Source of the DNA: a virus
Length of the DNA stretch: 64,000 nucleotides
Reading direction: 5' to 3' (one strand)
IMG/VR virus record: IMGVR_UViG_3300028283_000494
Location: 1-64,000 of that record
The notes under the pieces are model-generated. The model did not search any database, had not been told where the DNA came from, and saw only the letters and a list, made by a program, of their open reading frames with translations. The translations under genes were made by a program, and so were the position numbers. Positions 1 through 64,000 of the stretch are shown here, in pieces (positions within the stretch are counted from its first letter, which is position 1; the number at the start of each line of letters is the position of its first letter).

Positions 1-315
1 ATGATGGAAAATAACCCTATGAAAAATCCAGACATTGCTAAAAAATGTGGAGATTCTAAAAGGGGATTATTACATACTGATGAATATAAATTAAAAATGA
101 GTGTTTCTTTGAAAAATTCTACAAAACATAAAATATCAACTAGTGGCACTGAAAATAAAGAAATTCATAGAATAATTCAAGAAAAAAATATGAAACCAGT
201 TCTACTGTTTGATATAAATATGAATTTTATAAAAGAATATCCTAGTATAATGGAAGCATCAAGACAAATTAATATTAGAAAAGGGAACATTAGTAATGTA
301 TTAAATGGTAGGTAA
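1..315 (+). CDS. Homing endonuclease C-terminal part (NUMOD3/NUMOD1), 5' end outside window
   Basis: The reading frame is open from the first base, so the true start is probably upstream. The visible part has the NUMOD3-like pattern NNPMKNPDIAKK near its start and, over the last 40 residues, a NUMOD1 DNA-recognition helix (FIKEYPSIMEASRQ...GNISNVLNGR). These modules form the DNA-binding tail of GIY-YIG or HNH homing endonucleases; no catalytic domain is visible here. A decayed relative of the same type lies just downstream on the opposite strand. Confidence 0.7.
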   Translation: MMENNPMKNPDIAKKCGDSKRGLLHTDEYKLKMSVSLKNSTKHKISTSGTENKEIHRIIQEKNMKPVLLFDINMNFIKEYPSIMEASRQINIRKGNISNVLNGR

Positions 316-331
316 AAAACAATGGAGGGTT

Positions 332-640
332 ATGAATTTTTTAATTTTTTTATTATCTACAATAGGTTGCACTCTAATAATAACAATTTCTTTTATTTTT
401 AAAAATATTAGAGATAAAGCCAAAACTATTAATCCACTTTTCGGTAAATTATTGTCATGTAGTCAATGTACTGGTTTTTATGTCGCCTTAGTTATACAAT
501 CTATCATTTTAATACACGAAAGAATAAGTATTTCATTTACTTGGTTCGATTTATATTATATTCTATATGGGTTCATAGGAAGTTTTGTTTGCTACCTTGT
601 TTATTTATTAATAAAACCATTGATAGACAAGCACGACTGA
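332..640 (+). CDS. Small membrane protein with CSQCTGF motif
   Basis: About 102 residues. I place the start at 332 because a GGAGG ribosome site lies four bases before it; an in-frame ATG at 305 overlaps the end of the previous gene. An N-terminal hydrophobic segment (about residues 3-22), a central CSQCTGFYVAL motif and one or two further hydrophobic segments suggest an inner-membrane protein. The CxxCTGF pattern resembles DUF1360-type small membrane proteins seen in phages. Function unknown. Confidence 0.65.
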   Translation: MNFLIFLLSTIGCTLIITISFIFKNIRDKAKTINPLFGKLLSCSQCTGFYVALVIQSIILIHERISISFTWFDLYYILYGFIGSFVCYLVYLLIKPLIDKHD

Positions 641-683
641 GAAATCATGCAAAATCATGATATAATAACTATACTTACTTTTA

Positions 684-1117
684 TTACTTAACTTTTCTGA
701 ATCTTGATCCCTTATATATCTGTTCAGTTTTAACACATTTTGTAATTACATGTCTTTCTATATCAGTTTGTCTTGATGCTTCTCTGATACTAGAATAAGT
801 TCCTATTATTTTCGTATCGCAATCTACTGTTCGATTAAGTATTTAAGTTTCTGATTATTTATCCATTCTTCTGAACAAACAATATTTTTATGATTATCTG
901 AATTTACTTAAAATCTTATTTACCTTCTTTTTATTGGTATCCCTTTTTAAATACCATTCTTTAATATGGTGCAATATTCTATTTTTTGATCCTTTACCTA
1001 CATAAAAAGGTTCAAAATTAAATGTAAATTACCATATATAAATTCATCTTCGTGTCTAGAATCTAAATAACAGTACACGTAATACACATTTTTACGTGTA
1101 CCATCCTTAACATCCAT
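684..1117 (-). pseudogene. Decayed GIY-YIG homing endonuclease
   Basis: Read on the minus strand in shifting frames, this stretch keeps recognisable pieces of one endonuclease in the right order: MDVKDGTRKNVYYVYCYLD, then EPFYVGKGSKNRILHHIKEW (the GIY-YIG core of the YVYxYLDPR subgroup), a short EEWINNQKLKYLIEQ piece, and finally a NUMOD1 tail (IGTYSSIREASRQTDIERHV) ending at a TAA at 684. At least two frameshifts and a large internal deletion separate the pieces, so it cannot encode an active enzyme. This explains the otherwise empty 540 bases between the flanking genes. Confidence 0.8.
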
Positions 1118-1176
1118 TTGCGCAATGAGCTACTGCCCTCAACATATATCTTTTCATGTTCTTATATATTAAAATT

Positions 1177-1839
1177 TCAATCTAATTTTATGTTTTTAGT
1201 ATTATCTTTAAATCTTTCTTCTATGAAGGTATAATCTACATTTTGTTTTTCTATATCTGAAAAAGAAGCTAATTGAGTTGCCACTATTGGATTAACTACT
1301 AAACATAAATTTTTCTTTTGAAAATAATTAGCCATAAATACGTCTAGTATGTCTTGAAATTCAATTTTTTCTAATCCTTCATATTTTCTTATAAAAAAAT
1401 CGTAAGTTTTATTTCTATAACAAAAAGCGTGGCAAGCAAAAGCATTTTTCAAAATAAGGATATTTGGTTTAGATTTAGTAATAAGTTTAAGAGGTTCATG
1501 AGTATTGGCGCCGAGATAAAACAACCACCAATCCAGATTACCAATTTGAGATAAAGATTTTCCTAAAATATTAATAGTATCATTAATGAAATGCACATCA
1601 TCTTCAAAGACAAGAACGTTATTTAACCCTTTTTCTTTAGCTATTTTAATAATAGCCAAATTAGATTTGATTATACCTAAACGGCCGTCTTTTTCTTTTA
1701 TAGCTGAAAATCTTTGTACTCTGTCAAGTACACCAACACTTTCAAATTCTTTTTGAGCGTGTTCCCAACGATCAGTTCTATGATCGAGATTAATACAATA
1801 AATTTCCTCAAAGAAATTCCACACCTTATTATATTCCAC
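1177..1839 (-). CDS. Glycosyltransferase family 25 (LPS-type)
   Basis: 220 residues. The N-terminal YCINLDHRTDRW motif and the VFEDDV acidic motif near residue 77 are hallmarks of GT25 enzymes, which transfer galactose or similar sugars onto lipopolysaccharide or protein. WLFYLGAN and the following segment also fit the family, and the length is near the usual 200-250. A related GT25 domain ends the giant glycosyltransferase at the right edge of the window, so this phage carries at least two. Confidence 0.85.
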   Translation of the reverse strand: MEYNKVWNFFEEIYCINLDHRTDRWEHAQKEFESVGVLDRVQRFSAIKEKDGRLGIIKSNLAIIKIAKEKGLNNVLVFEDDVHFINDTINILGKSLSQIGNLDWWLFYLGANTHEPLKLITKSKPNILILKNAFACHAFCYRNKTYDFFIRKYEGLEKIEFQDILDVFMANYFQKKNLCLVVNPIVATQLASFSDIEKQNVDYTFIEERFKDNTKNIKLD

Positions 1840-1900
1840 GATATGTTTTTTAATAAATTATAATAAAAATATGAAATGAAGTTTAAAATTTATAATAATA

Positions 1901-2608
1901 TCAAGATATTAAATTTAAAAGAAGATTATCAGTATACGTATATTCAATTCTAACTGATCCACCACCACCATTACCACCATTGACATTATTTGATATTCTA
2001 TACCCACCACCACCTCCACCACCATAAGCTTTTCCATTTTCACCAGACCCTTCTGTTCCTGTTCTACCAGATCCACCAGAACCATTTATATTATATACAC
2101 CACCAGGACCGGGTGTTGCGCCAGTTCCGGCGTCATTACCTTTGTTGGCATCACCAGCTCCTCCACCTCCGCCGCCTCCACCATTACTATTATTTTTACC
2201 GCCTTTACCACCACTATATAAGAAATCACCAGTACCAGCAGCACTATCTCCACCTGTTTGTCCAGTGGCACTATTTAATGAACAACCATTTCCACCATCA
2301 GCCGAACAAAGAACGACATAAGACATTCCAACTGGTGTTGTTACAACACTATCACCACCGTCTATTGACCCTAATCCGTTTCCATTACCACCGGACCCAA
2401 CGATTATATCTAATTTTACTGCGGGATATGTATCGCGATAAAAAACACTACATGCTCCTCCGCCACCGCCTCCGCCTCCACCAGCTGTTGTTCTTCTTCC
2501 ACCAGCACCACCGCCAGCCCAACATGTAATTGTTAATCTGCTAACACTTAAAGGTAAATCGTGTATTGTTGTTCCTGTCGTTGTCCACGTAAATGAAAAA
2601 GTGCCCAT
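1901..2608 (-). CDS. Glycine-rich putative tail/adhesin protein
   Basis: 235 residues, dominated by glycine runs (around residues 33-50, 118-160 and 196-218) interleaved with short beta-type segments, an N-terminal MGTFSFTWTTTGTT strand and a C-terminal GGSVRIEYTY strand. This layout matches Gly_rich domains of phage tail-fibre tips and adhesins, where polyglycine-II lattices present receptor-binding loops. The antisense His/Tyr-rich reading frame is a by-product of the glycine codons. Structural role is inferred from composition only. Confidence 0.6.
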   Translation of the reverse strand: MGTFSFTWTTTGTTIHDLPLSVSRLTITCWAGGGAGGRRTTAGGGGGGGGGACSVFYRDTYPAVKLDIIVGSGGNGNGLGSIDGGDSVVTTPVGMSYVVLCSADGGNGCSLNSATGQTGGDSAAGTGDFLYSGGKGGKNNSNGGGGGGGGAGDANKGNDAGTGATPGPGGVYNINGSGGSGRTGTEGSGENGKAYGGGGGGGYRISNNVNGGNGGGGSVRIEYTYTDNLLLNLIS

Positions 2609-2658
2609 TAATTATCGTTTTTTATTATATATATTTTTTTTATGTGACAAATATTTTT

Positions 2659-2666
2659 TATATTTG
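2659..2666 (+). promoter_or_regulatory. Bacteroidota-type -7 element
   Basis: TATATTTG matches the TAnnTTTG -7 element used by the Bacteroidota housekeeping sigma factor and lies 24 bases before the start of the FISUMP gene at 2690. Confidence 0.6.
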
Positions 2667-2689
2667 TAGAAATATAAAAACTCAAAAAT

Positions 2690-3985
2690 ATGAAAAAAAC
2701 AATTTTTATTTTAACACTAACATTGTTAAGTGTTATAAATGTTAAATCCCAGAATTATTATATTTCTTTCACTGGGTCTGGTGATACTACCAATATTAAT
2801 TCTGTTCAAGTTGATAATTTAACAAAAGGCACAAGTATAATGATAACTGGTTCAGATACTTTGCATTTAGTTCCTTTTGTTGGTATTGAAACACTAAATT
2901 TTAATAAATCTTTAGAAATTTACCCAAATCCAATGGTAGATGTGTCAAATATCTTATTCAGATCTTCGGAAAATTCTAATTCAATTTTAAAAATTGTTGA
3001 TTTATCTGGTAAATTAATTTATCAAACCATTTTGAATGTTTCAACTGGTATAAACAAATTTCAAATTATCGGGGTTAAAAAAGGTATTTTCATTCTTCAA
3101 ATATCTAATAAAACTAATTCCTATATAACCAAATTAGTAAGTCAAAGCAATTTAGAAAATAATATTACAATTTCAGGTGTATCTTTTTTTGATAGTCAAT
3201 ATTTCAAAAAAAGTACATCAATTGTTGATATGGAATATAGTATCGGTGATCAATTAAAATATAAAGGTTTGTCTGGTATATATAGTTCAATTGTAATGGA
3301 TATTCCAAATCACAGTAAAACTACATCTATCCCTTTTTCTAGATGTCAAGATGCTAATGGTCATAATTATACTACCGTTAAAATTACTATTGGTAATAAA
3401 TCTACAATTAGCGAACAAACATGGATGGCTGAAAACCTCAATGTTGGTGAAGCTATTCAAGCTAATACAGGACAATCAAATAATTTGGTTATTGAAAAAT
3501 ATTGTTTTCACGATTCAACTATAAATTGTACAAATTATGGGGGATTATACACATGGGATGAAATGATGGGATATGATACTATTCCCGGTATTCAAGGCGT
3601 TTGTCCTGACGGGTGGAGAATTCCAACTGACAACGAATGGAGAACAATGGTTGAATATTACGGTGGTGATAGTGTAGGTCAAGGAGTTTGGGCAACCGCT
3701 GGAGGATCAATGAAAGAAACCGGTTATACCCACTGGCAGGAACCAAATACGGGAGCAACAAACATTACTGGATTTTCAGCTAGAGGACACGGCGCATTTT
3801 ATCCCGGATATGGGTTTGTTAGTTTATTAACAGACGCGCCATATCATAATTCAAATCGTTTTTGGGACAATGTGAATCAATTATGGGGAACAAATGTATG
3901 GACATTTGAATATGTGACAGATTGTGCTTTTCATGGTGGTACACAAGTGGTGAATGCTTTTGCTGTTAGATGTGTTCATGATTAA
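2690..3985 (+). CDS. Exported protein with T9SS-like module and FISUMP domain
   Basis: 431 residues. A signal peptide (MKKTIFILTLTLLSVINVKS) is followed at about residues 75-150 by a module resembling the Bacteroidota type IX secretion type-A sorting domain (LEIYPNPM, KIVDLSGKLIYQ, KKGIFILQISN). The C-terminal 200 residues form a FISUMP (Fibrobacter succinogenes major paralogous) domain: WMAENLNVGE, GLYTWDEMM, CPDGWRIPTDNEW, VRCVHD. The sorting-like module is internal rather than at the C-terminus. The product is probably delivered to the host surface or acts as a virion adhesin. It is host-derived in style and unusual in a phage. Confidence 0.75.
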   Translation: MKKTIFILTLTLLSVINVKSQNYYISFTGSGDTTNINSVQVDNLTKGTSIMITGSDTLHLVPFVGIETLNFNKSLEIYPNPMVDVSNILFRSSENSNSILKIVDLSGKLIYQTILNVSTGINKFQIIGVKKGIFILQISNKTNSYITKLVSQSNLENNITISGVSFFDSQYFKKSTSIVDMEYSIGDQLKYKGLSGIYSSIVMDIPNHSKTTSIPFSRCQDANGHNYTTVKITIGNKSTISEQTWMAENLNVGEAIQANTGQSNNLVIEKYCFHDSTINCTNYGGLYTWDEMMGYDTIPGIQGVCPDGWRIPTDNEWRTMVEYYGGDSVGQGVWATAGGSMKETGYTHWQEPNTGATNITGFSARGHGAFYPGYGFVSLLTDAPYHNSNRFWDNVNQLWGTNVWTFEYVTDCAFHGGTQVVNAFAVRCVHD

Positions 3986-4071
3986 TATAAAAAATTTTTT
4001 TAATTTTAATTATCCATCTATTTATTTTAAACTAATTCATCTACATTAACTATAAAACAAAAAAAAAAACA

Positions 4072-4884
4072 ATGATTAGCTGGATTGGTGGTAAAAGTAG
4101 AATTAGTAATTGGATTATTCCATTTATACCGAAGAATATAGAAACTTATGTTGAACCGTTTAGTGGAGCGTTTTGGGTCTTATTTAAGATGGATTTAAAT
4201 AATTATCCAAATTTAAAAGATATAGTATATAATGATTTCAATGGTTATTTAGTGAATTTATTTATGTGTTGTAAAAATCATAGAGAATTTTATGATTATT
4301 TACAAAATTATAAATCCCAGGACAAAGAATTATTTTATCAATATCAAAAGGATTTATTAGAAAATGATAAATATGAAATGCCAGATTTCAATAAAGCATT
4401 AAAATTTTCGTATCTTACTAGTCAAGTTTTTTCTGGAATATCTCCTCTTAAAGGTAAATTCATAGACCTTAAAGATAAGTATAAATCTAAATTTGATACA
4501 TTTAAAGATAAACTCATTAACACAGACTATACTGAAAATTTAGATAAAATAACGAATTTTGAAAATCTGGATTTTCAAAATGTTATAGAAAAATACGACA
4601 ACGAAAAAGCTTTTTTTTATATTGATGCTCCATATTACAATTTAGGTGAAAAATATTATAGTAATCAGTCTTTTTCTTTATCCGATCATGAGAGGTTAGC
4701 AAACACTCTGAAAAAAATAAAAGGTAGATTTGCCATGTCATATTATGATTTTTCAGATCTATCAACGTGGTTTCCAAAAGATCAATACAAATGGGAACAG
4801 AAAGACTTCCACAAGACAGCAGGAGCTCTAAAGGGAGGTAAACAAACAAAAGGAACAGAACTACTGATTATGAACTATTATTGA
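4072..4884 (+). CDS. dam: Dam-like DNA adenine-N6 methyltransferase (D12 class)
   Basis: 270 residues, a typical size. The N-terminal WIGGKSRISNWIIPFIP is the SAM-binding motif of D12/Dam enzymes, followed by YVEPFSGAFWVLF and a DIVYNDFNG motif. Catalytic motif IV reads DAPYYN rather than the usual DPPY; this change also occurs in some functional phage Dams. The enzyme methylates adenine in short palindromes and protects phage DNA from restriction. It ends in TGA, 95 bases before a terminator. Confidence 0.85.
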   Translation: MISWIGGKSRISNWIIPFIPKNIETYVEPFSGAFWVLFKMDLNNYPNLKDIVYNDFNGYLVNLFMCCKNHREFYDYLQNYKSQDKELFYQYQKDLLENDKYEMPDFNKALKFSYLTSQVFSGISPLKGKFIDLKDKYKSKFDTFKDKLINTDYTENLDKITNFENLDFQNVIEKYDNEKAFFYIDAPYYNLGEKYYSNQSFSLSDHERLANTLKKIKGRFAMSYYDFSDLSTWFPKDQYKWEQKDFHKTAGALKGGKQTKGTELLIMNYY

Positions 4885-4978
4885 TTTTTATTCATTCTAA
4901 ATATAATTAATTAATAATCAGTTAATAAAAGAGAGAGTAGTTATCTATATCTGATAACTAAGTGATTTACAAATTTAT

Positions 4979-5011
4979 AAAATTCCAGATAATTTTTTAT
5001 CTGGAATTTTT
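4979..5011 (+). terminator. Rho-independent terminator
   Basis: A 12-base-pair perfect stem (AATTCCAGATAA / TTATCTGGAATT) with a TTTT loop, followed by a T run. It closes the methylase transcript just before the promoter of the next gene. Confidence 0.85.
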
Positions 5012-5016
5012 ATGCT

Positions 5017-5024
5017 TATCTTTG
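5017..5024 (+). promoter_or_regulatory. Bacteroidota-type -7 element
   Basis: TATCTTTG fits TAnnTTTG, directly after a terminator and 31 bases before the start at 5055. Confidence 0.6.
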
Positions 5025-5054
5025 TATATTGTGAAAAAATAAAAAGGATGTTGT

Positions 5055-5297
5055 ATGATAAAGCTAAGTAATATTACGAAGATGATGTTGTATGGAAAAA
5101 TTAAAGACATTGGTGTTGTTAAGGGCATTGGGTTCATTCCGAATGATGAATATTATATTGATGAACATACTTATTTATTTGGGTTTAAGTTAAAGTCTAC
5201 AAGGTATTGGGATGAAGAGGATTATAAATTAAAGAGGAATCCGAAGAAAGACAGATCTATTGTTGAGGGATTTAAAAAAGAAAAAGGGGTCAAGTGA
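5055..5297 (+). CDS. Hypothetical protein (80 aa)
   Basis: A small charged protein (MIKLSNITKMMLYGKIKD...) with its own promoter-like element and an AAAGGAT ribosome site. A GYxxG-like beta pattern in the middle and a lysine-rich C-terminus are visible. No family recognised. Confidence 0.6.
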   Translation: MIKLSNITKMMLYGKIKDIGVVKGIGFIPNDEYYIDEHTYLFGFKLKSTRYWDEEDYKLKRNPKKDRSIVEGFKKEKGVK

Positions 5298-5306
5298 CTC
5301 CTTTTT

Positions 5307-5783
5307 TTATTTATCAAGATATACGTATTTAACAATTTTTATTCCTCCTTCTCTCAGGGGGCATTCATCTGGAACTCTACCGTGACTATTATCTTGTGTG
5401 ATGATCATGTTGGCATAACCTTTACCATCCCAATATGGGTGATCGCATTCCATCTCTTTACCTCCACCAAAAAAAGGACAACCGTGAAAACATTCTTTAA
5501 CTGATTTACCGTATTCTTTTGTCTTTATATTAAGATTGGTTATATTTTCTAAGACTAATGAATTAGTAAAAGATACAACAGATTCATTTGTCTTTTTCTT
5601 TTTCTTCTTTTTAATTTTTTCAGGTAATCCTTTATGCTTAGTTCTTGCGAAATGTTCAGCGTCGTCTGGATCTATATTTTTAGCAGCTTTCTTAACTGAT
5701 GGAGAAGCGCCTTTCAATTCACCTTTTTGATAAGCGTGTATCATACCCATGAATCTCTGTTGTTTGCGACTTTTTGATGGCAT
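5307..5783 (-). CDS. DUF3008-type phage protein with C-terminal cysteine-rich extension
   Basis: 158 residues. The first 57 match the DUF3008 signature found in many large phages: MPSKSRKQQRFMGMIHAYQK, then KGASPSVKKAAKNI and EHFARTKHKGLPEK. A run of lysines leads into a C-terminal half with ECFHGCPFFGGGKEMECDH, a possible metal-binding cluster not part of DUF3008. Function unknown; it may be a fusion. Confidence 0.75.
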   Translation of the reverse strand: MPSKSRKQQRFMGMIHAYQKGELKGASPSVKKAAKNIDPDDAEHFARTKHKGLPEKIKKKKKKKTNESVVSFTNSLVLENITNLNIKTKEYGKSVKECFHGCPFFGGGKEMECDHPYWDGKGYANMIITQDNSHGRVPDECPLREGGIKIVKYVYLDK

Positions 5784-5792
5784 AAATTAGAA

Positions 5793-6074
5793 TTATTTTT
5801 TCCATTTATCGATATGATAAATAATATAATCATCCCATTCATTCTTTGTGATGTTATTATATCCATAAATTGAATGGAAATCTTTATGGATTTCATATAA
5901 AATAACTATAACGTTGTTTTTTTCATCATTTTTCCACAGTTCATTCAAAAGATAGGAACCGTTGCACTCTCTACATCAAAATCTCTTTCTGATTATATCC
6001 CTTGTGTTGTTCAATTTTAATTTCTCTCCGCAACATTCGCGGAATTTTTCAATATTTCTGAATTCTTTTGACAT
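5793..6074 (-). pseudogene. Zinc-ribbon-like ORF with one in-frame TGA
   Basis: Read from ATG at 6074 to TAA at 5793, the frame is open for 93 sense positions except for a single TGA at 5976-5978 (MSKEFRNIEKFRECCGEKLK ... RKRF[TGA]CRECNGSYLLNELW ...). The two CC/CxxC pairs flanking it suggest a zinc ribbon that is complete only if the TGA is read through. It may be a broken gene or a second case of the UGA-containing genes seen at 29425. Confidence 0.5.
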
Positions 6075-6088
6075 GTAACTATATATTA

Positions 6089-6946
6089 TTACTCTGATCT
6101 CAATTTGTTTATAAAACTAAACAATTTTCTCACATATTCTCTTTTCCTATAATCACTTGTCATTAAATAGGCTATATAACAGAAATATAATATTTTATCT
6201 TCTACTATATTTGAGTTTAAATTTTCTCCACCAACGTATCTGAATTCCATATATTTTTCAGACTCACCTTTAAGTATCATTCCGTGTCTCATAGTTGTTT
6301 TACTATAATATTTCGTTATACTTTTACTTATAATACTTTCTATTTCATCTATATTTGTAGTATCTAGAATATTTTCTGGTTTTTTCTTGAAATCTTTGAT
6401 TAATTTTTCCTTTATAGAGCCACACCAATTAACAAGTCTATCTTCAATTCCTTTATAAACGAAACCGCCTTTAGATTGGTCTGAAATCATAGTGATGCCC
6501 TTGGTTAGATTCCATTTTTTGCCTTTTGAACCAATGTTAACGTGAATAGATGTTCTATCGTTAAATTTCCATCTATCTTGTGTATTATATGAATCAAAAA
6601 AATCTTGAATATAATTGAGTGCTTCATCAAGATTAGTGAAAGGTTTATTAATTATTTCAACGCCGTATAAAAGAGTTTCGTCTTCGTGAAAAATTATTAT
6701 ATCTTTATATTTATTGTAGAAATCTGGAAAACAAATCTTATAATCGTTCAGAATCTTTCTATTTTTAATAGAAGGGTACATTATATGTGATTCGTTCTTT
6801 GAAATGAATTTTAGATCTTTAATTTTACCTTTAAATTCTAGTTCTATTTCGAATCCAATAGTAAAGTACTCTTGGAGATCACTCAGAATTAGTTTAATAT
6901 CCTCAGATTTAAACTCAGTTATATAATTTATATAATTAGTTATCAT
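6089..6946 (-). CDS. Amidoligase-family protein
   Basis: 285 residues. FTIGFEIELEF near residue 29, GVEIINKPFTNLDEAL near 92, TSIHVNIGS near 130 and YMEFRYVGG near 235 match the ordered motifs of Amidoligase_2 (glutamate-cysteine-ligase fold) proteins found in large phages and Bacteroidota. These ATP-dependent ligases are thought to form amide or peptide bonds on proteins or cell-wall material. The start overlaps the end of the preceding minus-strand gene in an ATGA arrangement, so translation is coupled. The N-terminus MITNYINYITEF also fits the leader-like pattern noted elsewhere. Confidence 0.7.
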   Translation of the reverse strand: MITNYINYITEFKSEDIKLILSDLQEYFTIGFEIELEFKGKIKDLKFISKNESHIMYPSIKNRKILNDYKICFPDFYNKYKDIIIFHEDETLLYGVEIINKPFTNLDEALNYIQDFFDSYNTQDRWKFNDRTSIHVNIGSKGKKWNLTKGITMISDQSKGGFVYKGIEDRLVNWCGSIKEKLIKDFKKKPENILDTTNIDEIESIISKSITKYYSKTTMRHGMILKGESEKYMEFRYVGGENLNSNIVEDKILYFCYIAYLMTSDYRKREYVRKLFSFINKLRSE

Positions 6947-9900
6947 TCTTCAGCGACTTCAATTTGGTTTTTATCCAACCAATAAGTTTGTCTATTTACA
7001 TAAATTTCATATTTTCCATATTTATAGATTGGAAGTTTTTGTACTCTGCCTTCTTTACCATTTATTTCATCGTTAACTGAATCTTTAACAATAACAGTAT
7101 CACCAACTTCTAGATCATCAATAGTTTTCTTAACTGGTTCTAGTTCGGCGTTTGGGTCTTTTGGTTTATAGGCTTTTCTGGCCACATTTCTTCTATTATA
7201 AACAAGTACGGGTTTCCTTGGTGGTTCTACCTCTTTCTTTTTCTTCTTTTTATCGGGTGATATATACCCAGATGAATAAGTTGAATCTGGTGCTACATAA
7301 GTAGATTTCTTTGTCGGTAAAGGTTCGTTTGTGGCAAATACAAATTCCGGATCAACGTATAATTTTAAAAATGAAACTAAATCGTCATCGAACTTAACGA
7401 TTAATTCCTTTTTACCATCTTTCACTCTATCACCTTGAAATTCTCCGACTCTACCTGTTTTAGCCCATTCGTATTTGCTATCTGGGTTAATATATTTAAC
7501 GGCTTGACCAAATTTAAATTCACCTGTATCTGAAGCCTCTTCGAGTAAAATAAGATTATCTGTAAATGTAGTTAGATAAATAGTATGACCTTTATTATTT
7601 TTAAGAACGATATTGTAACTTCTTGGTGGTGTTTCTTTTTGCCCTGCTACTTGTGGTGCTTCGTTTATACTACTAATTTCACCTATCAATCCGTCACTAG
7701 TACTGTCTGGATTAGTATATCTAATTTTATCCCCTTTTCTAAATATTCTAACAGGCGGTAAAAATTCTAAATTTTCATCTTTGGTTTTAATCTTAACCAT
7801 TTTACCTTCTTTTGATTTAATTTCAATCTCAAAAGGTTTTTCATCGTTTAAATTGAGTGTTGTTACTACACCTTTACATCCAAAGTGTTTACTATCTGGT
7901 TTAGTATAAACTACATCGTCATTAAGACCAACTTCTGTGCCAATAGGTTTAATAAATCTAGTCATTTCATCTGGAATACAACCAGATACAGTAACTATTG
8001 TACCGTTACTATTAAAAGTGATAGTGTGAGTATTTCCTTTTTTACCTTTTTCTATTTTTGTAACTATACCAACTTTACCGCTTAAGTCAGCGTCGTCGTC
8101 GTTTATGTATATAACTTTATCACCTTCTTTATAGTTATTATCGTTTATTTGAAGGTTTCTAGATGGTATAAAATATACAGATTTTTCATTTGAGACGCCT
8201 GGTTGTTTAGGAAATTTAACATCATAAGTTGTTTCTTTCTCCATCGAATAATTAGTAGCCAGATTTAGAAAAGTCACTTCACCTTTACATAGATGAAGAT
8301 CTTTATTTTTTTCGTCGTCTTTTCTGGATACATAAATAATTTTATCACCTTTTTTAAATTTATCAGCTTTACCAGTTTTCTTTGGCTCTGGTTTCTCCCA
8401 CGCCGTACTGATTGGTGGTCTGGAGGATGGCCCGTCTCTTTCCAATTTATTTGGATTAACGTTCATTAATGGTTGTTTAGCTCCAAATTTATTTATCACT
8501 TCAATATCTACAACTTGTGAAAAACCTTTAGATGAAATTCTATCGGCGTAAGTGACCCTACCTCTACATTCATCAAATTCTCCACCTGGATCTAATAATA
8601 TGATTTTATCACCAAAACCAAATTTTTCAACTTTCTTTTCTTTTTCTATTGGAACAAGTTGATCGTAATGTACACCGAAATCATTTTCACCGTCAGCATT
8701 CGCGAAATCTTTAACAAGCCAGTGTTGAGGACTAGTTAATTTTAAAAGTGTAACTTTTCTACCCATGAAGTAAGCGTCTTGTCCAGCTTTAAACTTATTA
8801 TCAACGTGTCTGATTATCTTTTTATCTTCGTCCTTTTTAGTTTCGTCTTTAAGAATTTTTTGTAAATCTTCCCCTTTTATCTTTCCAACGTTAACAAACA
8901 TTCTATTTTTATTACTAGCACTTACAATATCTATAATACCGGGATTTTCTTCAAACATGAACTGAACCTTGTATTGTATTTCACCGTCTGTTTCTTCGGG
9001 AATAGATACAGACTCTATTTTTCCTTTATATCCTTTGTATTTACTGTTAGGATTAGTATAAATCACTTTATCGTCAACCTCAAATTTTTCTATATATTTT
9101 CTTAAATATCTAGATTTACCTTGAACGCCTCCGTCTTTTTCTAATTCTTTATTATCAGCGACACTAAAAAATATGTTATATACTTTTTCTGTTTCTGTAG
9201 CTGTTGGCTCATCTACTGTTCTAATAACACCCACCATGTTATTAAATTTACTGCCTTGTTTAACGTAAAGAATTTTATCCCCTTCTTTCCAATCATCTAA
9301 TTCTAAATGTAATTGAGTATCTTCTTCTTTCTCTTTTTTAGTTTCTGTTGGTTTTATTGAAGTTATTGAATTACCACCGTACCTCACTTTTTTACATAAA
9401 GGAGTTAAACCAGTTAAATTTTCTAATTTGTTATCACTACAATCGTAAGTTCCACCAATTTTAATAGGACTACCTTCTAACGATGTTAATTTATTATTTG
9501 ATACCAAAAAATCACCGTAAACTTCCTCTGGTGATCCTTCTAAAGATTCTAGTCCATTCATCATGGCTATAAATCCACCACATTTCATTGGACTACCTTT
9601 TAAATTCTTCAATTTATTACCACTACAATTGAAAGTGCCAGTTACTATTGTTGTTTGTGATCCTTCTAATGTGGTTAATTTGTTATTGGCTACACTAAAA
9701 TAACCTTTAACTATTTTAGGTAAATTTTTCATACTTTTTAAACCAGCGTAATGCCAAATGAAATTACCATTGGCCACATTAAATACAACAGGACATACAT
9801 CTATGTTTCTAACAAGGATGGCTACATCAGAATTAACATCAACAGTATAATCTTTGTTTATAGCACAAACTTTAACATTGATACCAATCTTTTTAAGATT

Positions 9901-9975
9901 ATCTTCTACTTCTTTTTTCTTTGGATCTTTAAACGGATTTGGAATATCAAATAATTCATTTAATTTTTTCATCAA
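6943..9975 (-). CDS. Giant repeat protein: phage LRR-like repeats plus tandem KOW/SH3-like domains
   Basis: 1010 residues. Residues about 60-205 hold about seven 20-residue leucine-rich-like repeats (NNKLTTLEGS, GNKLKNLKGSP, NNKLTSLEGSP, DNKLENLTG). From about 230 to the end are about ten copies of a KOW/SH3-like unit of 60-90 residues starting GDKIxYxxPxSK and followed by G-x-V/I-G-x-V (for example near residues 233, 303, 459, 545, 620, 688, 752, 832 and 968). The leader is MMKKLNELFDIPNPF. KOW-type barrels bind RNA or proteins; a long array like this suggests a virion or scaffold protein with many binding sites. It ends in the ATGA that starts the amidoligase gene. Confidence 0.75.
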   Translation of the reverse strand: MMKKLNELFDIPNPFKDPKKKEVEDNLKKIGINVKVCAINKDYTVDVNSDVAILVRNIDVCPVVFNVANGNFIWHYAGLKSMKNLPKIVKGYFSVANNKLTTLEGSQTTIVTGTFNCSGNKLKNLKGSPMKCGGFIAMMNGLESLEGSPEEVYGDFLVSNNKLTSLEGSPIKIGGTYDCSDNKLENLTGLTPLCKKVRYGGNSITSIKPTETKKEKEEDTQLHLELDDWKEGDKILYVKQGSKFNNMVGVIRTVDEPTATETEKVYNIFFSVADNKELEKDGGVQGKSRYLRKYIEKFEVDDKVIYTNPNSKYKGYKGKIESVSIPEETDGEIQYKVQFMFEENPGIIDIVSASNKNRMFVNVGKIKGEDLQKILKDETKKDEDKKIIRHVDNKFKAGQDAYFMGRKVTLLKLTSPQHWLVKDFANADGENDFGVHYDQLVPIEKEKKVEKFGFGDKIILLDPGGEFDECRGRVTYADRISSKGFSQVVDIEVINKFGAKQPLMNVNPNKLERDGPSSRPPISTAWEKPEPKKTGKADKFKKGDKIIYVSRKDDEKNKDLHLCKGEVTFLNLATNYSMEKETTYDVKFPKQPGVSNEKSVYFIPSRNLQINDNNYKEGDKVIYINDDDADLSGKVGIVTKIEKGKKGNTHTITFNSNGTIVTVSGCIPDEMTRFIKPIGTEVGLNDDVVYTKPDSKHFGCKGVVTTLNLNDEKPFEIEIKSKEGKMVKIKTKDENLEFLPPVRIFRKGDKIRYTNPDSTSDGLIGEISSINEAPQVAGQKETPPRSYNIVLKNNKGHTIYLTTFTDNLILLEEASDTGEFKFGQAVKYINPDSKYEWAKTGRVGEFQGDRVKDGKKELIVKFDDDLVSFLKLYVDPEFVFATNEPLPTKKSTYVAPDSTYSSGYISPDKKKKKKEVEPPRKPVLVYNRRNVARKAYKPKDPNAELEPVKKTIDDLEVGDTVIVKDSVNDEINGKEGRVQKLPIYKYGKYEIYVNRQTYWLDKNQIEVAEE

Positions 9976-10050
9976 AGGTTTGGTCTTTTTGTTTTTTATA
10001 TATATTAAAAAATAAAAACAAAAACTATTTTAAAATATAAAATCGTTGAT

Positions 10051-10719
10051 ATGGTTATAAAGAATTTTTCAGAAAGAACATCAGACAGAATTAAAGACAT
10101 TTTACTATCATTTAAAAAGTGGATATGGAGGAAAAAGATAATTCCACTTAGAAAAGTGAAACTTGATATACTCGGCATATCCTATACTAAAAGTGGCGAC
10201 CAAACTCTATACGTTGTTGTATTAGGAGAAGAAGGTGGAGGTAGAAAAATTCCAGTAGTAATCAACTATTTTGAAGCACAAGCCATAGCCATAGAAGTTG
10301 AAAAAATACTTCCCATAGTTCCTCTTATCTACGACGTATTCAAAGAAGTTATGAACGATCATAAAGTGAAATTTGACGAAATTCTTATAGAAGATTTTAA
10401 AAACGATATATTACTCACCTACTTAAAGAGCAAGAAAGAAAAAGTAGAACTTCGTACAGCAGACGCCCTCTCCCTATCAGTTAGATTAGGGTACCCAATT
10501 TACATTTACGACGACGTTCTCACTAAAGTAGATACCATAGTTCAAAAATACTACGATATAAAAGACGGTAAACAAGTTATCGCTGATAAAAATAAACTCA
10601 ACGGATTCAACCTGAATGAGTTAAACGATCTTCTTCAAGACGCTATAGATGAAGAGGAATACGAGAAGGCGTCTGAGATCAGGGACGAAATTATTAAGAA
10701 GAAGAAGGAACAACAGTAG
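10051..10719 (+). CDS. Bifunctional nuclease (DUF151) with UVR tail
   Basis: 222 residues. Residues about 35-165 form the bifunctional-nuclease domain (VKLDILGISY, KIPVVINYFEAQAIAIEVE, ELRTADALSLSVRLGYPIYI), which in characterised relatives has RNase and DNase activity. The C-terminus (about 180-220, LNDLLQDAIDEEEYEKASEI) is a UvrB/UvrC interaction helix pair, a combination typical of Bacteroidota chromosomes, suggesting capture from a host. Codon use is more C-rich at third positions than in neighbours. Confidence 0.8.
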   Translation: MVIKNFSERTSDRIKDILLSFKKWIWRKKIIPLRKVKLDILGISYTKSGDQTLYVVVLGEEGGGRKIPVVINYFEAQAIAIEVEKILPIVPLIYDVFKEVMNDHKVKFDEILIEDFKNDILLTYLKSKKEKVELRTADALSLSVRLGYPIYIYDDVLTKVDTIVQKYYDIKDGKQVIADKNKLNGFNLNELNDLLQDAIDEEEYEKASEIRDEIIKKKKEQQ

Positions 10720-10762
10720 TTTCGGTGATTTTCCCAAAAACGGCATTTAAATTTTAATATAT

Positions 10763-12402
10763 ATGACTAAAAATAATCAAGAAGTGAAAAGAAATTGGTT
10801 TTTCATTATATTACTCACAATTAGTTCATTATCCTTAGCTGGTACTGCAGCATACTTTTCTATATTTGGTCTAGCCAAGCTCTTCTATGGAGCTGGTATA
10901 GGTATTGTGATCCTTGCATCTGTGCTTGAGTTCTCCAAATTAGTAGCTGTGTCTTATGTATATAGATATTGGACTGTTATTGCTAAGGCTTTCAGGGCTT
11001 ATTATGTTTTTGGTGTTGTATTCATAATGTTATTAACTTCAATTGGTATATATGGATTTTTAACTAGTGCTTACCAGAAATCCGCTAATAAAATAGAAAT
11101 AAGAGATTCACAGATAAAAATTGCTGAGAATAAAAGAACATTATTTGTAAACCAATTAGATAGAATAAATAAAACAATAGAAAGCGATAATAATCGTATT
11201 AACAATCTAAGTGGTATTCGTAGTCAACAAGAAAGAAGATTAGACACTTTATATAACAGAAGACAAACTAGTAACGCTAGAAGAACAGAAACATCTATCG
11301 CTGGTGCAGACGAACAAATTAAGTTTCTTAATACTGATATTACAGAAAAGATGAAACAGGCTAGTTCTGTTAACGATTCTATAGCTTATTACGATCAAAG
11401 AATCGTTGAATATAAAGCATCAGATGTTTCAAGTGAAGTCGGACCTTTAAAATATTTATCAGATTTAACTGGAATGGCTATGAACAAAGTTGTAAATATA
11501 CTTGTTCTTTTAATCATCTTTGTGTTCGACCCAATGGCAATTTCATTACTTATTGGTGTGAACCAATTAACTATGATGGATAAAGGTGATTCCCCTTTGA
11601 AAGACGAAAGAATTAAATTACCAAAACTACCTTTCTTTAGAAAGAAAAAAGAAGAGCCTGAAGAAGAAATGGTTCCAGAAGAGAAACCTGAAGAAATCGT
11701 AAAACCTGGGCCAGAACCAGTAAGACGAACTCCTTCTTTTATAAGATTAGAAAAAGAGGAGGATAATGAGATTGAAGAGATTGAAGAAACTGAGGAAGAG
11801 CAGGACACAAAAAAAAACGAATATTCTCTCGAAGATTGTCAGGATGGTTACTCAGAAAAAAAGATAGAACTTGATAAATCTAATATAATTGAAGGATTAA
11901 AAGTTTATCATAACTCTTTTGGTAAAGGAGTAATAACTAAATTCAATTTAGAAAAAAGTAGAGTAGTAATTAGATTCGACGAGTTTGGTATCAAAGAACT
12001 TGATCCAGATTACGCTAATTTAAGCGAATTGAGATGTGTTAAGGACGATAAAATTGAAGCTGTAAAATATTTAGACTTCTTTGAAGACGATCCCGATATA
12101 CAAGATATAATAATCAAAAGACCCGTTGTTGAAATAGAACCAGTTGGAGAACCCATTGAAGAACAAATTGTTGAAGAACATCTTCCAGTGGAACAAACAA
12201 TTGAAGAACCTGTTAATATAATAGAAGAAATCATCGAAGAACCTGTGGTTGAAAAAAAAACGAAATTTTTTCAGAAGATTTGGAGGGGGAAAAGGATGAT
12301 ATAGTAACTACAAAATGGATAAATCAAGAAACTCCTTGGATATTAAGAGAAAAATCAGAAATAAAATCAGTAGCCACAACTAGAACAAATAAATATAAAT
12401 GA
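10763..12402 (+). CDS. Membrane coiled-coil protein with C-terminal KOW-like domain; probable frameshift extension
   Basis: The zero frame ends at a TAG at 12302-12304 (513 aa). The protein has about four N-terminal membrane segments (residues 12-110), a long coiled coil (about 115-225), another membrane segment near 245-270, then acidic E/P-rich linkers and a KOW/tudor-like domain (KVYHNSFGKGVITKFN). At the nine-A run near 12256 a -1 shift continues the frame for about 49 more codons to TGA at 12400-12402, which overlaps the ATG of the next gene as ATGA. That overlap and the continued coding character argue that the longer product is real, through slippage or a recent indel. Confidence 0.7.
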
Positions 12403-12653
12403 TTTTTAAACCATTAGATTATATTAAACAAGAAGGCTTCAAGTCTTACATGAACCTATTTGAATTTGATAAAAAATACAAATTTTTCGGATCTGTCGTC
12501 ATAAATGAAAAAGGGTGGCAGTACGATTACTTTGATACTGAAATTAAATCAATAGGGTTTAATTTTATTGATTACCAGACTAATATAGAAACAAAAGAAG
12601 GCAGAGAAATAATTTTAAGTTTATCTGAAAACTTAGAGATTTACACTCTTTGA
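12399..12653 (+). CDS. Hypothetical protein (84 aa)
   Basis: The start overlaps the stop of the frameshifted form of the upstream gene (ATGA), implying translational coupling. It is a compact, mixed charged and aromatic protein with no signal peptide. The 3' end overlaps the convergent methylase gene by 13 bases. No family recognised. Confidence 0.6.
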   Translation: MIFKPLDYIKQEGFKSYMNLFEFDKKYKFFGSVVINEKGWQYDYFDTEIKSIGFNFIDYQTNIETKEGREIILSLSENLEIYTL

Positions 12654-13456
12654 TCTATAAGTTCTTTATAACTTTCGTTGAGTTCAAATCCAATATATTT
12701 TCTATCCATTGATTTACAAACTTCTGCAACTGTGCCACTACCCATAAATGGATCAAGTACAACGTCACCTTCATTTGTTAACCATTTAATGAAAAACTCT
12801 GGAAGGTCTGGATGAAATGGAGCAGGATGTTTACCAGCAGTTCCACCTTTAAGTACACCAGCGTTATTGAATCTCATTACTGTTGATGGTTTTTTACCGA
12901 GAGGATTTTGAATAACCATTTTCTTATCGCCAATACTTGTTATGCCGTGATCGTCAACTTTCTTATTAAAAGCGACGGGAGATTTATATCTTTTAATAGT
13001 GCTTTCAGCGTAAGGTTCTCTGACCATATCAATGTTAGATTTTATCTTACTATTTTTAGTGAAATGAAAAACGTATTCCATCCAGTCATTTAATCTATCA
13101 CCACTAACAGGCATTGCGTTTTTCTTGTGCCAAATATATCTATCGTAAAGTTTTAAATCAGTTTCTTCACAGATTCTAACTACTAATTCAAATACATATA
13201 GATCACGAAATCCGTTAACAACTTTATCGTTGATGTTTAGTATAAATGAACCTGTATCTTTTAATGATCTACCAATTTCTACAGCTAATGGAATAAACCA
13301 ATCGTTATAATGTCTAGGAGATAAGGTATTTATTTTCTTACCGTAATTTTTGATGTCTGCGTAAGGTGGGGAAGTAACAGTAAGGTCGACAAAGTTATCT
13401 GGTAGAAGTTTAGATAAATCCATTGCGTCACCGTAATAAATTTTATTGGTATCCAT
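12641..13456 (-). CDS. DNA methyltransferase, N4-cytosine/N6-adenine beta class
   Basis: 271 residues. TSPPYADIKNYG near residue 29 is catalytic motif IV (S/TSPPY, more typical of N4-cytosine enzymes), and the C-terminal DPFMGSGTVAEVCK is the SAM-binding motif I, placed after IV as in beta-class enzymes. HPAPFHPDLPEFFIKWLT is a conserved block of the family. No restriction partner is adjacent, so it is probably an orphan phage methylase for host-restriction evasion, complementing the Dam-like enzyme at 4072. Confidence 0.85.
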   Translation of the reverse strand: MDTNKIYYGDAMDLSKLLPDNFVDLTVTSPPYADIKNYGKKINTLSPRHYNDWFIPLAVEIGRSLKDTGSFILNINDKVVNGFRDLYVFELVVRICEETDLKLYDRYIWHKKNAMPVSGDRLNDWMEYVFHFTKNSKIKSNIDMVREPYAESTIKRYKSPVAFNKKVDDHGITSIGDKKMVIQNPLGKKPSTVMRFNNAGVLKGGTAGKHPAPFHPDLPEFFIKWLTNEGDVVLDPFMGSGTVAEVCKSMDRKYIGFELNESYKELIDQRV

Positions 13457-13479
13457 TTTTTTATTTAGATTTTTATATT

Positions 13480-13487
13480 TATATTTG
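13480..13487 (+). promoter_or_regulatory. Bacteroidota-type -7 element
   Basis: TATATTTG in the divergent region between the methylase and the gene starting at 13523. Confidence 0.55.
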
Positions 13488-13522
13488 CATTAAGGAATAT
13501 AGTTTAATTTAAAACCTAAAAG

Positions 13523-13840
13523 ATGGAAAAAACAAAATTATTCAATTCCGACAAAGACAGAGAATTGTGGATCAGATTAAATGCCGAAAGACAGATTGAA
13601 TGGGAAAAAGGTTTGACTTATTTTGATAAAAAATCCGGTGAATATAAACCCACTCAACAAGCTCTACACCCTAGAACTATGGAGGGTGCTCTTAGATGTT
13701 CGAGAAACCAATGTGAATATGACGAAGGGAAAGGAAAATTAAGATATACATTTGATCAACTTTTAACACTTGATAGGGAGGGGCTTTTAGAAATAGATAA
13801 AATACATCATCAAGAATGGATTAAAAAATTTGAAAAATAA
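13523..13840 (+). CDS. Hypothetical protein (105 aa)
   Basis: First of a run of overlapping plus-strand genes behind its own promoter-like element. Charged and helical, no membrane segment (MEKTKLFNSDKDRELWIRLN start). Its stop overlaps the next ATG (TAATGG). No family recognised. Confidence 0.65.
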   Translation: MEKTKLFNSDKDRELWIRLNAERQIEWEKGLTYFDKKSGEYKPTQQALHPRTMEGALRCSRNQCEYDEGKGKLRYTFDQLLTLDREGLLEIDKIHHQEWIKKFEK

Positions 13841-14031
13841 TGGCAAGGTACAGATGTGATCTATGCAATCACAGGAAAAAAACTAAATGGGGAGCTGATA
13901 TATGTAAAAGACATGATAAAGTGGTGCCACAAGACGCTATTGATCCACCTGATTTTTGTTATGTTTGGCAATATCACAAAGACGAAGTTAGAACAAGATG
14001 GTATAAAAAAGGAAAATTTGTAAATGATTAA
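13840..14031 (+). CDS. Small cysteine/histidine protein, putative zinc-binding
   Basis: 63 residues with RCDLCNHRKKT, ICKRHDK and FCYVW, a C-x2-C ... C-x2-H arrangement compatible with one zinc site. It overlaps both neighbours by one to eight bases, so it is translated as part of the same operon. Function unknown. Confidence 0.65.
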   Translation: MARYRCDLCNHRKKTKWGADICKRHDKVVPQDAIDPPDFCYVWQYHKDEVRTRWYKKGKFVND

Positions 14032-14386
14032 AATAGGATTAGTATTTATAGTATTAGCTCTCAATCTATATACGATTGCTGTCTGGAAAGAATTAGCGAA
14101 GAAACGTCTTTTGAATTGGATTGTTTTTATGTTTGCTGGTGGATTTCTTTGTGATTTGATTGGAACATCTATAATGTTCTATGTGGCTAAACATAGATTT
14201 GAATTTGGCATTCATTCTATCACAGGGTACGGTGCACTTATAATTATGTTTCTACATTTAATATGGGCTTTATTTGCCAAGAAATATCCAAAGTACGAAG
14301 TGTATTTTACAAAATTCTCAGTTTACGCTTGGAGATTATGGTTAGTTGCTTTTTTTACTGGTATGTTTTTAAATATGAATTTATGA
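14024..14386 (+). CDS. HsmA-family (TIGR03987-like) membrane protein
   Basis: 120 residues with four hydrophobic segments (about 3-20, 32-50, 66-85, 98-115). The pattern LNWIVFMFAGGFLCDLIGTS ... HSITGYGALIIMFLHLIWAL matches the small HsmA-type four-helix membrane family found in bacteria. Overlaps its neighbours on both sides; role in a phage unknown. Confidence 0.65.
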   Translation: MIKIGLVFIVLALNLYTIAVWKELAKKRLLNWIVFMFAGGFLCDLIGTSIMFYVAKHRFEFGIHSITGYGALIIMFLHLIWALFAKKYPKYEVYFTKFSVYAWRLWLVAFFTGMFLNMNL

Positions 14387-15090
14387 TAAAAGTAGTTACA
14401 ATTACAGGTGCTGATAACAGTATAGATGTGAAACAATTAGTACCATTGAGCATGAAATATCCATTTGTTGAATGGGGAATTCTTGTATCAAGGAAGAATT
14501 TTGGTGTGCCTAGATATCCAAGACTTAGTTGGATAAAAGAGTTGGTAGAGGTTAAAAGGGAATATGATTTAAAATTATCCTGTCATTTATGTGGATTCTA
14601 CGTTAGAGAATTGTCACAAGGTAATGATATTGCAATACAGGAGTTGAAAGATATGTGGAATATATTTGATAGAGCTCAAATCAATTTTCACGCAATGACG
14701 CACGAGTTTAATGTAAATGCAATGATAGATTTACTTTTAAAACAACCTGAAAAAGAATTTATTTTCCAATATGATGATGTGAATAATAGAATTGTACAAA
14801 TAGCGCACGACGCTGGTGTTAATTGCTCTGCTTTATTTGATACATCGGGAGGTGTTGGTATATTACCTAAAGAATGGCCAGATCCTTTGAAGAGTATCAA
14901 ATGCGGATACGCTGGTGGAATTTCGCCAAATAATATTGAAGATCAGATAAAACTTATTGACGCTAAAACAAGTAATATTGAAACCTGGATTGATATGGAA
15001 ACTCATGTCAGATCAGTGAACGACAAGTTATTTGATTTATTTAAAGTAGAACAATGTTTAACAGTATCAAGTAATTGGATTAAAAATTAA
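14383..15090 (+). CDS. TIM-barrel protein resembling phosphoribosylanthranilate isomerase
   Basis: 235 residues from the ATGA overlap at 14383; a longer open frame reaching back to 14263 lies inside the previous gene. Alternating strand/helix segments, KLSCHLCG, and a late GYAGGISPNNIEDQI motif resemble the LAGGLTPxNV phosphate-binding loop of TrpF-like barrels. A tryptophan-pathway role is not supported by neighbours, so activity on another phosphorylated sugar is possible. Confidence 0.6.
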   Translation: MIKVVTITGADNSIDVKQLVPLSMKYPFVEWGILVSRKNFGVPRYPRLSWIKELVEVKREYDLKLSCHLCGFYVRELSQGNDIAIQELKDMWNIFDRAQINFHAMTHEFNVNAMIDLLLKQPEKEFIFQYDDVNNRIVQIAHDAGVNCSALFDTSGGVGILPKEWPDPLKSIKCGYAGGISPNNIEDQIKLIDAKTSNIETWIDMETHVRSVNDKLFDLFKVEQCLTVSSNWIKN

Positions 15091-15093
15091 TTT

Positions 15094-15687
15094 ATGAACG
15101 TGATATTTTTAGACATAGACGGAGTATTAAACTCTGAATTATTTTACAGGGAAAGACATAAGAAAAGATGGCTCAAACCTTCTACTTACTTTTGGTGGAT
15201 TAAATCAAAAGTGAAGTGGGTTTTTAACGGGTTTAAATATAAATCAGTTTCATTAGCTAATTATAAACCACCTAAGAGAAGTCAAACATTTCAGTATAAA
15301 TTCAACAGATTAAAAGAAGAAACTGATCCTATTAGATGGAAATGGGTCATTGAATTGGCAAAAGAAACAAATTCAAAGATTTGTATATCATCTTGCTGGA
15401 AATATCATTTTGGTTATAAAAATGAAGAATGGTGGAAGAAAGCTTTTATTTTATTAGGATTTGAAGAAGGTGTTTTTGTCGGTATTACTGGCGATAGGAA
15501 ACATTTAAGAGGTGAGGAAATTGAAGATTGGCTAAAGGTAAATAAATACGATAACTACGTAATTATAGACGATGATTCAGATATGTTGATGGATCAAGTA
15601 CAACATTTTTTTCAAACAGATAATTATGTGGGATTAACACCAACTACATTATATAAAATAAAAAGGTATCTAAATAAAAAAAACTAA
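15094..15687 (+). CDS. HAD-superfamily phosphatase/RNA-repair-type domain
   Basis: 197 residues. Motif I FLDIDGVLNS at residues 4-13, motif II CISSCWKYHFG near 104 and motif IV YVIIDDDSDML near 154 match HAD phosphatases of the group found in phage RNA/DNA repair proteins. It starts three bases after the TIM-barrel gene, so the two are probably co-translated. Confidence 0.75.
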   Translation: MNVIFLDIDGVLNSELFYRERHKKRWLKPSTYFWWIKSKVKWVFNGFKYKSVSLANYKPPKRSQTFQYKFNRLKEETDPIRWKWVIELAKETNSKICISSCWKYHFGYKNEEWWKKAFILLGFEEGVFVGITGDRKHLRGEEIEDWLKVNKYDNYVIIDDDSDMLMDQVQHFFQTDNYVGLTPTTLYKIKRYLNKKN

Positions 15688-15690
15688 ATT

Positions 15691-15864
15691 ATGGAAACGA
15701 GATTTTGGGAATCTAAAGAAGATTGGGGAGGACCCAGGGAAATGCTAGATTATATAAATAATCTTATGGGAGATTATACTATATTGAATGTAATACCCGT
15801 TGAATATTACGGATCAAATTATGCTAGAATAACAAAAGCTGTAATTATAATAAAGAAAAATTAA
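15691..15864 (+). CDS. Hypothetical small protein (57 aa)
   Basis: Starts four bases after the HAD gene (METRFWESKEDWGGPREMLD) and has a typical beta pattern at its end (YYGSNYARITKAVIIIKK). Tight spacing and matching codon use support a real gene; function unknown. Confidence 0.6.
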   Translation: METRFWESKEDWGGPREMLDYINNLMGDYTILNVIPVEYYGSNYARITKAVIIIKKN

Positions 15865-16002
15865 ACATTTGACCAATAAGTTATTAATATATAAGGTTAC
15901 TTTTGGTCGATATTAATTTCGAGTGAGTTATCACTTTAGAATTGTGAAGAGCAATGAAGAAATTAGTAACACAAAAATAAAAAATTAAAAAAGGAGGAAA
16001 CT
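15865..16002 (+). promoter_or_regulatory. Leader region of the VWA gene
   Basis: 138 non-coding bases. A GACCAA/TTGGTC inverted repeat encloses an AT-rich TTAATATATAAGG segment like the putative phage promoter, and a strong AAAGGAGGAAAC ribosome site precedes the ATG at 16003. Suggests a highly expressed gene with its own start site. Confidence 0.45.
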
Positions 16003-16650
16003 ATGAATGAGAATTTAACATGGATTGTAGACGTATTGGACGAATCAGGTTCAATGAACGACATTAAAAGTGATACAATCGGAGCACACAACGGATTCGT
16101 TAAGGATCAAAGAAAAGTAGAAGGTGACGCAAGCTGCACCTTAGTAAAATTCAACACGAAAATCGAAAGAGTTTACGAAAATGTGTCGATTCACGACACC
16201 CCATTACTCGACGAAAGTAATTACATCCCAAAAACTTATACCCGTCTCTACGATGCTATTGGTTTAACTATCAAAGACGTAAAAGCTAAAATCAAAGCAC
16301 TCCCAGAAGAAATGAGACCTGGTAAAGTTCTATTCGTTATCGTTACTGACGGTAAAGAAAATAGAAGCACCGAATTCAATAGAACACAAGTTTTTGAAAT
16401 GATTTCCAAACGTGAAAAGAAAGGTTGGAACTTCATCTATCTTGGTGCAAATCAGGACGCTATGGAAGAAGGTGGAAAGATTGGACTTAATAAGTTTAAC
16501 ACAGTAACTTGGGAAGCTGATTCAAGGGGTGTTAACACGGCTTATATGGCTGCTAGCAATTACGCCACTAAATTTAGAATGTCTAAGAGTAAGGCTGAAA
16601 TTGATTCACTTGATTTAGGTCAGGAATATAAAGACGCTGATAAGAGGTAA
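16003..16650 (+). CDS. von Willebrand factor A domain protein
   Basis: 215 residues. The metal-ion site DESGSMND (residues 9-16), a threonine in YTRLYDAIG and the later VIVTDGKENRS make a complete MIDAS-type VWA domain. There is no signal peptide, so it acts in the cytoplasm or virion. Codons are more C-rich than in neighbours and the ribosome site is strong, consistent with high expression. Partner unknown. Ends just before a clear terminator. Confidence 0.8.
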   Translation: MNENLTWIVDVLDESGSMNDIKSDTIGAHNGFVKDQRKVEGDASCTLVKFNTKIERVYENVSIHDTPLLDESNYIPKTYTRLYDAIGLTIKDVKAKIKALPEEMRPGKVLFVIVTDGKENRSTEFNRTQVFEMISKREKKGWNFIYLGANQDAMEEGGKIGLNKFNTVTWEADSRGVNTAYMAASNYATKFRMSKSKAEIDSLDLGQEYKDADKR

Positions 16651-16660
16651 TTTCTTAACG

Positions 16661-16684
16661 GGGGACTTCGGTCCCCTGTTTTTT
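16661..16684 (+). terminator. Rho-independent terminator
   Basis: GGGGAC-TTCG-GTCCCC hairpin with a stable UUCG loop followed by GTTTTTT, directly after the VWA gene. Confidence 0.9.
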
Positions 16685-16759
16685 AAATTTAATATATACA
16701 AATTAAAAAGTATATGCCAAATAATATAATTAAATCTTATAAAGAGAATCTCAAAAAGG

Positions 16760-17163
16760 ATGAAGGAAGAGATGTTAGAAAAGATCATCGATGAGATTGA
16801 AATGACCAAAGTTGAGAAGTTGAAAGCAATTTCTGAAAACCATTTAATGCCAATAGATAATTGGTGGTGCCATATTTTTAATAAATATGATGAAGATTTC
16901 ATAAATAAAATTAAATCTAATCCCGAGTATAAAAAAAAATATGGTAATCATCCTTACAATCCATTTGTGATTATCAAAGACATGAAACCATAGATTTATC
17001 TCAAATAGCAGAAAATGTAGAAGAGGATGATGTGGACGAAATAGTTATTATGACTAATAGATCAACTAATGATGTTTATACAATAACTAAGCAACAATTT
17101 ATAAATGACGTATATGATTGGGTGATAAAGAATAATAGAATAGGATTTGAAATAGATTGGTAA
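16760..17163 (+). CDS. Hypothetical protein, apparently frameshifted
   Basis: The first frame runs from 16760 to a stop at 16993 (77 aa, MKEEMLEKIIDEIEMTKVEK...). From about 16987 another frame continues without interruption to TAA at 17161 (IDLSQIAENVEEDDVDEIVI ... NNRIGFEIDW) and has no good start of its own. A single missing base near 16987 would join them into one protein of about 134 residues. Alternatively there are two short genes. No family recognised. Confidence 0.45.
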
Positions 17164-17177
17164 AAAATAAAAATATT

Positions 17178-17489
17178 ATGTCGGATGGAATAACTGAAGC
17201 TAGAAGAGGAACGTATTTTTCGTCTAGTAAAAAAGTAGAAGAAAAAAAGAGTGGAGAACATTCTTTAGTAGATATTGTTAAAGGCACTGCTAAAATTAGT
17301 CATATATGTAACGGAATAATCTATTATAATATAGATGTTGACGGAACATTTTACCAGTTACCAATTGATTGCACAGACGTGAACGAGTGGAAAGACACTT
17401 ATATTCAAGTAGAATACAAAGCTGTTACTCTTATGCGTTGGATACGTAAGGCTTTGAAAGAAGATAAATTAATAAGATTAAATAGATAA
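17178..17489 (+). CDS. Hypothetical protein (103 aa)
   Basis: I place the start at 17178 (MSDGITEARRG). The C-terminal half has a barrel-like strand pattern (HICNGIIYYNIDVDGTFYQL) ending in a basic tail. No family recognised; real-gene support is compositional. Confidence 0.6.
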   Translation: MSDGITEARRGTYFSSSKKVEEKKSGEHSLVDIVKGTAKISHICNGIIYYNIDVDGTFYQLPIDCTDVNEWKDTYIQVEYKAVTLMRWIRKALKEDKLIRLNR

Positions 17490-17538
17490 ACAATTAAATA
17501 AAAATTTGATATAATAATAAACATTAAAAAACAAAATT

Positions 17539-17892
17539 ATGAAAAAGTTGTACTCAATAAAAGAAGCGGTTTACACGATTAAACCAGAAGAAGTTGAAGT
17601 TGAAAAAGTTGAAACATTATCAGAACACGTTGATCAGGTTTCTGTTACACCAACCGAATTCAAAATCAATGTTCTTGTGAATGAAATCTCTATCGCTGAA
17701 GAACTTAATGAAATGAAAATTGCAGTTAATAAGGATGATTTCAAATCTCTTTTTGGTCCTAAATCTAAACCACGTAAGGGTGATATACTCTCAATCGCTG
17801 GATTAGCAAAGAAATTTAAAGTTAAGAAATCAAAGAAATTCTCAGCCAAGAAAAAAGGCAAAGGTTATAAACTCACTTTAAAATCTGAATAA
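17539..17892 (+). CDS. Hypothetical basic protein (117 aa)
   Basis: An acidic, valine/glutamate-rich N-terminal half and a strongly basic C-terminal tail (KKFKVKKSKKFSAKKKGKG) that could bind nucleic acid. The leader MKKLYSIKEAVYT weakly resembles the leader-like N-termini listed in the findings. The next gene begins one base after its stop. Confidence 0.6.
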   Translation: MKKLYSIKEAVYTIKPEEVEVEKVETLSEHVDQVSVTPTEFKINVLVNEISIAEELNEMKIAVNKDDFKSLFGPKSKPRKGDILSIAGLAKKFKVKKSKKFSAKKKGKGYKLTLKSE

Positions 17893-17893
17893 T

Positions 17894-18232
17894 ATGCCAG
17901 GTTTATACCATAAATACAATCTACAAAAAACAAACGGTGAACCTCTCGATCCTCAATCTGAGTACTTTGTACTCAGATTGGACGATGGGGGTGATCCTGA
18001 GCACGTTGCTGCTTGTAGAAAAGCAATAAAGGTCTACGCCGATTCCATTAAAAACTATTTACCAGAACTGTATAAAGACCTAAAAGACAGATATTTCCCA
18101 CCAACTCAACTAGAGTTAGATGTGAAAAGCGGTAAAGTGAAATGGTGTGAGATATGTTTGAACATGACTAAACGTGGTGAAGACGGTGAGTGCATCGAAC
18201 ACGATCATAAAGTAGAACATTGGATATTTTAA
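17894..18232 (+). CDS. Conserved phage-type hypothetical protein (112 aa)
   Basis: Contains EYFVLRLDDGGDPEHVAACR followed by a helical KVYADSIKNYLPEL segment, a pattern I associate with an uncharacterised protein recurring in large phages and bacteria, and a C-terminal WCEICLN ... CIEHDH cluster that may bind zinc. Function unknown. Confidence 0.65.
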   Translation: MPGLYHKYNLQKTNGEPLDPQSEYFVLRLDDGGDPEHVAACRKAIKVYADSIKNYLPELYKDLKDRYFPPTQLELDVKSGKVKWCEICLNMTKRGEDGECIEHDHKVEHWIF

Positions 18233-18256
18233 TTTTTTTATTACAGAAAAAATTAT

Positions 18257-18264
18257 TATATTTG
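18257..18264 (+). promoter_or_regulatory. Bacteroidota-type -7 element
   Basis: TATATTTG, 21 bases before the CAP-domain gene start at 18285. Confidence 0.6.
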
Positions 18265-18284
18265 TTTTGTAATATAAAATAGTC

Positions 18285-18806
18285 ATGAGATTTTTAATCC
18301 TATTCATGTTGATTTCTATATCTTCTCTCGCACAGAGAGTGGATAAATTTCCTATTTTATTTAATGGGGAAAGTAGATTCGTATCTAAATTAGATTCAAT
18401 CTTATTCAATAAAATCAACGAGTATAGAGTTTCTAAAAACTTAAAAGAACTCAAATGGGATTCTATTGCTCAAAAAGAATCGAAACACCACGACATATAT
18501 TTAGAAAACACATTAAAGACTAGAGGAACTATTGGACACAGCGAAGATTCTCCAATCTTTGAAAGTTCTAATGATAGATACAAATATTACGGTGGAAATG
18601 GGTGGACATTGGAAGTTGTGATGTTCAGCACTTATGTTCTAAAAAACGGTGAATACGATAGATTGGCAACATTCATTTTAGATTGTTGGAAAAAATCAGA
18701 CGGTCACAACAAAGCTATATTAAAATCCAGCGCAAACTACGGCGGTGGATGTACGCTTATTAAAGATAATATTGTGATCTCTACGTTCTGTTTGGTAGAA
18801 AAGTGA
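18285..18806 (+). CDS. Exported CAP/SCP-domain protein
   Basis: 173 residues with a signal peptide (MRFLILFMLISISSLAQ) and a CAP-superfamily body: NKINEYRVSKNLKELKWD, a histidine in KESKHHDIYL, GHSED, and CWKKSDGHNKAIL near the end. CAP proteins are secreted and bind lipids, glycans or act as proteases; a phage copy may act in the periplasm. Own promoter-like element upstream. Confidence 0.8.
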   Translation: MRFLILFMLISISSLAQRVDKFPILFNGESRFVSKLDSILFNKINEYRVSKNLKELKWDSIAQKESKHHDIYLENTLKTRGTIGHSEDSPIFESSNDRYKYYGGNGWTLEVVMFSTYVLKNGEYDRLATFILDCWKKSDGHNKAILKSSANYGGGCTLIKDNIVISTFCLVEK

Positions 18807-19625
18807 TTACTTAAACCTTGAACATTTATAGGCTTTAATGTTACTGAAGCTTTTGATTGGTCCTAATTTCTTAGTTTCTTTAAATTTACCTCTAATATGT
18901 TGATGCTTATAACTTACGTCTTTAGATAAATAAAAAGTCTTTTTCGTAGTTGTAGTAGGTATATCTTCTGGTGGTAAAGGTTTAGATGTTATCATATAAT
19001 ATATATCAACACTAACAAATCTAGCTGACTGATCAATTTCATTATCACCTTGCTCAAATTTTTCTTGTGTACTTATCAAAGACTCATCTACACCCATACT
19101 CTTTAAATAACCTTTAATACCAGCAGCTCTTGCTTTTGAAAGACCTTGGTTATCAGGTGTATATCCTAGGTCTTTCAAAAGTTTTTGTAAGTTTGTAGAA
19201 AGACCTTGTTTATCGGTTGATGATGTTATTTCAATGTTTGTTATTACTCCTGTGCTATCTGCTATTTCGTTCATTGCACTACTTATACTATCTTTAACTA
19301 TTTGATTGAGAGAGAATTTACCTGATTCAAAATATTGATTTTTATCTATTTTGATTCTTGTTACCATTATCATTGTATCTGGTTTTTCAACTTTAACTTT
19401 ACTGAATATTGTTTCTACTAGTGTAGAATCAAGATGCCATCCTTGTTTAACGTAACTTTTTGCTGTATTTTCAAGATGTGTATGTGCGGTTAAATGTCTA
19501 TCATCTTTAACGTTGTGTCCCATTGTCTGTACGCCTAATACAGATAATAAACCAACAAGAATGTTAGTTTTCCAACCTTCTTCTTCGTTAAGTTTATCGT
19601 ATTCGTTGAATTTTAATACTCTCAT
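18807..19625 (-). CDS. OmpA-C-like protein with phage leader
   Basis: 272 residues from the ATG at 19625 (MRVLKFNEYDKLNEEEGW); a longer frame lies upstream but lacks a good start. Residues about 145-235 resemble an OmpA-C peptidoglycan-binding fold (IEITSSTDKQG, GLSKARAAGIKGYLKSMGV, RFVSVDIYYM). There is no classical signal peptide; the N-terminus instead fits the leader pattern shared by several phage proteins here, suggesting a virion-associated protein. It ends where the convergent CAP gene ends. Confidence 0.65.
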   Translation of the reverse strand: MRVLKFNEYDKLNEEEGWKTNILVGLLSVLGVQTMGHNVKDDRHLTAHTHLENTAKSYVKQGWHLDSTLVETIFSKVKVEKPDTMIMVTRIKIDKNQYFESGKFSLNQIVKDSISSAMNEIADSTGVITNIEITSSTDKQGLSTNLQKLLKDLGYTPDNQGLSKARAAGIKGYLKSMGVDESLISTQEKFEQGDNEIDQSARFVSVDIYYMITSKPLPPEDIPTTTTKKTFYLSKDVSYKHQHIRGKFKETKKLGPIKSFSNIKAYKCSRFK

Positions 19626-19676
19626 TGAAATAGTTTTTTCTTTATATATTAATTTTTTATTTTCGAAAATTATGTT

Positions 19677-19684
19677 TATTTTTG
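19677..19684 (+). promoter_or_regulatory. Bacteroidota-type -7 element
   Basis: TATTTTTG, 28 bases before the GTG start at 19713, in the divergent region with the OmpA-like gene. Confidence 0.5.
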
Positions 19685-19712
19685 TAATATATAAATATAA
19701 AAACATAAAACT

Positions 19713-20120
19713 GTGGCAAAAATACTGAAAGTAAATGAAATGTTTGAAAATCGCAAAATTGATTTCACGTTAGATGAATTAAAAGATGTGGTTCTTGTTA
19801 ACATGGATCGTAAGGATGGTTATTATGATAACGCTACATTCCAGGCTGCTAAGGACTTAAAGCACGGCGAAACATTTGAATTTGGTGGAGATGAATATTT
19901 CATCTGTGCTGCATATTTAAAAAAAGAAGGAAGTAAATACGCTAATGAATTTGGTTATACAATATATAAGAATGGTGAAGTAGCGTACCTTATTTCAATT
20001 TACGAACCAGGTGAGTACCAACTTAATGCAAAGAGAGGATCAGTAACTTTTACTGGACACGAAGAATTGATTACTCTTTGGTTGGATAATGGTGAATGGG
20101 ATATGAAATATACAAGGTAA
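19713..20120 (+). CDS. Hypothetical protein (135 aa), GTG start
   Basis: Begins with GTG at 19713 (MAKILKVNEMFENRKIDF). Strand-rich with aromatic residues (GGDEYFICAAYLKKEG, LISIYEPGEYQL), no membrane segment. The N-terminus loosely fits the leader pattern. No family recognised. Confidence 0.6.
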   Translation: MAKILKVNEMFENRKIDFTLDELKDVVLVNMDRKDGYYDNATFQAAKDLKHGETFEFGGDEYFICAAYLKKEGSKYANEFGYTIYKNGEVAYLISIYEPGEYQLNAKRGSVTFTGHEELITLWLDNGEWDMKYTR

Positions 20121-20165
20121 TTTAAAATATTTCATCAAATAATTTTTTAATCGCAAACTTTAGCG

Positions 20166-20247
20166 TAAATTTGTAATACAAATTAAAAATGGAAAAAAAT
20201 GACTTTTTTCCATAAATATATAACTAAACAAAAAGGAGAAAATTAAT
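20166..20247 (+). promoter_or_regulatory. Promoter and leader of the peptide/tRNA region
   Basis: TAAATTTG at 20166-20173 is a -7 element. It is followed by a perfect hairpin (TGGAAAAAA ... TTTTTTCCA) and TAAATATATA, then AAAGGAG before the ATG at 20248. Nearly the same string (ATGGAAAAAAATGAC, then T-run, then TAAATATATA) recurs at 44817-44851 in front of the other structured RNA region, so it is probably a phage promoter or leader type. Confidence 0.55.
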
Positions 20248-20376
20248 ATGTTATTCAATTCAAACATATCTGTAAAATTTACACCAGCCCCCGCAGTAGC
20301 GTTTAGACGCGGCACGGGAACAGGCACCGGCACATGTGTGCCAGCAGGGTGTGGGTTTGAAGGTATGAATGGATAA
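20248..20376 (+). CDS. 42-residue Gly/Thr-rich peptide
   Basis: MLFNSNISVKFTPAPAVAFR, a GTGTGTGTC run, then CGFEGMNG. It has a strong ribosome site (AAAGGAGAAAATTAATATG) and a strong leader, and its codons are far more GC-rich than anything around it. Two cysteines and the repeated GT stretch suggest a structural, secreted or modified peptide, or a leader peptide. No family recognised. Confidence 0.55.
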   Translation: MLFNSNISVKFTPAPAVAFRRGTGTGTGTCVPAGCGFEGMNG

Positions 20377-20378
20377 AG

Positions 20379-20475
20379 CCCCCTTATACCTCAACATAAG
20401 CCAGAAAATTTAGACTGGCACCCACACCCAAAGGCGAAAGTTTTTGGGTGTTTTGTTTTATAAGGGTTTTTTGTT
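20379..20475 (+). terminator. Structured 3' region of the peptide gene
   Basis: An inner hairpin CACCCAAA ... TTTGGGTG followed by TTTT sits inside a long-range pairing CCCTTATA (20380) with TATAAGGG (about 20459), itself followed by TTTTTTG. Reads as one or two stacked terminators separating the peptide from the tRNA array. Confidence 0.6.
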
Positions 20476-20521
20476 CTTTTTAAATATTTTTAGTTCTTTG
20501 ACATCTTGAAATAAAGCCATA

Positions 20522-20594
20522 GCCTCCGTAGTTCAACGGAAGAGAATTCCAGTCTTCGAAACTGGCGATGAAGGTTCAAATCCTTCCAGAGGCA
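20522..20594 (+). tRNA. tRNA-Arg (anticodon UCG)
   Basis: Acceptor GCCTCCG/CAGAGGC, anticodon arm CCAGT-CTTCGAA-ACTGG, T arm GAAGG-TTCAAAT-CCTTC. Confidence 0.9.
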
Positions 20595-20600
20595 CAAATT

Positions 20601-20674
20601 GGCCCTATGGCGCAACTGAATAGCGCATCTGACTACGAATCAGAAGGTTACAGGTTTGAATCCTGTTAGGGTCA
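20601..20674 (+). tRNA. tRNA-Arg (anticodon ACG)
   Basis: Acceptor GGCCCTA/TAGGGTC, anticodon arm TCTGA-CTACGAA-TCAGA, T arm with TTTGAAT loop. Confidence 0.88.
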
Positions 20675-20680
20675 CTATAT

Positions 20681-20767
20681 CTAGGTGTAAGCCCGTAATT
20701 GGATAGCGATCTCGCCTTGGAAGCGAGTGTTAATATAACTCTGGAGGTTCGAGTCCTCTCACTTAGA
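20681..20767 (+). tRNA. tRNA with anticodon UGG and long variable arm
   Basis: Acceptor CTAGGTG/CACTTAG, anticodon arm CTCGC-CTTGGAA-GCGAG (UGG, proline), but the variable region forms a GTTA/TAAC hairpin as in class II tRNAs (Ser/Leu). Identity is therefore uncertain: Pro by anticodon, Ser-like by shape. Confidence 0.7.
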
Positions 20768-20775
20768 CAAAAATT

Positions 20776-20940
20776 GGGGTAACAACAGAGTGGCGGTCTG
20801 TACAGGCAACGATAACCTGATTGAATGACGAATTGCGGATGCACCTATAGCGACCTTATGTTGAGGTGGTGAGAAAACAATGAGCAAGGGAAGCGAGTTA
20901 CTAGTCTTCAGCGGTGTGGGTTCGAATCCCACTTACTCCA
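20776..20940 (+). tRNA. Oversized tRNA-like element
   Basis: A 7-bp acceptor (GGGGTAA/TTACTCC) and a perfect T arm (GTGGG-TTCGAAT-CCCAC) enclose about 165 bases instead of 75-90. A D-arm-like hairpin ACAGA-GTGGCGG-TCTGT follows the 5' strand. The extra 80 bases contain further stems (CACCT/AGGTG) and could be an insertion or a giant variable arm. Anticodon not assigned. Confidence 0.45.
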
Positions 20941-20942
20941 CA

Positions 20943-20999
20943 GGGTCTGGACGTGCCTTTCTTTAGTTCTCGAGATAAAAGAAAGGATGCTAAAGACCC
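20943..20999 (+). ncRNA. Inter-tRNA hairpin
   Basis: GGGTCT/AGACCC closes a second 9-bp stem CCTTTCTTT/AAAGAAAGG with a 13-base loop. One of several stable hairpins between the tRNAs; possibly a processing signal or small RNA. Confidence 0.45.
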
Positions 21000-21008
21000 A
21001 TAAAATAA

Positions 21009-21077
21009 GGGTCTGAAGTGTAAGGGAAGCACGTTTGTGTCGCAAACAAAAAGGCGGGTTCAAATCCCGAAGATCCA
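21009..21077 (+). tRNA. tRNA-Asp (anticodon GUC)
   Basis: Acceptor GGGTCT/AGATCC, D arm with AAGGGAAGC, anticodon loop GTGTCGC, T arm CGGG-TTCAAAT-CCCG. Confidence 0.75.
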
Positions 21078-21080
21078 CAA

Positions 21081-21174
21081 GATATGGCAATATCGTAAAA
21101 TAAGGTTCGAATCCCACCCGGGGCAGCTCGAAAGGCTTGCCCAGGGAAGCAGAGTAAAGGTCTCTTGCCATATC
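21081..21174 (+). ncRNA. tRNA-like RNA closed by a 9-bp stem, arms out of order
   Basis: GATATGGCA pairs perfectly with TGCCATATC. Inside, in order, are a TTCGAAT T-type loop (21103-21115), a GGGCAGC/GCTTGCCC hairpin, and an AGAG-TAAAGGT-CTCT D-type arm. This is the order expected for a circularly permuted tRNA, but the T stem is weak and the acceptor does not align well. Tentative. Confidence 0.35.
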
Positions 21175-21178
21175 ATAC

Positions 21179-21250
21179 GGCCCCATCTTCCAACGGATAG
21201 GAAATATGTTTCCTAAACATACAATACAGATTCGATTTCTGTTGGGGTCA
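21179..21250 (+). tRNA. tRNA-Arg (anticodon CCU)
   Basis: Acceptor GGCCCCA/TGGGGTC, anticodon arm TATGT-TTCCTAA-ACATA, T arm ACAGA-TTCGATT-TCTGT. Confidence 0.88.
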
Positions 21251-21269
21251 CAATAAAATGGAAAAGTTT

Positions 21270-21304
21270 GAGTTTTTTATATTTATATATACAAATAAAA
21301 ACTC
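21270..21304 (+). promoter_or_regulatory. Stem-loop with AT-rich promoter core before HNH gene
   Basis: GAGTTTTT pairs with AAAAACTC around TATATTTATATATAC, ending six bases before the ATG at 21310. Same architecture, with different flanking bases that stay complementary, precedes the endonucleases at 22496, 25847, 30265 and 45576. Confidence 0.55.
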
Positions 21305-21309
21305 TAACT

Positions 21310-22014
21310 ATGAAATCCAAAAAAGATTACACAAAAATATTATACTGGGCTAAAAAGATCAAATCGATCGAAACATTGGGGGGTAAATGTGAAAATTGTG
21401 GAGATAATAATATTTTTCATTTGACTTATCATCATATAGATCCTAATATGAAAGAATTTGAAATGACAAATATTAAAACTTATAGATGGAGTAAAATTGA
21501 AAAAGAATTAAGTAAATGTATATTGTTATGTCATAATTGTCATAATGAAATTCATAAAAATGGATCTGAAGGCAGATTCAATGATAATAAAAAGTTATTC
21601 TTGGAATTTAAAAATATAAAATCTTGTGAAAATTGCAATTATGATAAATATAATGGTTCATTGCATTTTCATCACGAAAAAGAAAAAAAATTCAAATTGA
21701 GTAGGATTATGGTATCTTATAATAATATAGATCAATTAAGCGAAAATATCACTGATGAATTAAATAAATGTATAGTTTTATGTGCTAATTGTCATCAAGA
21801 ATTTCACATGGATAGAAAATTTTTTGATAAACACAAAGAAGAAATTTTTAATAAATCTAAAAATATTAAAGAAATTACACCAAAAATAGATAGAAACATT
21901 GTTAAAAAGATGTATTTTGAAGATGGTAAAAAACAAATAGAAATAGTTAAATTTTTCGGTTGCACTAAAGGAGCGATCAGTGATATCGTAAAAAAAATAA
22001 AAATGCAGGAGTAG
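21310..22014 (+). CDS. Free-standing endonuclease with two HNH-like zinc modules
   Basis: 234 residues from ATG 21310. Two repeated HNH-type modules are visible: CENCGDNN...HHIDPN...LLCHNCHNEIH and CENCNYD...FHHEKEK...VLCANCHQEFH. The C-terminus (FEDGKKQIEIVKFFGCTKG) is a helix-turn-helix that probably recognises DNA. The last codons and stop lie inside a truncated tRNA-Gly copy, suggesting it inserted in or rearranged the tRNA array. Confidence 0.8.
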   Translation: MKSKKDYTKILYWAKKIKSIETLGGKCENCGDNNIFHLTYHHIDPNMKEFEMTNIKTYRWSKIEKELSKCILLCHNCHNEIHKNGSEGRFNDNKKLFLEFKNIKSCENCNYDKYNGSLHFHHEKEKKFKLSRIMVSYNNIDQLSENITDELNKCIVLCANCHQEFHMDRKFFDKHKEEIFNKSKNIKEITPKIDRNIVKKMYFEDGKKQIEIVKFFGCTKGAISDIVKKIKMQE

Positions 22015-22030
22015 TACAATGGTCAGTACG
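22005..22030 (+). pseudogene. Orphan 5' half of tRNA-Gly
   Basis: These 26 bases match the 5' acceptor and D arm of the intact tRNA-Gly(GCC) at 24593 with one difference, then stop exactly before the anticodon arm. No matching 3' half (CTCCTGC or CTCTTGC) follows. The stop codon of the upstream HNH gene lies within it. Confidence 0.7.
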
Positions 22031-22038
22031 ATTCAAAT

Positions 22039-22146
22039 AAACGGGTGGCGGAATGGTAAACGCACCTTTGAATGGAGGAGGAGGTGATGACAAACTGGTT
22101 CGACCAGGAAAATCTCTGAATGTGGGTTCAACTCCCATCCCGTTTA
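22039..22146 (+). tRNA. Class II tRNA, probably Ser (UGA), with GGA-repeat insertion
   Basis: Perfect acceptor AAACGGG/CCCGTTT, D arm GGCGGAATGGTAAACGC and a T arm TGGG-TTCAACT-CCCA. The variable arm has a CTGG-TTCGA-CCAG hairpin. The anticodon arm CACC-TTTGAAT-GG is followed by (AGG) repeats before GGTG, as if three GGA units had been inserted into the 3' strand. Ser(UGA) is the best reading; Phe/Leu cannot be excluded. Confidence 0.5.
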
Positions 22147-22148
22147 CA

Positions 22149-22250
22149 AATGAGTGGCGGAAACAAAAGACGCACCAGGCAAGCAAGACTGGCGTGGATA
22201 TAGAAATGACTTGATAATCTCCACGTGCGGGTGTAAACCCCGTCTCATTC
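22149..22250 (+). tRNA. Class II tRNA, Leu-like
   Basis: Acceptor AATGAG/CTCATT, D arm GGCGG...GACGC, T arm GCGGG-TGTAAAC-CCCGT, a long GTGGA/TCCAC variable arm, and ACCA after the acceptor. The anticodon loop between CCAG and CTGG is ten bases (contains CAAG), so the anticodon is uncertain, possibly CAA. Confidence 0.45.
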
Positions 22251-22284
22251 ACCAATTAGTTCTTTGAACGTAAAAATACCCACC

Positions 22285-22349
22285 GGTAATAAGTTGTAAG
22301 ATTAAACATTGTCAAACAACAAGGTCTTCCAATCCTTACACTTATTACC
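22285..22349 (+). ncRNA. Inter-tRNA hairpin
   Basis: GGTAATAAG pairs perfectly with CTTATTACC, extended by TGTAAG/CTTACA. Loop of about 30 bases with an internal TTGT/ACAA pairing. Confidence 0.5.
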
Positions 22350-22353
22350 AAAC

Positions 22354-22425
22354 GCTGGTGTAGTATAATGGTCATTACAGGGCTCTTGTAAAGCTCGAAT
22401 GGTGGTTCGATTCCACTCACTAGCT
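22354..22425 (+). tRNA. tRNA-Thr (anticodon UGU)
   Basis: Acceptor GCTGGTG/CACTAGC, anticodon arm GGGCT-CTTGTAA-AGCTC, T loop TTCGATT. Confidence 0.88.
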
Positions 22426-22463
22426 CTAAAAAATAATTCATCAAAACTCATTTTTGGCTCTAA

Positions 22464-22497
22464 ATAATTTTATATATAATAATAAAAATGAAATTAT
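22464..22497 (+). promoter_or_regulatory. Stem-loop sequestering an HNH start codon
   Basis: ATAATTT pairs with AAATTAT around TATATATAATAATAAAAATG; the ATG at 22496 begins in the 3' arm, so the hairpin would hide the start in longer transcripts. Confidence 0.5.
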
Positions 22498-23221
22498 GTG
22501 GACACAAGAAAAAATGAATGAAGCTATAAAATTAGCAAAAGAAGGCAAAACTTATGATGAAATAGGTAAAATTCTAAATAAAACAGGTCATTCTATAAAA
22601 TGTAAATTTTTAAAAAATAAAATTAAAATAACTGATTTTAAAGAAATTAAAAAATATAAAGTTGTTGATTGTTTAAATTGTGGTAAAGAAATTTTTGGCG
22701 GTGATAGAAAGTTTTGTAATACTAGTTGTGCTGCTATATTTAATAATAAAAAAAGAGACAAAAAGATATTTGAAAAAATAAGTATATCATTAAAAACACA
22801 AAATATTAAAAAAATTTGTTATTGTGTATATTGTGGAGAAAGTTTAAAAGGAAAAAATACCACTTATTGTAATAATACATGTTGTGGTAAACATAGAAGA
22901 GAAATAAGTATAGGAAAATGGAAGAATGACGAAATTGAAGTGACAACATCAGGTAAAATTAAACCTTTTCTTAGAGATTATCTATTTAAAAAATATAATA
23001 ATAAATGCTCTAAATGTGGTTGGGGTGAAGTGAACGAATTTACCAATAAAATACCACTAGAAGTGGAACACATAGATGGTAATAGTGAAAACAATAAAGA
23101 AGAAAATTTAACACTTTTATGTCCTTGTTGTCATTCATTAACAAAGACATATAAAGGAGCAAATAGAGGAAATGGTAGGCACAATAGAATGATTAGATAT
23201 AGAAATGACAAATCATTTTAA
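22496..23221 (+). CDS. HNH homing endonuclease with N-terminal HTH
   Basis: About 241 residues from ATG 22496. An N-terminal helix-turn-helix (AIKLAKEGKTYDEIGKILNK) is followed by two C4-type zinc knuckles (CLNCGKEIFGG...FCNTSC and CVYCGESL...YCNNTC) and a C-terminal HNH nuclease (CSKCGWGEV, LEVEHIDGNSENN, LTLLCPCCHSLT). Located between tRNA genes, as a free-standing element. Confidence 0.88.
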   Translation: MWTQEKMNEAIKLAKEGKTYDEIGKILNKTGHSIKCKFLKNKIKITDFKEIKKYKVVDCLNCGKEIFGGDRKFCNTSCAAIFNNKKRDKKIFEKISISLKTQNIKKICYCVYCGESLKGKNTTYCNNTCCGKHRREISIGKWKNDEIEVTTSGKIKPFLRDYLFKKYNNKCSKCGWGEVNEFTNKIPLEVEHIDGNSENNKEENLTLLCPCCHSLTKTYKGANRGNGRHNRMIRYRNDKSF

Positions 23222-23229
23222 AATTATAT

Positions 23230-23301
23230 TCCGATATAATTCAAGGGTAGAATGCCAACTTGGTAAGTTGGATGTTTCGTGTTCAAGTCACGATATCGGA
23301 T
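23230..23301 (+). tRNA. tRNA-Thr (anticodon GGU)
   Basis: Acceptor TCCGATA/TATCGGA, anticodon arm CCAAC-TTGGTAA-GTTGG, T loop TTCAAGT. Confidence 0.88.
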
Positions 23302-23314
23302 CACGCGGAGACTG

Positions 23315-23365
23315 TTAGAATTTCATAGGGCCCCAGAGATAAGAGGAAAACATAGAAATTCATAA
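23315..23365 (+). ncRNA. Inter-tRNA hairpin
   Basis: TTAGAATTTC pairs with GAAATTC(A)TAA just upstream of tRNA-Val; loop rich in purines. Confidence 0.4.
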
Positions 23366-23366
23366 T

Positions 23367-23438
23367 GCGATTGTATCTCAGGGGTAGAGTGGTTGGTTTA
23401 CATCCAATTTGTCGGTGGTTCGAATCCATCCAGTCGCA
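23367..23438 (+). tRNA. tRNA-Val (anticodon UAC)
   Basis: Acceptor GCGATTG/CAGTCGC, anticodon arm TTGG-TTTACAT-CCAA, T arm GGTGG-TTCGAAT-CCATC. Confidence 0.85.
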
Positions 23439-23440
23439 CA

Positions 23441-23551
23441 CCTATTCATAGTTTATCGTGGTTAAAACACAACGACGAATACATCGCCCTTTCTGAATTA
23501 AATCAGACGAATGTATTAAGAGTAAGTGAGTTCAAGCCTCACTGAATGGGT
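23441..23551 (+). tRNA. Oversized tRNA-like element (111 nt)
   Basis: Acceptor CCTATTCA/TGAATGGG, D arm GTTT-ATCGTGGTTA-AAAC and a perfect T arm GTGAG-TTCAAGC-CTCAC are present. The middle has a 7-bp AATACAT/ATGTATT stem enclosing an inner CTGA/TCAG hairpin, about 30 bases more than normal. Anticodon not assignable; it may carry an insertion in the anticodon arm. Confidence 0.5.
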
Positions 23552-23557
23552 AAATAT

Positions 23558-23632
23558 GTTTCTGTAGCTCAGTTGGTTGAGAGCATTACCTTGACAGGGT
23601 AGGGGTCGATGGTTCGAATCCATTCAGGAACA
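23558..23632 (+). tRNA. tRNA-Val (anticodon GAC)
   Basis: Acceptor GTTTCTG/CAGGAAC, D arm AGCTCAGTTGGTTGAGAGC, anticodon arm TACC-TTGACAG-GGTA, T arm GATGG-TTCGAAT-CCATT. Confidence 0.9.
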
Positions 23633-23681
23633 CACGCGGTTTTAGCCTTTTAAACGCGACAGGTGGAAAAAGGCATTTAAC

Positions 23682-23753
23682 GGGGCATTAGTTCAGTGGC
23701 GAGAACAGAAGACCTGCAATCTTCAGACAAGGGTTCGACTCCCTTATGCTCCA
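23682..23753 (+). tRNA. tRNA-Ala (anticodon UGC)
   Basis: Acceptor GGGGCAT/ATGCTCC, anticodon arm GAAGA-CCTGCAA-TCTTC, T loop TTCGACT. A GCCTTTT/AAAAGGC hairpin lies just upstream (about 23645-23674). Confidence 0.9.
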
Positions 23754-23756
23754 CGA

Positions 23757-23830
23757 GGATTGAAATATGGGTTCGACCCCCATCCGCTCCTTCGGGGGAG
23801 GTAGTTTAATGGTAAAACACATTCCGTATG
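23757..23830 (+). ncRNA. Candidate circularly permuted tRNA
   Basis: In order: GGATT (3' anticodon strand), GAAAT (five-base variable loop), ATGGG-TTCGACC-CCCAT (perfect T arm), CCGCTCC (3' acceptor) joined by TTCG to GGGGAGG (5' acceptor, 6 of 7 pairs), TA, GTTT-AATGGTA-AAAC (perfect D arm), then ATTCC (5' anticodon strand, 4 of 5 pairs with GGATT) and GT. All tRNA parts are there, but the gene begins and ends in the anticodon loop. The anticodon would be about AUG after joining; uncertain. Confidence 0.45.
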
Positions 23831-23900
23831 GGAAGGTAATTTAATGGAGAAGGCCCCGGTGGATGCTGGGGTGGTATGAGTTCGAACCTCATTCTTTCCA
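23830..23900 (+). tRNA. tRNA-like element, D arm degenerate
   Basis: Acceptor GGGAAGG/TCTTTCC (seven pairs with GU wobbles), T arm ATGAG-TTCGAAC-CTCAT and an anticodon-type stem CCCCG/TGGGG with an eight-base loop GTGGATGC. No convincing D stem. It follows directly on the permuted element. Isotype uncertain. Confidence 0.45.
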
Positions 23901-23907
23901 CATATAC

Positions 23908-23980
23908 GGGGATGTAGCTCAGTTGGAAGAGCGTTTGCCTGGCAGGCAAAAGGTAGCCGGTTCGAACCCGGCCATCTCCA
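23908..23980 (+). tRNA. tRNA-Ala (anticodon GGC)
   Basis: Acceptor GGGGATG/CATCTCC, D arm AGCTCAGTTGGAAGAGC, anticodon arm TTTGC-CTGGCAG-GCAAA, T arm GCCGG-TTCGAAC-CCGGC. Confidence 0.92.
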
Positions 23981-23995
23981 CTAAAATTAATAGAC

Positions 23996-24211
23996 ATGGA
24001 AACAAAATGGATTTCAATAGAAGAGGCTTTACCAGAACCACAAATGGGAAAAACTTGGAAAACTTGCGAGCACGTTTTGGCTTATAGTCCCTCTACAATA
24101 GGTATTATAGTAGCAATATATTTTGGTGATAATTTGGATGGACCAACAAAAGGGTGGACAAATATGGGAGTTACTCATTGGATGCCATTACCAGATAAAC
24201 CAGTAAAATGA
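23996..24211 (+). CDS. DUF551 protein
   Basis: 71 residues. METKWISIEEALPEPQ at the start, VLAYSPSTIGIIVAIYF in the middle and VTHWMPLPDKP at the end match DUF551, a small domain common in phages and of unknown function. Sits inside the tRNA array directly after tRNA-Ala. Confidence 0.85.
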   Translation: METKWISIEEALPEPQMGKTWKTCEHVLAYSPSTIGIIVAIYFGDNLDGPTKGWTNMGVTHWMPLPDKPVK

Positions 24212-24238
24212 AAAAATGAATTTTAAAAAATAGACGTC

Positions 24239-24427
24239 ATGGAAAATTACGGAATAGGTCAGATAATTACAGATTTAGATGGCAGTACGTGTACCATCGT
24301 TGATATGACGTCAAATTCGATTTGTGTTCATATTAAAAAGAAAAAAGAAGGCGGTATAGATTGTAATAATTGGTTTACTTTTACTGACTTCGAAAAAAGA
24401 TTTAAGGCTGCAAACTTAAAATGGTAA
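24239..24427 (+). CDS. Hypothetical protein (62 aa)
   Basis: Follows the DUF551 gene by 27 bases. Strand-rich (GIGQIITDLDGSTCTIVDMT) with a WFTFTDFEKRF C-terminus, reminiscent of small KOW/SH3-like barrels, but the match is weak. Confidence 0.55.
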   Translation: MENYGIGQIITDLDGSTCTIVDMTSNSICVHIKKKKEGGIDCNNWFTFTDFEKRFKAANLKW

Positions 24428-24432
24428 AAATA

Positions 24433-24520
24433 GATTACACACAGCAAAAAACCAAATGGTAAAAAAAACAACTGAAAATTGTTTTGAGACGATTCGATGC
24501 GTCACAATAAAAATGTAATC
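24433..24520 (+). ncRNA. YACAGCAA-type structured RNA, copy 1
   Basis: GATTACA/TGTAATC close a multi-stem RNA; just inside is CACAGCAA, then hairpins ACCA/TGGT, AACAA/TTGTT and GACG/CGTC, then CACAATAAAAA before the closing strand. Shares layout with the copies at 24531, 25224, 44900 and 45069. Confidence 0.5.
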
Positions 24521-24530
24521 TGAAAACAAA

Positions 24531-24590
24531 GAATACTTACAGCAAATAAAAAACTTTCTTCCAAAAAGTGAATAAAAAGTATTCTGTAAT
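24531..24590 (+). ncRNA. YACAGCAA-type structured RNA, copy 2
   Basis: GAATAC/GTATTC closing stem, TTACAGCAA inside, hairpin ACTTT/AAAGT, then GAATAAAAA. The TGTAA after the stem could pair back with TTACA as a pseudoknot in this copy only. Confidence 0.5.
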
Positions 24591-24592
24591 AC

Positions 24593-24664
24593 GCAGGAGT
24601 AGTACAATGGTTAGTACGTCGGCTTGCCAAGCCGAGGATGTGAGTTCGATTCTCATCTCTTGCT
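24593..24664 (+). tRNA. tRNA-Gly (anticodon GCC)
   Basis: Acceptor GCAGGAG/CTCTTGC, anticodon arm CGGC-TTGCCAA-GCCG, T arm GTGAG-TTCGATT-CTCAT. Confidence 0.92.
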
Positions 24665-24682
24665 CTATATATTAAAATAAAT

Positions 24683-24754
24683 GCGAAAGTAGTATAAAGG
24701 CTATTACTCCAGCCTTCCAAGCTGGACATGAGGGTTCGATTCCCTTCTTTCGCT
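24683..24754 (+). tRNA. tRNA-Gly (anticodon UCC)
   Basis: Acceptor GCGAAAG/CTTTCGC, anticodon arm CCAGC-CTTCCAA-GCTGG, T arm AGGG-TTCGATT-CCCT. Confidence 0.92.
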
Positions 24755-24759
24755 CAATT

Positions 24760-24831
24760 GCGAATATAGTTCAGTGATAGAATATTTGCTTCCCAAGCAA
24801 AGGGTAGTGGGTTTGAGTCCCACTATTCGCT
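24760..24831 (+). tRNA. tRNA-Gly (anticodon CCC)
   Basis: Acceptor GCGAATA/TATTCGC, anticodon arm TTTGC-TTCCCAA-GCAAA, T arm GTGGG-TTTGAGT-CCCAC. Confidence 0.92.
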
Positions 24832-24833
24832 CA

Positions 24834-24914
24834 GAGATTAACTTACCTTTATTGATGCACACCATTGCGTGATTGGTAGGAGATGTGGAGTAATTCTCCA
24901 TCTACGTTAATCTC
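24834..24914 (+). ncRNA. Inter-tRNA hairpin closed by a 9-bp stem
   Basis: GAGATTAAC pairs perfectly with GTTAATCTC; inside, GGAG-TAATT-CTCC forms a second hairpin and CCATT/ATTGG (imperfect) a third. No tRNA T loop. Confidence 0.45.
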
Positions 24915-24923
24915 AAAATTATT

Positions 24924-25022
24924 GCGGAGGTAGTTTAGTGGGAAAATTGCCATGATCAGCCATACTGTTTAAGTGCAGATGAATTTGGTGGGTAGTCAAA
25001 GGTTCGAATCCTTTTCTTCGCT
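24924..25022 (+). tRNA. tRNA-like, anticodon arm with hairpin insertion
   Basis: Acceptor GCGGAGG/TTCTTCGC, D arm GTTT-AGTGGGA-AAAT, T arm AAAGG-TTCGAAT-CCTTT. The anticodon stem TTGCCA/TGGTGG encloses 33 bases instead of 7, including a small CAT(A)CTG/CAGATG hairpin. Probably a tRNA (Gly or Ile) with an insertion of about 26 bases in its anticodon loop. Confidence 0.5.
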
Positions 25023-25131
25023 CAGGGTGGTTGGTATAATAGGTGAAACCATCAATGTTCTCGCCCTTCCCAGTAGCTTCGGTGATTAATAGAACTTCGG
25101 TTCGCTGACCAAGGATAAAAGAGAACGCCCA
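25023..25131 (+). ncRNA. Complex hairpin / tRNA-like RNA
   Basis: GGGTGGTT pairs with AACGCCC (one bulge), GTTCTC with GAGAAC, and CTT(C)GGT with ACCAAG around a TCGCTG loop resembling a T arm. No assignable anticodon. Confidence 0.35.
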
Positions 25132-25136
25132 ACAAT

Positions 25137-25219
25137 GCGGCTATCGTATAATGGCAACGAGAGTTAGATTATGTCGGTCTTCCAAACCGAGGATGTGAGT
25201 TCGATTCTCACTAGCCGCT
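25137..25219 (+). tRNA. tRNA-Gly (anticodon UCC) with insertion between D and anticodon arms
   Basis: Acceptor GCGGCTA/TAGCCGC (perfect), D arm TCGT-ATAATGGCA-ACGA, anticodon arm TCGGT-CTTCCAA-ACCGA, T arm GTGAG-TTCGATT-CTCAC. Position 26 is replaced by about 13 bases. Confidence 0.75.
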
Positions 25220-25223
25220 CAAT

Positions 25224-25289
25224 GAATGCTCACAGCAACCAAAAGCTTTAATAAGCAACAAACTTGTAATTTGTAGAAAAAAAGCATTC
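25224..25289 (+). ncRNA. YACAGCAA-type structured RNA, copy 3
   Basis: GAATGC/GCATTC closing stem, TCACAGCAAC inside, hairpins GCTT-TAAT-AAGC and ACAAA/TTTGT, then an AGAAAAAAA linker. Confidence 0.5.
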
Positions 25290-25296
25290 TGTATAT

Positions 25297-25376
25297 GGCC
25301 CTGTAATGGCAGAGTCTTCTAAACTCTAAGCGCATAATGGAAACTGAAAATAAGGGTTCGAGTCCCTTCTGGGTCA
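25297..25376 (+). tRNA. tRNA-Arg (anticodon UCU), no normal D arm
   Basis: Acceptor GGCCCTG/CTGGGTC (one mismatch), anticodon arm AGAGT-CTTCTAA-ACTCT, T arm AAGGG-TTCGAGT-CCCTT. Only about eight bases separate acceptor and anticodon arms; about 24 extra bases, repeating TAATGG, lie in the variable region instead. Confidence 0.6.
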
Positions 25377-25422
25377 CAAAATAAATAATTAAAATTGATT
25401 TTTTTATATTAAAACTTTGTCG

Positions 25423-25430
25423 TATATTTG
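25423..25430 (+). promoter_or_regulatory. Bacteroidota-type -7 element
   Basis: TATATTTG with a TTG about 26 bases upstream; placed before a structured non-coding stretch and tRNA-Arg/tRNA-Pro. Confidence 0.6.
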
Positions 25431-25439
25431 CAATAAGAA

Positions 25440-25620
25440 ACTAAAATTTAAAGAAAGGAAATGACGTTAAATCAAGTTGGATAATGGAAACCCAGCCTGC
25501 CTCACTAGCAAGGAAATGAAAGTCCGAATCTTTCTCCGCCCTACTCAAAAAGGGGCGTGTGGGTAAAAGCCAAATGATGTCGAAATAGTGTAACGAGATT
25601 TGAATATATAATTGATTATC
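25440..25620 (+). ncRNA. Structured non-coding RNA candidate
   Basis: About 180 bases behind a promoter element with no ORF. CCCA/TGGG long-range pairing, a CGCCC/GGGGCG hairpin and GAAAG/CTTTC are visible. It contains AAAGTCCGAA but lacks the rest of an RNase P core. Function unknown. Confidence 0.4.
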
Positions 25621-25624
25621 AAAT

Positions 25625-25696
25625 GGTTCCGTAGATCAACGGATAGATCGGGTGACTTCTAATCTCCAGATACAGGTTCGATTCCTGTCGGGACTA
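25625..25696 (+). tRNA. tRNA-Arg (anticodon UCU)
   Basis: Acceptor GGTTCCG/CGGGACT, anticodon loop CTTCTAA, T arm ACAGG-TTCGATT-CCTGT. Confidence 0.88.
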
Positions 25697-25709
25697 CAAA
25701 TGGAAAACA

Positions 25710-25778
25710 GCGGATGTGGTGTAATGGTAACATACTTGCTTTGGGAGCAAGGGTAGCGGTTCAAGTCCGACATCTGCT
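25710..25778 (+). tRNA. tRNA-Pro (anticodon UGG)
   Basis: Acceptor GCGGATG/CATCTGC, anticodon arm CTTGC-TTTGGGA-GCAAG, T loop TTCAAGT. Confidence 0.9.
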
Positions 25779-25811
25779 ACAAGGATTTAAGTTCAAAACA
25801 GAAAAAACTGA

Positions 25812-25840
25812 CTTTTATATATTTATATATAAAGTAAAAG
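25812..25840 (+). promoter_or_regulatory. Stem-loop before endonuclease gene
   Basis: CTTTTA/TAAAAG around TATATTTATATATAAAG, seven bases before the ATG at 25847. Confidence 0.5.
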
Positions 25841-25846
25841 ATTTGT

Positions 25847-26707
25847 ATGAATTATATTGGTTCTGAATATCATATAGAAAATGCTAAAAAAGCTTCTGTA
25901 TTAGGGAATAAGAAAATACAAGAAATTAAGAATGAAAGAATTATAAATTATAATAATTTTCCTAATTTTTGTTTGAATTGCAATAATCCATTATCTTATA
26001 ATAAAAGAAGTAATAAATTTTGCTCAAGTTCTTGTTCGGCTACTTATAATAATAGAAATAGAATAGTCACAGAAGATCATAAATTAAAAACAAGTTTGAG
26101 TCTAAAGGGAGTTAGTAAAGGTGGTAAAAGAGAACTCAAAGATTATAAAAGAAATTGTGGGGAATGTGGTAATGTTTTTATAGTTCCTAGAATTGAAAAT
26201 GGAAAATTATCACAACAAAAATATTGTTGTGATAAGTGTTCTAAAACAGGAATGAAGAAAAATTTAAGTTTGAATGTTAAAGAAAAAGTTAGAAACGGAA
26301 CACATAAAGGTTGGACAAGTAGGAATATAATATCATACCCTGAGAAGTTTTTCATTGAAGTATTGAAAAATAACAAATTGGAATACAAACAAAACTTTGT
26401 AATAAGTAAAAGAGATTTAGGATTAAACGATATAAGTAATTATTTTTTAGACTTTTATTTTGAAGATGGGAAAATAGATTTAGAAATTGATGGTAAACAA
26501 CATTCATACAAGGATAGAAAAGAAAAAGATATAACAAGGGATAAGTTGTTGGAAAGTGTTGGTATAAAAGTTTATAGGATAAAATGGAAGAATCCAATAA
26601 ATGAATCAAATAAAGAATATTTAGATAAAGAAATACATAAATTTTTAAAATTTTATGAAATTAATAAACTTATATTTAGGTTTAAAGGATCAAATGCCTT
26701 TGAGTAG
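25847..26707 (+). CDS. Homing endonuclease with zinc knuckles and PD-(D/E)XK-like domain
   Basis: 286 residues. Two zinc-knuckle segments (CLNCNNPLSYN...FCSSSC and CGECGNVF...YCCDKC) lead to a C-terminal nuclease of the EDxHD/Vsr-like type: PEKFFIEVLKNNKLEY, YFLDFYFEDGKIDLEIDGKQ, H, then DITRDKLLESVGIKVYRIKW. Such enzymes are typical free-standing phage homing endonucleases. Its 3' end overlaps the start of the next gene by 14 bases. Confidence 0.8.
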   Translation: MNYIGSEYHIENAKKASVLGNKKIQEIKNERIINYNNFPNFCLNCNNPLSYNKRSNKFCSSSCSATYNNRNRIVTEDHKLKTSLSLKGVSKGGKRELKDYKRNCGECGNVFIVPRIENGKLSQQKYCCDKCSKTGMKKNLSLNVKEKVRNGTHKGWTSRNIISYPEKFFIEVLKNNKLEYKQNFVISKRDLGLNDISNYFLDFYFEDGKIDLEIDGKQHSYKDRKEKDITRDKLLESVGIKVYRIKWKNPINESNKEYLDKEIHKFLKFYEINKLIFRFKGSNAFE

Positions 26708-26924
26708 ATTTATACGTAATCTACGTAAAGGTCACGTCTTGGGTTTATTTCATAAAAGAAGTCATTTTACTTTCGAAGGAAAAGAAAAGGTATCATATGG
26801 TTCCAAAGAGTCAGCAACCAAGGCTGCTCAAAAGATGAGAGAAAAGAAAGGAACTTATTATTCTAATTATAAATGTATTTTTTGTGACGGTTATCATTTA
26901 GGTAGAAATAGAGAAAACAAATAA
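26694..26924 (+). CDS. Small Cys/His protein (76 aa)
   Basis: Start set at ATG 26694, preceded by AAAGGAT and overlapping the endonuclease end. Basic N-terminus (MPLSRFIRNLRKGHVLG) and a C-terminal YKCIFCDGYHLGR zinc-knuckle-like motif. This is probably the original gene next to which the endonuclease settled. Confidence 0.6.
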   Translation: MPLSRFIRNLRKGHVLGLFHKRSHFTFEGKEKVSYGSKESATKAAQKMREKKGTYYSNYKCIFCDGYHLGRNRENK

Positions 26925-26926
26925 AC

Positions 26927-27427
26927 ATGGAAACAGTTAAAAATGTAACAGATCCTTACGGGGAGGAGAATTGGAGTGACGTAAAAGAATCACCAAAGAA
27001 GAAGAAAATTGAATGGGTGCCCACTGCGGGTTTATGTTTTATGTTCTTACTCCTTGCTTTTATGGTAACTACTTGCGCTTTTCATGATAAAATGAAATAT
27101 GATAATATTAAGAGAATTGAAGTAAAAATGGTTGTTACTAATGAAATTTTCAGAGATGAAAGAGAAGGTAAACAAGACGTGACTAACTTCTATCTTCGTG
27201 TAGAAAGTCCTTTTATGAAGACTCCTGAACCTGATTATTTACTGAGGTCTAAAGATTATCCAGCAGCAAGAATACATGATACTCTTGTTTGTTTAGTTAA
27301 ATATTCAAATACTTTTAGAAAAGAATGGTATTCAAATATATCAAGATTAACTGAAAATAATATAGACGAAAGAGAGAAAATTCTATTCAATATAGTAGGA
27401 CTATCAAAGATTATAAAATCTAAATAA
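26927..27427 (+). CDS. Single-pass membrane protein with N-terminal DPYGEExW motif
   Basis: 166 residues. Residues 8-15 read DPYGEENW, the motif repeated in other proteins of this window. A basic KKKKIEW leads into one membrane helix (about 40-58), followed by a soluble domain with strand-rich EVKMVVTNEIF and VTNFYLRVESPF. Located immediately before the CorA gene, so possibly linked to it. Confidence 0.65.
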   Translation: METVKNVTDPYGEENWSDVKESPKKKKIEWVPTAGLCFMFLLLAFMVTTCAFHDKMKYDNIKRIEVKMVVTNEIFRDEREGKQDVTNFYLRVESPFMKTPEPDYLLRSKDYPAARIHDTLVCLVKYSNTFRKEWYSNISRLTENNIDEREKILFNIVGLSKIIKSK

Positions 27428-27438
27428 CATTAAAAGAT

Positions 27439-28344
27439 ATGATTGGAAGAATAAACTATGGTGGTGTAACATGGGAGCATCTTGTTAAACCAACTAGCGC
27501 TGAATTTATAGAAATAAAAGACGCTTATAATTTTCACCCTCTCACTATGGAAGACTGTAAAACTAATAGTCTTCATCCAAAGGTTGATACATATGATGGT
27601 TACTATTTTTTAAACTTGCATTTTCCATATTTAGATAAATCTGGAACAGTAGTAGATATTAAAGAGGTAAAAATATTTTGGGGAAACAATTTTCTTGTAA
27701 CTATTGGAAAAACACATTGGTTGTTTACACAAGAATTTGAAAAGGAAAAAGCTTTAGCGTCAGATAAAAGAATGGTAGTAACAAGTTCTGATATGCTTCT
27801 CTACACTCTACTTGATAAAGTTATGAAGGCTACTCAGCAATTAGTTGATAAAGTTGACGAAGAGGTTGATAAATGTGGTAAATCTATTTTCGGTAAAAGA
27901 GCAGAAAAAATAATTGAACATATTAGTATTACTAGGAAGAATGTTATCGTGATGAATACTATGTTCAAACCACAGTTAGCTATTTTCAGTAAACTCACCA
28001 ATGGAGCAATTAAAGGTTTTGCTGAAGATATGGAAAACTACTGGGGTAACATTCACGATTATTACCAGAATATATGGGACACAGTTGAAGACGCTGGTGA
28101 ACTTATAAAGGGTTATAGTACAACATTCGACTCTTTACAGGTAAATAAAACAAACGAAGTGATGAAAATATTAGCTTTAGTTTCTTCTATTTTATTACCA
28201 ATATCGTTCTTAGCTAATCTTTACGGTATGAATATTAAAATACCTTTTCAGAACCACGATCAATTTTATATGTATCTTGGTGGTTTAATGTTAGTTATGA
28301 TAGTTGGAATGTTTTCGTATTTCAAATTTAAGAAATGGATGTAA
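27439..28344 (+). CDS. corA: CorA-family magnesium/cobalt transporter
   Basis: 301 residues. The soluble N-terminal domain (HPLTMEDCKTNSLHPKVD, then long helices) is followed by two C-terminal membrane helices; the first ends in the diagnostic YGMN motif (LPISFLANLYGMN). Full length for the family. Phage use may be to keep Mg2+ supply during DNA packaging or when the host membrane is disturbed. Confidence 0.9.
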   Translation: MIGRINYGGVTWEHLVKPTSAEFIEIKDAYNFHPLTMEDCKTNSLHPKVDTYDGYYFLNLHFPYLDKSGTVVDIKEVKIFWGNNFLVTIGKTHWLFTQEFEKEKALASDKRMVVTSSDMLLYTLLDKVMKATQQLVDKVDEEVDKCGKSIFGKRAEKIIEHISITRKNVIVMNTMFKPQLAIFSKLTNGAIKGFAEDMENYWGNIHDYYQNIWDTVEDAGELIKGYSTTFDSLQVNKTNEVMKILALVSSILLPISFLANLYGMNIKIPFQNHDQFYMYLGGLMLVMIVGMFSYFKFKKWM

Positions 28345-28358
28345 TTATATATAGTAGA

Positions 28359-28686
28359 ATGAGAATAATTTTTATATTTTTAATAGGTATATTTTTCTTA
28401 TTTGTTGGGTGTAAAAAGAAGGAACCAACAATTATACCTTTTACTTATACAAGTTTAAAAGCATCTGATTCAACTATCAGAGTGAATGAAATGACTAACA
28501 TTGTTGCTGAGGCAACAGGTGATGAATTGGTTTATAAATGGAGCTACTTATGGAACATTTGTAGGTAGTGGGAATACAGTTCAGTGGACGGTTTGCCACG
28601 CTGATAATTTTATAATCACATGTGAAGTAGTAGATAAGAATAATCATTCAGATACAAAAAGTGTAACTATTAAGGTAATTAATTAA
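28359..28686 (+). pseudogene. Lipoprotein gene with a frameshift
   Basis: Start at 28359 (MRIIFIFLIGIFFLFVGCKK) with a clear lipobox (LFVGC). The frame stops at 28568, but the coding sense continues in another frame from about 28545 to TAA at 28686 (GTFVGSGNTVQWTVCHADNF...), giving an Ig/PKD-like beta pattern typical of Bacteroidota lipoproteins. One missing base near 28545 would restore about 109 residues. Either a recent mutation or a sequencing error. Confidence 0.6.
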
Positions 28687-28716
28687 AATATATACAAATA
28701 TGAATAAGAAAGGAGA

Positions 28717-28753
28717 GGTTTTTCGGTAAGTGTTAAAAATTAATCGAAAAACC
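28717..28753 (+). promoter_or_regulatory. Leader hairpin
   Basis: GGTTTTTCG pairs perfectly with CGAAAAACC, directly before the ATG at 28755. An AAAGGAGAGG ribosome site and a nine-codon ORF (MNKKGEVFR) precede it, so it may be an attenuator-like control or a processing site. Confidence 0.5.
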
Positions 28754-28754
28754 C

Positions 28755-29060
28755 ATGAGTTACAAATGTAAAGTAGAAATGGATATTACTGATAACAGGT
28801 ATGTCTATAACAGATCAAGAAAAGTTTACCTCGAACAAAAAGGTAAAATTCATTGCTCTCGCTGTGGTTATCACAGAGGAGAAAATGATGAAAGAAAATC
28901 ATACGGCACCACAGGATTTTGGAGAAAGACTGGAAAGCGTCTTCGTCACCCAAACTGGAAATTGGTTTCTAAAAACAGAAAACAATGGATGAAAAAACCA
29001 ATTATAAGAGTGGTTAAAAAAAGCCAATGGTTCGAGGATTATCTTAATATTGATTTTTAA
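28755..29060 (+). CDS. Basic zinc-ribbon-like protein (101 aa)
   Basis: Highly basic (RSRKVYLEQKGKIHCSRCGY, FWRKTGKRLRHPNWKLVSKN) with a single CSRCGYHRGEN motif, suggesting a nucleic-acid-binding protein. It has a hairpin leader and sits seven bases before a tRNA gene. No family named. Confidence 0.6.
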   Translation: MSYKCKVEMDITDNRYVYNRSRKVYLEQKGKIHCSRCGYHRGENDERKSYGTTGFWRKTGKRLRHPNWKLVSKNRKQWMKKPIIRVVKKSQWFEDYLNIDF

Positions 29061-29066
29061 GAATTA

Positions 29067-29153
29067 AGCCTGGTTCCGATAGCGATCGATTCGACCTGTT
29101 TCGTAAACAGGAGTATGATATACCATCGTTGGTTTGAATCCAACACCAGGCTC
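29067..29153 (+). tRNA. tRNA with anticodon CGU and long variable arm
   Basis: Perfect acceptor AGCCTGG/CCAGGCT, anticodon arm CCTGT-TTCGTAA-ACAGG (CGU, threonine), T arm GTTGG-TTTGAAT-CCAAC. The variable region forms GTAT/ATAC, as in class II tRNAs, so Ser identity is an alternative. Confidence 0.75.
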
Positions 29154-29184
29154 GAGAGTACATTAAAAAATAATAATAGAATTA

Positions 29185-29403
29185 ATGAAATATTGTAAAG
29201 TTTGCGGTGAAGAGATTCCAGAAGGAAGAGTTAAGGCGTTACCAAACGCTGAGACCTGTGTGGAACATTCAGGAGCAAAAAAGAAGAAAGGATTTGTTGT
29301 AATTAGTAGTAAAACTACATACAGCGAATTAGATATAGTGGATGATAACACTTATAAAATGTTAAAGAAATTAGATAGAGACGGTTGGCACGCTTGTAAT
29401 TAA
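29185..29403 (+). CDS. DksA/TraR-type C4 zinc-finger protein
   Basis: 72 residues. YCKVCGEEIPEGRVKALPNA followed by ETCVEH is the zinc-finger pattern of DksA/TraR proteins (GExIxxxRxxAxP...C), which bind RNA polymerase through the secondary channel. The coiled-coil part is missing, so it may be a minimal variant or another Zn protein. It precedes the release-factor gene by 22 bases. Confidence 0.7.
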   Translation: MKYCKVCGEEIPEGRVKALPNAETCVEHSGAKKKKGFVVISSKTTYSELDIVDDNTYKMLKKLDRDGWHACN

Positions 29404-29424
29404 TAAAAAATAAAAACAAATAAA

Positions 29425-30108
29425 ATGAAAAAGATTCAAATCGAAATCATGGCTTCCGAGGGAGGTAATGATTCAAAACTATTAGTGGTAGATCTTATGG
29501 ATATTTATATCAGATCAGCAAAAAACCAAAACTTCAATTGAAGAGTAGTTGAAGTCAAAGATGGTTTTGCTTCGATATGAATAGAAGGTGATAGCGTAAA
29601 CAAATTTTACGCAAACGAAAGTGGAGCACATTGCTTTTCGAGGATACCACCAACAGAAAGAAATGGTAGAACTCAAACAAGTATAGTTAAAGTGGCGATA
29701 ATGAACCCAGAAAAAGAAGCGGGATACGTTTTGAATAGAAATGATGTAACAAAAAATTATATCAGATCTTCAAAAAAAGCGGGTGGCCAAAATTTAAACA
29801 AAGTTTCTTCTTGTGTTCAATTAATACATATTCCAACTGGTATTCAGGTTAAAGTTCAGGACACAAGAGATCAAACCAAAAATGAAATTATCGCGTGGGA
29901 AAGATTGACTCAAAAATTAAAAGTCATCGAAGACAAGAACGATCGTGAAAAAATTGATAACAAACGCAAGGATCAAATTGGAGAACATGGTAGAGGAAAT
30001 AAAAGAAGAACATACAGATTGAAAGAAGATATCGTGCAAGATCATATCACTGGCAAATCATGTAGATGGAAGGATATATTGAAAGGTAAAATAGAGTTAC
30101 TTTTCTAA
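29425..30108 (+). CDS. RF1-like peptide chain release factor with two in-frame UGA codons
   Basis: The frame is continuous for 227 positions from ATG 29425 to TAA 30106 except for TGA at 29539-29541 and 29578-29580. The protein is a short class-I release factor: IEIMASEGGNDSKLL (domain 2 start), RIPPTERNGRTQTS with a P-x-T tripeptide at the RF1 codon-recognition site, and RSSKKAGGQNLNKVSSCVQL carrying the catalytic GGQ. The N-terminal domain of full RF1 is absent. The first UGA (NFN[UGA]RVVEV) aligns with the Trp of bacterial RF1 (RRWRVEI), and the second sits in ASI[UGA]IEGD, where Trp also fits. No frameshift is needed, unlike cellular prfB. Expression would therefore need UGA readthrough; inactivation by two G-to-A changes is the alternative. 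Confidence 0.75.
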
Positions 30109-30203
30109 TTTTTCTTTGAATTTTTCACTTATTTTTATATATTTTTCGTTGTTTAAAGTCAGATTTTTTAATCTTAGTATTTTTTATTTGAAGAAAAAAT
30201 TCT

Positions 30204-30211
30204 TAACTTTG
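30204..30211 (+). promoter_or_regulatory. Bacteroidota-type -7 element
   Basis: TAACTTTG in the 156-base gap before the GIY-YIG gene. Confidence 0.45.
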
Positions 30212-30236
30212 AATATAATCTTCAATTAGGTCATAC

Positions 30237-30263
30237 AAGTTTTTATATATAAAGTAAAAACTT
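30237..30263 (+). promoter_or_regulatory. Stem-loop before GIY-YIG gene
   Basis: AAGTTTTTA pairs perfectly with TAAAAACTT around TATATAAAG; the ATG at 30265 follows immediately, so the ribosome site would be paired in read-through transcripts. Confidence 0.55.
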
Positions 30264-30264
30264 T

Positions 30265-30903
30265 ATGAATTTCACAATATATGGATTGAAGGAGAAGGGC
30301 AATGATGAAATCAAATATATTGGTTTAACAACATCTAAATTAAGCATTAGATTCAGTAAACATTTAAGTGATAAAAAGGTTGATCATAAAACCAATTGGA
30401 TAAAAAAAATTGGCAAGGATAATGTTGAAATTGTTGTTATAGAAGATGAAATATCAGATATAGATACATTACATGAAAAAGAGATATTTTATATTAATAA
30501 ATATAAAAAGGAAGGCCATAATTTAACTAATATAACTAATGGTGGAGAAGGCTGGTATAATATGGTTTTCTCAGATGAACACAAAAAAAATATTAGTTTA
30601 AATCATGCTGATGTAAGTGGAGAAAATAATCCCATGTTTGGTAAAGAACACACTATTAATGTGAAAAATAAAATAAGGGATTTTAGATTGAATTATAAAA
30701 TTTCAGATGAAACAAAAGAAAAAATGAAGTGTAGTAAATTAGGTGAAAAAAATACTAATGTTAAATTAACATCCGATGATGTATTGAAAATAAGACAATA
30801 CGTTAATGAATACACACAAAAGGAATTAGCATCTATGTTTAATGTTAAACCTGGGGCAATTAGTAAGATAATAAATCACACTACTTGGAAACATTTAAAA
30901 TGA
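30265..30903 (+). CDS. GIY-YIG homing endonuclease (Seg-like)
   Basis: 212 residues. N-terminal GIY-YIG domain (FTIYGLKEKG...IKYIGLTTSKLSIRFSKHL, catalytic E in the HEKEIFYINKY region, NLTNITNGGEGW), a NUMOD3 segment (GENNPMFGKEHT) and a C-terminal helix-turn-helix (QKELASMFNVKPGAISKIIN). Its TGA overlaps the start of the HD-domain gene (ATGA). Confidence 0.9.
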   Translation: MNFTIYGLKEKGNDEIKYIGLTTSKLSIRFSKHLSDKKVDHKTNWIKKIGKDNVEIVVIEDEISDIDTLHEKEIFYINKYKKEGHNLTNITNGGEGWYNMVFSDEHKKNISLNHADVSGENNPMFGKEHTINVKNKIRDFRLNYKISDETKEKMKCSKLGEKNTNVKLTSDDVLKIRQYVNEYTQKELASMFNVKPGAISKIINHTTWKHLK

Positions 30904-31442
30904 ATTATATGAGTTATTTTGATAATTTCGTTTTGGCGCCTTATATTTTAAAAGCGACAGCTCTTATAGGGGTTCATCGTAAATGTGGCGGAAATCAATT
31001 TCGTCATCAATTCGCAACACTTGGAATCTTATTAGACTATAAATATTTCAATGATTCGGTTCTTTTAAAAGCCGCGTTGTTGCATGATATTATAGAGGAC
31101 GTTGTCGATTCAGAAATGGATGCTATTCGTTCTTTAGATGGTGACGGACAAGCAGTTATAAACTTAGTACAAGAAGTATCTAAAAGTAAGGAGGAGACTA
31201 AGGCTGATTATCTTAAAAGAATTTTGGAAACTGGTTCGGATAGGGCTAAGATTTTGAAATGTGCAGATAGAATCAGTAATCTTACTGATATGCACTTAGA
31301 TACACATACATCAGGTAAGATAGCACAATATCTTGATCAGACTGAGCGGTATATTATTCCAATGGCTCTTTCTATTTCTAATCTTGATTTTGTAAGGGAA
31401 TTAGCAGATTTAATTATTCAGAGAAGATTATTAATTGCGTGA
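30900..31442 (+). CDS. HD-domain (p)ppGpp hydrolase-like protein
   Basis: About 180 residues from ATG 30900. H in FRHQFATLG, HDIIEDVV and the later KCADRISNLTDM make the ordered H...HD...D set of SpoT/MESH1-type hydrolases; no synthetase domain follows. It may lower the host alarmone (p)ppGpp during infection. Translation is coupled to the preceding endonuclease. Confidence 0.75.
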   Translation: MNYMSYFDNFVLAPYILKATALIGVHRKCGGNQFRHQFATLGILLDYKYFNDSVLLKAALLHDIIEDVVDSEMDAIRSLDGDGQAVINLVQEVSKSKEETKADYLKRILETGSDRAKILKCADRISNLTDMHLDTHTSGKIAQYLDQTERYIIPMALSISNLDFVRELADLIIQRRLLIA

Positions 31443-31443
31443 A

Positions 31444-31710
31444 ATGGACAACACGGTTGAAGTAGCAAAAGATTTCATTAAGGATATTGATGAAATTATA
31501 GAAGAAGGTTGGTCGGAAGACAGGGATTATCTAGCCGAACAATTTGTTAAATATGCTAGTTTAATTGATAATAAAATGATAACTAAAGATTGTCAGGCGT
31601 TAGATTTTAAAAATTGTGAATACTGGCAAAATACATTATACGGTTGTTCTAGCTGTTATCATTGGCATAAATTCGAAACGAATTCAAAATTTAATTATAA
31701 TATAACTTGA
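31444..31710 (+). CDS. Hypothetical Cys-rich protein (88 aa)
   Basis: Starts at ATG 31444, one base after the HD gene. Acidic helical N-terminus and a C-terminal CQALDFKNCEYW...CSSCYHWHKF cluster. No family recognised. Confidence 0.6.
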   Translation: MDNTVEVAKDFIKDIDEIIEEGWSEDRDYLAEQFVKYASLIDNKMITKDCQALDFKNCEYWQNTLYGCSSCYHWHKFETNSKFNYNIT

Positions 31711-32042
31711 ACACAACTCTTTATAGACCAGTAAATAAAGCAGAATTGGATCTTATCATAGCAAGCGATTGGACCCAATTTCCACCACGTTTACCCGAGC
31801 AACCAATATTCTATCCAGTTCTTAGTTTAAGTTACGCTAAGAAAATAAACGAATGGAACGTAAACGCTTACGGTGAAGGGTTTATAGTGGAATTTCAAAT
31901 TGATAATATGTATTTAGTTATACATAATATTGATGTTCATAATGTTGGAGATAAAGACGATAATGAATTTTGGATAAGAGCAGATCAATTAGATTCTTTC
32001 AATAAAAATATAGTAGGAAAAATAAAATTATGTATTACATAG
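31707..32042 (+). CDS. ADP-ribosylation/crystallin J1-type protein, TTG start
   Basis: 111 residues starting with TTG, overlapping the previous stop as TTGA. The pattern LYRPVNKAELDLI, FPPRLPEQPIFYPVL, WIRADQLDSFNKNIVGKI matches the small family annotated as ADP-ribosylation/crystallin J1. It overlaps the ATP-grasp gene by 13 bases; these two families are frequent neighbours in bacteria and phages, implying a shared pathway. Confidence 0.7.
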   Translation: MNTTLYRPVNKAELDLIIASDWTQFPPRLPEQPIFYPVLSLSYAKKINEWNVNAYGEGFIVEFQIDNMYLVIHNIDVHNVGDKDDNEFWIRADQLDSFNKNIVGKIKLCIT

Positions 32043-32824
32043 TACAAGAAAGATTATACAGAGAAGACGAGTGGGACGATCTTATTCACGCACTGGAAAG
32101 ATTCAATCTTAATTACGAGATTGTTAAACTTATTCCATTCGTTGACGATTTTGAATTTGAGACAAAAGAAAAAAATGTCTTTTGTTTTGGTGCGCTTAAG
32201 ATGGCAAGACTTGCTCCAAAGTACGGTTGGTATCCTGGAATTCTTATGACGCCTAATCACGATTTTAATGTTTATAAAGAATATTACAAAGAAAACTTAT
32301 TGAATTATGACTCAAAAATATACAGAATATCCGAAGATTTTGAATGGAACGGTGATTTCTTTGTTAGGCCTGTATTGGACACTAAGATTTTTAATGGAAG
32401 ACCTTATGCCATGCAAGACTGGAAAAAAGAAAGCAATCGTCTCTTGTGTAACTCCAAAAGTGATAAGGATAATGGAATAACCAACATAGTTAGCGAAGAC
32501 ACTCTTATACAAGTTAGTAGTCTTAAAAATATTCAAAAAGAATTTAGATTCTATATCGTTGATGGTAAGATAGCTACAGCGAGCCTTTATAAAGAAGGAT
32601 ATTTTGTGAGGTATAGTGATATAGTTGATCAAGGGGCTATAGATTATTGTAACGAGATGATAAAAGTGTTTCAGTTGGCTGACGCTTTTGTAATGGATAT
32701 TTGTTTGACTGACGATGAGTGGAAGATAATTGAGTGTGGTTGCCTTTCGTGCGCTGGTCTCTACAAAGCTAACATACCTAAACTTCTAATGGCATTAGAA
32801 GATAAATTTAACATTGAGATATAA
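32030..32824 (+). CDS. ATP-grasp protein (R2K clade)
   Basis: 264 residues. N-terminal Rossmann-like part, then VFCFGALKMAR, FFVRPVLDTKIFNGR, VSSLKNIQKEFRFYIVDGKI and a late FVMDICLTDDEWKIIECG metal-binding segment fit the R2K clade of ATP-grasp ligases thought to modify proteins or peptides. Co-translated with the crystallin-J1-type gene. Its 3' end overlaps the convergent endonuclease gene by 64 bases. Confidence 0.75.
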   Translation: MYYIVQERLYREDEWDDLIHALERFNLNYEIVKLIPFVDDFEFETKEKNVFCFGALKMARLAPKYGWYPGILMTPNHDFNVYKEYYKENLLNYDSKIYRISEDFEWNGDFFVRPVLDTKIFNGRPYAMQDWKKESNRLLCNSKSDKDNGITNIVSEDTLIQVSSLKNIQKEFRFYIVDGKIATASLYKEGYFVRYSDIVDQGAIDYCNEMIKVFQLADAFVMDICLTDDEWKIIECGCLSCAGLYKANIPKLLMALEDKFNIEI

Positions 32825-33624
32825 TCTTCTTCTAATCTTTTATTTTTAGAAGAATTAGTGGATCTTGTTGTTATACATAAGTTATCGATGGATGATATAA
32901 TTGATGGTAATATACCGTTATCAAATCCATGTTTTATGGATATTTTATGATCTATTGTTGGATATTTTTTATCATTACTATTTAAGATTAAATCGTTTTT
33001 AATATATTCACCAGTGTAATGATCGAATCCGTCCCATTTATCAAAAACCTGATTAGCAATTAGTAAGGTATATTTATTAACTAATAATTCATATTTATGA
33101 TAATCGCTTCTTTCTTCACGAGAAGACCATCTCTTACTTACAACATTAGATATATACATTTTTTCTTTAACTTCTTCACTCATAGTTGGATACGGGACAT
33201 TTAATTTTTCCATACACGTATTCACTTTTTTCAGCTTTATATCTGGTCTTTGAGATGGATGTTCAAATCCATATTTTTTCAAATTTGTAATTTTAAATTT
33301 ATTTTTACCTATTTCTGATTGTATTGAAACCTCGGTTCCATAATTTTTTAAGCAAGTTTGTTTACTCTTATCGTTTGAACATTTTTGGGAACAGGAATAA
33401 TAACCATAGTTATTTACACTTTTCATATATTCTCTATATTGTAATATTTTAATTTTTTCACAAACATCACATTTAACTGTTATTTTAACAGGACTGCCTG
33501 ATATTAAATCATTTATATTAACAATAAAAATATCATACATTTTTGTAAAAATATAACCTTTATCAACATAATATTTTTTATTGTTACTGTTCCAAGTCAT
33601 TTTAACTTCTTTATCTAAAATCAT
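32761..33624 (-). CDS. HNH-type homing endonuclease
   Basis: 287 residues. A zinc-knuckle region (VKCDVCEKI...YYSCSQKCSND), NUMOD-like KNYGTEVSIQSEI...KKYGFEHPSQRPDIK repeats that bind DNA, and a C-terminal YPTIDHKISIKHGF (HNH-type DH) followed by DNLCITTRSTNSSKNKR. The last 20 residues overlap the ATP-grasp gene and may not matter. Its ATG overlaps the stop of the upstream minus-strand ribbon-helix-helix gene. Confidence 0.75.
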   Translation of the reverse strand: MILDKEVKMTWNSNNKKYYVDKGYIFTKMYDIFIVNINDLISGSPVKITVKCDVCEKIKILQYREYMKSVNNYGYYSCSQKCSNDKSKQTCLKNYGTEVSIQSEIGKNKFKITNLKKYGFEHPSQRPDIKLKKVNTCMEKLNVPYPTMSEEVKEKMYISNVVSKRWSSREERSDYHKYELLVNKYTLLIANQVFDKWDGFDHYTGEYIKNDLILNSNDKKYPTIDHKISIKHGFDNGILPSIISSIDNLCITTRSTNSSKNKRLEEDYISMLNLSSNAIRSLGMLAL

Positions 33625-33788
33625 AATATATAAAATTCTTTTTCATTTATAACATCATTCTTAATAAGATCTGTATATATTAAATGTTCAATATATTTAG
33701 ATTTATTTTGAAAATTATCTTCCAAGTATGTCTTTATCTTATCATCTAATGTTATTGATATTTTAACTCTTGATTTTACTTTTTTCAT
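33621..33788 (-). CDS. Ribbon-helix-helix protein (55 aa)
   Basis: SRVKISITLDDKIKTYLEDN then NKSKYIEHLIYTDLIK is the strand-helix-helix pattern of Arc/MetJ DNA-binding proteins. Ends in TGA overlapping the endonuclease ATG, so the two are co-translated. Probably a transcriptional repressor. Confidence 0.65.
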   Translation of the reverse strand: MKKVKSRVKISITLDDKIKTYLEDNFQNKSKYIEHLIYTDLIKNDVINEKEFYIL

Positions 33789-33869
33789 ATTAATAGGGTT
33801 TTAATAGTATATATTAATAAAATAAAGTCATATTTTTCTATTTTGGTTTTTTTATTCAAAATAAATTAG

Positions 33870-33877
33870 TAAATTTG
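33870..33877 (+). promoter_or_regulatory. Bacteroidota-type -7 element
   Basis: TAAATTTG with TTGG about 20 bases upstream, 21 bases before the ATG at 33898. Confidence 0.6.
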
Positions 33878-33897
33878 TAATTCAAAAAAAAATAGTT

Positions 33898-34062
33898 ATG
33901 GGAAGACCTAAAGTTAAAGACAAGAAAGTATCTATATCTGTTACTATTAACGAAAAACTTAATCAGGAACTAGACAAGTTTCTGGTTGAGAATAATTTAA
34001 GTAAATCGGAGTATATAGAATATCTAATCAAGAAAAACAATCCTAATTTAGATCAGAAATAA
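33898..34062 (+). CDS. Ribbon-helix-helix protein (54 aa)
   Basis: KVSISVTINEKLNQELDKFL followed by LSKSEYIEYLIKKN matches the ribbon-helix-helix fold and is a paralogue-like partner of the divergent 55-residue protein at 33621. Its stop is immediately followed by the Clp gene ATG, so it probably regulates or accompanies that operon. Confidence 0.65.
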   Translation: MGRPKVKDKKVSISVTINEKLNQELDKFLVENNLSKSEYIEYLIKKNNPNLDQK

Positions 34063-34764
34063 ATGGATTTTACAAAGTTTACAGTTAAAGCAAAAACCGC
34101 AATCCAAAAGGCTAGAGAGATTGCCCAAGTCAAAGGACATAAATCTATTGAAACTTCACATATTCTTAAAGGGATTATGTTAGTTGACGATAATGTTGCT
34201 CCTTACATTCTTAAAAAGATGAATGTTGACGTTGACCTTCTTATGAAGATCGTTGATAATATTATAAAATATTATCCAAGAGATCTCATTAGTAGAGAAC
34301 ACTTGTCACCTTACTCAAATCAGGCATTAGATAGAGCTATCACTTATTCTCTTGAATATGGTGATGAGTTTGTTTCTGTTGAACATATTCTTATGGGTAT
34401 TCTTGGTGGAACAGACGTTTTAGCTAAAGAGTTTGTAAAAGAAGGTATTACAATAGAAGGGATTAAATCTGGTTTAGAAGATATTAGAAAAGGTGTTAAA
34501 ATCACTTCTCCAGAAGCTGATATAGCAATCAACGCCACAAATAAATATACTAGAAATCTTAATGAATTGGTAAAAGCAGGCAAACTTGACCCAGTTATCG
34601 GAAGAGACGACGAAATTAAAAGAATTCTTCAAATTCTTTCAAGGAGAACAAAAAATAATCCACTTATCATAGGTGAATCGGGATGTGTAGACGGTGATAC
34701 TATTATTACTATTAGAAAAATTTCAAATGATACTACACATGAAAATATAGAAATAGACTATTAA
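34063..34764 (+). CDS. Clp ATPase N-terminal part fused to a split-intein N-half
   Basis: 233 residues. Residues 1-207 are the N-terminal part of a ClpA/ClpC-type unfoldase: double Clp-N domain (FTVKAKTAIQKAREIAQ, IETSHILKGIM, VSVEHILMGIL) and the start of AAA-1 (DPVIGRDDEIKRILQILSRR, NNPLIIGESG). The Walker A motif is cut after GESG by a cysteine that begins a 26-residue intein N-terminal segment (CVDGDTIITI...), then a TAA. The matching C-half starts the ORF at 35981. Trans-splicing would restore GESG-TGKTA. A 26-residue N-half is as short as in atypically split inteins such as AceL-TerL. Confidence 0.88.
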   Translation: MDFTKFTVKAKTAIQKAREIAQVKGHKSIETSHILKGIMLVDDNVAPYILKKMNVDVDLLMKIVDNIIKYYPRDLISREHLSPYSNQALDRAITYSLEYGDEFVSVEHILMGILGGTDVLAKEFVKEGITIEGIKSGLEDIRKGVKITSPEADIAINATNKYTRNLNELVKAGKLDPVIGRDDEIKRILQILSRRTKNNPLIIGESGCVDGDTIITIRKISNDTTHENIEIDY

Positions 34765-34781
34765 ATTTTTATATATAACTT

Positions 34782-34813
34782 TATCAGGGACAGGAAAAAA
34801 CCTAACCCTGATG
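34782..34813 (+). promoter_or_regulatory. Hairpin between intein half and endonuclease
   Basis: ATCAGGG pairs with CCCTGAT and AGG with CCT around an A-run loop, after a TTTTTATATATA promoter-like segment and nine bases before the ATG at 34822. No T run follows, so it is more likely a translation or processing control than a terminator. Confidence 0.5.
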
Positions 34814-34821
34814 AACTAAAT

Positions 34822-35991
34822 ATGGAAATAAATATAAAAGGTAAACAAAAATTAATATTATCTGATTTTATTGAATTTTACGATTATGTTATTAATAATA
34901 TAATTTTTGAATTGAAATTTGATAAAGATAAAAAATTAGAGCGTTTTTATGAAAATAATAATTATATAAATGGAATAAAATTATTTAGATTGAAAATAAG
35001 ATCTATGTATTATAATTTAACAACATTAAAAATTGATTATTGGTTAAGTAGAGGATGGTCATATGATGAATCTGTAAACAGAATAAAAGAAATACAATCT
35101 ATTAGAAGTAATATTTCTAAAGAAAAAATGTTAACATTAAAAGAAATAGATTATAAAAAATGGTGTGAAACGCGTAACACAAGGAAAGAATTTTATATGA
35201 AGAAGGGGTTAACAGAAGAAGAATCTGTAGATCTTTTAAAAGATAGACAAAAAACATTTTCAATAGAATCCTGTATAATTAAATATGGCGATAATGGATA
35301 TGATGTGTGGAAGAATAGGCAAATTAAATGGTATAGTAAAATAAAGAATATAGATTGTGATAGAGATTCAAATTCATCTGATTTCTATAAAAATAAATAT
35401 GGTGATAATTGGATTTTTAAAGCAATTGATGATTGTTCTTTTTTAAATAAAGATTTAATTAAAAATATTATTCAAAAAACGAATAATGATTTTGTGTTTT
35501 TCATTAAAGAATTAGATGAAAGAATAGAAATAGTAGCTTTAAACGACATTTATTTCATATTTAATTCAAAACTATTGCAAAATTATTTTGGTAAAAATAA
35601 AGAAGAATTAACTGAAATAATATTAGGCACATTAAATATAAACATAAAAGGATTTGGAAATATAAGATATTTCAACAGACATATATGTAGAAGTAATGGA
35701 GAATATTATATAGCTAAAAAATTAAAAGAACTTAACATAGATTATGTTTATGAGAAAAAATATCCAAATTCAAAATATGTCTGTGATTTTTATATACCAA
35801 TTTTAAATCTTTACGTTGAATATATGGGTATGCTAAAAAGTAATTATATACAAGAAAATCGTCTTGACATATATTTAAAATATAAAACTAGATATGATGA
35901 TAAAGAGAAATTTTGTAAAGATAATAATATAAAATATTTATTTAATAATAATATGGTGGAAATAATAAAAAAAATAACAAATGGAAATTAA
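34822..35991 (+). CDS. Endonuclease gene inside the split intein
   Basis: 389 residues. The N-terminal part has repeats of a helix-rich recognition unit (LSRGWSYDESVNRIKEIQS, KKGLTEEESVDLLKDRQ, YGDNGYDVWKNRQIKWY). The C-terminus looks like a restriction-type nuclease: SNGEYYIAKKLKELNIDYVY, YVCDFYIPILNLYVEYMG (catalytic D and E), then a KEKFCKDNNIKYLF tail. The stop overlaps the next ATG by 11 bases. It is placed exactly between the two intein halves, as in fractured split-intein genes, and probably promotes spread of the locus. Confidence 0.75.
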   Translation: MEINIKGKQKLILSDFIEFYDYVINNIIFELKFDKDKKLERFYENNNYINGIKLFRLKIRSMYYNLTTLKIDYWLSRGWSYDESVNRIKEIQSIRSNISKEKMLTLKEIDYKKWCETRNTRKEFYMKKGLTEEESVDLLKDRQKTFSIESCIIKYGDNGYDVWKNRQIKWYSKIKNIDCDRDSNSSDFYKNKYGDNWIFKAIDDCSFLNKDLIKNIIQKTNNDFVFFIKELDERIEIVALNDIYFIFNSKLLQNYFGKNKEELTEIILGTLNINIKGFGNIRYFNRHICRSNGEYYIAKKLKELNIDYVYEKKYPNSKYVCDFYIPILNLYVEYMGMLKSNYIQENRLDIYLKYKTRYDDKEKFCKDNNIKYLFNNNMVEIIKKITNGN

Positions 35992-38005
35992 AATTGAAGA
36001 TTTTTATAATTTAATTAAAAATGATGGTGGCACTTTTGAAGTACTAACGCCAGATGGATTTAAATTAATTGGATATGTTTATAAAAAAAATAATAAACAA
36101 ATATATTCAATAAAATTAGAAAATGGTTTAATCTTGAAAGGTTCAAATGATCATCTAGTTAAAATATATACGTATAATATTGAAGAAAACAATATTAACC
36201 CTAATATAGAAATATTAGATAACGATACATGGATTAGATTTTCTAATATTAAATATAATGATATAATATGCACTAAAATTGGAGAATTCAGTGTAGTTAA
36301 AATTGACAAGTTAAATAAAAATATAACATATGATTTAGAAGTATTGGATGATAGACACCAATATTATTCTAATGATATAATTTCTCACAATACTGGTAAA
36401 ACTGCTGTAGCACTTGGTATAGCACACAAGATTGTTAGTGGTGACGTTCCAGATAGTCTGAAAACTAAACAAATCTATTCACTTGACCTCACAAATATTG
36501 TATCTGGGGCTAAATATAAAGGTGAATTCGAAGAAAGACTTAAAGGCGTCTTTAACGAAATTATCGCATCCAACGGTGAGATCATTCTTTTCATTGATGA
36601 GATTCATAACCTCATTGGAACTAACGGGGGTGAAGGTTCAATGGATGGTGCTGATATTCTTAAACCCATATTATCAAGGGGTGAGATGTTAGTTATTGGT
36701 GCTACTACTACAAAGGAGTATCATAAATATTTTGAACAAGATAAATCATTTGAGCGTAGATTTCAAACTGTTACCATTGAAGAACCAACAGTTGAAGAAG
36801 CTATTGCCATCTTAATAGGATTGAAAGGAAAATATGAAACTTTCCACAATGTAACTATTAAAGATGAAGCTGTTGTGGCTGCAGTAGAACTTTCTAAAAG
36901 ATATATTTCTAATAGATTTTTACCAGATAAAGCCATTGATATTCTCGATGAGGCCTCTTCTAAATTAAAGTTGGACGCTGAAGTAAAAGAAAAAGTGGTT
37001 GACGCCGATCAAATTGCTATAGTTGTATCGGAAGTAAGTCAAATTCCTGTTAATAAATTAAAAGGCAGTGAAAAGGAAAGACTTGTAAATCTTGAAAAAG
37101 AATTACATAAAAGGGTTATTGGACAAAATGAAGCCATCAAAGCTGTTTCAGATGCTATACGTAGAAGTAGAACAGGTCTTCAAGATCCAAAGAAACCCAT
37201 CGGTTCATTCATATTCCTTGGTACCACAGGGGTTGGAAAAACAGAGCTTGCTAAGGCTCTTGCTGAATTTCTTTTCAATGACGAAAATTCTATGGTTAGG
37301 ATTGATATGTCTGAATACATGGATAAAAGCTCAGCTAGTAAACTTATTGGTTCTGCACCAGGTTACGTTGGTTATGATGAGGGTGGACAACTCACTGAAG
37401 CAGTTAAGAGGAAACCTTATAGTGTAGTTCTCCTTGATGAAATCGAGAAGTCCCACCCAGACGTCTTTAATACACTTTTACAGGTATTGGACGACGGTAG
37501 ATTAACAGACAATAAAGGTTATCTTGTTGATTTCAAGAATACTATTATAGTAATGACTTCAAATCTCGGTTCTAGCATCATTCAGTCTAATATGCAAGGA
37601 ATGACTGATGAGACAAGGGATGAAGTTATTAAGAAAACAAAAGATGAAGTTATCGCGATGTTAAGGAGAACAATTAGACCAGAACTTCTTAATCGTATTG
37701 ATGAGACTATTGTATTCCAACCTCTTACAAAATCTGAAATTCTTGATATTGTTAAGATGCAGTTTAATGGTATAAAGAAGATGTTAAAGAAGAATGGTGT
37801 GGATATGACGGCATCTGATGAAGCTTTAAAACAGATTGCTGAGTGGGGATATGATCCTCAGTTTGGTGCAAGACCTGTTAAGAGGGTAATTCAGGAAAAA
37901 GTTATCAATGTACTTTCTGGTTTAATGTTGGAAGATAAGGTATCGAAAGATAATGCAATATTTATTGATGTAAAGGACGGTCAGTTATTATTTATAAATA
38001 AATAG
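35981..38005 (+). CDS. Split-intein C-half fused to the rest of the Clp ATPase
   Basis: 674 residues. Residues 1-137 are an intein C-segment with GGTFEVLTPDGFKLIGYVYK, NDHLVKI (block B-like histidine), VVKIDKLNKNITYDLEVLDD and the terminal ISHN followed by Thr. Residue 138 onward is the remaining Clp body: TGKTAVALGIAHK (rest of Walker A), LFIDEIHNLIG, then AAA-2 with GTTGVGKTELAKALAEFLF, VRIDMSEYMDKSS, VVLLDEIEKSHPDVFNTLLQ and NRIDETIVFQPL. There is no long M-domain, as in ClpA. After trans-splicing with the 34063 product the ATPase would be about 744 residues, the normal ClpA size. Confidence 0.9.
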   Translation: MEIKIEDFYNLIKNDGGTFEVLTPDGFKLIGYVYKKNNKQIYSIKLENGLILKGSNDHLVKIYTYNIEENNINPNIEILDNDTWIRFSNIKYNDIICTKIGEFSVVKIDKLNKNITYDLEVLDDRHQYYSNDIISHNTGKTAVALGIAHKIVSGDVPDSLKTKQIYSLDLTNIVSGAKYKGEFEERLKGVFNEIIASNGEIILFIDEIHNLIGTNGGEGSMDGADILKPILSRGEMLVIGATTTKEYHKYFEQDKSFERRFQTVTIEEPTVEEAIAILIGLKGKYETFHNVTIKDEAVVAAVELSKRYISNRFLPDKAIDILDEASSKLKLDAEVKEKVVDADQIAIVVSEVSQIPVNKLKGSEKERLVNLEKELHKRVIGQNEAIKAVSDAIRRSRTGLQDPKKPIGSFIFLGTTGVGKTELAKALAEFLFNDENSMVRIDMSEYMDKSSASKLIGSAPGYVGYDEGGQLTEAVKRKPYSVVLLDEIEKSHPDVFNTLLQVLDDGRLTDNKGYLVDFKNTIIVMTSNLGSSIIQSNMQGMTDETRDEVIKKTKDEVIAMLRRTIRPELLNRIDETIVFQPLTKSEILDIVKMQFNGIKKMLKKNGVDMTASDEALKQIAEWGYDPQFGARPVKRVIQEKVINVLSGLMLEDKVSKDNAIFIDVKDGQLLFINK

Positions 38006-38007
38006 AA

Positions 38008-38229
38008 ATGAATTTACTTTGTTTAATATTTGGTCATAAGAAGATTGTAAGAAATTGGTACCCAACTGATCCGATAACATCGTTGGGATGTACAAGATGT
38101 AGGAAAACTCTTGATCAGAGACCGAATCCTGGTTATATAGCAGATTGGTATTATTCGGGATTAAGGCAAACTTTTAAAAGGGTATTTTCAGCAAATGATC
38201 CATATGGTGAAGAAATATGGGACGAATAA
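38008..38229 (+). CDS. Small Cys protein ending in DPYGEEIW
   Basis: 73 residues, starting two bases after the Clp stop. LCLIFGHKKIVRNWY with SLGCTRCRKTL resembles small phage DUF1660-like metal-binding proteins. The C-terminus is NDPYGEEIWDE, one of six copies of a DPYGEExW-type motif in this window. Confidence 0.65.
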   Translation: MNLLCLIFGHKKIVRNWYPTDPITSLGCTRCRKTLDQRPNPGYIADWYYSGLRQTFKRVFSANDPYGEEIWDE

Positions 38230-38264
38230 GATATTTTAAATTTTTTTATAATTAAATTTTTTAC

Positions 38265-38272
38265 TATATTTG
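38265..38272 (+). promoter_or_regulatory. Bacteroidota-type -7 element
   Basis: TATATTTG, 19 bases before the CDF transporter gene. Confidence 0.6.
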
Positions 38273-38290
38273 TAAAAAATATAGAAAAAT

Positions 38291-39208
38291 ATGTCCAATA
38301 ACAACGGCTCAATGGTAGCAGTATTTTATGCACTGGGTGGTAATGCTCTTATTGCCGCTATCAAATTTACTGCTGCAATATTAACAAGTAGTGCTGCTAT
38401 GATGGCTGAATCTATACATTCAGCAGCAGATACTCTCAATCAAGTATTTCTTTTAATTGGTAATAAAAGATCTCAAAAAGAACCAACAGAAGCTCATCCA
38501 TTTGGTCACGAAAGAGAATCTTTCTATTGGGCTTTATTGGTAGCTGGTCTTTTATTTGTTGGAGGTGGTATTTTCTCTATATATGAGGGTATTCATAAGA
38601 TTTACAATCCTGAACCAATACACAATATATATTTGATATTTGTAATATTATTCGTTTCAATAGGAATTGAAGCCAAATCTTTCTCTGTTGCTTATAAAGA
38701 ATTCAAAAAGAAATCAAAAGAAAGTTTCTTTAAGGGTATTAAGAATTCAACCGATACTAATCTAATTGTAGTTTTACTTGAAGACTTCGCTGCTCTTGCT
38801 GGTCTTATTGTTGTTGTGATTACAACAGTATTATCTTTATTTAATCCAATTTTTGACGCTTTTGGTTCGATTTGTGTTGGATTATTGTTATTATCCATTT
38901 CTCACACTCTGGCTAACGAAATTAGAAAACTCATTGTGGGTGAAAGCATGCCAAGAGAATCAAGAGCTAAGATTAAAGGTATAATTCATCAATATGATAT
39001 AGTTGAACATATTAACGGTGTTAAAACTATGGCTATTGGTAATAATAAATATTTAGTTGTTATATCAGTAGATATCGACGATGATGCCACTGGATATGAT
39101 ATTGAAGATCACTTTGAACAAATTAAAATTGATATTTTCAAGGAGTTGCCAGAAGTCAAAGTTATAACTATCGATATTCAGGATCCAAATAAAAGTACAC
39201 TAATGTAA
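38291..39208 (+). CDS. Cation diffusion facilitator (CDF) metal transporter
   Basis: 305 residues with six hydrophobic segments. MMAESIHSAADTLNQVFLL carries the H-x3-D metal site in helix 2, HPFGHERESFYWALLVAG follows, and the second H/D-type site is in NSTDTNLIVVLLEDFAALAG. The C-terminal cytoplasmic domain (GVKTMAIGNNKYLVVISVDI) is present. Exports Zn2+, Fe2+ or Mn2+. Unusual cargo for a phage. Confidence 0.88.
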   Translation: MSNNNGSMVAVFYALGGNALIAAIKFTAAILTSSAAMMAESIHSAADTLNQVFLLIGNKRSQKEPTEAHPFGHERESFYWALLVAGLLFVGGGIFSIYEGIHKIYNPEPIHNIYLIFVILFVSIGIEAKSFSVAYKEFKKKSKESFFKGIKNSTDTNLIVVLLEDFAALAGLIVVVITTVLSLFNPIFDAFGSICVGLLLLSISHTLANEIRKLIVGESMPRESRAKIKGIIHQYDIVEHINGVKTMAIGNNKYLVVISVDIDDDATGYDIEDHFEQIKIDIFKELPEVKVITIDIQDPNKSTLM

Positions 39209-39214
39209 AATAAA

Positions 39215-39538
39215 ATGGAAAACGTAAATTATTTTGACGATAAAATGTCTGATCCTCAGGGACGTGGATACGTTATGTATCGTATGTATGACGACGGAGT
39301 TCATGTACTTATGGGAAGTCATACTGATTTTGCACATAGGGGTAAAGGAATTTTTAAAACTCTATTTGAAAGGTTCTTAGAGAATGAGGTTAAATTGGGA
39401 GAGATTGTTTATATTGCGCTTATTAATAAAAAAATTCTTCCTTACCTTTTAGGTAAAGGATTTGTTAAAATAAAAGAACCTATCAGACATTGGGGTAAGG
39501 TAGGTAATGGTGTGAATTTGAAATACGTGAAGAAATGA
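39215..39538 (+). CDS. GNAT-like acetyltransferase (short)
   Basis: 107 residues. FAHRGKGIFKTLFERFLEN matches the acetyl-CoA loop (R/Q-x2-G-x-G/A) and YIALINKKILPYLLGKGF the later GNAT block. Shorter than most family members. Overlaps the next gene by four bases. Confidence 0.6.
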   Translation: MENVNYFDDKMSDPQGRGYVMYRMYDDGVHVLMGSHTDFAHRGKGIFKTLFERFLENEVKLGEIVYIALINKKILPYLLGKGFVKIKEPIRHWGKVGNGVNLKYVKK

Positions 39539-39726
39539 AGAAAGGTAAAAATGTAGGATTTAATATTCTAGTGGTTGGAGAATGGATTTGTCCATACTGT
39601 CATGAAGTTATAAAGATTGAATATAATACAAGTCCTTATAGGGAAATTGCTGAAGACCCGCCAGATCATAAATGTCCTATTTGCAGAGAATATTTCACTT
39701 TAGATTTTTATGATAACGAAGAATAG
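39535..39726 (+). CDS. Small zinc-ribbon protein (63 aa)
   Basis: WICPYCHEVIKIEY ... HKCPICREYFTLDF gives two CPxC knuckles about 28 residues apart, a classic zinc ribbon. Its start overlaps the GNAT gene end. Confidence 0.65.
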   Translation: MKKGKNVGFNILVVGEWICPYCHEVIKIEYNTSPYREIAEDPPDHKCPICREYFTLDFYDNEE

Positions 39727-39908
39727 ATAAAAGTGGTTATTTTATAGTATTGGTCGTAATAGGTTTACTATTATGGCTTGTTAACACTTACATCCCTATG
39801 GATGCAACCATTAAAAAAATAGTAAATATTGTAGCAATTATTGTTGTTATATTATGGCTATTGAAGGTTTTCGGAGTTTTCGGTTATCTTGGAGCAGCTC
39901 ACATCTAA
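39723..39908 (+). CDS. Thivi_2564-like small membrane protein, non-ATG start
   Basis: The frame GYFIVLVVIGLLLWLVNTYI ... KKIVNIVAIIVVILWLLKVF shows the two membrane helices and the LLWLVNTYIPMD signature of this small family. There is no ATG, GTG or CTG in the first part of the frame; the most natural start is ATA at 39723, overlapping the previous TAG as ATAG. TTG at 39750 is the alternative but would cut the first helix. Confidence 0.65.
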   Translation: MDKSGYFIVLVVIGLLLWLVNTYIPMDATIKKIVNIVAIIVVILWLLKVFGVFGYLGAAHI

Positions 39909-39963
39909 TTAATTAAAATTAACATTTTCTTTTTTAATATATACTAGAAAAAACTAAAGGTAT

Positions 39964-40335
39964 ATGTTAAAAAAGAAGGTTGTATTGTTACTAGTTGAAG
40001 ATGATGATGATATAATAAAATTAATTAAAGGAATTCTTAAAAGTTCCAAAGTAAAAATTTACGTTAGTAAAACTGGTGAGGACGCTATTGATATAGTTAA
40101 AACTAAAAATATAGATATAGCTTTAGTTGATTACAAACTCCCTTATAAAAACGGAATTCTCATTACCAACGAAATTAGAGGAATAAGACCTAATATGCCT
40201 ATCATATTAGAAACTGGTGAAAAAATGTTGTGTGAAAATATAGACATGACTAAAGAATTTCAATTTGACGACGTTCTATGTAAACCATTTGATCGAGAAG
40301 TGGTTATGGAAGTTCTAAATAAATATTTAAAATAA
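39964..40335 (+). CDS. Stand-alone response-regulator receiver domain
   Basis: 123 residues, a single CheY-like domain: acidic pocket LVEDDDD near residues 10-16, phospho-acceptor aspartate in IALVDYKLPYKNG (about 58), T in ILETGEK and K in LCKPFDREV. No output domain. An AATATATAC promoter-like element precedes it. A phage-encoded receiver could intercept host phosphorelays. Confidence 0.85.
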   Translation: MLKKKVVLLLVEDDDDIIKLIKGILKSSKVKIYVSKTGEDAIDIVKTKNIDIALVDYKLPYKNGILITNEIRGIRPNMPIILETGEKMLCENIDMTKEFQFDDVLCKPFDREVVMEVLNKYLK

Positions 40336-40359
40336 TTTTATTTATATAAAAATTTGTGG

Positions 40360-40367
40360 TATATTTG
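40360..40367 (+). promoter_or_regulatory. Bacteroidota-type -7 element
   Basis: TATATTTG, 20 bases before the start at 40388. Confidence 0.6.
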
Positions 40368-40387
40368 CTTACCAACAAAATGCCCAA

Positions 40388-41068
40388 ATGAAGTATAATT
40401 TTGATCACATTGATAAAGAATCTATTACTGATGCTATTACAGAGCTTGCAGTAAAGATGAAAAATGCAAAATTTAAAATTAATATTTCCATAGGAAAATT
40501 GGGTAAAATCACCGCAGATGGTAGAGTGATTATATCCAGCTGTTCCTGTTTATTCAATATGAAACTCCAAAATTTAATTGAAGAGGATTTAATAATAATT
40601 CTCAGGTACTTACAGCACATGGATAAGTGTAGGGATATCCCCATAAAAGAAACCAGATATGGTGAAGTTTATGATTTAAATTGGAAAAGGTGGGAAAAAG
40701 TGCCATCAAATAAAAAAGACGTACAAAAGAGAATTAAAGAATACCTAAGTAGGAAGAAAAATGTTGCAGTTATTGATCTTAGAAGTTCAAATATAAGTCC
40801 TAGTGTCAAGAAAATTGGTCTGTATATAAAAAATAAATTATATGATTTAAGAGTTAAATATTATAAAAATGCTGATATTTGTTACGATTATCACGACGAT
40901 TCTTTTATAATTGTGATAGATAAGTACGAAGAATCTCCATTTGCCAGGAGTATAGTTCATTTAGTGAGTGATATTATGATGAAATTCAAAAAGACTTGCG
41001 GTGTTTTATCATTAAAGGATTATACAGAAAAGATACATAATAAACAAACGAGATTAATTTACTTTTAA
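40388..41068 (+). CDS. Hypothetical protein (226 aa)
   Basis: Charged alpha/beta protein (MKYNFDHIDKESITDAITEL...), with ITADGRVIISSCSCLF in the first third and a basic middle (VQKRIKEYLSRKKNVAVIDL). No signal peptide or membrane segment. No family recognised. Confidence 0.65.
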   Translation: MKYNFDHIDKESITDAITELAVKMKNAKFKINISIGKLGKITADGRVIISSCSCLFNMKLQNLIEEDLIIILRYLQHMDKCRDIPIKETRYGEVYDLNWKRWEKVPSNKKDVQKRIKEYLSRKKNVAVIDLRSSNISPSVKKIGLYIKNKLYDLRVKYYKNADICYDYHDDSFIIVIDKYEESPFARSIVHLVSDIMMKFKKTCGVLSLKDYTEKIHNKQTRLIYF

Positions 41069-41079
41069 ACTAAACTCAA

Positions 41080-41259
41080 ATGAAAATTGTAAATACATAT
41101 TTAGTGATGAACAGTGGACATTGGATTCACAAAGTTCACGAACTTGAAAATGGTCAGTACGTTATCGAAAAACAAGTTGGTGCTGGATTGTTCAGTTCGT
41201 TTTCTTTAGAGAAGATTACAAAAGAAAGATTTGAAGAGTTGAAAACCAATTGGAAATAA
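41080..41259 (+). CDS. Hypothetical small protein (59 aa)
   Basis: MKIVNTYLVMNSGHWIHKVH..., starting 11 bases after the previous gene and ending two bases before the next ATG. Strand-rich N-terminal half and helical C-terminus. Operon position supports it. Confidence 0.6.
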   Translation: MKIVNTYLVMNSGHWIHKVHELENGQYVIEKQVGAGLFSSFSLEKITKERFEELKTNWK

Positions 41260-41261
41260 TA

Positions 41262-41459
41262 ATGGAAATGCTAAGAATAGACGTGAGTAACGTAAGAATA
41301 GTTGGTAAAAATTTGATAGGAGATTTAGAATATCTACCTTATCATATGTTTGTTGACGACTATATCTTTAGGGACGGTGATGTTCTTGTAGATACAGGTA
41401 AAGAATGTTATATTGATATGGTTGAAGATAAATACTGGGAACTAGCGTATGAGTTATAA
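41262..41459 (+). CDS. Hypothetical protein (65 aa)
   Basis: Start set at ATG 41262 (MEMLRIDVSNVRIVGKNLIG). Acidic and strand-rich. Its end overlaps the exonuclease start by 11 bases, suggesting translational coupling. Confidence 0.6.
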   Translation: MEMLRIDVSNVRIVGKNLIGDLEYLPYHMFVDDYIFRDGDVLVDTGKECYIDMVEDKYWELAYEL

Positions 41460-42123
41460 AAACTTTTTTTTCTTTGATATAGAGACAACCTCTAAATCTC
41501 AATCTATATTTGATCTTAAATTGGATGATGAAAGAGGTTACGATCTTTTTGTTAAGAAATGTGAATCAATGAAAAGATTTGATACCGATTGGAACAAACC
41601 CATCGATGAACTCTATATAGACAAGGCTCCTCTTTTACCTGAATTTGGTAAAATTATATGTATGTCATTTGGAATGTTCAATGATGAAGCCAAGAAAATA
41701 ATGACTATCATTGAAGACGATGAAGAAGTCATGATGAGAAGAATAGCTAAAGTCTTTACTAGAACTGGTCAATCACGAAGAGTTCCTTGTGGATTTAATA
41801 TCAAAATGTTTGATTTGCCCTGGTTAATTAAGAAGATGTACAAGTACGAAATCGATGTACCTCTTTGTCTTAATTTCGTTAGTGCAAAGCCTTGGGAAAT
41901 AAATATACACGATTTGTCTGAAATATGGAGGGGTATAGGTAAAACTACTTCATCACTCGACGAAGTACTATACGAATTAGATATTCCTATAGCTAAAAAA
42001 ATTATGAATGGCACAGATGTTCACGAATATTTCTGGGGTAAAGGTGATAAGAAATCTATCATGAGTAAATGTGAACAAGATGTTGAAAAACTCATACTAG
42101 TATCAGAAAAACTTAAACTATGA
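41449..42123 (+). CDS. DEDD-family 3'-5' exonuclease
   Basis: 224 residues. FFFFDIETTSKSQ carries the ExoI acidic pair (D9, E11), CGFNIKMFDLPWLIKKMY the ExoII region and CEQDVEKLILVSE the ExoIII aspartate. This matches the predicted 3'-5' exonucleases related to the proofreading domain of DNA polymerase B. No polymerase domain is attached; probable role in replication or repair. Confidence 0.82.
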   Translation: MSYKNFFFFDIETTSKSQSIFDLKLDDERGYDLFVKKCESMKRFDTDWNKPIDELYIDKAPLLPEFGKIICMSFGMFNDEAKKIMTIIEDDEEVMMRRIAKVFTRTGQSRRVPCGFNIKMFDLPWLIKKMYKYEIDVPLCLNFVSAKPWEINIHDLSEIWRGIGKTTSSLDEVLYELDIPIAKKIMNGTDVHEYFWGKGDKKSIMSKCEQDVEKLILVSEKLKL

Positions 42124-42326
42124 AAATATTATTAACTTTTATATTTCTTTTAATTCCATTTATATCCTTTCAACAAGACGTGCAGAAAATCAAATCTTCA
42201 GCAATCGTGTCAGCTACAATAGTAACACCAATTAGTATTACAATAAAACACGACTCGATCTTTCAAACAGGAGGTGGACATTATTCAATAACAAGAGACT
42301 CAACAATCATCATACACTTCGAATGA
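42120..42326 (+). CDS. Small exported protein (68 aa)
   Basis: Overlaps the exonuclease stop (ATGA). Signal peptide MKILLTFIFLLIPFISFQQ and a short strand-rich mature part. Probably periplasmic; function unknown. Confidence 0.6.
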   Translation: MKILLTFIFLLIPFISFQQDVQKIKSSAIVSATIVTPISITIKHDSIFQTGGGHYSITRDSTIIIHFE

Positions 42327-42436
42327 TACGCACTAATAAAGTGGTGGCGTTTACTTATTAAACTTTACATAAAAACCTGGTTTGTAGATATATACACTGT
42401 CTTAAACTCATTAGAATTATGTTTATATATAATAGT

Positions 42437-42523
42437 ATGATAATAATTCTAGCAACATTAATAATTTGCACAGCGACAGTTTTACTTGTGCATACATATC
42501 AAATACATTCACAGAAAAAATGA
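42437..42523 (+). CDS. 28-residue membrane peptide
   Basis: MIIILATLIICTATVLLVHT..., essentially a single membrane helix with a short polar tail. Its TGA overlaps the ATG of the next gene, supporting translation. Small phage membrane peptides can be spanin or holin parts, but nothing here proves that. Confidence 0.45.
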   Translation: MIIILATLIICTATVLLVHTYQIHSQKK

Positions 42524-42699
42524 GAAACATGAAAACAAAATTGGAAATTACAAGTTGGATTTTCTTTAATCCGTTAAAGTATTACGCTTATCGCTTTCGT
42601 TTAAGACAGGGGCTATCTAAAGAATATTGTTATAAACTTATTCGTGGTTGGGATCGTAAAAGAGTTATGGCGTTTTTATTATACAAGTACAGAGGATAA
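42520..42699 (+). CDS. Basic small protein (59 aa)
   Basis: Start at ATG 42520 overlapping the previous stop. Aromatic and strongly basic (PLKYYAYRFRLRQGLSKEYC, GWDRKRVMAFLLYKYRG). Ends inside the 3' end of the convergent purA-like gene (21-base overlap). Unknown. Confidence 0.55.
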   Translation: MRNMKTKLEITSWIFFNPLKYYAYRFRLRQGLSKEYCYKLIRGWDRKRVMAFLLYKYRG

Positions 42700-43875
42700 T
42701 CTTTCATAAATATTATTCCTGCCCTTACCAATAGATACCAAAGTTACTGGTACACCTACTTCTCTTTCAATATATTGAATATATTGTTCTAAAGGATCTT
42801 TATTAGTATCTGTATTCCAACCTATAAAATCTACGTAAATTGGCTCAGCCATATCATCATGCACTTTATTACTGTAATGATAATAAGATAACATTTCTTT
42901 ATAATCCATGTCCATATAAGTATATCCTATACACGCTCTTATAGTGCCAAAATCATTTAGCACATCAGCTTTAGTCATAACTAAATCTGTTACTCCATTA
43001 ATTTCACAAGCGTACCTTAAAGCCGGTATATCTAACCAACCACAACGTCTTGGTCTACCAGTAGTTGCACCAAATTCTCCTCCAATTTTTCTGATATTTT
43101 CACCTATTTCGTTTTTGAGTTCGGTAGTAAACGGTCCGTTGCCAACTCTAGTCATGTAGGCTTTAAAGACACCATATACTTTTCTAATATTTTTATGAGA
43201 TACCCCGAGTCCAGTCATAACACCACCGATGGTTGTATTTGAACTAGTAACAAATGGGTATGTGCCGTGGTCTATGTCTAGTAGGACACCTTGAGCTCCT
43301 TCAGCCATTATTTCCGTTTTAGGATCGTTTAAATAACCTCTCGCTGATCCTATTTGTAATGTTAATAAAAATTGTAACGATTCAACAAATTCTTTATATT
43401 TATTATCATAATTGAAATCTTTTATAAATTTTTCATTTACGTCACAAACTCTAATACCAGTTCTTTCCACTTTACTTTTATAACAAGGACCTATTCCTCG
43501 TCCTGTTGTACCTATTTTTAATATTTTTTCTTTTTCTTTATCTTCGATTATATGTTCTGGTGTAAGTATGTGGGCGCCAGGAGATATTATAAGATGTTTT
43601 CTAACTTCAACTCCATCTGCTTCTAACATTTTTATTTCTGTTTTAAGAGCGATAGGATCTATGACTACTCCGTTTCCAACAAAACATTTTTTACCGTAGA
43701 ATATACCAGAAGGTATAAGGTGTAGAGCGTAAACTTTATCGTTATAAACTATTGAATGACCGGCGTTATTGCCACCATTGAATCTTGCAACTACGTCGTA
43801 TTTATTAGCAAGGTAATCAATGATTTTACCTTTACCTTCGTCACCGTATTGTAATCCCATTAAAACATCTATCAT
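42679..43875 (-). CDS. purA: Adenylosuccinate synthetase
   Basis: 398 residues. LQYGDEGKGKIIDYLANKYD (P-loop with the catalytic Asp), NNAGHSIVYNDKVYALHLIP (catalytic His), GTTGRGIGPCYKSKVERTGI, EGAQGVLLDIDHGTYPFVTS and GATTGRPRRCGWLD are all intact. It converts IMP to adenylosuccinate with aspartate and GTP. The first motif keeps Asp (GDEGKG), whereas PurZ, which makes diaminopurine for Z-DNA phages, has Ser there. About 30 residues shorter than bacterial PurA. No DatZ or MazZ partner is in the window. Confidence 0.92.
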   Translation of the reverse strand: MIDVLMGLQYGDEGKGKIIDYLANKYDVVARFNGGNNAGHSIVYNDKVYALHLIPSGIFYGKKCFVGNGVVIDPIALKTEIKMLEADGVEVRKHLIISPGAHILTPEHIIEDKEKEKILKIGTTGRGIGPCYKSKVERTGIRVCDVNEKFIKDFNYDNKYKEFVESLQFLLTLQIGSARGYLNDPKTEIMAEGAQGVLLDIDHGTYPFVTSSNTTIGGVMTGLGVSHKNIRKVYGVFKAYMTRVGNGPFTTELKNEIGENIRKIGGEFGATTGRPRRCGWLDIPALRYACEINGVTDLVMTKADVLNDFGTIRACIGYTYMDMDYKEMLSYYHYSNKVHDDMAEPIYVDFIGWNTDTNKDPLEQYIQYIEREVGVPVTLVSIGKGRNNIYERLSSVLV

Positions 43876-43947
43876 AATTTAAAATTATTTTTACTTTCGT
43901 TATAGAAAAATTAATGAGATAAGTTTTGTTATTAGCGAATTTTGTCG

Positions 43948-43955
43948 TATCTTTG
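43948..43955 (+). promoter_or_regulatory. Bacteroidota-type -7 element
   Basis: TATCTTTG with TTG about 20 bases upstream, before the gene at 43981. Confidence 0.65.
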
Positions 43956-43980
43956 TATTAATAATTAAAAAATATAAACC

Positions 43981-44238
43981 ATGAGAAAAGAAAAAAGAAT
44001 TGAGGTGGGTGATTTTTTCAGAAAAATGGGTTATTATGTTGAATTCACAGATGGTGGGGCTACCCAGATATTTGTTAGAATTGGGGATCGCGTCATCAAT
44101 GGTTGTTTTTATAATGTGTCTGCTAAATTTTGTGATTTCACAGGTGGAACATTTTACGGACATAATAAAGGATTCAAGTGGACTTATGGAAAAGAATCAT
44201 TTGAGGATTTTTGGAAAAACATTGAAAACGTTTGGTAA
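43981..44238 (+). CDS. Hypothetical protein (85 aa)
   Basis: Starts 25 bases after a good promoter element. FFRKMGYYVEFTDGGATQIF and FTGGTFYGHNKGFKWTYG suggest a small beta-sheet protein. Unknown. Confidence 0.6.
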   Translation: MRKEKRIEVGDFFRKMGYYVEFTDGGATQIFVRIGDRVINGCFYNVSAKFCDFTGGTFYGHNKGFKWTYGKESFEDFWKNIENVW

Positions 44239-44254
44239 TTTGCGAATTTTATTA

Positions 44255-44262
44255 TATCTTTG
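44255..44262 (+). promoter_or_regulatory. Bacteroidota-type -7 element
   Basis: TATCTTTG preceded by TTTGG at 44231, 19 bases before the ATG at 44282. Confidence 0.6.
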
Positions 44263-44281
44263 TATCTTAAATAGAAAAACT

Positions 44282-44587
44282 ATGAAATACGAATACACAT
44301 TGGTCAGAACATTATTTGTTTTTATAATGTCTTTATTAATGGTTATATTTGGAGTATTTAATTTAAATAAAATTGGTGAGCTGTTTCTATTATCTTTATC
44401 TTGTGTTGTTTTCATGACACCTATATCAATTTTTAGTGGTGTTGTTTTATTCAAGATGTGGAAAAGAAAAACTACTAAAATATGTACATCATGTGATGAA
44501 TTCCCAAACGGGGAGCCATCTGAATCAGAGACAGAGCAGATAAATTATAAAATTAATTTTAAACTTTTATTAATTCACGAAATATAA
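44282..44587 (+). CDS. Two-helix membrane protein (101 aa)
   Basis: Start set at 44282 (MKYEYTLVRTLFVFIMSLLM), behind its own promoter element. Two hydrophobic segments (about 8-27 and 35-58) followed by a short soluble tail with CTSCDE. Unknown function. Confidence 0.6.
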   Translation: MKYEYTLVRTLFVFIMSLLMVIFGVFNLNKIGELFLLSLSCVVFMTPISIFSGVVLFKMWKRKTTKICTSCDEFPNGEPSESETEQINYKINFKLLLIHEI

Positions 44588-44606
44588 ATCTATTAAACTT
44601 TACACA

Positions 44607-44816
44607 ATGGCAAATCCAGTAGGAATCGTTAGATTGATTGAAGGTAATGTATATCTCTATAACATGAGTGGACAGAAAGCCTTTACTTACTACACAAAAG
44701 GTGACGCCACAAGAGCTGACTTTATGGGTGACGACGGCACCGTTCAGATTCAGTTAGGTAATGGTAAAGTGGTTTTAGTCAACAGAAGTGGACAGTTATT
44801 CAAGACTTTCAACTAA
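44607..44816 (+). CDS. Small beta-repeat protein (69 aa)
   Basis: GIVRLIEGNVYLYNMSGQKA and VQIQLGNGKVVLVNRSGQLF look like two copies of a short beta hairpin ending in SGQ, as in small phage proteins of unknown role. Codon use is C-richer than in neighbours, suggesting strong expression. Confidence 0.65.
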   Translation: MANPVGIVRLIEGNVYLYNMSGQKAFTYYTKGDATRADFMGDDGTVQIQLGNGKVVLVNRSGQLFKTFN

Positions 44817-44899
44817 AATGGAAAAAAATGACATTTTTGACTAAATATATACGTAATACTAATTGATAATTTATAATACTATAATACTAAACTTGAAGG

Positions 44900-44929
44900 T
44901 TACATACAGCAACACATAGAAATATGTAA
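44900..44929 (+). ncRNA. YACAGCAA-type structured RNA, copy 4 (short)
   Basis: TTACATA/TATGTAA stem whose 5' strand runs into ATACAGCAAC; the shortest copy, with a simple hairpin loop. Confidence 0.4.
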
Positions 44930-45068
44930 ACGAGAAACTGAAGCGGTTCGCCGCTCAGCTTCACAGTGGTTTTGAGGTTCACCTAGGTTTCCACAAAAGA
45001 CAAAAAATGTGAATATTTTTAAGATACCGTTTTCGAAAAAACGGTCTGTATCCCGGAAAAGTTTTTAT

Positions 45069-45119
45069 GGATTACTTACAGCAACAAAAAGCTATAGGCA
45101 ACAGCAACACACGTAATCC
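45069..45119 (+). ncRNA. YACAGCAA-type structured RNA, copy 5
   Basis: GGATTAC/GTAATCC closing stem with TTACAGCAACAAAAAGCT just inside, nearly identical over 15 bases to copy 3. Confidence 0.5.
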
Positions 45120-45216
45120 GAGATTTTTTTCTTTATGAATGCCGTTTCAGGCAATAAAATCTCCATACGTGTGTACACCTGTACTTTAAAATTGTTTTTA
45201 GAGGAGATTAAAATTT

Positions 45217-45507
45217 ATGTTAAATTGGAAGGTTGAAAAATTACTAAGTGGTGAAACCATCACGTCTAAGGAAGCAGGTAACTCGATGTTACCAATTCTA
45301 AAGTCTAAGCAACCTGTCGTGTTAGAACCGACAGACTGGACTAAGGTAAAAGATGGTGATATAGTCTTTGCGAAGGTTCACGGTCGATATTACACTCATT
45401 TAGTAAAAGCTATCGACCAAAATAAAGGATGTCTTATAGGTAATAATAAAGGTGGGATAAATGGTTGGAGTAAGCAAATATATGGAAAAGTGATTAAAAT
45501 TTTATAA
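45217..45507 (+). CDS. S24/S26 peptidase-like (LexA-type) domain protein
   Basis: 96 residues. AGNSMLPILKSKQPVVLEP carries the Ser of the Ser-Lys dyad (SM motif), KDGDIVFAKVHGRYYTHLVK the Lys region. Only the catalytic beta-barrel is present, without a DNA-binding or membrane part, as in small phage S24-like proteins. Strong AGAGGAG ribosome site. It may process another protein or be a degenerate repressor. Confidence 0.7.
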   Translation: MLNWKVEKLLSGETITSKEAGNSMLPILKSKQPVVLEPTDWTKVKDGDIVFAKVHGRYYTHLVKAIDQNKGCLIGNNKGGINGWSKQIYGKVIKIL

Positions 45508-45537
45508 ATTGTGTCTTGTGGAGTAAAAGGAAACTAT

Positions 45538-45564
45538 TTATTTTTATATATACAATAAAAATAA
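45538..45564 (+). promoter_or_regulatory. Stem-loop before GIY-YIG gene
   Basis: TTATTTTTA pairs with TAAAAATAA around TATATACAA, 11 bases before the ATG at 45576. Confidence 0.5.
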
Positions 45565-45575
45565 TCCCAATTAAA

Positions 45576-46421
45576 ATGATAATTTATAAGACAATAAATT
45601 TAATAAATGGAAAAATTTATATAGGACAAGACTCTAAAAATGATGATAAATATATTGGTTCTGGATATTTATTAAGTGAAGCCATAAAGAAATATGGAAA
45701 GGATAATTTTAAAAAAGAAATTCTTGATATATGTGAAGATAAAAAAGATTTAGATAATAAAGAGATATATTGGATAAAATATTATAAATCAACTGATAAA
45801 AAAATAGGATATAATATATCAAACGGGGGAACTGGTGGTAAATTAGTTGAAGTAGAATGGAAAAAAGGAAGAAGTTATGAAGAAGCATATGGTGAAGACA
45901 AAGCTAAAGAAATAAAAGAGAAATTTTCAATTGAAAGAAAAGGCAAGAAAAGGGGATGGAAAAACACTACACCGGAAGAAACTGGTAAAAAAATTAGTGA
46001 GGTATTAAAATCGAAAGATATCAAAAGAAGTGAAGAAAATAAAGAAAAAATATCAATAAAATTAAAAGAATATTTTAAATCTGAAAAAGGAATTATAGCT
46101 AAAAATAAATTATCTGAATATCATAAAAATAAAAAATTATCAAATGAAACTAAGAAAAAACTAAGTATATCGATGAAAGGTAAATCTCCAAAAAAATTGG
46201 ATGTTCATTCAACTTCAAAAATTTGGTTTTTTTATGATGATGAAAATAGGTTAATATTAGAAACAATAGGTAATTTAAATAATACTTTAAAAAATTTAAA
46301 AATAAATTGGAGAAATATTAAAAAATTTAGTAATTTGAATGAATGTTTGGAATATAAATTAGAAAATAAAATTAAATATAAAATTTATTATAAATTATTT
46401 TACGAAAAGGAAAAATTATGA
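45576..46421 (+). CDS. GIY-YIG homing endonuclease
   Basis: 281 residues from ATG 45576 (MIIYKTINLINGKIYIGQDS). KYIGSGYLLSEAIKKYGKDN, catalytic E in DLDNKEIYWIKYY and GYNISNGGTGG complete the nuclease domain. The middle and C-terminus are lysine-rich NUMOD3-type repeats (GKKISEVLKSKD, KKLSISMKGKSP) for DNA recognition. Confidence 0.9.
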   Translation: MIIYKTINLINGKIYIGQDSKNDDKYIGSGYLLSEAIKKYGKDNFKKEILDICEDKKDLDNKEIYWIKYYKSTDKKIGYNISNGGTGGKLVEVEWKKGRSYEEAYGEDKAKEIKEKFSIERKGKKRGWKNTTPEETGKKISEVLKSKDIKRSEENKEKISIKLKEYFKSEKGIIAKNKLSEYHKNKKLSNETKKKLSISMKGKSPKKLDVHSTSKIWFFYDDENRLILETIGNLNNTLKNLKINWRNIKKFSNLNECLEYKLENKIKYKIYYKLFYEKEKL

Positions 46422-46481
46422 ATTTAAAGAGCGAATTTTAAAGAAAGAAAATTGGAATGATTAAAATAGGAAAGGAAGAAA

Positions 46482-46628
46482 ATGACAGAGCACGACGTAG
46501 TAAGATATAAGGATAGGACAGGGACAGTCGTTCATGTTTATAATGAGAATGTTTTCGTAGTTGAATTTACAAATTACGACGGACATGAATCTTTACTATT
46601 AACATTAAATAAAGAGGAGGATAAATGA
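46482..46628 (+). CDS. DUF4926-like small barrel protein (48 aa)
   Basis: [20 protein letters not shown] ... [16 protein letters not shown] matches the small KOW/SH3-like DUF4926 pattern. Good AGGAAGAAA ribosome site. Its TGA overlaps the start of the bL36 gene (ATGA), so the two are co-translated. Confidence 0.65.
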
Positions 46629-46741
46629 AAGTAAGAGCATCAATTAAGAAAAGAAGTGAAGATTGTAAGATCGTGAAACGTCACGGTGTTATGTATGTAA
46701 TTTGTAAAAAGAACCCTAAGTTTAAACAGAGACAGGGGTAA
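46625..46741 (+). CDS. rpmJ: Ribosomal protein bL36
   Basis: 38 residues, full length: [38 protein letters not shown]. The start MKVRASIKK and end FKQRQG are diagnostic of bL36. It resembles the zinc-less Bacteroidota form but keeps two cysteines (C14, C27). bL36 sits at the base of the L7/L12 stalk region of the large subunit; a phage copy could replace the host protein. Translation is coupled to the preceding gene, and rtcB follows after 10 bases. Confidence 0.93.
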
Positions 46742-46751
46742 GGAGGGTACT

Positions 46752-47792
46752 ATGATTAAGTATTTTTGTAATAAAGACGAAATAGAAAAAAACGCAACAG
46801 ACCTCATTCTGGCATCAGAAAATGAGATGGACGAAATCTGCGTTTTCCCTGATATTCATTACTGTTCAGAGAAAGCTATTCCTGTCGGTGTTACATTCTC
46901 CTCAACTGATAAATTCTTCCCTCTTGTTACAGGGAAAGACGTTGGATGTGGTGTTATGTTTTTAAGATTTCCAGTTAAAGCTTGGAAGAAATCATTTAAC
47001 AAATTTGAACACTACAGCGCATTTAACAAAGCAAGTCAATTATTCACAGATGAAGGACTTGGTGGTGGAAATCACTTCCTTTCAATTGAAGATGGTGACG
47101 ATGATTATACTTATATAATTTGCCACACAGGAACAAGGAATCTTGGGATTTATATGTATCAATATTTCTTAAAATTAATAGATGATTTCAACTTTGATGA
47201 AGGCACAAAAGGAAACAGTTTACCTATTGATATGTGGACTGATGAATTAAATGAAAAATATTCAAAAGTTGTTAATTCTGGAACTTCAAGAAGATTACAA
47301 TTTGTAACCAAAACTTTTGAATTCCTTATTCACAATGGTTATATCAATAAAGTGAATTACGAAGTGAATGATTCAATTCACAATGTTTTCACAGTAGATG
47401 GTAGAAAAGCCATTCATAGAAAGGGAGCAACAGTATTAGATGGAACTCAAGTCGCTATTCCATTATCAATGACTAGAGGAACTTTAATAGTAGCACCAAA
47501 ACCAATGATTGATATGAGTGAAAATCTTTGGTCTTGTGCACACGGAGCTGGAAGAAAACTCAGCAGAACTGATACTCTGAAACACTGGCACTCATTAAAG
47601 AAAAAAGAAAAGAAAATATATGAGCAAAATTTTGTAGAAATGTTGGGAAGAGATGGAAAATTCCCAAATGGTTACTTACAAGAGTTTGACTTTGCTTACA
47701 AAAGCACAGACACTCTTTTAAAAGATCAACCATTTCTTAAAAAAGTAACTCAAACTAAACCTATTGTAACTGTTAAATTTACAGAAATTTAA
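46752..47792 (+). CDS. rtcB: RtcB-family RNA ligase
   Basis: 346 residues. VFPDIHYCSEKAIPVG, TGKDVGCGVMFLRF (metal-binding Asp and Cys), DEGLGGGNHFLSIE, HTGTRNLG, IHRKGATVLDG and CAHGAGRKLSR (guanylylated His region) follow the RtcB order. RtcB joins 2',3'-cyclic phosphate and 5'-OH RNA ends with GTP and Mn2+, repairing tRNAs cut by host anticodon nucleases. It belongs to the shorter phage/bacterial subgroup (cellular RtcB is about 400-480). Followed by a Ro60-like gene. Confidence 0.9.
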   Translation: MIKYFCNKDEIEKNATDLILASENEMDEICVFPDIHYCSEKAIPVGVTFSSTDKFFPLVTGKDVGCGVMFLRFPVKAWKKSFNKFEHYSAFNKASQLFTDEGLGGGNHFLSIEDGDDDYTYIICHTGTRNLGIYMYQYFLKLIDDFNFDEGTKGNSLPIDMWTDELNEKYSKVVNSGTSRRLQFVTKTFEFLIHNGYINKVNYEVNDSIHNVFTVDGRKAIHRKGATVLDGTQVAIPLSMTRGTLIVAPKPMIDMSENLWSCAHGAGRKLSRTDTLKHWHSLKKKEKKIYEQNFVEMLGRDGKFPNGYLQEFDFAYKSTDTLLKDQPFLKKVTQTKPIVTVKFTEI

Positions 47793-47793
47793 A

Positions 47794-47976
47794 ATGGCTA
47801 AGACTCATAGGAAATACACCCATAAAGATAAAGTTTATCAAGAGGGTAGAAATAGTAAAAGAAAAGCCCAAAGTGAAGTAGAAACTAAGTACAAGTCAAA
47901 GGGTTATTGTCCCAGAGATAAATACTTTTGGGTAGATGATGAAATTGAATTAGAAGAAAACGAACAGCAAACTTAA
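47794..47976 (+). CDS. Small basic protein between rtcB and the Ro60-like gene
   Basis: 60 residues (MAKTHRKYTHKDKVYQEGRN...), strongly basic first half with an acidic tail, starting one base after rtcB. Likely a nucleic-acid-binding helper; no family recognised. Confidence 0.6.
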   Translation: MAKTHRKYTHKDKVYQEGRNSKRKAQSEVETKYKSKGYCPRDKYFWVDDEIELEENEQQT

Positions 47977-48008
47977 CAGAGTTTTCTGCAAAAACAAAAC
48001 GAAAAATT

Positions 48009-48479
48009 ATGGCAACAAAGAGAATTACATTACCAGCAGGATCACCATCAAGATTAGTAAATGGTGCTAGACAAAAAGATACCTTCACAGAGAAAGGTAT
48101 GCCAACAAACTCAACCAGCTTAAACGCTTGCGTTGATATGTACTTCATGGCAGGTGCTGCCCGTCACTGGACAGACGCCCAAATTGAAGGATTGTTCCAA
48201 AAAGCTTTGGCTGAAGATCCTTTGACCGCTCTTAAACTTATGTTCTGGACAAGAGACGTACGTGGTGGAGCCGGCGAGCGTAATTTCTTCAGGGTATGTT
48301 TGAGTTATCTAAGAAATTATTATAAAGCCTTTTTACTTAAAAATTTGAAATTAATACCCGAATACGGAAGATGGGACGATCTAACATGGTTATTAAGTGA
48401 AGGACAAAATGACGAAATTGATGTCGCTGTTCTTAAATATATAAAAGAAACTTTAAAAGCAGATGAAAATAAATTTTGA
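48009..48479 (+). CDS. Ro60-like (TROVE/DUF2828) protein, N-terminal fragment
   Basis: 156 residues. DPLTALKLMFWTRDVRGGAG, ERNFFRVCLSYL and LIPEYGRWDDLTWLL are the HEAT-repeat motifs of TROVE/DUF2828 proteins. The coding sense breaks at about 48478 because an endonuclease ORF is inserted; the remainder begins at 49292 (ALLAKWLDRKGPKAN). The stop codon here comes from the insertion. Whether two chains assemble into one working protein is unknown. Confidence 0.82.
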   Translation: MATKRITLPAGSPSRLVNGARQKDTFTEKGMPTNSTSLNACVDMYFMAGAARHWTDAQIEGLFQKALAEDPLTALKLMFWTRDVRGGAGERNFFRVCLSYLRNYYKAFLLKNLKLIPEYGRWDDLTWLLSEGQNDEIDVAVLKYIKETLKADENKF

Positions 48480-49323
48480 TGTGATTGATTCTGAATTAAA
48501 GGCTTATCTAATTGGACTTTTTTATGCTGATGCTTATCTATCAGATCGTGTTTTACAATTATATTTGTCTATAAAAGACAAAGAGTATGTTGAAAAATTA
48601 GCAAATATATTAGGAGTTAAAACACATAATAAAAAATTATCTATTGGATTTAATATATGCAACAAAAAAATTGTAGATTCCTTGTATAAAATGGGATTTA
48701 TTAAAAGGAAATCATACCAAAGAGATGATATAGTCTTTAAAAATATACCAGATGAATTAAAAAGACACTTTATTAGGGGGTATTTTGATGGTGATGGAAC
48801 AATATACATATCTAAATATAAAAAGAAAAATGTTGATTGGAAGGAAAGTATTAAATATGGAATTGGTTTTATATCAATAAATAAAGAATTATTGAATAGT
48901 ATTAAAAATTACTTCTCTGTATCATTAAGTTTATCAGATAAAAAACTGAGAAGTGAAAACTCTGGAAGATTTATAAGTGATATTAACGATGAAGATCCAT
49001 ATGGTGAAGAACAATGGGAAAACAACGAAATTAAATATATTAGACTGATTTATAGTGGAAACATTATTTGTAAAAAAATATTAGATTTTTTATATGAGGG
49101 ATCTACTATCTATATGGATAGAAAACATGATAAATATAAAGAGATAAGTATATTTAAACCGAAAAATTATCATTTTCATAAAAGAAGTAATAAATGGAGA
49201 TATGTGTATGATGATAATGGATTAAAGAAGTATAAATTGTTTAAAACAGAAGATGAAGTTAAAAACTTTATAAAAAATAAAATTAAAAATTATGAAAGCT
49301 TTACTAGCAAAATGGTTGGATAG
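48463..49323 (+). CDS. LAGLIDADG homing endonuclease inside the Ro60-like gene
   Basis: 286 residues. Two LAGLIDADG helices: YLIGLFYADAYLSDRV near residue 15 and HFIRGYFDGDGTIYIS near 102. The ORF starts 17 bases before the end of the 5' fragment and ends 32 bases into the 3' fragment, so it occupies the entire insertion with no room for an intron core and no intein splice motifs. It contains DEDPYGEEQWENNE near residue 175, a copy of the DPYGEExW motif unexpected in this family. Confidence 0.88.
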   Translation: MKINFDVIDSELKAYLIGLFYADAYLSDRVLQLYLSIKDKEYVEKLANILGVKTHNKKLSIGFNICNKKIVDSLYKMGFIKRKSYQRDDIVFKNIPDELKRHFIRGYFDGDGTIYISKYKKKNVDWKESIKYGIGFISINKELLNSIKNYFSVSLSLSDKKLRSENSGRFISDINDEDPYGEEQWENNEIKYIRLIYSGNIICKKILDFLYEGSTIYMDRKHDKYKEISIFKPKNYHFHKRSNKWRYVYDDNGLKKYKLFKTEDEVKNFIKNKIKNYESFTSKMVG

Positions 49324-50326
49324 AAAAGGTCCAAAGGCAAATAAAATTAGAAAATATCTTGGTTTAACACCAAAGGATTACAGAAAGATGATAGTATCGC
49401 TATCACAGACTGTTGAGCAGTTAATGTGCGCAAAGCAATTTGAAGGCATTAACTACGAACACGTTCCTTCTGTAGCTATGAACAAGTACAGAAAAGCTTT
49501 CTACAAGAAAGATTCTGGTAGGTTCGCAGAATACATCGCAAATGTAAAGAGTGGTGTTGCCAAGATGTGCGCAAGCGCTATCTACCCATACCAACTTTAC
49601 GACGCTTTCCTAAGAGCTAGGACAGAATTCGATAATTTGGCTATTGAGGCTCAATGGTATTCGTTGCCAAACTACATGGAAGGATCAACCGAGAGGTTGC
49701 TTCCAATGGTTGATACATCGGGTTCTATGGAATTCTATGGTGGATTACCAGCAAGAGCAGGTTGGTCACTTGGTCTTTATATTTCTGAAAGAAACGAGAG
49801 CATTTTCAAGGACGCTTTCATGACTTTCCATACTCATCCAAAGATGATGTACTTACAGGGTAGCATCGCCGAAAGGGTTCGTGCTATCAGAGGAGTAGAA
49901 TGGAAAGGTACTACAAACCTTGAAGCAGCGTTTGAATTATTGCTTAACAAAGCAATTGAGAACAAGATTTCTGAAGCAGAAATGCCAACAGTTATCTTGA
50001 TCTTATCAGATATGCAGTTTGACCCATCGAAAGCTTGCTACAACGCAAACGCTTACGAAATGATGAAAGCTCATTACGCTGCAGCTGGATATAAGATTCC
50101 AAGAATCATCTTCTGGAACCTTAGAGCAGCAGAGGATAAAGTAACAGCATCAGCATTTGACGAAAATGTTGGTCTTGTATCTGGTTTCAGCCCAAGTGGT
50201 TTGAAGGCTATTCTTCAAGGAGAAGAAATTCAAGATGAAGTAAAGGTCGAACCAAAGAAAGAAACTCCTTACGAATTGATGATGAAAGTCATTGACGGTG
50301 AGAGATACGCAGCAGTTACTATATAA
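49292..50326 (+). CDS. Ro60-like protein, C-terminal fragment with VWA domain
   Basis: 344 residues. It continues the HEAT region (ALLAKWLDRKGPKANKIRKY, GINYEHVPSVAMNKYRKAFY), then a VWA domain with a MIDAS motif (LLPMVDTSGSMEF), GTTNLEAAFELLL, ILSDMQFDPSKA and IIFWNLRAAED...VGLVSGFSP, which is the TROVE/DUF2828 C-terminal pattern. Bacterial Ro60 proteins bind misfolded and Y RNAs in RNA quality control. The new ATG at 49292 lies inside the endonuclease end, so translation is probably coupled. Confidence 0.85.
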   Translation: MKALLAKWLDRKGPKANKIRKYLGLTPKDYRKMIVSLSQTVEQLMCAKQFEGINYEHVPSVAMNKYRKAFYKKDSGRFAEYIANVKSGVAKMCASAIYPYQLYDAFLRARTEFDNLAIEAQWYSLPNYMEGSTERLLPMVDTSGSMEFYGGLPARAGWSLGLYISERNESIFKDAFMTFHTHPKMMYLQGSIAERVRAIRGVEWKGTTNLEAAFELLLNKAIENKISEAEMPTVILILSDMQFDPSKACYNANAYEMMKAHYAAAGYKIPRIIFWNLRAAEDKVTASAFDENVGLVSGFSPSGLKAILQGEEIQDEVKVEPKKETPYELMMKVIDGERYAAVTI

Positions 50327-50406
50327 TGATCAAACACGTGTAACCTGAAAAGGTGAAAGGTCTCGCGAGCCTAGGTAAAGGAATATCCCACGTTTCCCTG
50401 ATCAAT
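50327..50406 (+). ncRNA. Candidate Y-RNA-like small RNA
   Basis: 80 bases without an ORF directly after the Ro60-like gene. TGATCA and CACGTG near the 5' end can pair with CACGT(T) and TGATCA near the 3' end, with ACCT-GAAA-AGGT and AGG(T)CTC-GC-GAG(C)CT hairpins between. Ro60 genes in bacteria are often next to Y RNA genes, hence the guess; no tRNA-like T loop is seen. Confidence 0.4.
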
Positions 50407-50436
50407 AAAAAACCCAGTTTATCTGGGTTTTTTTAT
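50407..50436 (+). terminator. Bidirectional terminator
   Basis: AAAAAACCCAG-TTTAT-CTGGGTTTTTTT serves the Ro60/RNA transcript on the plus strand and the methyltransferase gene on the minus strand, whose stop codon lies within it. Confidence 0.9.
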
Positions 50437-51180
50437 GCCTATTATAATAAAATCTAATCCTATATCAGCAATGAAAATAACTGTTAAATTAAACATTTCA
50501 TATATTTTTTCTAAAATATTTAAATCAAAACAATGCTGGTGAAGGCATCTATTTTCAAAATTCTTTAGACTTCTTTCTCTGAAATTGGGGACAGGATGTA
50601 ATTGCATATCGTGTAAAGTTAATATTTCATCCAAATGTGAAAGGTCGTCTTCTTTTATGTCGTTTTTAAAATCTTCGACGAGATGTTCAAATTTTACAAT
50701 TTCTCTTTTATGATCAAAATTGGATTCTTTATTGGGGGCAATTACTACAAGCGCACCACCTTCATTTAATATAGATAACCATTGTTCTATTGCTTTAAGT
50801 GGATTTGCTATATGTTCTATATTATTACAAGATAATACAAAATCATATTTTTCTTTTATAGATGATAGATCAGTAGCGTCAAGTATGTACTGATTACCTA
50901 ATCTTTTACCTTCTACGACAAAACCTTTATCTACTTCTATTTTACCTGTCCATACAGTTGATGAAGAGAAATTTATGCCATCTAATCTAGCTACCGATTT
51001 TCCGTCGGGTATATGCCAAAATTGGTCTCCGTATATGTGCATTTTTGGATTACTAAAATATCTCATGCTAGGTCCACCTATTTCGATACCAACTTTACCG
51101 TAAAAATATTCATTTAATATACTAGTCATCTTATCTTGATATTCTTTTGATAAAATGAGAGTGGCGTTTTCGTTTACCAT
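50419..51180 (-). CDS. SAM-dependent methyltransferase (class I)
   Basis: 253 residues from ATG 51180; an upstream in-frame start would run through the terminator of the previous gene. VGIEIGGPSMRYF is the SAM-binding loop, YDFVLSCNNIEHIANPLKAI the DxxxxxxxEHI motif of Methyltransf_11-like enzymes, and LNEGGALVVIAPNKE follows. Probably modifies sugars or small molecules, like the enzymes at 56-58 kb. Confidence 0.75.
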   Translation of the reverse strand: MVNENATLILSKEYQDKMTSILNEYFYGKVGIEIGGPSMRYFSNPKMHIYGDQFWHIPDGKSVARLDGINFSSSTVWTGKIEVDKGFVVEGKRLGNQYILDATDLSSIKEKYDFVLSCNNIEHIANPLKAIEQWLSILNEGGALVVIAPNKESNFDHKREIVKFEHLVEDFKNDIKEDDLSHLDEILTLHDMQLHPVPNFRERSLKNFENRCLHQHCFDLNILEKIYEMFNLTVIFIADIGLDFIIIGIKKPR

Positions 51181-51202
51181 AAAAATTTTTGTTTTATATA
51201 TT

Positions 51203-51230
51203 AAAAAACCCAGTCCTTTCGGGCTGGGTT
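51203..51230 (-). terminator. Rho-independent terminator (minus strand)
   Basis: AACCCAG-(CCTTTCGG)-CTGGGTT stem; read on the minus strand it is followed by TTTTTT, ending transcripts from 51275. Confidence 0.85.
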
Positions 51231-51274
51231 TATCATTCACTCTGTTACGTTCAAAGAAGAGGCTTTACAGAGCA

Positions 51275-52102
51275 TCATAAGTTTTCAAGAATATTCTTCA
51301 ATCTTGATGGATCAATAGGTCTTACATCTGGATTTTCCTCACCAATAAGAGAATAATTTAAATTGAGAATATCAATAATAATAAATTTAGGAGATTCAAC
51401 TCCTTTTTCTCTCTCAGGCACGTAAACTATGAAATTATATTCGTTAAGTTTATCTGCTATTTTCTTTTCGTAGGGAATTTGAAATTTATATTTATTTTCT
51501 TTCGAATATTTTCTTTCTGGACCAGGATCTGCCATAGGTTGTTCAACTGGTTGCTCAACTGGTTGTTCTACTGGTTCTTCAGCTGCTTCTTTTAAAAAAG
51601 ACTTATAATTTTTTAATACACTCTTTTCCATGATTTCTCTTTTGTTTTTTGGCTCTTCTTCATCGAAGATTAATTCGTCCTCATCCTCATCGTAATCAAC
51701 TTTGTCTGTTCCTAATTCATCCTCTTCGTAGTCTTCATCGTCATCAACTTCATCATAGTCATCTTCACTATTCATAAAAGATTCAATATCCTTTTTAGCT
51801 TTTTCTCTATTATTTATACCCTTTAATTCATCGTAAAGATTTATAGCGTCCTCTTCATCTGCTATACCAGAAGCTACTAATTTATCGTAATATTCATCGT
51901 CCTGAGCAAGATGATCCATTGCCACTTCCGTAGCTATATCTGGGTTATCAGTATGTTCACGTTCGATTTTTGTTCCAATTTCTATATCATCTGGATTGAA
52001 ATCATCTGGTGTTTTATCATCAGCTCTCCCACCTTTTAAATGATCTTTCCACTTTCTGTTTCCGAAATCTGTAAAATCTAATATAACTTTGCCCTTTTTC
52101 AT
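51275..52102 (-). CDS. Acidic DUF5661-like protein with EPVEQP repeats
   Basis: 275 residues. Residues 1-85 match the DUF5661 pattern (DFTDFGNRKWKDHLKGGRAD, HTDNPDIATEVAMDHLAQDD). A very acidic stretch (about 112-150) leads to VLKNYKSFLKEAAEEP, which looks like the leader peptides of other proteins here but is internal, followed by three VEQP repeats and a C-terminal domain (IPYEKKIADKLNEYNFIVYV). Possibly a fusion of two virion-associated proteins. Confidence 0.65.
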   Translation of the reverse strand: MKKGKVILDFTDFGNRKWKDHLKGGRADDKTPDDFNPDDIEIGTKIEREHTDNPDIATEVAMDHLAQDDEYYDKLVASGIADEEDAINLYDELKGINNREKAKKDIESFMNSEDDYDEVDDDEDYEEDELGTDKVDYDEDEDELIFDEEEPKNKREIMEKSVLKNYKSFLKEAAEEPVEQPVEQPVEQPMADPGPERKYSKENKYKFQIPYEKKIADKLNEYNFIVYVPEREKGVESPKFIIIDILNLNYSLIGEENPDVRPIDPSRLKNILENL

Positions 52103-52145
52103 AATATTATATATTAAATTGTTTTATTAATGTTTTTTCTTTTTG

Positions 52146-52832
52146 TTAACGAACTTCATATAATTCATTCTTCTTTTCATTATATCTAAAAAACTTACAT
52201 TTTAATTTATCAATAATTTCATTTTGCCTGATAATATCCCTATTTTTCAAATTTCCGTTACTATCATAATGTTTTGGTTCATCGTATTCAATTGCTATGT
52301 TGTTATTTTTATCATACGCGTCAATAAAATATCCTAGATCAGATATATATAATTCCCCACCGTTTAAAGCATGTTGCAAATTCCAATGGTTTGTTTTTGA
52401 TAATTCATCAAAATATTTACAAGCGTTTATATTATGCATTGGGCAAACTCCACCATTTTTGTTTTGAATATAGTTTATTTTAGACAATCTCATTTTCTTT
52501 TTTGTTTCATTCGACGCCTTTTTACCTATCATTTTTAATCTCATTTTTTCTATAGATCCTGGAGTGTGCGCATTTTTTGTAAAATTTTCGATGTTTGATC
52601 TCAATCTTTCTTTATATTCGTCACTGTGAGTTTCACCAAACATTCCGTTATTCATTCCTGAATTTTTTTCTGATATTTTTTGTTTAGTTAATTCAGATGT
52701 TTCATGCCCCTTTAAAGATGAACTAATTTTTTCTTTAGTATCATCAGATAATTTTCTACCAATCATCCATTTTCCAATTCCTTTATTTTTACAGGATTCA
52801 CTTATTTTCCTTTTGGTTTCTTCTGAATGCAT
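52146..52832 (-). CDS. NUMOD3/PD-(D/E)XK homing endonuclease
   Basis: 228 residues. The N-terminal two thirds are NUMOD3-type repeats (EETKRKISESCKN, DDTKEKISSSLKG, ELTKQKISEKNSG, DEYKERLRSN). The C-terminus GYFIDAYDKNNNIAIEYDEP with KHYDSNGNLKNRDIIRQNEI forms an EDxHD-type nuclease core. It splits a run of minus-strand genes. Confidence 0.75.
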   Translation of the reverse strand: MHSEETKRKISESCKNKGIGKWMIGRKLSDDTKEKISSSLKGHETSELTKQKISEKNSGMNNGMFGETHSDEYKERLRSNIENFTKNAHTPGSIEKMRLKMIGKKASNETKKKMRLSKINYIQNKNGGVCPMHNINACKYFDELSKTNHWNLQHALNGGELYISDLGYFIDAYDKNNNIAIEYDEPKHYDSNGNLKNRDIIRQNEIIDKLKCKFFRYNEKKNELYEVR

Positions 52833-52863
52833 GCCTCTATATATTAATTATTTTTATCCGTTT

Positions 52864-53094
52864 TTATTCTTTCGATGGTAAGTCCAATAAATATAATATT
52901 TTAGTGTAATCCTTATCCCTATAAACATACGATTGTAACCTCTCACTCCAACTCACAAGTTGTTGAATTTTAGAATGATCCTTTCTTTTTATTTCAAAAT
53001 ATAGTCCGCTAGGTAGTCCAACGAGTTCCATAATTTCATCGGGATCGTATTCGTCTTCGAGATAACCTATATGTTCATTAAAACTTTTTATCAT
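52864..53094 (-). CDS. Small protein with phage leader (76 aa)
   Basis: MIKSFNEHIGYLEDEYDPDE fits the leader pattern shared with the two genes upstream. The rest resembles a small domain (VGLPSGLYFEIKRKDHSKIQ). Its ATG overlaps the stop of the 53091 gene. Confidence 0.6.
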   Translation of the reverse strand: MIKSFNEHIGYLEDEYDPDEIMELVGLPSGLYFEIKRKDHSKIQQLVSWSERLQSYVYRDKDYTKILYLLDLPSKE

Positions 53095-53945
53095 TTCTTT
53101 AATTTAAAATATCTTGTACTATAATAAGTATTATCACCTTTAACCCAAACAGCGTCGCCACTTGGTTTAGTTATATCAAATATAGTATATTCTTTTCCTA
53201 TTTCCAGTCTTCTGCCACCACCGCCTTCTTTATTTGTACAAATAATAATATCACCGTCTTCCCAAAGAGAAGGATCATTTAAATCTATATCTGGTTTATC
53301 CCATACTTCTTCACCGTAGGGATCTAAGTCTTCTACGTTTTCTTTAATCATTCCAGTATTTATAAATATATGTTTTGGCCACCATATAGGTATTATACCT
53401 TCATATTTTATAATTTTATCATCTGATTCAAATTCGTCTAATGCTTTGCTTTTACCGTAATATTTAAAAAAATCAGCTTTAATTAAATTCGCTTTTCCTC
53501 TAACTTCAATAAAATATCCATCTTCATCTGGACTTATATTAATAATTTCATACTCTTCTCCCTCACTAAGTTCAATTCCTTCTGTTGTACATGTTGTAGT
53601 ACATCTGATAATACTTCCAATTTTTTCAATGTCTTCATCACTCCACCATTCTTCACCGTAAGGATCTAAATCTTCTACGTTCTCTTTAATATATGTATCC
53701 TTTTTAAATCTTTTCATCATCCACCAACCACCTAAACCTTTTAGATTTATATGATTATGATGTACAGAGATAACCTCGTAATCAACTCCTAATTTGATTT
53801 TATTTGGAAAATCCAATCCACTATCGTCTATACAAATAACTATATCTCCCTCATGAATCCTATCTTCATTATCGTTCCAAACCTCTTCACCGTAAGGAAC
53901 AAGATCATTATTCTCTTTAATATATGTATGAAATTTCTTTATCAT
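53091..53945 (-). CDS. Three-repeat protein carrying three DPYGEExW-type motifs
   Basis: 284 residues made of three units of about 90. Each begins with YIKEN/MIKEN, an acidic linker and the motif (LVPYGEEVW near residue 16, LDPYGEEWW near 97, LDPYGEEVW near 207), followed by a beta-barrel-like domain starting GDIVICIDDSG, GSIIRCTTTC or GDIIICTNKEG and ending in a (K/R)YFK-like strand. The first unit starts with the leader MIKKFHTYIKEN. Overlapping stops and starts link it to DeoC and the 76-residue gene. Confidence 0.75.
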   Translation of the reverse strand: MIKKFHTYIKENNDLVPYGEEVWNDNEDRIHEGDIVICIDDSGLDFPNKIKLGVDYEVISVHHNHINLKGLGGWWMMKRFKKDTYIKENVEDLDPYGEEWWSDEDIEKIGSIIRCTTTCTTEGIELSEGEEYEIINISPDEDGYFIEVRGKANLIKADFFKYYGKSKALDEFESDDKIIKYEGIIPIWWPKHIFINTGMIKENVEDLDPYGEEVWDKPDIDLNDPSLWEDGDIIICTNKEGGGGRRLEIGKEYTIFDITKPSGDAVWVKGDNTYYSTRYFKLKK

Positions 53946-54736
53946 TAGTAACCTCCTTGTTGTCCCACTGCTATAATAGCTGGATTTGAGGAAGTCCCTA
54001 CTCTATCGGCGCCAGCGTTAACATAGGCTTCTATATCTTGTAAAGTTCTTACGCCACCACTGGCTTTAATTTTGATATGGTCGGGTAATATACTTCTCAT
54101 AAATCTAACTTTATCAATTTCAGCGCCTTTTGTGGCGTAACCTGTTGAAGTTTTAACAAAATCAACACCAGCTTTTGTACAAAGTTCACAAGCCTTTTTT
54201 ACTTGGTCCAAAGTTAATTCACCAGATTCAATAATAACCTTTAATACAACACTATCCGATCCGTGGCAAACATCAGCAACTTTTCTAATATCATCAAATA
54301 ACTTTTGTTCCATATCTTTCTTCTTTTCGTCATCTGATTCCTTTGACCATTTCTGTAAAAGTTTCCAATTCATAACCATATCAATCTCGTCAGCACCATT
54401 GGATATAGCTTTTTGTGTCTCTACAACTTTCTCTTGTGTTTTATCTTCGCCCTTATGGAAAGAAATAACAGTACACACTTTAACATTCGTTCCTTCTAAG
54501 AAATTAACAGCATAAGATACGAAATCAGGTCTTATACAAACGCTATAAAATCCGTTCTCTTTTGCCTGTTGGCAGATCTCTTCAATTTTATCTATATTAG
54601 CGTCTTCACGAAGATAAGTATAATCAATGATACTATTAAATCTACGTGGATCAGGGCCACCCTTTACTTTAGGTTTGGCTATAACTTGGGGGTTATCTAA
54701 TGCCTCTCTTACGAATTTATCAAATTTTTTTACCAT
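53945..54736 (-). CDS. deoC: Deoxyribose-phosphate aldolase with N-terminal phage leader
   Basis: 263 residues. The DeoC barrel starts near residue 33 (FNSIIDYTYLR); catalytic lysines are in VVLKVIIESGELT and FVKTSTGYATKGA, with ASGGVRTLQDIEAYVNAGAD near the phosphate site. It cleaves deoxyribose-5-phosphate to glyceraldehyde-3-phosphate and acetaldehyde, so it may recycle sugars from host DNA breakdown. The first 13 residues (MVKKFDKFVREAL) are extra compared with bacterial DeoC and fit the shared leader. Confidence 0.9.
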   Translation of the reverse strand: MVKKFDKFVREALDNPQVIAKPKVKGGPDPRRFNSIIDYTYLREDANIDKIEEICQQAKENGFYSVCIRPDFVSYAVNFLEGTNVKVCTVISFHKGEDKTQEKVVETQKAISNGADEIDMVMNWKLLQKWSKESDDEKKKDMEQKLFDDIRKVADVCHGSDSVVLKVIIESGELTLDQVKKACELCTKAGVDFVKTSTGYATKGAEIDKVRFMRSILPDHIKIKASGGVRTLQDIEAYVNAGADRVGTSSNPAIIAVGQQGGY

Positions 54737-54834
54737 AATGTGCTGTATATTTTTCTGTATATATTAATTTTTTGTTCCCAATTTTAAACAACGACCTAGT
54801 TCAATGTTATATATAAATAAAATCAAAAGAACTT

Positions 54835-55653
54835 ATGGTATCAATAAAAATAGACGATATATTGTTTGCCCACGGTGATTATAGTACTGCTATTCAACAA
54901 TCTAAATATATCAAATGGAACAGAAATTTTATAGTTGGAAACGAAGACATGGCTATTTACACAGATGGTTCTCTACCAAGAGTTAATAATAGAATTAAAA
55001 CAAAAATTGCTTGGTTACTTGAATCCCCAGCAGTTAGTGCTTATCAACACGAATGGATAAAAAACAACTACAAAGCATTTGATATAATATTCACCAATAA
55101 CAGAGATTTATTAGAAATGAATAGTAAATTTAAGTTTCTGCCCACTGGTGGTTGTTGGATAAGGAACGAAGAGCAATATATTTATCCTAAGACTAAATTA
55201 ATATCTATCATTGCATCTAATAAGAATTGGACAGACGGACACGCTTTACGTAATAACATTGTTAATGAAATTAGAAACGGTCAAATAAAATGTGATCTTT
55301 ACGGTAGAGGGTTTAATGAATTACCAGAGAAATTAGATGGTTTAAAGGACTATATGTTTTCTATTGTGGTTGAGAATACAAAGAAGGATTACTATTTTAC
55401 TGAAAAACTTATAGATTGTTTTATGACTGGAACAATACCTATTTATTGGGGATGCCCATCCATAGGTAATTATTTTGACGAAAGGGGAATGTTGGTGTTT
55501 AATACCGTACAGGAATTGAAGAATATAGTGAATGGCATAAGTCCAGAGTTGTATAATTTGAAATTAGAATATGCTAGAAAGAATTTTGAAGTAGCCAAGG
55601 ATTATATGATTGCTGAGGATTACATGTACGAAAAATATTTGAAACAATTATGA
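54835..55653 (+). CDS. Glycosyltransferase family 10-like (fucosyltransferase type)
   Basis: 272 residues. FSIVVENTKKDYYFTEKLID and CFMTGTIPIYWGCPSIGNYF are the GDP-sugar-binding block of GT10 alpha-1,3-fucosyltransferases; KTKIAWLLESPAV is an earlier conserved segment. First gene of a plus-strand operon; the next gene overlaps by four bases. Probably builds a glycan on virion or host surface. Confidence 0.85.
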   Translation: MVSIKIDDILFAHGDYSTAIQQSKYIKWNRNFIVGNEDMAIYTDGSLPRVNNRIKTKIAWLLESPAVSAYQHEWIKNNYKAFDIIFTNNRDLLEMNSKFKFLPTGGCWIRNEEQYIYPKTKLISIIASNKNWTDGHALRNNIVNEIRNGQIKCDLYGRGFNELPEKLDGLKDYMFSIVVENTKKDYYFTEKLIDCFMTGTIPIYWGCPSIGNYFDERGMLVFNTVQELKNIVNGISPELYNLKLEYARKNFEVAKDYMIAEDYMYEKYLKQL

Positions 55654-56201
55654 AATACCTAGTAGTATCTTATGGTGGAGTCGGTACTTATATGATGATG
55701 GATGTAATAGGTAAAAATAACTTTTTAAAAATACCAGAAACAAGTGGAATATGGCAAAAAGAATATCATCACATTAAATGTCCACCAAAAACTTTCGGTG
55801 AACCCGTTAAAGTTATATATATCTACGGTGATCCGTACAACGCTCTAATATCTCATTTTAGAAGAAGATGCATTTTAAAAGAGTGGGCACGTAATCATTG
55901 TAAAAACATGCACGGTGAATGGTGGAAATTAAATACTGATTGGGAATTGCTGGATTATTTAAAAAATGGTGAGGACTTGTTTAAATTCGAGGAACATTTT
56001 GATAATTGGGTAAATATAAAAGATAAAGATTATGACGTTATGGTGTTAAAATATGAGTTTGTAAAAAAATACGAAAATGTGGTATTATCATATTTAGATT
56101 CAGAAAATCCTATTAATTATAAAGAACGTTTATCAAATTGGAACGATCTAGATAGTGATAGTTTCGAATTGTTAAAAAATTATGTATGGAAAATTTTATG
56201 A
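55650..56201 (+). CDS. Sulfotransferase-like protein
   Basis: 183 residues. LVVSYGGVGTYMMMDVIG resembles the 5'-phosphosulfate loop (SxxxSGT) and VIYIYGDPYNALISHFRRR the RDPxDAxxS 3'-phosphate motif, with MVLKYEFV later as in the LxYEDL block. The motifs are divergent, so activity is uncertain. ATGA-type coupling with the GT10 gene. Confidence 0.6.
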   Translation: MKYLVVSYGGVGTYMMMDVIGKNNFLKIPETSGIWQKEYHHIKCPPKTFGEPVKVIYIYGDPYNALISHFRRRCILKEWARNHCKNMHGEWWKLNTDWELLDYLKNGEDLFKFEEHFDNWVNIKDKDYDVMVLKYEFVKKYENVVLSYLDSENPINYKERLSNWNDLDSDSFELLKNYVWKIL

Positions 56202-56254
56202 TAAATATTTATCATATCCGCCCATTATAATTTATTAAAAAATAAATAAATATT

Positions 56255-56788
56255 ATGAGAAGAATAAAAGATTTATTAAAAGAATACAGGATGGGGGATA
56301 TATTAGATGATTGCGGTGGAGTTAATTTATTACACGGATTAAATCAATTAATACATGAAAATTTAAATAAAGATTCTGTTATTTGTGAAATAGGATCATA
56401 CGAGGGAAAATCATCAGAGCTTTTTGCTTTATTATGTAAGGAAGTTTATTGTGTTGACGTTTTTTATGATCAGAGGGCTACCAAAATATTCGATGATATG
56501 ATTAGAAATTATAGTAATATATGGAAAATTGAAAAATTGAGTTCTTTGGCATCTAAAGAATTTCCAAATAATTTTTTTGATTTCATATATATTGACGCCA
56601 ATCACGATTACGATTCTGTTAAACAGGATATTATAAATTGGATCGATAAAATTAAAATTGATGGATATGTTGGTGGACATGACTATCACCAAGGATCTGG
56701 TGGAGTATATGAAGCAACGCAAGAATTATTTAAAGATAAAGATTTGAAAATATATCCAGATTCTAGTTGGATATTAAAAATAAATTAA
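56255..56788 (+). CDS. Class I SAM methyltransferase (Methyltransf_24 type)
   Basis: 177 residues. SVICEIGSYEGKSSELFALL is the SAM loop, VYCVDVFYD the acidic strand-2 end, and FFDFIYIDANHDYDSVKQDI the IDGxHxYxxVxxD signature of Methyltransf_24. These enzymes are common in glycan-modification clusters. Confidence 0.8.
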   Translation: MRRIKDLLKEYRMGDILDDCGGVNLLHGLNQLIHENLNKDSVICEIGSYEGKSSELFALLCKEVYCVDVFYDQRATKIFDDMIRNYSNIWKIEKLSSLASKEFPNNFFDFIYIDANHDYDSVKQDIINWIDKIKIDGYVGGHDYHQGSGGVYEATQELFKDKDLKIYPDSSWILKIN

Positions 56789-56792
56789 AACG

Positions 56793-57962
56793 ATGTTATT
56801 AGAAATAGCTAGGAAGTACAATGTAGATAAAGCCGAATTAGGACAATCGGGAGGGCATAATTATATCCCCTTCTACGAACAAATTTTAAGAGATAAGAAA
56901 GAATCAGCTAAAAATGTATTAGAAATAGGTGTGGCTGGAGGAGCATCATTGAAAATGTGGAGAGACTATTTTGAAAATGCCACTATATATGGATGGGACA
57001 TTTTAGACACATCACATTTAAACGAAGACAGAATAAAAACTTTTATTATCGATCAATCCAATATAAATAGTATAAATAATTTTTTCTTTAAAAATGATAT
57101 AACATTTGATTATATTATAGATGATGGTAGTCATATGCTTAAAGATCAAATGATTAGTTTATTCGAATTATTTCCAAAATTAACGAAAGGTGGGATTTAT
57201 ATCATAGAGGATTTGTGGCATCATAATATAGATAGTTTTTTAAAATTGGGCAAAAAGGATGAATATATTGAATTAATTGATCCTGTTATTAAAAGTTTTG
57301 CGACAGAGGATAAAATAAAATTTTTACTGGATAATCTTATTTGTTGCCAAAAAAATAACGTCATTTTTTCTTCAGCTATAGATAAAACAGATCATCATTT
57401 TTATACTTTCTATAAAAAAATAATATGTAATGTGGGTCTAAGATATAATATTTTTAATAAATATTTAAACGAATATTTCGTTGAAACTGGTAGTTTTAAT
57501 GGTGGTGGGATATCGTGGGCTTTAGATTCTGGGTTTAAAAATGTGGTATCAATAGAACTATCTGAATTATATTATAATAAATGCAAAGAATTATATAAAA
57601 CTAAAGATAACGTTTTTTTATATTTGGGTGATAGTAGTATAATTTTAGGTGATATTATAAGGAGTATAAATACTCCAATGACTTTCTGGTTAGATGGGCA
57701 TTATTCTGGTGGTGATACAGCGATAGGTAAATATAATAGTCCATTAATGCAAGAGCTGGATATAATAAAAGATCATCCTATAAAGACTCATACAATATTG
57801 ATAGATGATATGAGGTGTTGGAATGACTTACATGAATTCAATAAAAATGATATTCTCAATAAATTAGAAGAGATCAATAAAGATTATGAAATAACTTACG
57901 AAGACGGATTTATAGATAAAGACATTTTAGTGGCAAAAATAAATAATAAAAATGTTTTATAG
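56793..57962 (+). CDS. Fused two-domain methyltransferase
   Basis: 389 residues. Domain 1 (about 1-190): NVLEIGVAGGASLKMWRDYF, IYGWDILD, FDYIIDDGSHMLKDQM, GGIYIIEDLWHHN. Domain 2 (about 225-385): YFVETGSFNGGGISWALDSG, VVSIELSELYYNKCKELY, FWLDGHYSGGDTAIG, ILIDDMRCW. Two complete class I folds in one chain are unusual and suggest two methylation steps on one glycan. Overlaps the next gene by 11 bases. Confidence 0.75.
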   Translation: MLLEIARKYNVDKAELGQSGGHNYIPFYEQILRDKKESAKNVLEIGVAGGASLKMWRDYFENATIYGWDILDTSHLNEDRIKTFIIDQSNINSINNFFFKNDITFDYIIDDGSHMLKDQMISLFELFPKLTKGGIYIIEDLWHHNIDSFLKLGKKDEYIELIDPVIKSFATEDKIKFLLDNLICCQKNNVIFSSAIDKTDHHFYTFYKKIICNVGLRYNIFNKYLNEYFVETGSFNGGGISWALDSGFKNVVSIELSELYYNKCKELYKTKDNVFLYLGDSSIILGDIIRSINTPMTFWLDGHYSGGDTAIGKYNSPLMQELDIIKDHPIKTHTILIDDMRCWNDLHEFNKNDILNKLEEINKDYEITYEDGFIDKDILVAKINNKNVL

Positions 57963-58557
57963 TCAACAAAAAGAAGATGAGATACTTTATAATAAGTATT
58001 TAAATTATAAAAATGGATTTTTTATTGAAATTGGGGCGATGAATGGTATAGACTATTCAAATACAAAATTTTTCGAAGACAATCTTGTTTGGAATGGTAT
58101 TTTAATTGAACCAACTAGTCAATTTATCGAATTGGAAAAGAATAGACCAAAGTGTTTAAATTTCAATCTTGCCATTTCTGAAAAAATTGGTGAAATTGAA
58201 TTTATAGGGAAAGGAGCCCTTAGTGGATGTAAAGAAAGTATGAGTGATTCGTATAAAAAATTATGGGGAATAGATGAAAAACTATCATATAAAGTAAAAT
58301 CTGTCCCTTTCCATGTTCTGACAAGTAAAATAGATATAAAAAAAGTAGATCTATTTTCAATTGATGTAGAAGGCGGAGAGATAGAAGTTTTAAATACATT
58401 TGATTGGAGAATACCAGTTTATATTATTCTTATTGAACTAGATACACACAATCCAGATAAAGATGAAAAATGTAGAGAAATTTTAAGAAAAAGGGGATTT
58501 GAATTCAAATTGAGAATAGGGTCTAATGATGTTTGGATAAATAGAGAGAATATATGA
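57952..58557 (+). CDS. FkbM-family methyltransferase
   Basis: 201 residues. GFFIEIGAMNGIDYSNTKFF, WNGILIEPTSQFIELEKNRP and KVDLFSIDVEGGEIEVLNTF are the ordered FkbM motifs; these enzymes O-methylate sugars and polyketides. Overlaps neighbours at both ends (11 and 4 bases). Confidence 0.88.
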   Translation: MFYSQQKEDEILYNKYLNYKNGFFIEIGAMNGIDYSNTKFFEDNLVWNGILIEPTSQFIELEKNRPKCLNFNLAISEKIGEIEFIGKGALSGCKESMSDSYKKLWGIDEKLSYKVKSVPFHVLTSKIDIKKVDLFSIDVEGGEIEVLNTFDWRIPVYIILIELDTHNPDKDEKCREILRKRGFEFKLRIGSNDVWINRENI

Positions 58558-59426
58558 AAATAATTTACGTTATATTATTGGATGAAAGTGAAAGGCATCA
58601 TTGTTATTTACCAGATGTTTTAAAAACTTGGATAGTGCCATCTATTAATCAGTGCCATAGATTAAATCCAGATTGTGAAATAGTTGTCATAACTGATACT
58701 AAAATATTCGAAAATGAATTACCGTTTGTTAAATTTTTTGAAATTGAAGATTATGTGGATGATGATATTATGTGGTTCAAAAATAATTATATTCATTTGA
58801 GCACAAATCAATATCAATTTGAAAAAAATGCCATCCTTAGATTTTTATATCTTAAAAATTTCTGTGTTAAACATAAAATAGATCATTTTCTTCATTTGGA
58901 ACCAGATGTATTAGTTTTTAGTGACATTTTGGAAGATATGATTTTTTTTAAAAATTATAATATTACATTGATACATCATATAGGCGCTGGTGTTTGTTTC
59001 TTTAATAACGCTACAAATGTTTTACTCGAATTTTTTACATATATAAAAAATTCATATACTATTCCACAGTTAAATCCAAGAGCCTTTGACATTAAATCTG
59101 AAAAGGAATTTTATGATCACAATATAAAAAATGAAATTGGAGCAGGTGGTGTATCTGATATGCATTTTTGGAATCTTTATAATTCTTTACACGAAAATGA
59201 ATCGTTTTGCGAAATGGATAGAAATATAGATAATATTTTTTATCACACCTTTTTAGTGGATCAAACAAAAGAACAAAATTGGTTAAAGGAAAATAATTTG
59301 AAAAAATTATTTCTTGAAGAAGACAAATGTTACGGTTTTCACGTTGATAAAAAAGTTAGAATTAAATATTTACACTGCCACGGAAATAACAAATTGTTGA
59401 TACCAAAAATAATAAACAATGAATGA
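58554..59426 (+). CDS. Putative GT-A type glycosyltransferase
   Basis: 290 residues. A Rossmann-like start (IIYVILLDESERHHCYLPDV), NPDCEIVVITD and an acidic HFLHLEPDVLVFSD segment resembling a DxD metal site support a nucleotide-sugar transferase. Family not assigned. Overlaps neighbours by four bases. Confidence 0.6.
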   Translation: MKIIYVILLDESERHHCYLPDVLKTWIVPSINQCHRLNPDCEIVVITDTKIFENELPFVKFFEIEDYVDDDIMWFKNNYIHLSTNQYQFEKNAILRFLYLKNFCVKHKIDHFLHLEPDVLVFSDILEDMIFFKNYNITLIHHIGAGVCFFNNATNVLLEFFTYIKNSYTIPQLNPRAFDIKSEKEFYDHNIKNEIGAGGVSDMHFWNLYNSLHENESFCEMDRNIDNIFYHTFLVDQTKEQNWLKENNLKKLFLEEDKCYGFHVDKKVRIKYLHCHGNNKLLIPKIINNE

Positions 59427-60340
59427 TATACAATTTAAAAAATGTTTACCTAAGTAGAAATGGATCTATATTAGATGAAGATTTCAATCTGATAGAAGAT
59501 GCGTCAGAATTGTTCATCAAATGGGATTCTTTTGGTTATGAAAATAATATACCACTTAAAGATTATACTGAAAATAAAATAAAGAGCGGTAACTTAAAAA
59601 AATTAGATAATAAACAATATATTTATGCTTATCCGTATCATAACATATACGTATATGGCCATTTATGGGATTCTTTTAGACAAATAAAAGAGATTGAGGA
59701 AAATAATATAAAAGGTAGTCTTTTATTGGGGATTGAATCGCGACATATAACTAATCTATATCATCATCTGGATATATTCGGATATGATAGGTCGAAGACC
59801 TTAAGTTGTGATTGTATGAATTATGTTTATTTTGTTCCAAATTTAATAGTGCCTGTTGATGGAGTCTACATGTCAAGATTGAATAAAGACGAATTTGAAT
59901 GGCTAAGAAATAGATATTTTTATAAAAATAAATTAATGAATGTATCAAAGATTAACAACGATGATAAATTTAAATTGTATTTATCAAGAGGATCTTCAAA
60001 TTCAGATTATAGAAGTGTTATAAATGATAATGAGGTGTCTGACTTTTTATTAAAGAATGGATATATAAAAATAACAGGGAACGAATCTTTAGAAGAACAT
60101 ATATACTATTTTTCTAATGCCACACATATCATTGGCTATCACGGTGCAATATTTAAAAATTGTATATTTTGCTGTAAACAACCAATAATACATGAATTCT
60201 GTTCAAAAAATTGTGAAAAATGTTTTTTAAATGTTAGTGATACATGTGAAATAACAAAAAATCATCAGCAGATCAAAATAGATTCCGATGATAGATATAA
60301 TACTACAATAGATATTGAAATAATAAAAAATATAATATGA
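59423..60340 (+). CDS. Glycosyltransferase family 61-like
   Basis: 305 residues. LYLSRGSSNSDYRSVINDNE, SLEEHIYYFSNATHIIGYHG and AIFKNCIFC correspond to the GT61 pattern (R-x-N/R, G-x-H-G-A). A C-terminal CSKNCEKCFLNVSDTC cluster may bind zinc. Part of the coupled operon. Confidence 0.78.
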   Translation: MIYNLKNVYLSRNGSILDEDFNLIEDASELFIKWDSFGYENNIPLKDYTENKIKSGNLKKLDNKQYIYAYPYHNIYVYGHLWDSFRQIKEIEENNIKGSLLLGIESRHITNLYHHLDIFGYDRSKTLSCDCMNYVYFVPNLIVPVDGVYMSRLNKDEFEWLRNRYFYKNKLMNVSKINNDDKFKLYLSRGSSNSDYRSVINDNEVSDFLLKNGYIKITGNESLEEHIYYFSNATHIIGYHGAIFKNCIFCCKQPIIHEFCSKNCEKCFLNVSDTCEITKNHQQIKIDSDDRYNTTIDIEIIKNII

Positions 60341-61107
60341 AAAAAATATCATTTATTCCAAATATGGGCGCCAGATTTGGTCATCAGTTCGTAGAATGGT
60401 TATATGGATATATCTATTGTAGAAATAATAATTATATATTCTATCATCATGAATTTATCGGTAAATCTCCAAAATTTGATAATTTTTTAAATTTATCTCA
60501 CGGTGAGAGAAATTTTAATTCCTACGGTGAAAAAATCATAACAATGAAAGATATGTCAATAGAGGAATATTTGTCTTCAAATTGCATGGAACTATATCTT
60601 TATGATTATTATAATGATGATTCAAGAGTTTATGCTACAAACGATATGATGATAGAAGATGATATTAGAAATATATTAAGAAATAAATATTTCTCAAATC
60701 ATAATAAAATTAATTATGATAATACTATATCAGTGCATATTAGAAGAGATGACGTTTTTAAAGATAGTCCTTATTGGGCCAGTAGATATATACCAATAGA
60801 ATATTTTATTAATATTCTAAACGACTTGCATGATGAGTATCCATCATTTGATGTGAGAATTTTTTCGAGTAATGTAGACGAATCTTTTAAAGATATAAAA
60901 AATATTAAATATGAAAATATATATTATCACATAGATGACAGTATAGAGAACACATTAAATTATTTGATAAAATCTAAAATATTAATAACCAGTAACAGCG
61001 GTATATCTTTTATACCAACTTTATTATCGAAAGTGGATAACATTAAAATATGTCAGGATAATTTCTGGCTTAAATGGCCAAAAGAATGCATTATAAAAAA
61101 TACTTAA
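60337..61107 (+). CDS. GT11-like alpha-1,2-fucosyltransferase
   Basis: 256 residues. NMGARFGHQFVEWLYGYIYC at the start and TISVHIRRDDVFKDSPYWAS (HxRRxD GDP-fucose motif) with ITSNSGISFIPTLLSK near the end fit GT11. Overlaps the GT61 gene by four bases. Confidence 0.78.
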   Translation: MKKISFIPNMGARFGHQFVEWLYGYIYCRNNNYIFYHHEFIGKSPKFDNFLNLSHGERNFNSYGEKIITMKDMSIEEYLSSNCMELYLYDYYNDDSRVYATNDMMIEDDIRNILRNKYFSNHNKINYDNTISVHIRRDDVFKDSPYWASRYIPIEYFINILNDLHDEYPSFDVRIFSSNVDESFKDIKNIKYENIYYHIDDSIENTLNYLIKSKILITSNSGISFIPTLLSKVDNIKICQDNFWLKWPKECIIKNT

Positions 61108-61112
61108 ATTGA

Positions 61113-64000
61113 ATGAAAAAATTACAAAGGAAAATAATAGATGATACTGAACATCTTAGACCATTACCAAAATATCCTACTTATCCACCATATCATGTTG
61201 GATATTACATAGAAGATTATTTTTTCAACTATTATTTGAAAAATAATGTGGAGACAGATAGAATTTATCTACCAATTTTCTGGACCAGTTGTTATAACAA
61301 TACTTGGTATGATAATAATATAGTTATGCCAGATATACAATCTTTTTTAAATACGCTAGATCCAAATTTAAAATATTTTACTGTTTGTCAACACGAACGC
61401 GCGCCTCAAGAAAAATTACCAAATAACACTTTAATTTTTTCTTCCAGTGGTAAAATTCACGCTGATAATAAAAGTAATAATCATGTTCCTATTCCACTTG
61501 TTTGTTCACCTATAAAAAACATAAAATTGAACAAAAAAAGAGATATTTTTTGTTCTTTTATTGGGGCAAATACACATAAGATAAGAAAGGATATGTTCAA
61601 CGCATTAAAAAGTGAAGACAGATATTATCTATCTTTAAATGAATGGAATATTGACACACCAAAACCAAAAGAAGATGAATTCAAAAATATTACAGAGAGA
61701 TCTGTTTTCGCCTTATCACCAAGAGGAGATGGACCTACTAGTTTCAGAACTTATGAGGCTATGCAGTTAGGAGCAATACCCGTTTATATTTATGATTATA
61801 AATGGATACCATATGAAAATAAAATAAATTGGAATGATTTATGTATTTTTATACATGAAAACGAAATACCTCATTTGAAAGATATTTTAGAACATATACC
61901 CGAAGATAAAATAGAAAAAATGAGATTAGAAATTAAAAGGGTATATAACGATTTTTTCACATTGCAATCAGTGTCTAAAAATATAATATCACATTTAAAG
62001 GAAGAAAAAATGAGATTGATCACATTTTATACAGAATCACATAAAGAACTCATAGAAAATTATTTTTTACCAACGATTGAAAAATTCAACGAATTTGATG
62101 TTAAAATAGAAAATTTCGATCAGAACTGTGAAGGTTATTACAGATGTGATGGTTGGGGTGATGCCATGTTAAATAAAGTAAATCTAATTATTAGAACTAT
62201 AAAAGAAACATGGGGAGATTATTTTGTTTATTCTGATTGTGATATTATGTTTTTTGATAAAATAAAAGATCAATTATTGAAATCAATAAGAAATCATGAT
62301 ATATCATTTCAACACGATGGTAATAGTGTGTGTGCTGGATTTTTTATATGTAAATCAAATGAAAACACTTTAAAATTGTGGGAAACTGTGAAAGAAAATA
62401 CATATAAATTTAATGACGATCAATTAACTTTAAATCAATATCTTGATATTATAAATTATAATAGACTACCAATATCGTTTTTTACTATTGGTAATGTTAA
62501 CGGATTTAAGAGATGGGATGGAGAGAAAAGTTACTCCATACCAAAAAATATAGTTATGTTTCATGCCAATTGGACGATTGGAGTTAATAGAAAAATTGAA
62601 CTTTTTAATTATATCATAGACAATATGAAACATAAAATTGATCTTTCGGACATGAAGATTGAATATTTCAATAAAAAAACAGTACACAATTTTAATAATG
62701 GGAAAGTACTTATTGGCGATTTGGTTGATGGAAATATCACTAATCCAATATATTTGAACATTAATATAATTAGTGATATTGTTTTTAATGAGAAAGGTAT
62801 TAATGTATTTTATAATTACTACGATGTAAAAAACAAAGATAGGAAAAAAGAGTTAAAATATTGTTTGGATATGTTATTATCAAATAAAAAAATAAGTAAC
62901 CTTTATATACTATGTAGTAATAAATTAGACATTGAACAAAATAACGTGACAAAAATAGATTTCAATTTTGAGCAACCATCGTTTAAAGATTATTTTAATA
63001 TTATCAATTTTTATTCAAGTGATGAGAGTATTAATATTCTTTTGAATTCTGACTGTTTTGTTGATGAAAAGAATATAGATTTAATATCAAAAAATATAAA
63101 AGAAAATGAAGTTTATTGTTTATCCAGATGGGATATAGTTTCGAATAAAGATTTTAAAAGTACTCATTATGATATAGAGTGTAGTCAAGACGCTTGGATT
63201 AAAATAGGTAAATTTTCTAATCGTATAGAGGGTAATTATAAAATGGGTGTACCAGGTTGTGATAACGCGATTGCCTACGAATTTCAAAAAATTGGATATA
63301 AAATATCTAATCCTTCCAAAGATATTAAAATATACCATTACCATTTATCTGATGTTAGAACATATGGAGTATCACATGATGATAAAGAAAGTCATAGAAT
63401 TCGAAGACCTTATGTATTCGTTCAAAGTTCGAAACTCGATGAAAATACAATAACAAAAAAAATAATATCTGATGATGTAACTGAGAAAAAAGAAAATTTC
63501 AACTCATCTACTTTGAATAAATTCGTTGATAATGTTTATCTTATAAATCTTAAAAGAAGAGATGATAGATTAAACCATATGATAAATGAATTTGATAAAA
63601 TAAATGTTTCTTTTAAAAGGTTCAACGCAATAGATGGTAAAATTATGGGTGATGGTCTTAAATCTTCTCAAGTGGCATGTTTAAGAAGTCATGTTGGAGT
63701 TATTAGAGACGCTTTAAGGATGGGATATAATAGGTTTGTTATTTTTGAAGATGACGTCATATTTTGTGACGATTTTGAAAAAAGGTTCAAGTATTATTCT
63801 GAGAATGTGCCAGACGATTGGGATATAATGTATCTTGGATGTAATTTACATAGTTCCAGCAATCCAAAATTCATTAAAAATTTTATCTATAAAGTAGAAG
63901 AATGTTACGGGTGCTTTGCTATGATTTTAAATAATAAAAATGGATTGTTTGAAAAAATTATAGAAATAACTAAAGACGAAGAAAAACCAATAGATAATTA
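61113..64000 (+). CDS. Giant multidomain glycosyltransferase (3' end outside window)
   Basis: Open from ATG 61113 to the window edge (at least 962 residues) with no stop. Domain 1 (about 1-290) is exostosin/GT47-like: SVFALSPRGDGPTSFRTYEA, MQLGAIPVYIYD. Domain 2 (about 300-500) is a GT-A transferase: LITFYTESHKELI, GDYFVYSDCDIMFFDKIKDQ, FQHDGNSVCAGFFICKSNEN. A third part (about 540-760, LLNSDCFVDEKN, GVPGCDNAIAYEF) resembles DUF-type transferases. Domain 4 (from about 805) is GT25: VYLINLKRRDDRLNHMINEF, FVIFEDDVIF, MYLGCNLHS. It probably assembles a multi-sugar chain. Confidence 0.8.
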   Translation, partial: MKKLQRKIIDDTEHLRPLPKYPTYPPYHVGYYIEDYFFNYYLKNNVETDRIYLPIFWTSCYNNTWYDNNIVMPDIQSFLNTLDPNLKYFTVCQHERAPQEKLPNNTLIFSSSGKIHADNKSNNHVPIPLVCSPIKNIKLNKKRDIFCSFIGANTHKIRKDMFNALKSEDRYYLSLNEWNIDTPKPKEDEFKNITERSVFALSPRGDGPTSFRTYEAMQLGAIPVYIYDYKWIPYENKINWNDLCIFIHENEIPHLKDILEHIPEDKIEKMRLEIKRVYNDFFTLQSVSKNIISHLKEEKMRLITFYTESHKELIENYFLPTIEKFNEFDVKIENFDQNCEGYYRCDGWGDAMLNKVNLIIRTIKETWGDYFVYSDCDIMFFDKIKDQLLKSIRNHDISFQHDGNSVCAGFFICKSNENTLKLWETVKENTYKFNDDQLTLNQYLDIINYNRLPISFFTIGNVNGFKRWDGEKSYSIPKNIVMFHANWTIGVNRKIELFNYIIDNMKHKIDLSDMKIEYFNKKTVHNFNNGKVLIGDLVDGNITNPIYLNINIISDIVFNEKGINVFYNYYDVKNKDRKKELKYCLDMLLSNKKISNLYILCSNKLDIEQNNVTKIDFNFEQPSFKDYFNIINFYSSDESINILLNSDCFVDEKNIDLISKNIKENEVYCLSRWDIVSNKDFKSTHYDIECSQDAWIKIGKFSNRIEGNYKMGVPGCDNAIAYEFQKIGYKISNPSKDIKIYHYHLSDVRTYGVSHDDKESHRIRRPYVFVQSSKLDENTITKKIISDDVTEKKENFNSSTLNKFVDNVYLINLKRRDDRLNHMINEFDKINVSFKRFNAIDGKIMGDGLKSSQVACLRSHVGVIRDALRMGYNRFVIFEDDVIFCDDFEKRFKYYSENVPDDWDIMYLGCNLHSSSNPKFIKNFIYKVEECYGCFAMILNNKNGLFEKIIEITKDEEKPIDN

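Follow-up and report, generated by a model that had tools for sequence, protein, structure and literature searches.

How a complete release factor can be made from a gene with two stop codons inside its reading frame is the question raised by a locus in the genome of a virus. The locus lies in the window, i.e., the whole stretch of DNA analysed (64,000 nucleotides, positions 1 to 64,000 of IMG/VR record IMGVR_UViG_3300028283_000494), and the source contig of the window is a virus record of 108,427 bases. A sequence-only reading had described an RF1-type gene with GGQ and PxT motifs and two in-frame UGA codons in an otherwise open frame of 227 codons, and this description was confirmed: the TGAs at 29539 and 29578 are the sole interruptions, and both motifs are present (Table 1). 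PxT is the signature tripeptide of RF1, and SPF is the tripeptide of RF2. When TGA is read as a residue, the window protein matches the Pfam families PCRF (2.2e-16) and RF-1 (PF00472; 8.7e-24) as well as RF1 structures (1zbt, 7.8e-31); furthermore, an AlphaFold2 model made with 37 relatives reached a pLDDT of 90, and its best match in the PDB was ribosome-bound RF1 (TM 0.89). The match to the prfA profile starts only at profile position 104-112, indicating that domain I is missing, and scores 153 bits against a curated cut-off of 423. The frame is the same before and after both UGAs, the window gene has no prfB-type shift cassette, and no in-frame start codon was found between its second UGA and P-P-T. 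Two codon-reading residues of the window factor are changed (in the window clade, HTS becomes QTS and the Gln of RF1 becomes Ser, Ile or Val); because of these changes its codon range is uncertain, and so is a predicted restriction to UAA and UAG.

Table 1. Features of the window, with positions counted from its first letter.
Feature	Position	Strand	Remarks
RF1-like release factor gene	29425..30108	+	227 codons; stop TAA at 30106; starts at the PCRF codon-recognition domain, without domain I
In-frame UGA, codon 39	29539..29541	+	context AAU UGA AGA; same codon in LR756501 and in 10/25 nonredundant window-clade members
In-frame UGA, codon 52	29578..29580	+	context AUA UGA AUA; window clade TGA 22/25, TAG 3/25, TGG 0 (nonredundant; set picked for a stop or Trp there)
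P-P-T codon-reading tripeptide (RF1 type PxT)	29647..29655	+	3' of both UGAs
GGQ peptidyl-tRNA hydrolysis motif	29782..29790	+	within the RF-1 domain
tRNA-Thr(CGT) gene	29068..29153	+	271 bp upstream of the release factor gene
Phage tRNA array, 14 tRNA genes (Arg, Thr, Val, Ala, Gly, Pro)	20522..25780	+	syntenic with LR756501; UGA decoded by none
RtcB-like RNA ligase gene	46752-47792	+	346 residues, partial match to PF01139; RtcB at 46830-47777; 17 kb from the release factor gene

In-frame stops were also present in relatives of the gene, and this rules out chance. The 735-kb phage LR756501, which is syntenic with most of the window (nucleotide identity mainly 80-96%), encodes a release factor of 73% identity with both TGAs; the second TGA is present in LR756502 (60% identity), and LR745206 and LR756504 (45% identity) have TGAs within the same 15 codons. 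The pair of window and LR756501 alone says little about TGA conservation, because the two genes agree at about 99% of their first 200 nt, where both TGAs lie; beyond this stretch they have diverged much more strongly, giving the appearance of a mosaic or recombinant gene. The survey comprised 246 homologous loci with 190 distinct proteins, mostly from huge phages, and the viral contig scans yielded 80 + 80 + 80 loci. About 8 of the 246 loci lacked both an internal stop and a +1 shift; in the others the interruption almost always fell within one short segment ahead of the codon-reading loop. No internal stop was found in 5 of the 190 distinct proteins. These fractions are no unbiased census, since the search motifs, although lying outside the recoding site, were taken from alignments of carriers. 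The reading frame was single at 165 loci, with one UGA in 135, two in 19, UGA and UAG in 3, UAG in 1, UAG and a later UAA in 1 that looks decayed, and no stop in 6. At the other 81 loci the N-terminal part lies in another frame; CUU precedes the stop in 80 of them, and the remaining one, L059, has a deletion. The stop of the 80 shift cassettes (SD-like sequence, CUU, stop) was UGA in 64, UAG in 14 and UAA in 2.

PxT was present in 110 of 112 readthrough-UGA members, and three members (L262, L264 and L268) have a codon-reading loop without PxT and keep the CUU-stop cassette. All 20 of 20 phage records had one release factor gene each. Beyond phages, the family occurs on plasmids of Rhizobium, Variovorax and Bosea, in the UGA form in chromosomes or MAGs of Thalassospira, Jiella and Rhodovibrio, and with CUU UGA or CUU UAG in Minicystis and other myxobacteria (chromosomes or MAGs). 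In a quick tree, in which many forks are weakly supported, readthrough and shift forms fall mostly into separate clades with some switches (L244; L047 and L072), and UAG is scattered among UGA.

Three anatomies of the recoding site were distinguished, with internal stops 35-52 codons past the start and ahead of the parts that read the stop codon and cleave peptidyl-tRNA. The window clade has UGA at codon 39 or 43-46 and/or at codons 50-54; at the first site, TGA stands in 10 of its 25 nonredundant members and a sense codon other than that of Trp in the remaining 15 (TAT, TAC, GTA, TCT, TGT or GCT), and L047 and L072 have CUU UAG C at the second. Clade 2 has a single UGA, mostly at codon 36, which is TGA in 57 of 57 nonredundant members, and its genes use TGG 115 times elsewhere. 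In the shift clade (69 nonredundant members), the prfB cassette sits near codon 37; as the protein starts with domain II, this is not where prfB itself has it. CUU is present in 69 of 69, an SD-like sequence in 58 and C after the stop in 50, and the stops are UGA in 54, UAG in 13 and UAA in 2. It had been claimed from the window alone that both UGAs stand at tryptophan positions; however, the first lies two residues past the conserved aromatic of Thermus thermophilus RF1, the second corresponds to no Trp position in aligned RF1 sequences, and TGG was never found at the recoding sites in the aligned sets, related phages having TGA, TAG or non-Trp sense codons at the two places instead. The accompanying remark that no shift is required held for the window but not for relatives with +1 shifts at nearly the same codon, some of them at UAG, and because of these relatives what is conserved is the early stop rather than UGA read as Trp.

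Clade 2 carries a conserved RNA element past its stop. Over the 16 codons that follow the UGA, synonymous identity reaches 0.75-0.83, versus 0.46 in the whole gene, and a hairpin with a 16-bp stem begins 7-12 nt 3' of the UGA; 92.7% of its cells pair, 8 pairs show compensatory changes, 0 of 500 shuffles were as good, and slid versions dropped to 25-45% paired. A covariance model of the hairpin matched further clade-2 members and, weakly, Thalassospira (L269), and gave no match in the window gene; a search of Rfam at the hairpin of three loci returned no known family. Neither synonymous constraint nor a conserved hairpin was detected in the window clade, and the fold of the window mRNA was only slightly better than shuffles (z -1.8).

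Divergence in the window clade after the last stop was 0.287, 0.189 and 0.520 by codon position, the excess at third positions being present before the stop as well, and in the other clades third positions were likewise the most diverged after the stop. Moreover, a start codon between the last stop and PPTE is lacking in 23 of 26 window-clade members. Because of this third-position divergence and the usual lack of a start before PPTE, the region past the stop is most simply explained as translated by ribosomes that passed it. The earlier claim that a full-length factor needs UGA readthrough, the gene being gated by UGA decoding, is supported. Judging from these sequence comparisons, coding after the stops is kept under constraint and the gene is not a pseudogene.

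The same evidence bears on two explanations that need no recoding. A pseudogene or a sequencing error is suggested by the stops themselves and by the broken look of a few single members (L052 and L059); however, the same stops recur across hundreds of independently assembled loci, coding is intact with a codon-position bias downstream, and the structural model is good, so that this explanation is refuted and keeps next to no probability. In relatives, where decay had been named as the sign of a pseudogene, divergence after the UGAs is codon-structured instead. It is also very doubtful that the gene is split, with a separate, ArfB-like GGQ-domain protein without codon reading made from an internal start (29692 GTG or 29701 ATG): an ORF of 138 residues is present for it, but a Shine-Dalgarno-like sequence is absent upstream of the internal starts, and residues 53-90, which are conserved and hold the PxT motif, precede every such start.

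UGA is an ordinary stop in G000, LR756501 and G006, and the release factor gene stands out in each. TGA is the stop of 32 of 109 ORFs of at least 100 residues in the contig, TGG is used 407 times, and a scan of the contig for ORFs made intact by reading TGA as sense gave the release factor gene as the only convincing case. The same scan had one convincing case in LR756501, again this gene, the other candidates there being extensions close to the 3' end; in G006, a record of 364 kb, the gene ranked first and was the only candidate that other ORFs did not cover. The sequence-only reading had proposed that the full-length factor is made only where UGA is reassigned and had suggested a search for a suppressor tRNA and a TrpRS. 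A TrpRS-like gene was found in LR756501, but a tRNA with a UCA anticodon, whether suppressor or selenocysteine, was found neither in the contig, nor in the whole record of LR756501, nor in G006, nor among the 1,223 tRNAs of the family's loci. A genome recoded at UGA (code 4 or 25) was rejected, given that UGA ends about one third of the contig ORFs, that an in-frame UGA is clear only in the release factor gene and that a UCA tRNA is absent. Both the window phage and LR756501 use UAA more often than any other stop.

Of the two tRNA-Trp(CCA) genes of LR756501, one has a mismatched A27.C43 pair and the other adjoins the TrpRS-like gene. A tRNA-Trp(CCA) with a 4-bp stem increases UGA readthrough in E. 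coli (PMC13092985), and the A27.C43 mismatch is likened here to that feature. Phage tRNA-Trp(CCA) genes in which the first or last anticodon-stem pair is mismatched (27-43 or 31-39) were also seen at L022:4163-4235 and 7248-7319, L373:16342-16414 and several other loci, in readthrough and shift clades alike. A tRNA gene lies at most 2.5 kb from the release factor gene at 79 of 137 loci. The tRNA-Thr genes of 86-88 nt (29068-29153 in the window; L001:1162-1249 in LR756501) apparently have a long variable arm, which is unusual for threonine tRNAs.

Amber (CUA) anticodon tRNAs were observed in phages with a UGA-gated RF1-type factor (L027:40585-40738, at about 690.6 kb of LR756501, and L367:3408-3482) and within a few kb of the release factor gene at L043, L045, L048, L057, L058 and L060-L062, and UAG is rare as a stop in phages with such tRNAs. 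Amber recoding, considered because of the CUA tRNAs near the gene in several window-clade loci, was rejected; code 15 hardly raises coding density. Three ORFs of LR756501 (163430-164209, 635555-636118 and 185104-185661) are joined if UAG is read as sense, with an internal TAG at codons 33, 30 and 98, respectively, and are possible amber readthrough genes. In-frame TAA or TAG within 4 codons was seen past 40-53% of TGA stops and 23-26% of TAA stops in LR756501, in a frame-specific manner; no such enrichment was found in G006 or G001, and tandem back-up stops were not used as an argument for genome-wide UGA readthrough.

We regard it as nearly certain that recoding of the release factor gene is real, conserved and functional. 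The favoured reading, to which we assign a probability of about 0.7, is that programmed recoding couples synthesis of the phage RF1-type factor to termination efficiency. The factor would consist of domains II to IV only, with its synthesis set by recoding at the internal stops. Efficient termination at the early stop would leave nothing but a short peptide of no use (in the window, 38 residues); weak or slow termination would let ribosomes read through the UGA, as in the window, or slip +1 at the CUU before the stop, as in sister lineages, and either event would give the complete factor. The internal stop would be a gauge of termination capacity, and at UGA, the usual case, the competitor would be host RF2-type activity. 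By taking over UAA, the commonest stop, the RF1-type product could free RF2 for UGA and so close an indirect feedback loop, while a factor with UAG at its internal stop could regulate itself directly. The window UGA would most likely be decoded by tRNA-Trp(CCA), with Trp as the inserted residue, because LR756501 has the two tRNA-Trp(CCA) genes, one with A27.C43, and the TrpRS-like gene; natural or stimulated readthrough by this tRNA is a simpler route than reassignment of UGA. We infer that a product past the UGA is made, that it responds to release factor levels, and which codons it reads.

The mixture of stops, and the retention of the cassette in members without PxT, suggest that general termination capacity is sensed, rather than that the factor strictly recognises its own stop. 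Put more broadly, and tentatively, with the odds somewhat against the proposal as a whole, the RF1-type factor of huge phages and some bacteria may be switched on by shortage of a different factor: UGA (or UAG) would be passed when RF2 (or total termination capacity) is low in infection, which would keep termination balanced during the takeover of translation, and the lineages would do so by in-frame readthrough, by readthrough with a 3' hairpin, or by prfB-like +1 shifts at UGA, UAG or UAA, with the site at almost the same codon in all of them. Some points weigh against the coupling. Direct feedback needs UGA reading, yet PxT is the signature of RF1; the cassettes of L262, L264 and L268 are kept without PxT, and the link to the factor's own activity may be loose; and a plain leaky attenuator would also fit the window clade, which has neither synonymous constraint nor a hairpin.

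Such constitutive attenuation, in which leaky stops keep the amount of a toxic or potent factor constantly low with no sensing, is unlikely. The leakiest stop, UGA, predominates, the window clade often has two UGAs in series with no RNA stimulator detected, and bacteria are harmed when release factors, above all RF2, are overproduced (PMC12421855). However, a weak start site or promoter would serve equally, readthrough in the hairpin clade appears raised and not merely tolerated, and the entire prfB cassette, which in prfB responds to the RF2 level, is retained in the shift clade with an invariant CUU. No more probable is direct self-regulation, whereby a phage factor of widened specificity would terminate at its own internal stop, whichever that is. 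The presence of all three stops in the cassette (64/14/2) and the changed codon-reading residues of the window clade agree with it, but canonical RF1 residues are kept in most members, and no covariation of stop identity with the codon-reading tripeptide, which would have pointed to a matched self-regulation, was seen across the family. Least probable of these, and largely refuted, is production of the factor only in hosts or infection stages in which UGA is reassigned to Trp or Gly. A UGA-recoded cell would tolerate a factor of RF1-type specificity, and LR756501 has tRNA-Trp and TrpRS-like genes; nevertheless, about one third of the contig ORFs end at UGA with no other gene clearly needing it as sense, UCA tRNAs are absent as described above, and a UGA gate cannot explain the +1 shifts of sister lineages at UGA, UAG or UAA. 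Chromosomal copies also occur in Thalassospira and Rhodovibrio, which are standard-code bacteria.

The coupling was compared with known systems. Expression of prfB is autoregulated by a programmed +1 frameshift at a cassette of an SD-like sequence, CUU and UGA C (PMC5009743; PMC12421855), and a 2025 survey found no programmed shift in prfA (PMC12421855). As in prfB, the phage gene encodes a release factor and has an early in-frame stop, and the shift clade has the same cassette, usually with UGA C; sensing of termination efficiency was shown for prfB, and we infer it for the phage family. Unlike the product of prfB, the phage protein is of the RF1 type without domain I, with P-P-T in place of SPF; its site lies in domain II instead of the N-terminal domain, the window gene relies on in-frame readthrough with no shift, and UAG is present in 13 of 69 nonredundant phage-family cassettes versus 0 of 8,164 prfB motifs (PMC12421855). 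Bacterial RF1 shares the PCRF and RF-1 domains, PxT, GGQ and the ribosome-bound RF1 fold; the phage family differs in its lack of domain I, its recoding signals and its scores of 153-207 bits against the prfA cut-off of 423. PrfH (release factor H) also lacks domain I and has been described with RtcB RNA repair (PMC6514570); however, the phage family reaches at most 83 bits against a cut-off of 167 (67.7 versus 166.65 for the window) and is much closer to RF1, and identity with PrfH was rejected, with the score far below the cut-off and RtcB not adjacent. Two RtcB genes were seen in LR756501, not next to the release factor gene, and none in five other phage records. Lak phages are likewise huge phages that encode a release factor, but that of Lak-B5 is a full-length RF2 type (V-S-P-Y) with no internal stop, and the window phage is not recoded. 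Finally, clade 2, with its UGA, short spacer and stable stem-loop, resembles readthrough with a 3' hairpin in RNA viruses; here, however, the product is a release factor, and the window clade has no hairpin.

To our knowledge, autoregulatory recoding of a bacterial-type release factor was previously known for prfB (RF2) only, and no earlier description of the RF1-type recoding family was found in the open-access journal papers searched. The passages found in the huge-phage paper mention RF1 and RF2 genes but not the internal stops (PMC7162821), and phages go unmentioned in a review of how release factors evolved (PMC6514570). On the best reading, the same principle as prfB autoregulation would be at work in another protein, at another position and by several mechanisms. 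A widespread RF1-type family whose several mechanical forms of recoding can be compared side by side makes it testable why release factors need such control, whether prfB has a UGA because that codon is read by RF2, and by what means phages maintain termination. The Variovorax copy is annotated as two CDS, and since annotation cuts such genes in two, many of them are probably misannotated.
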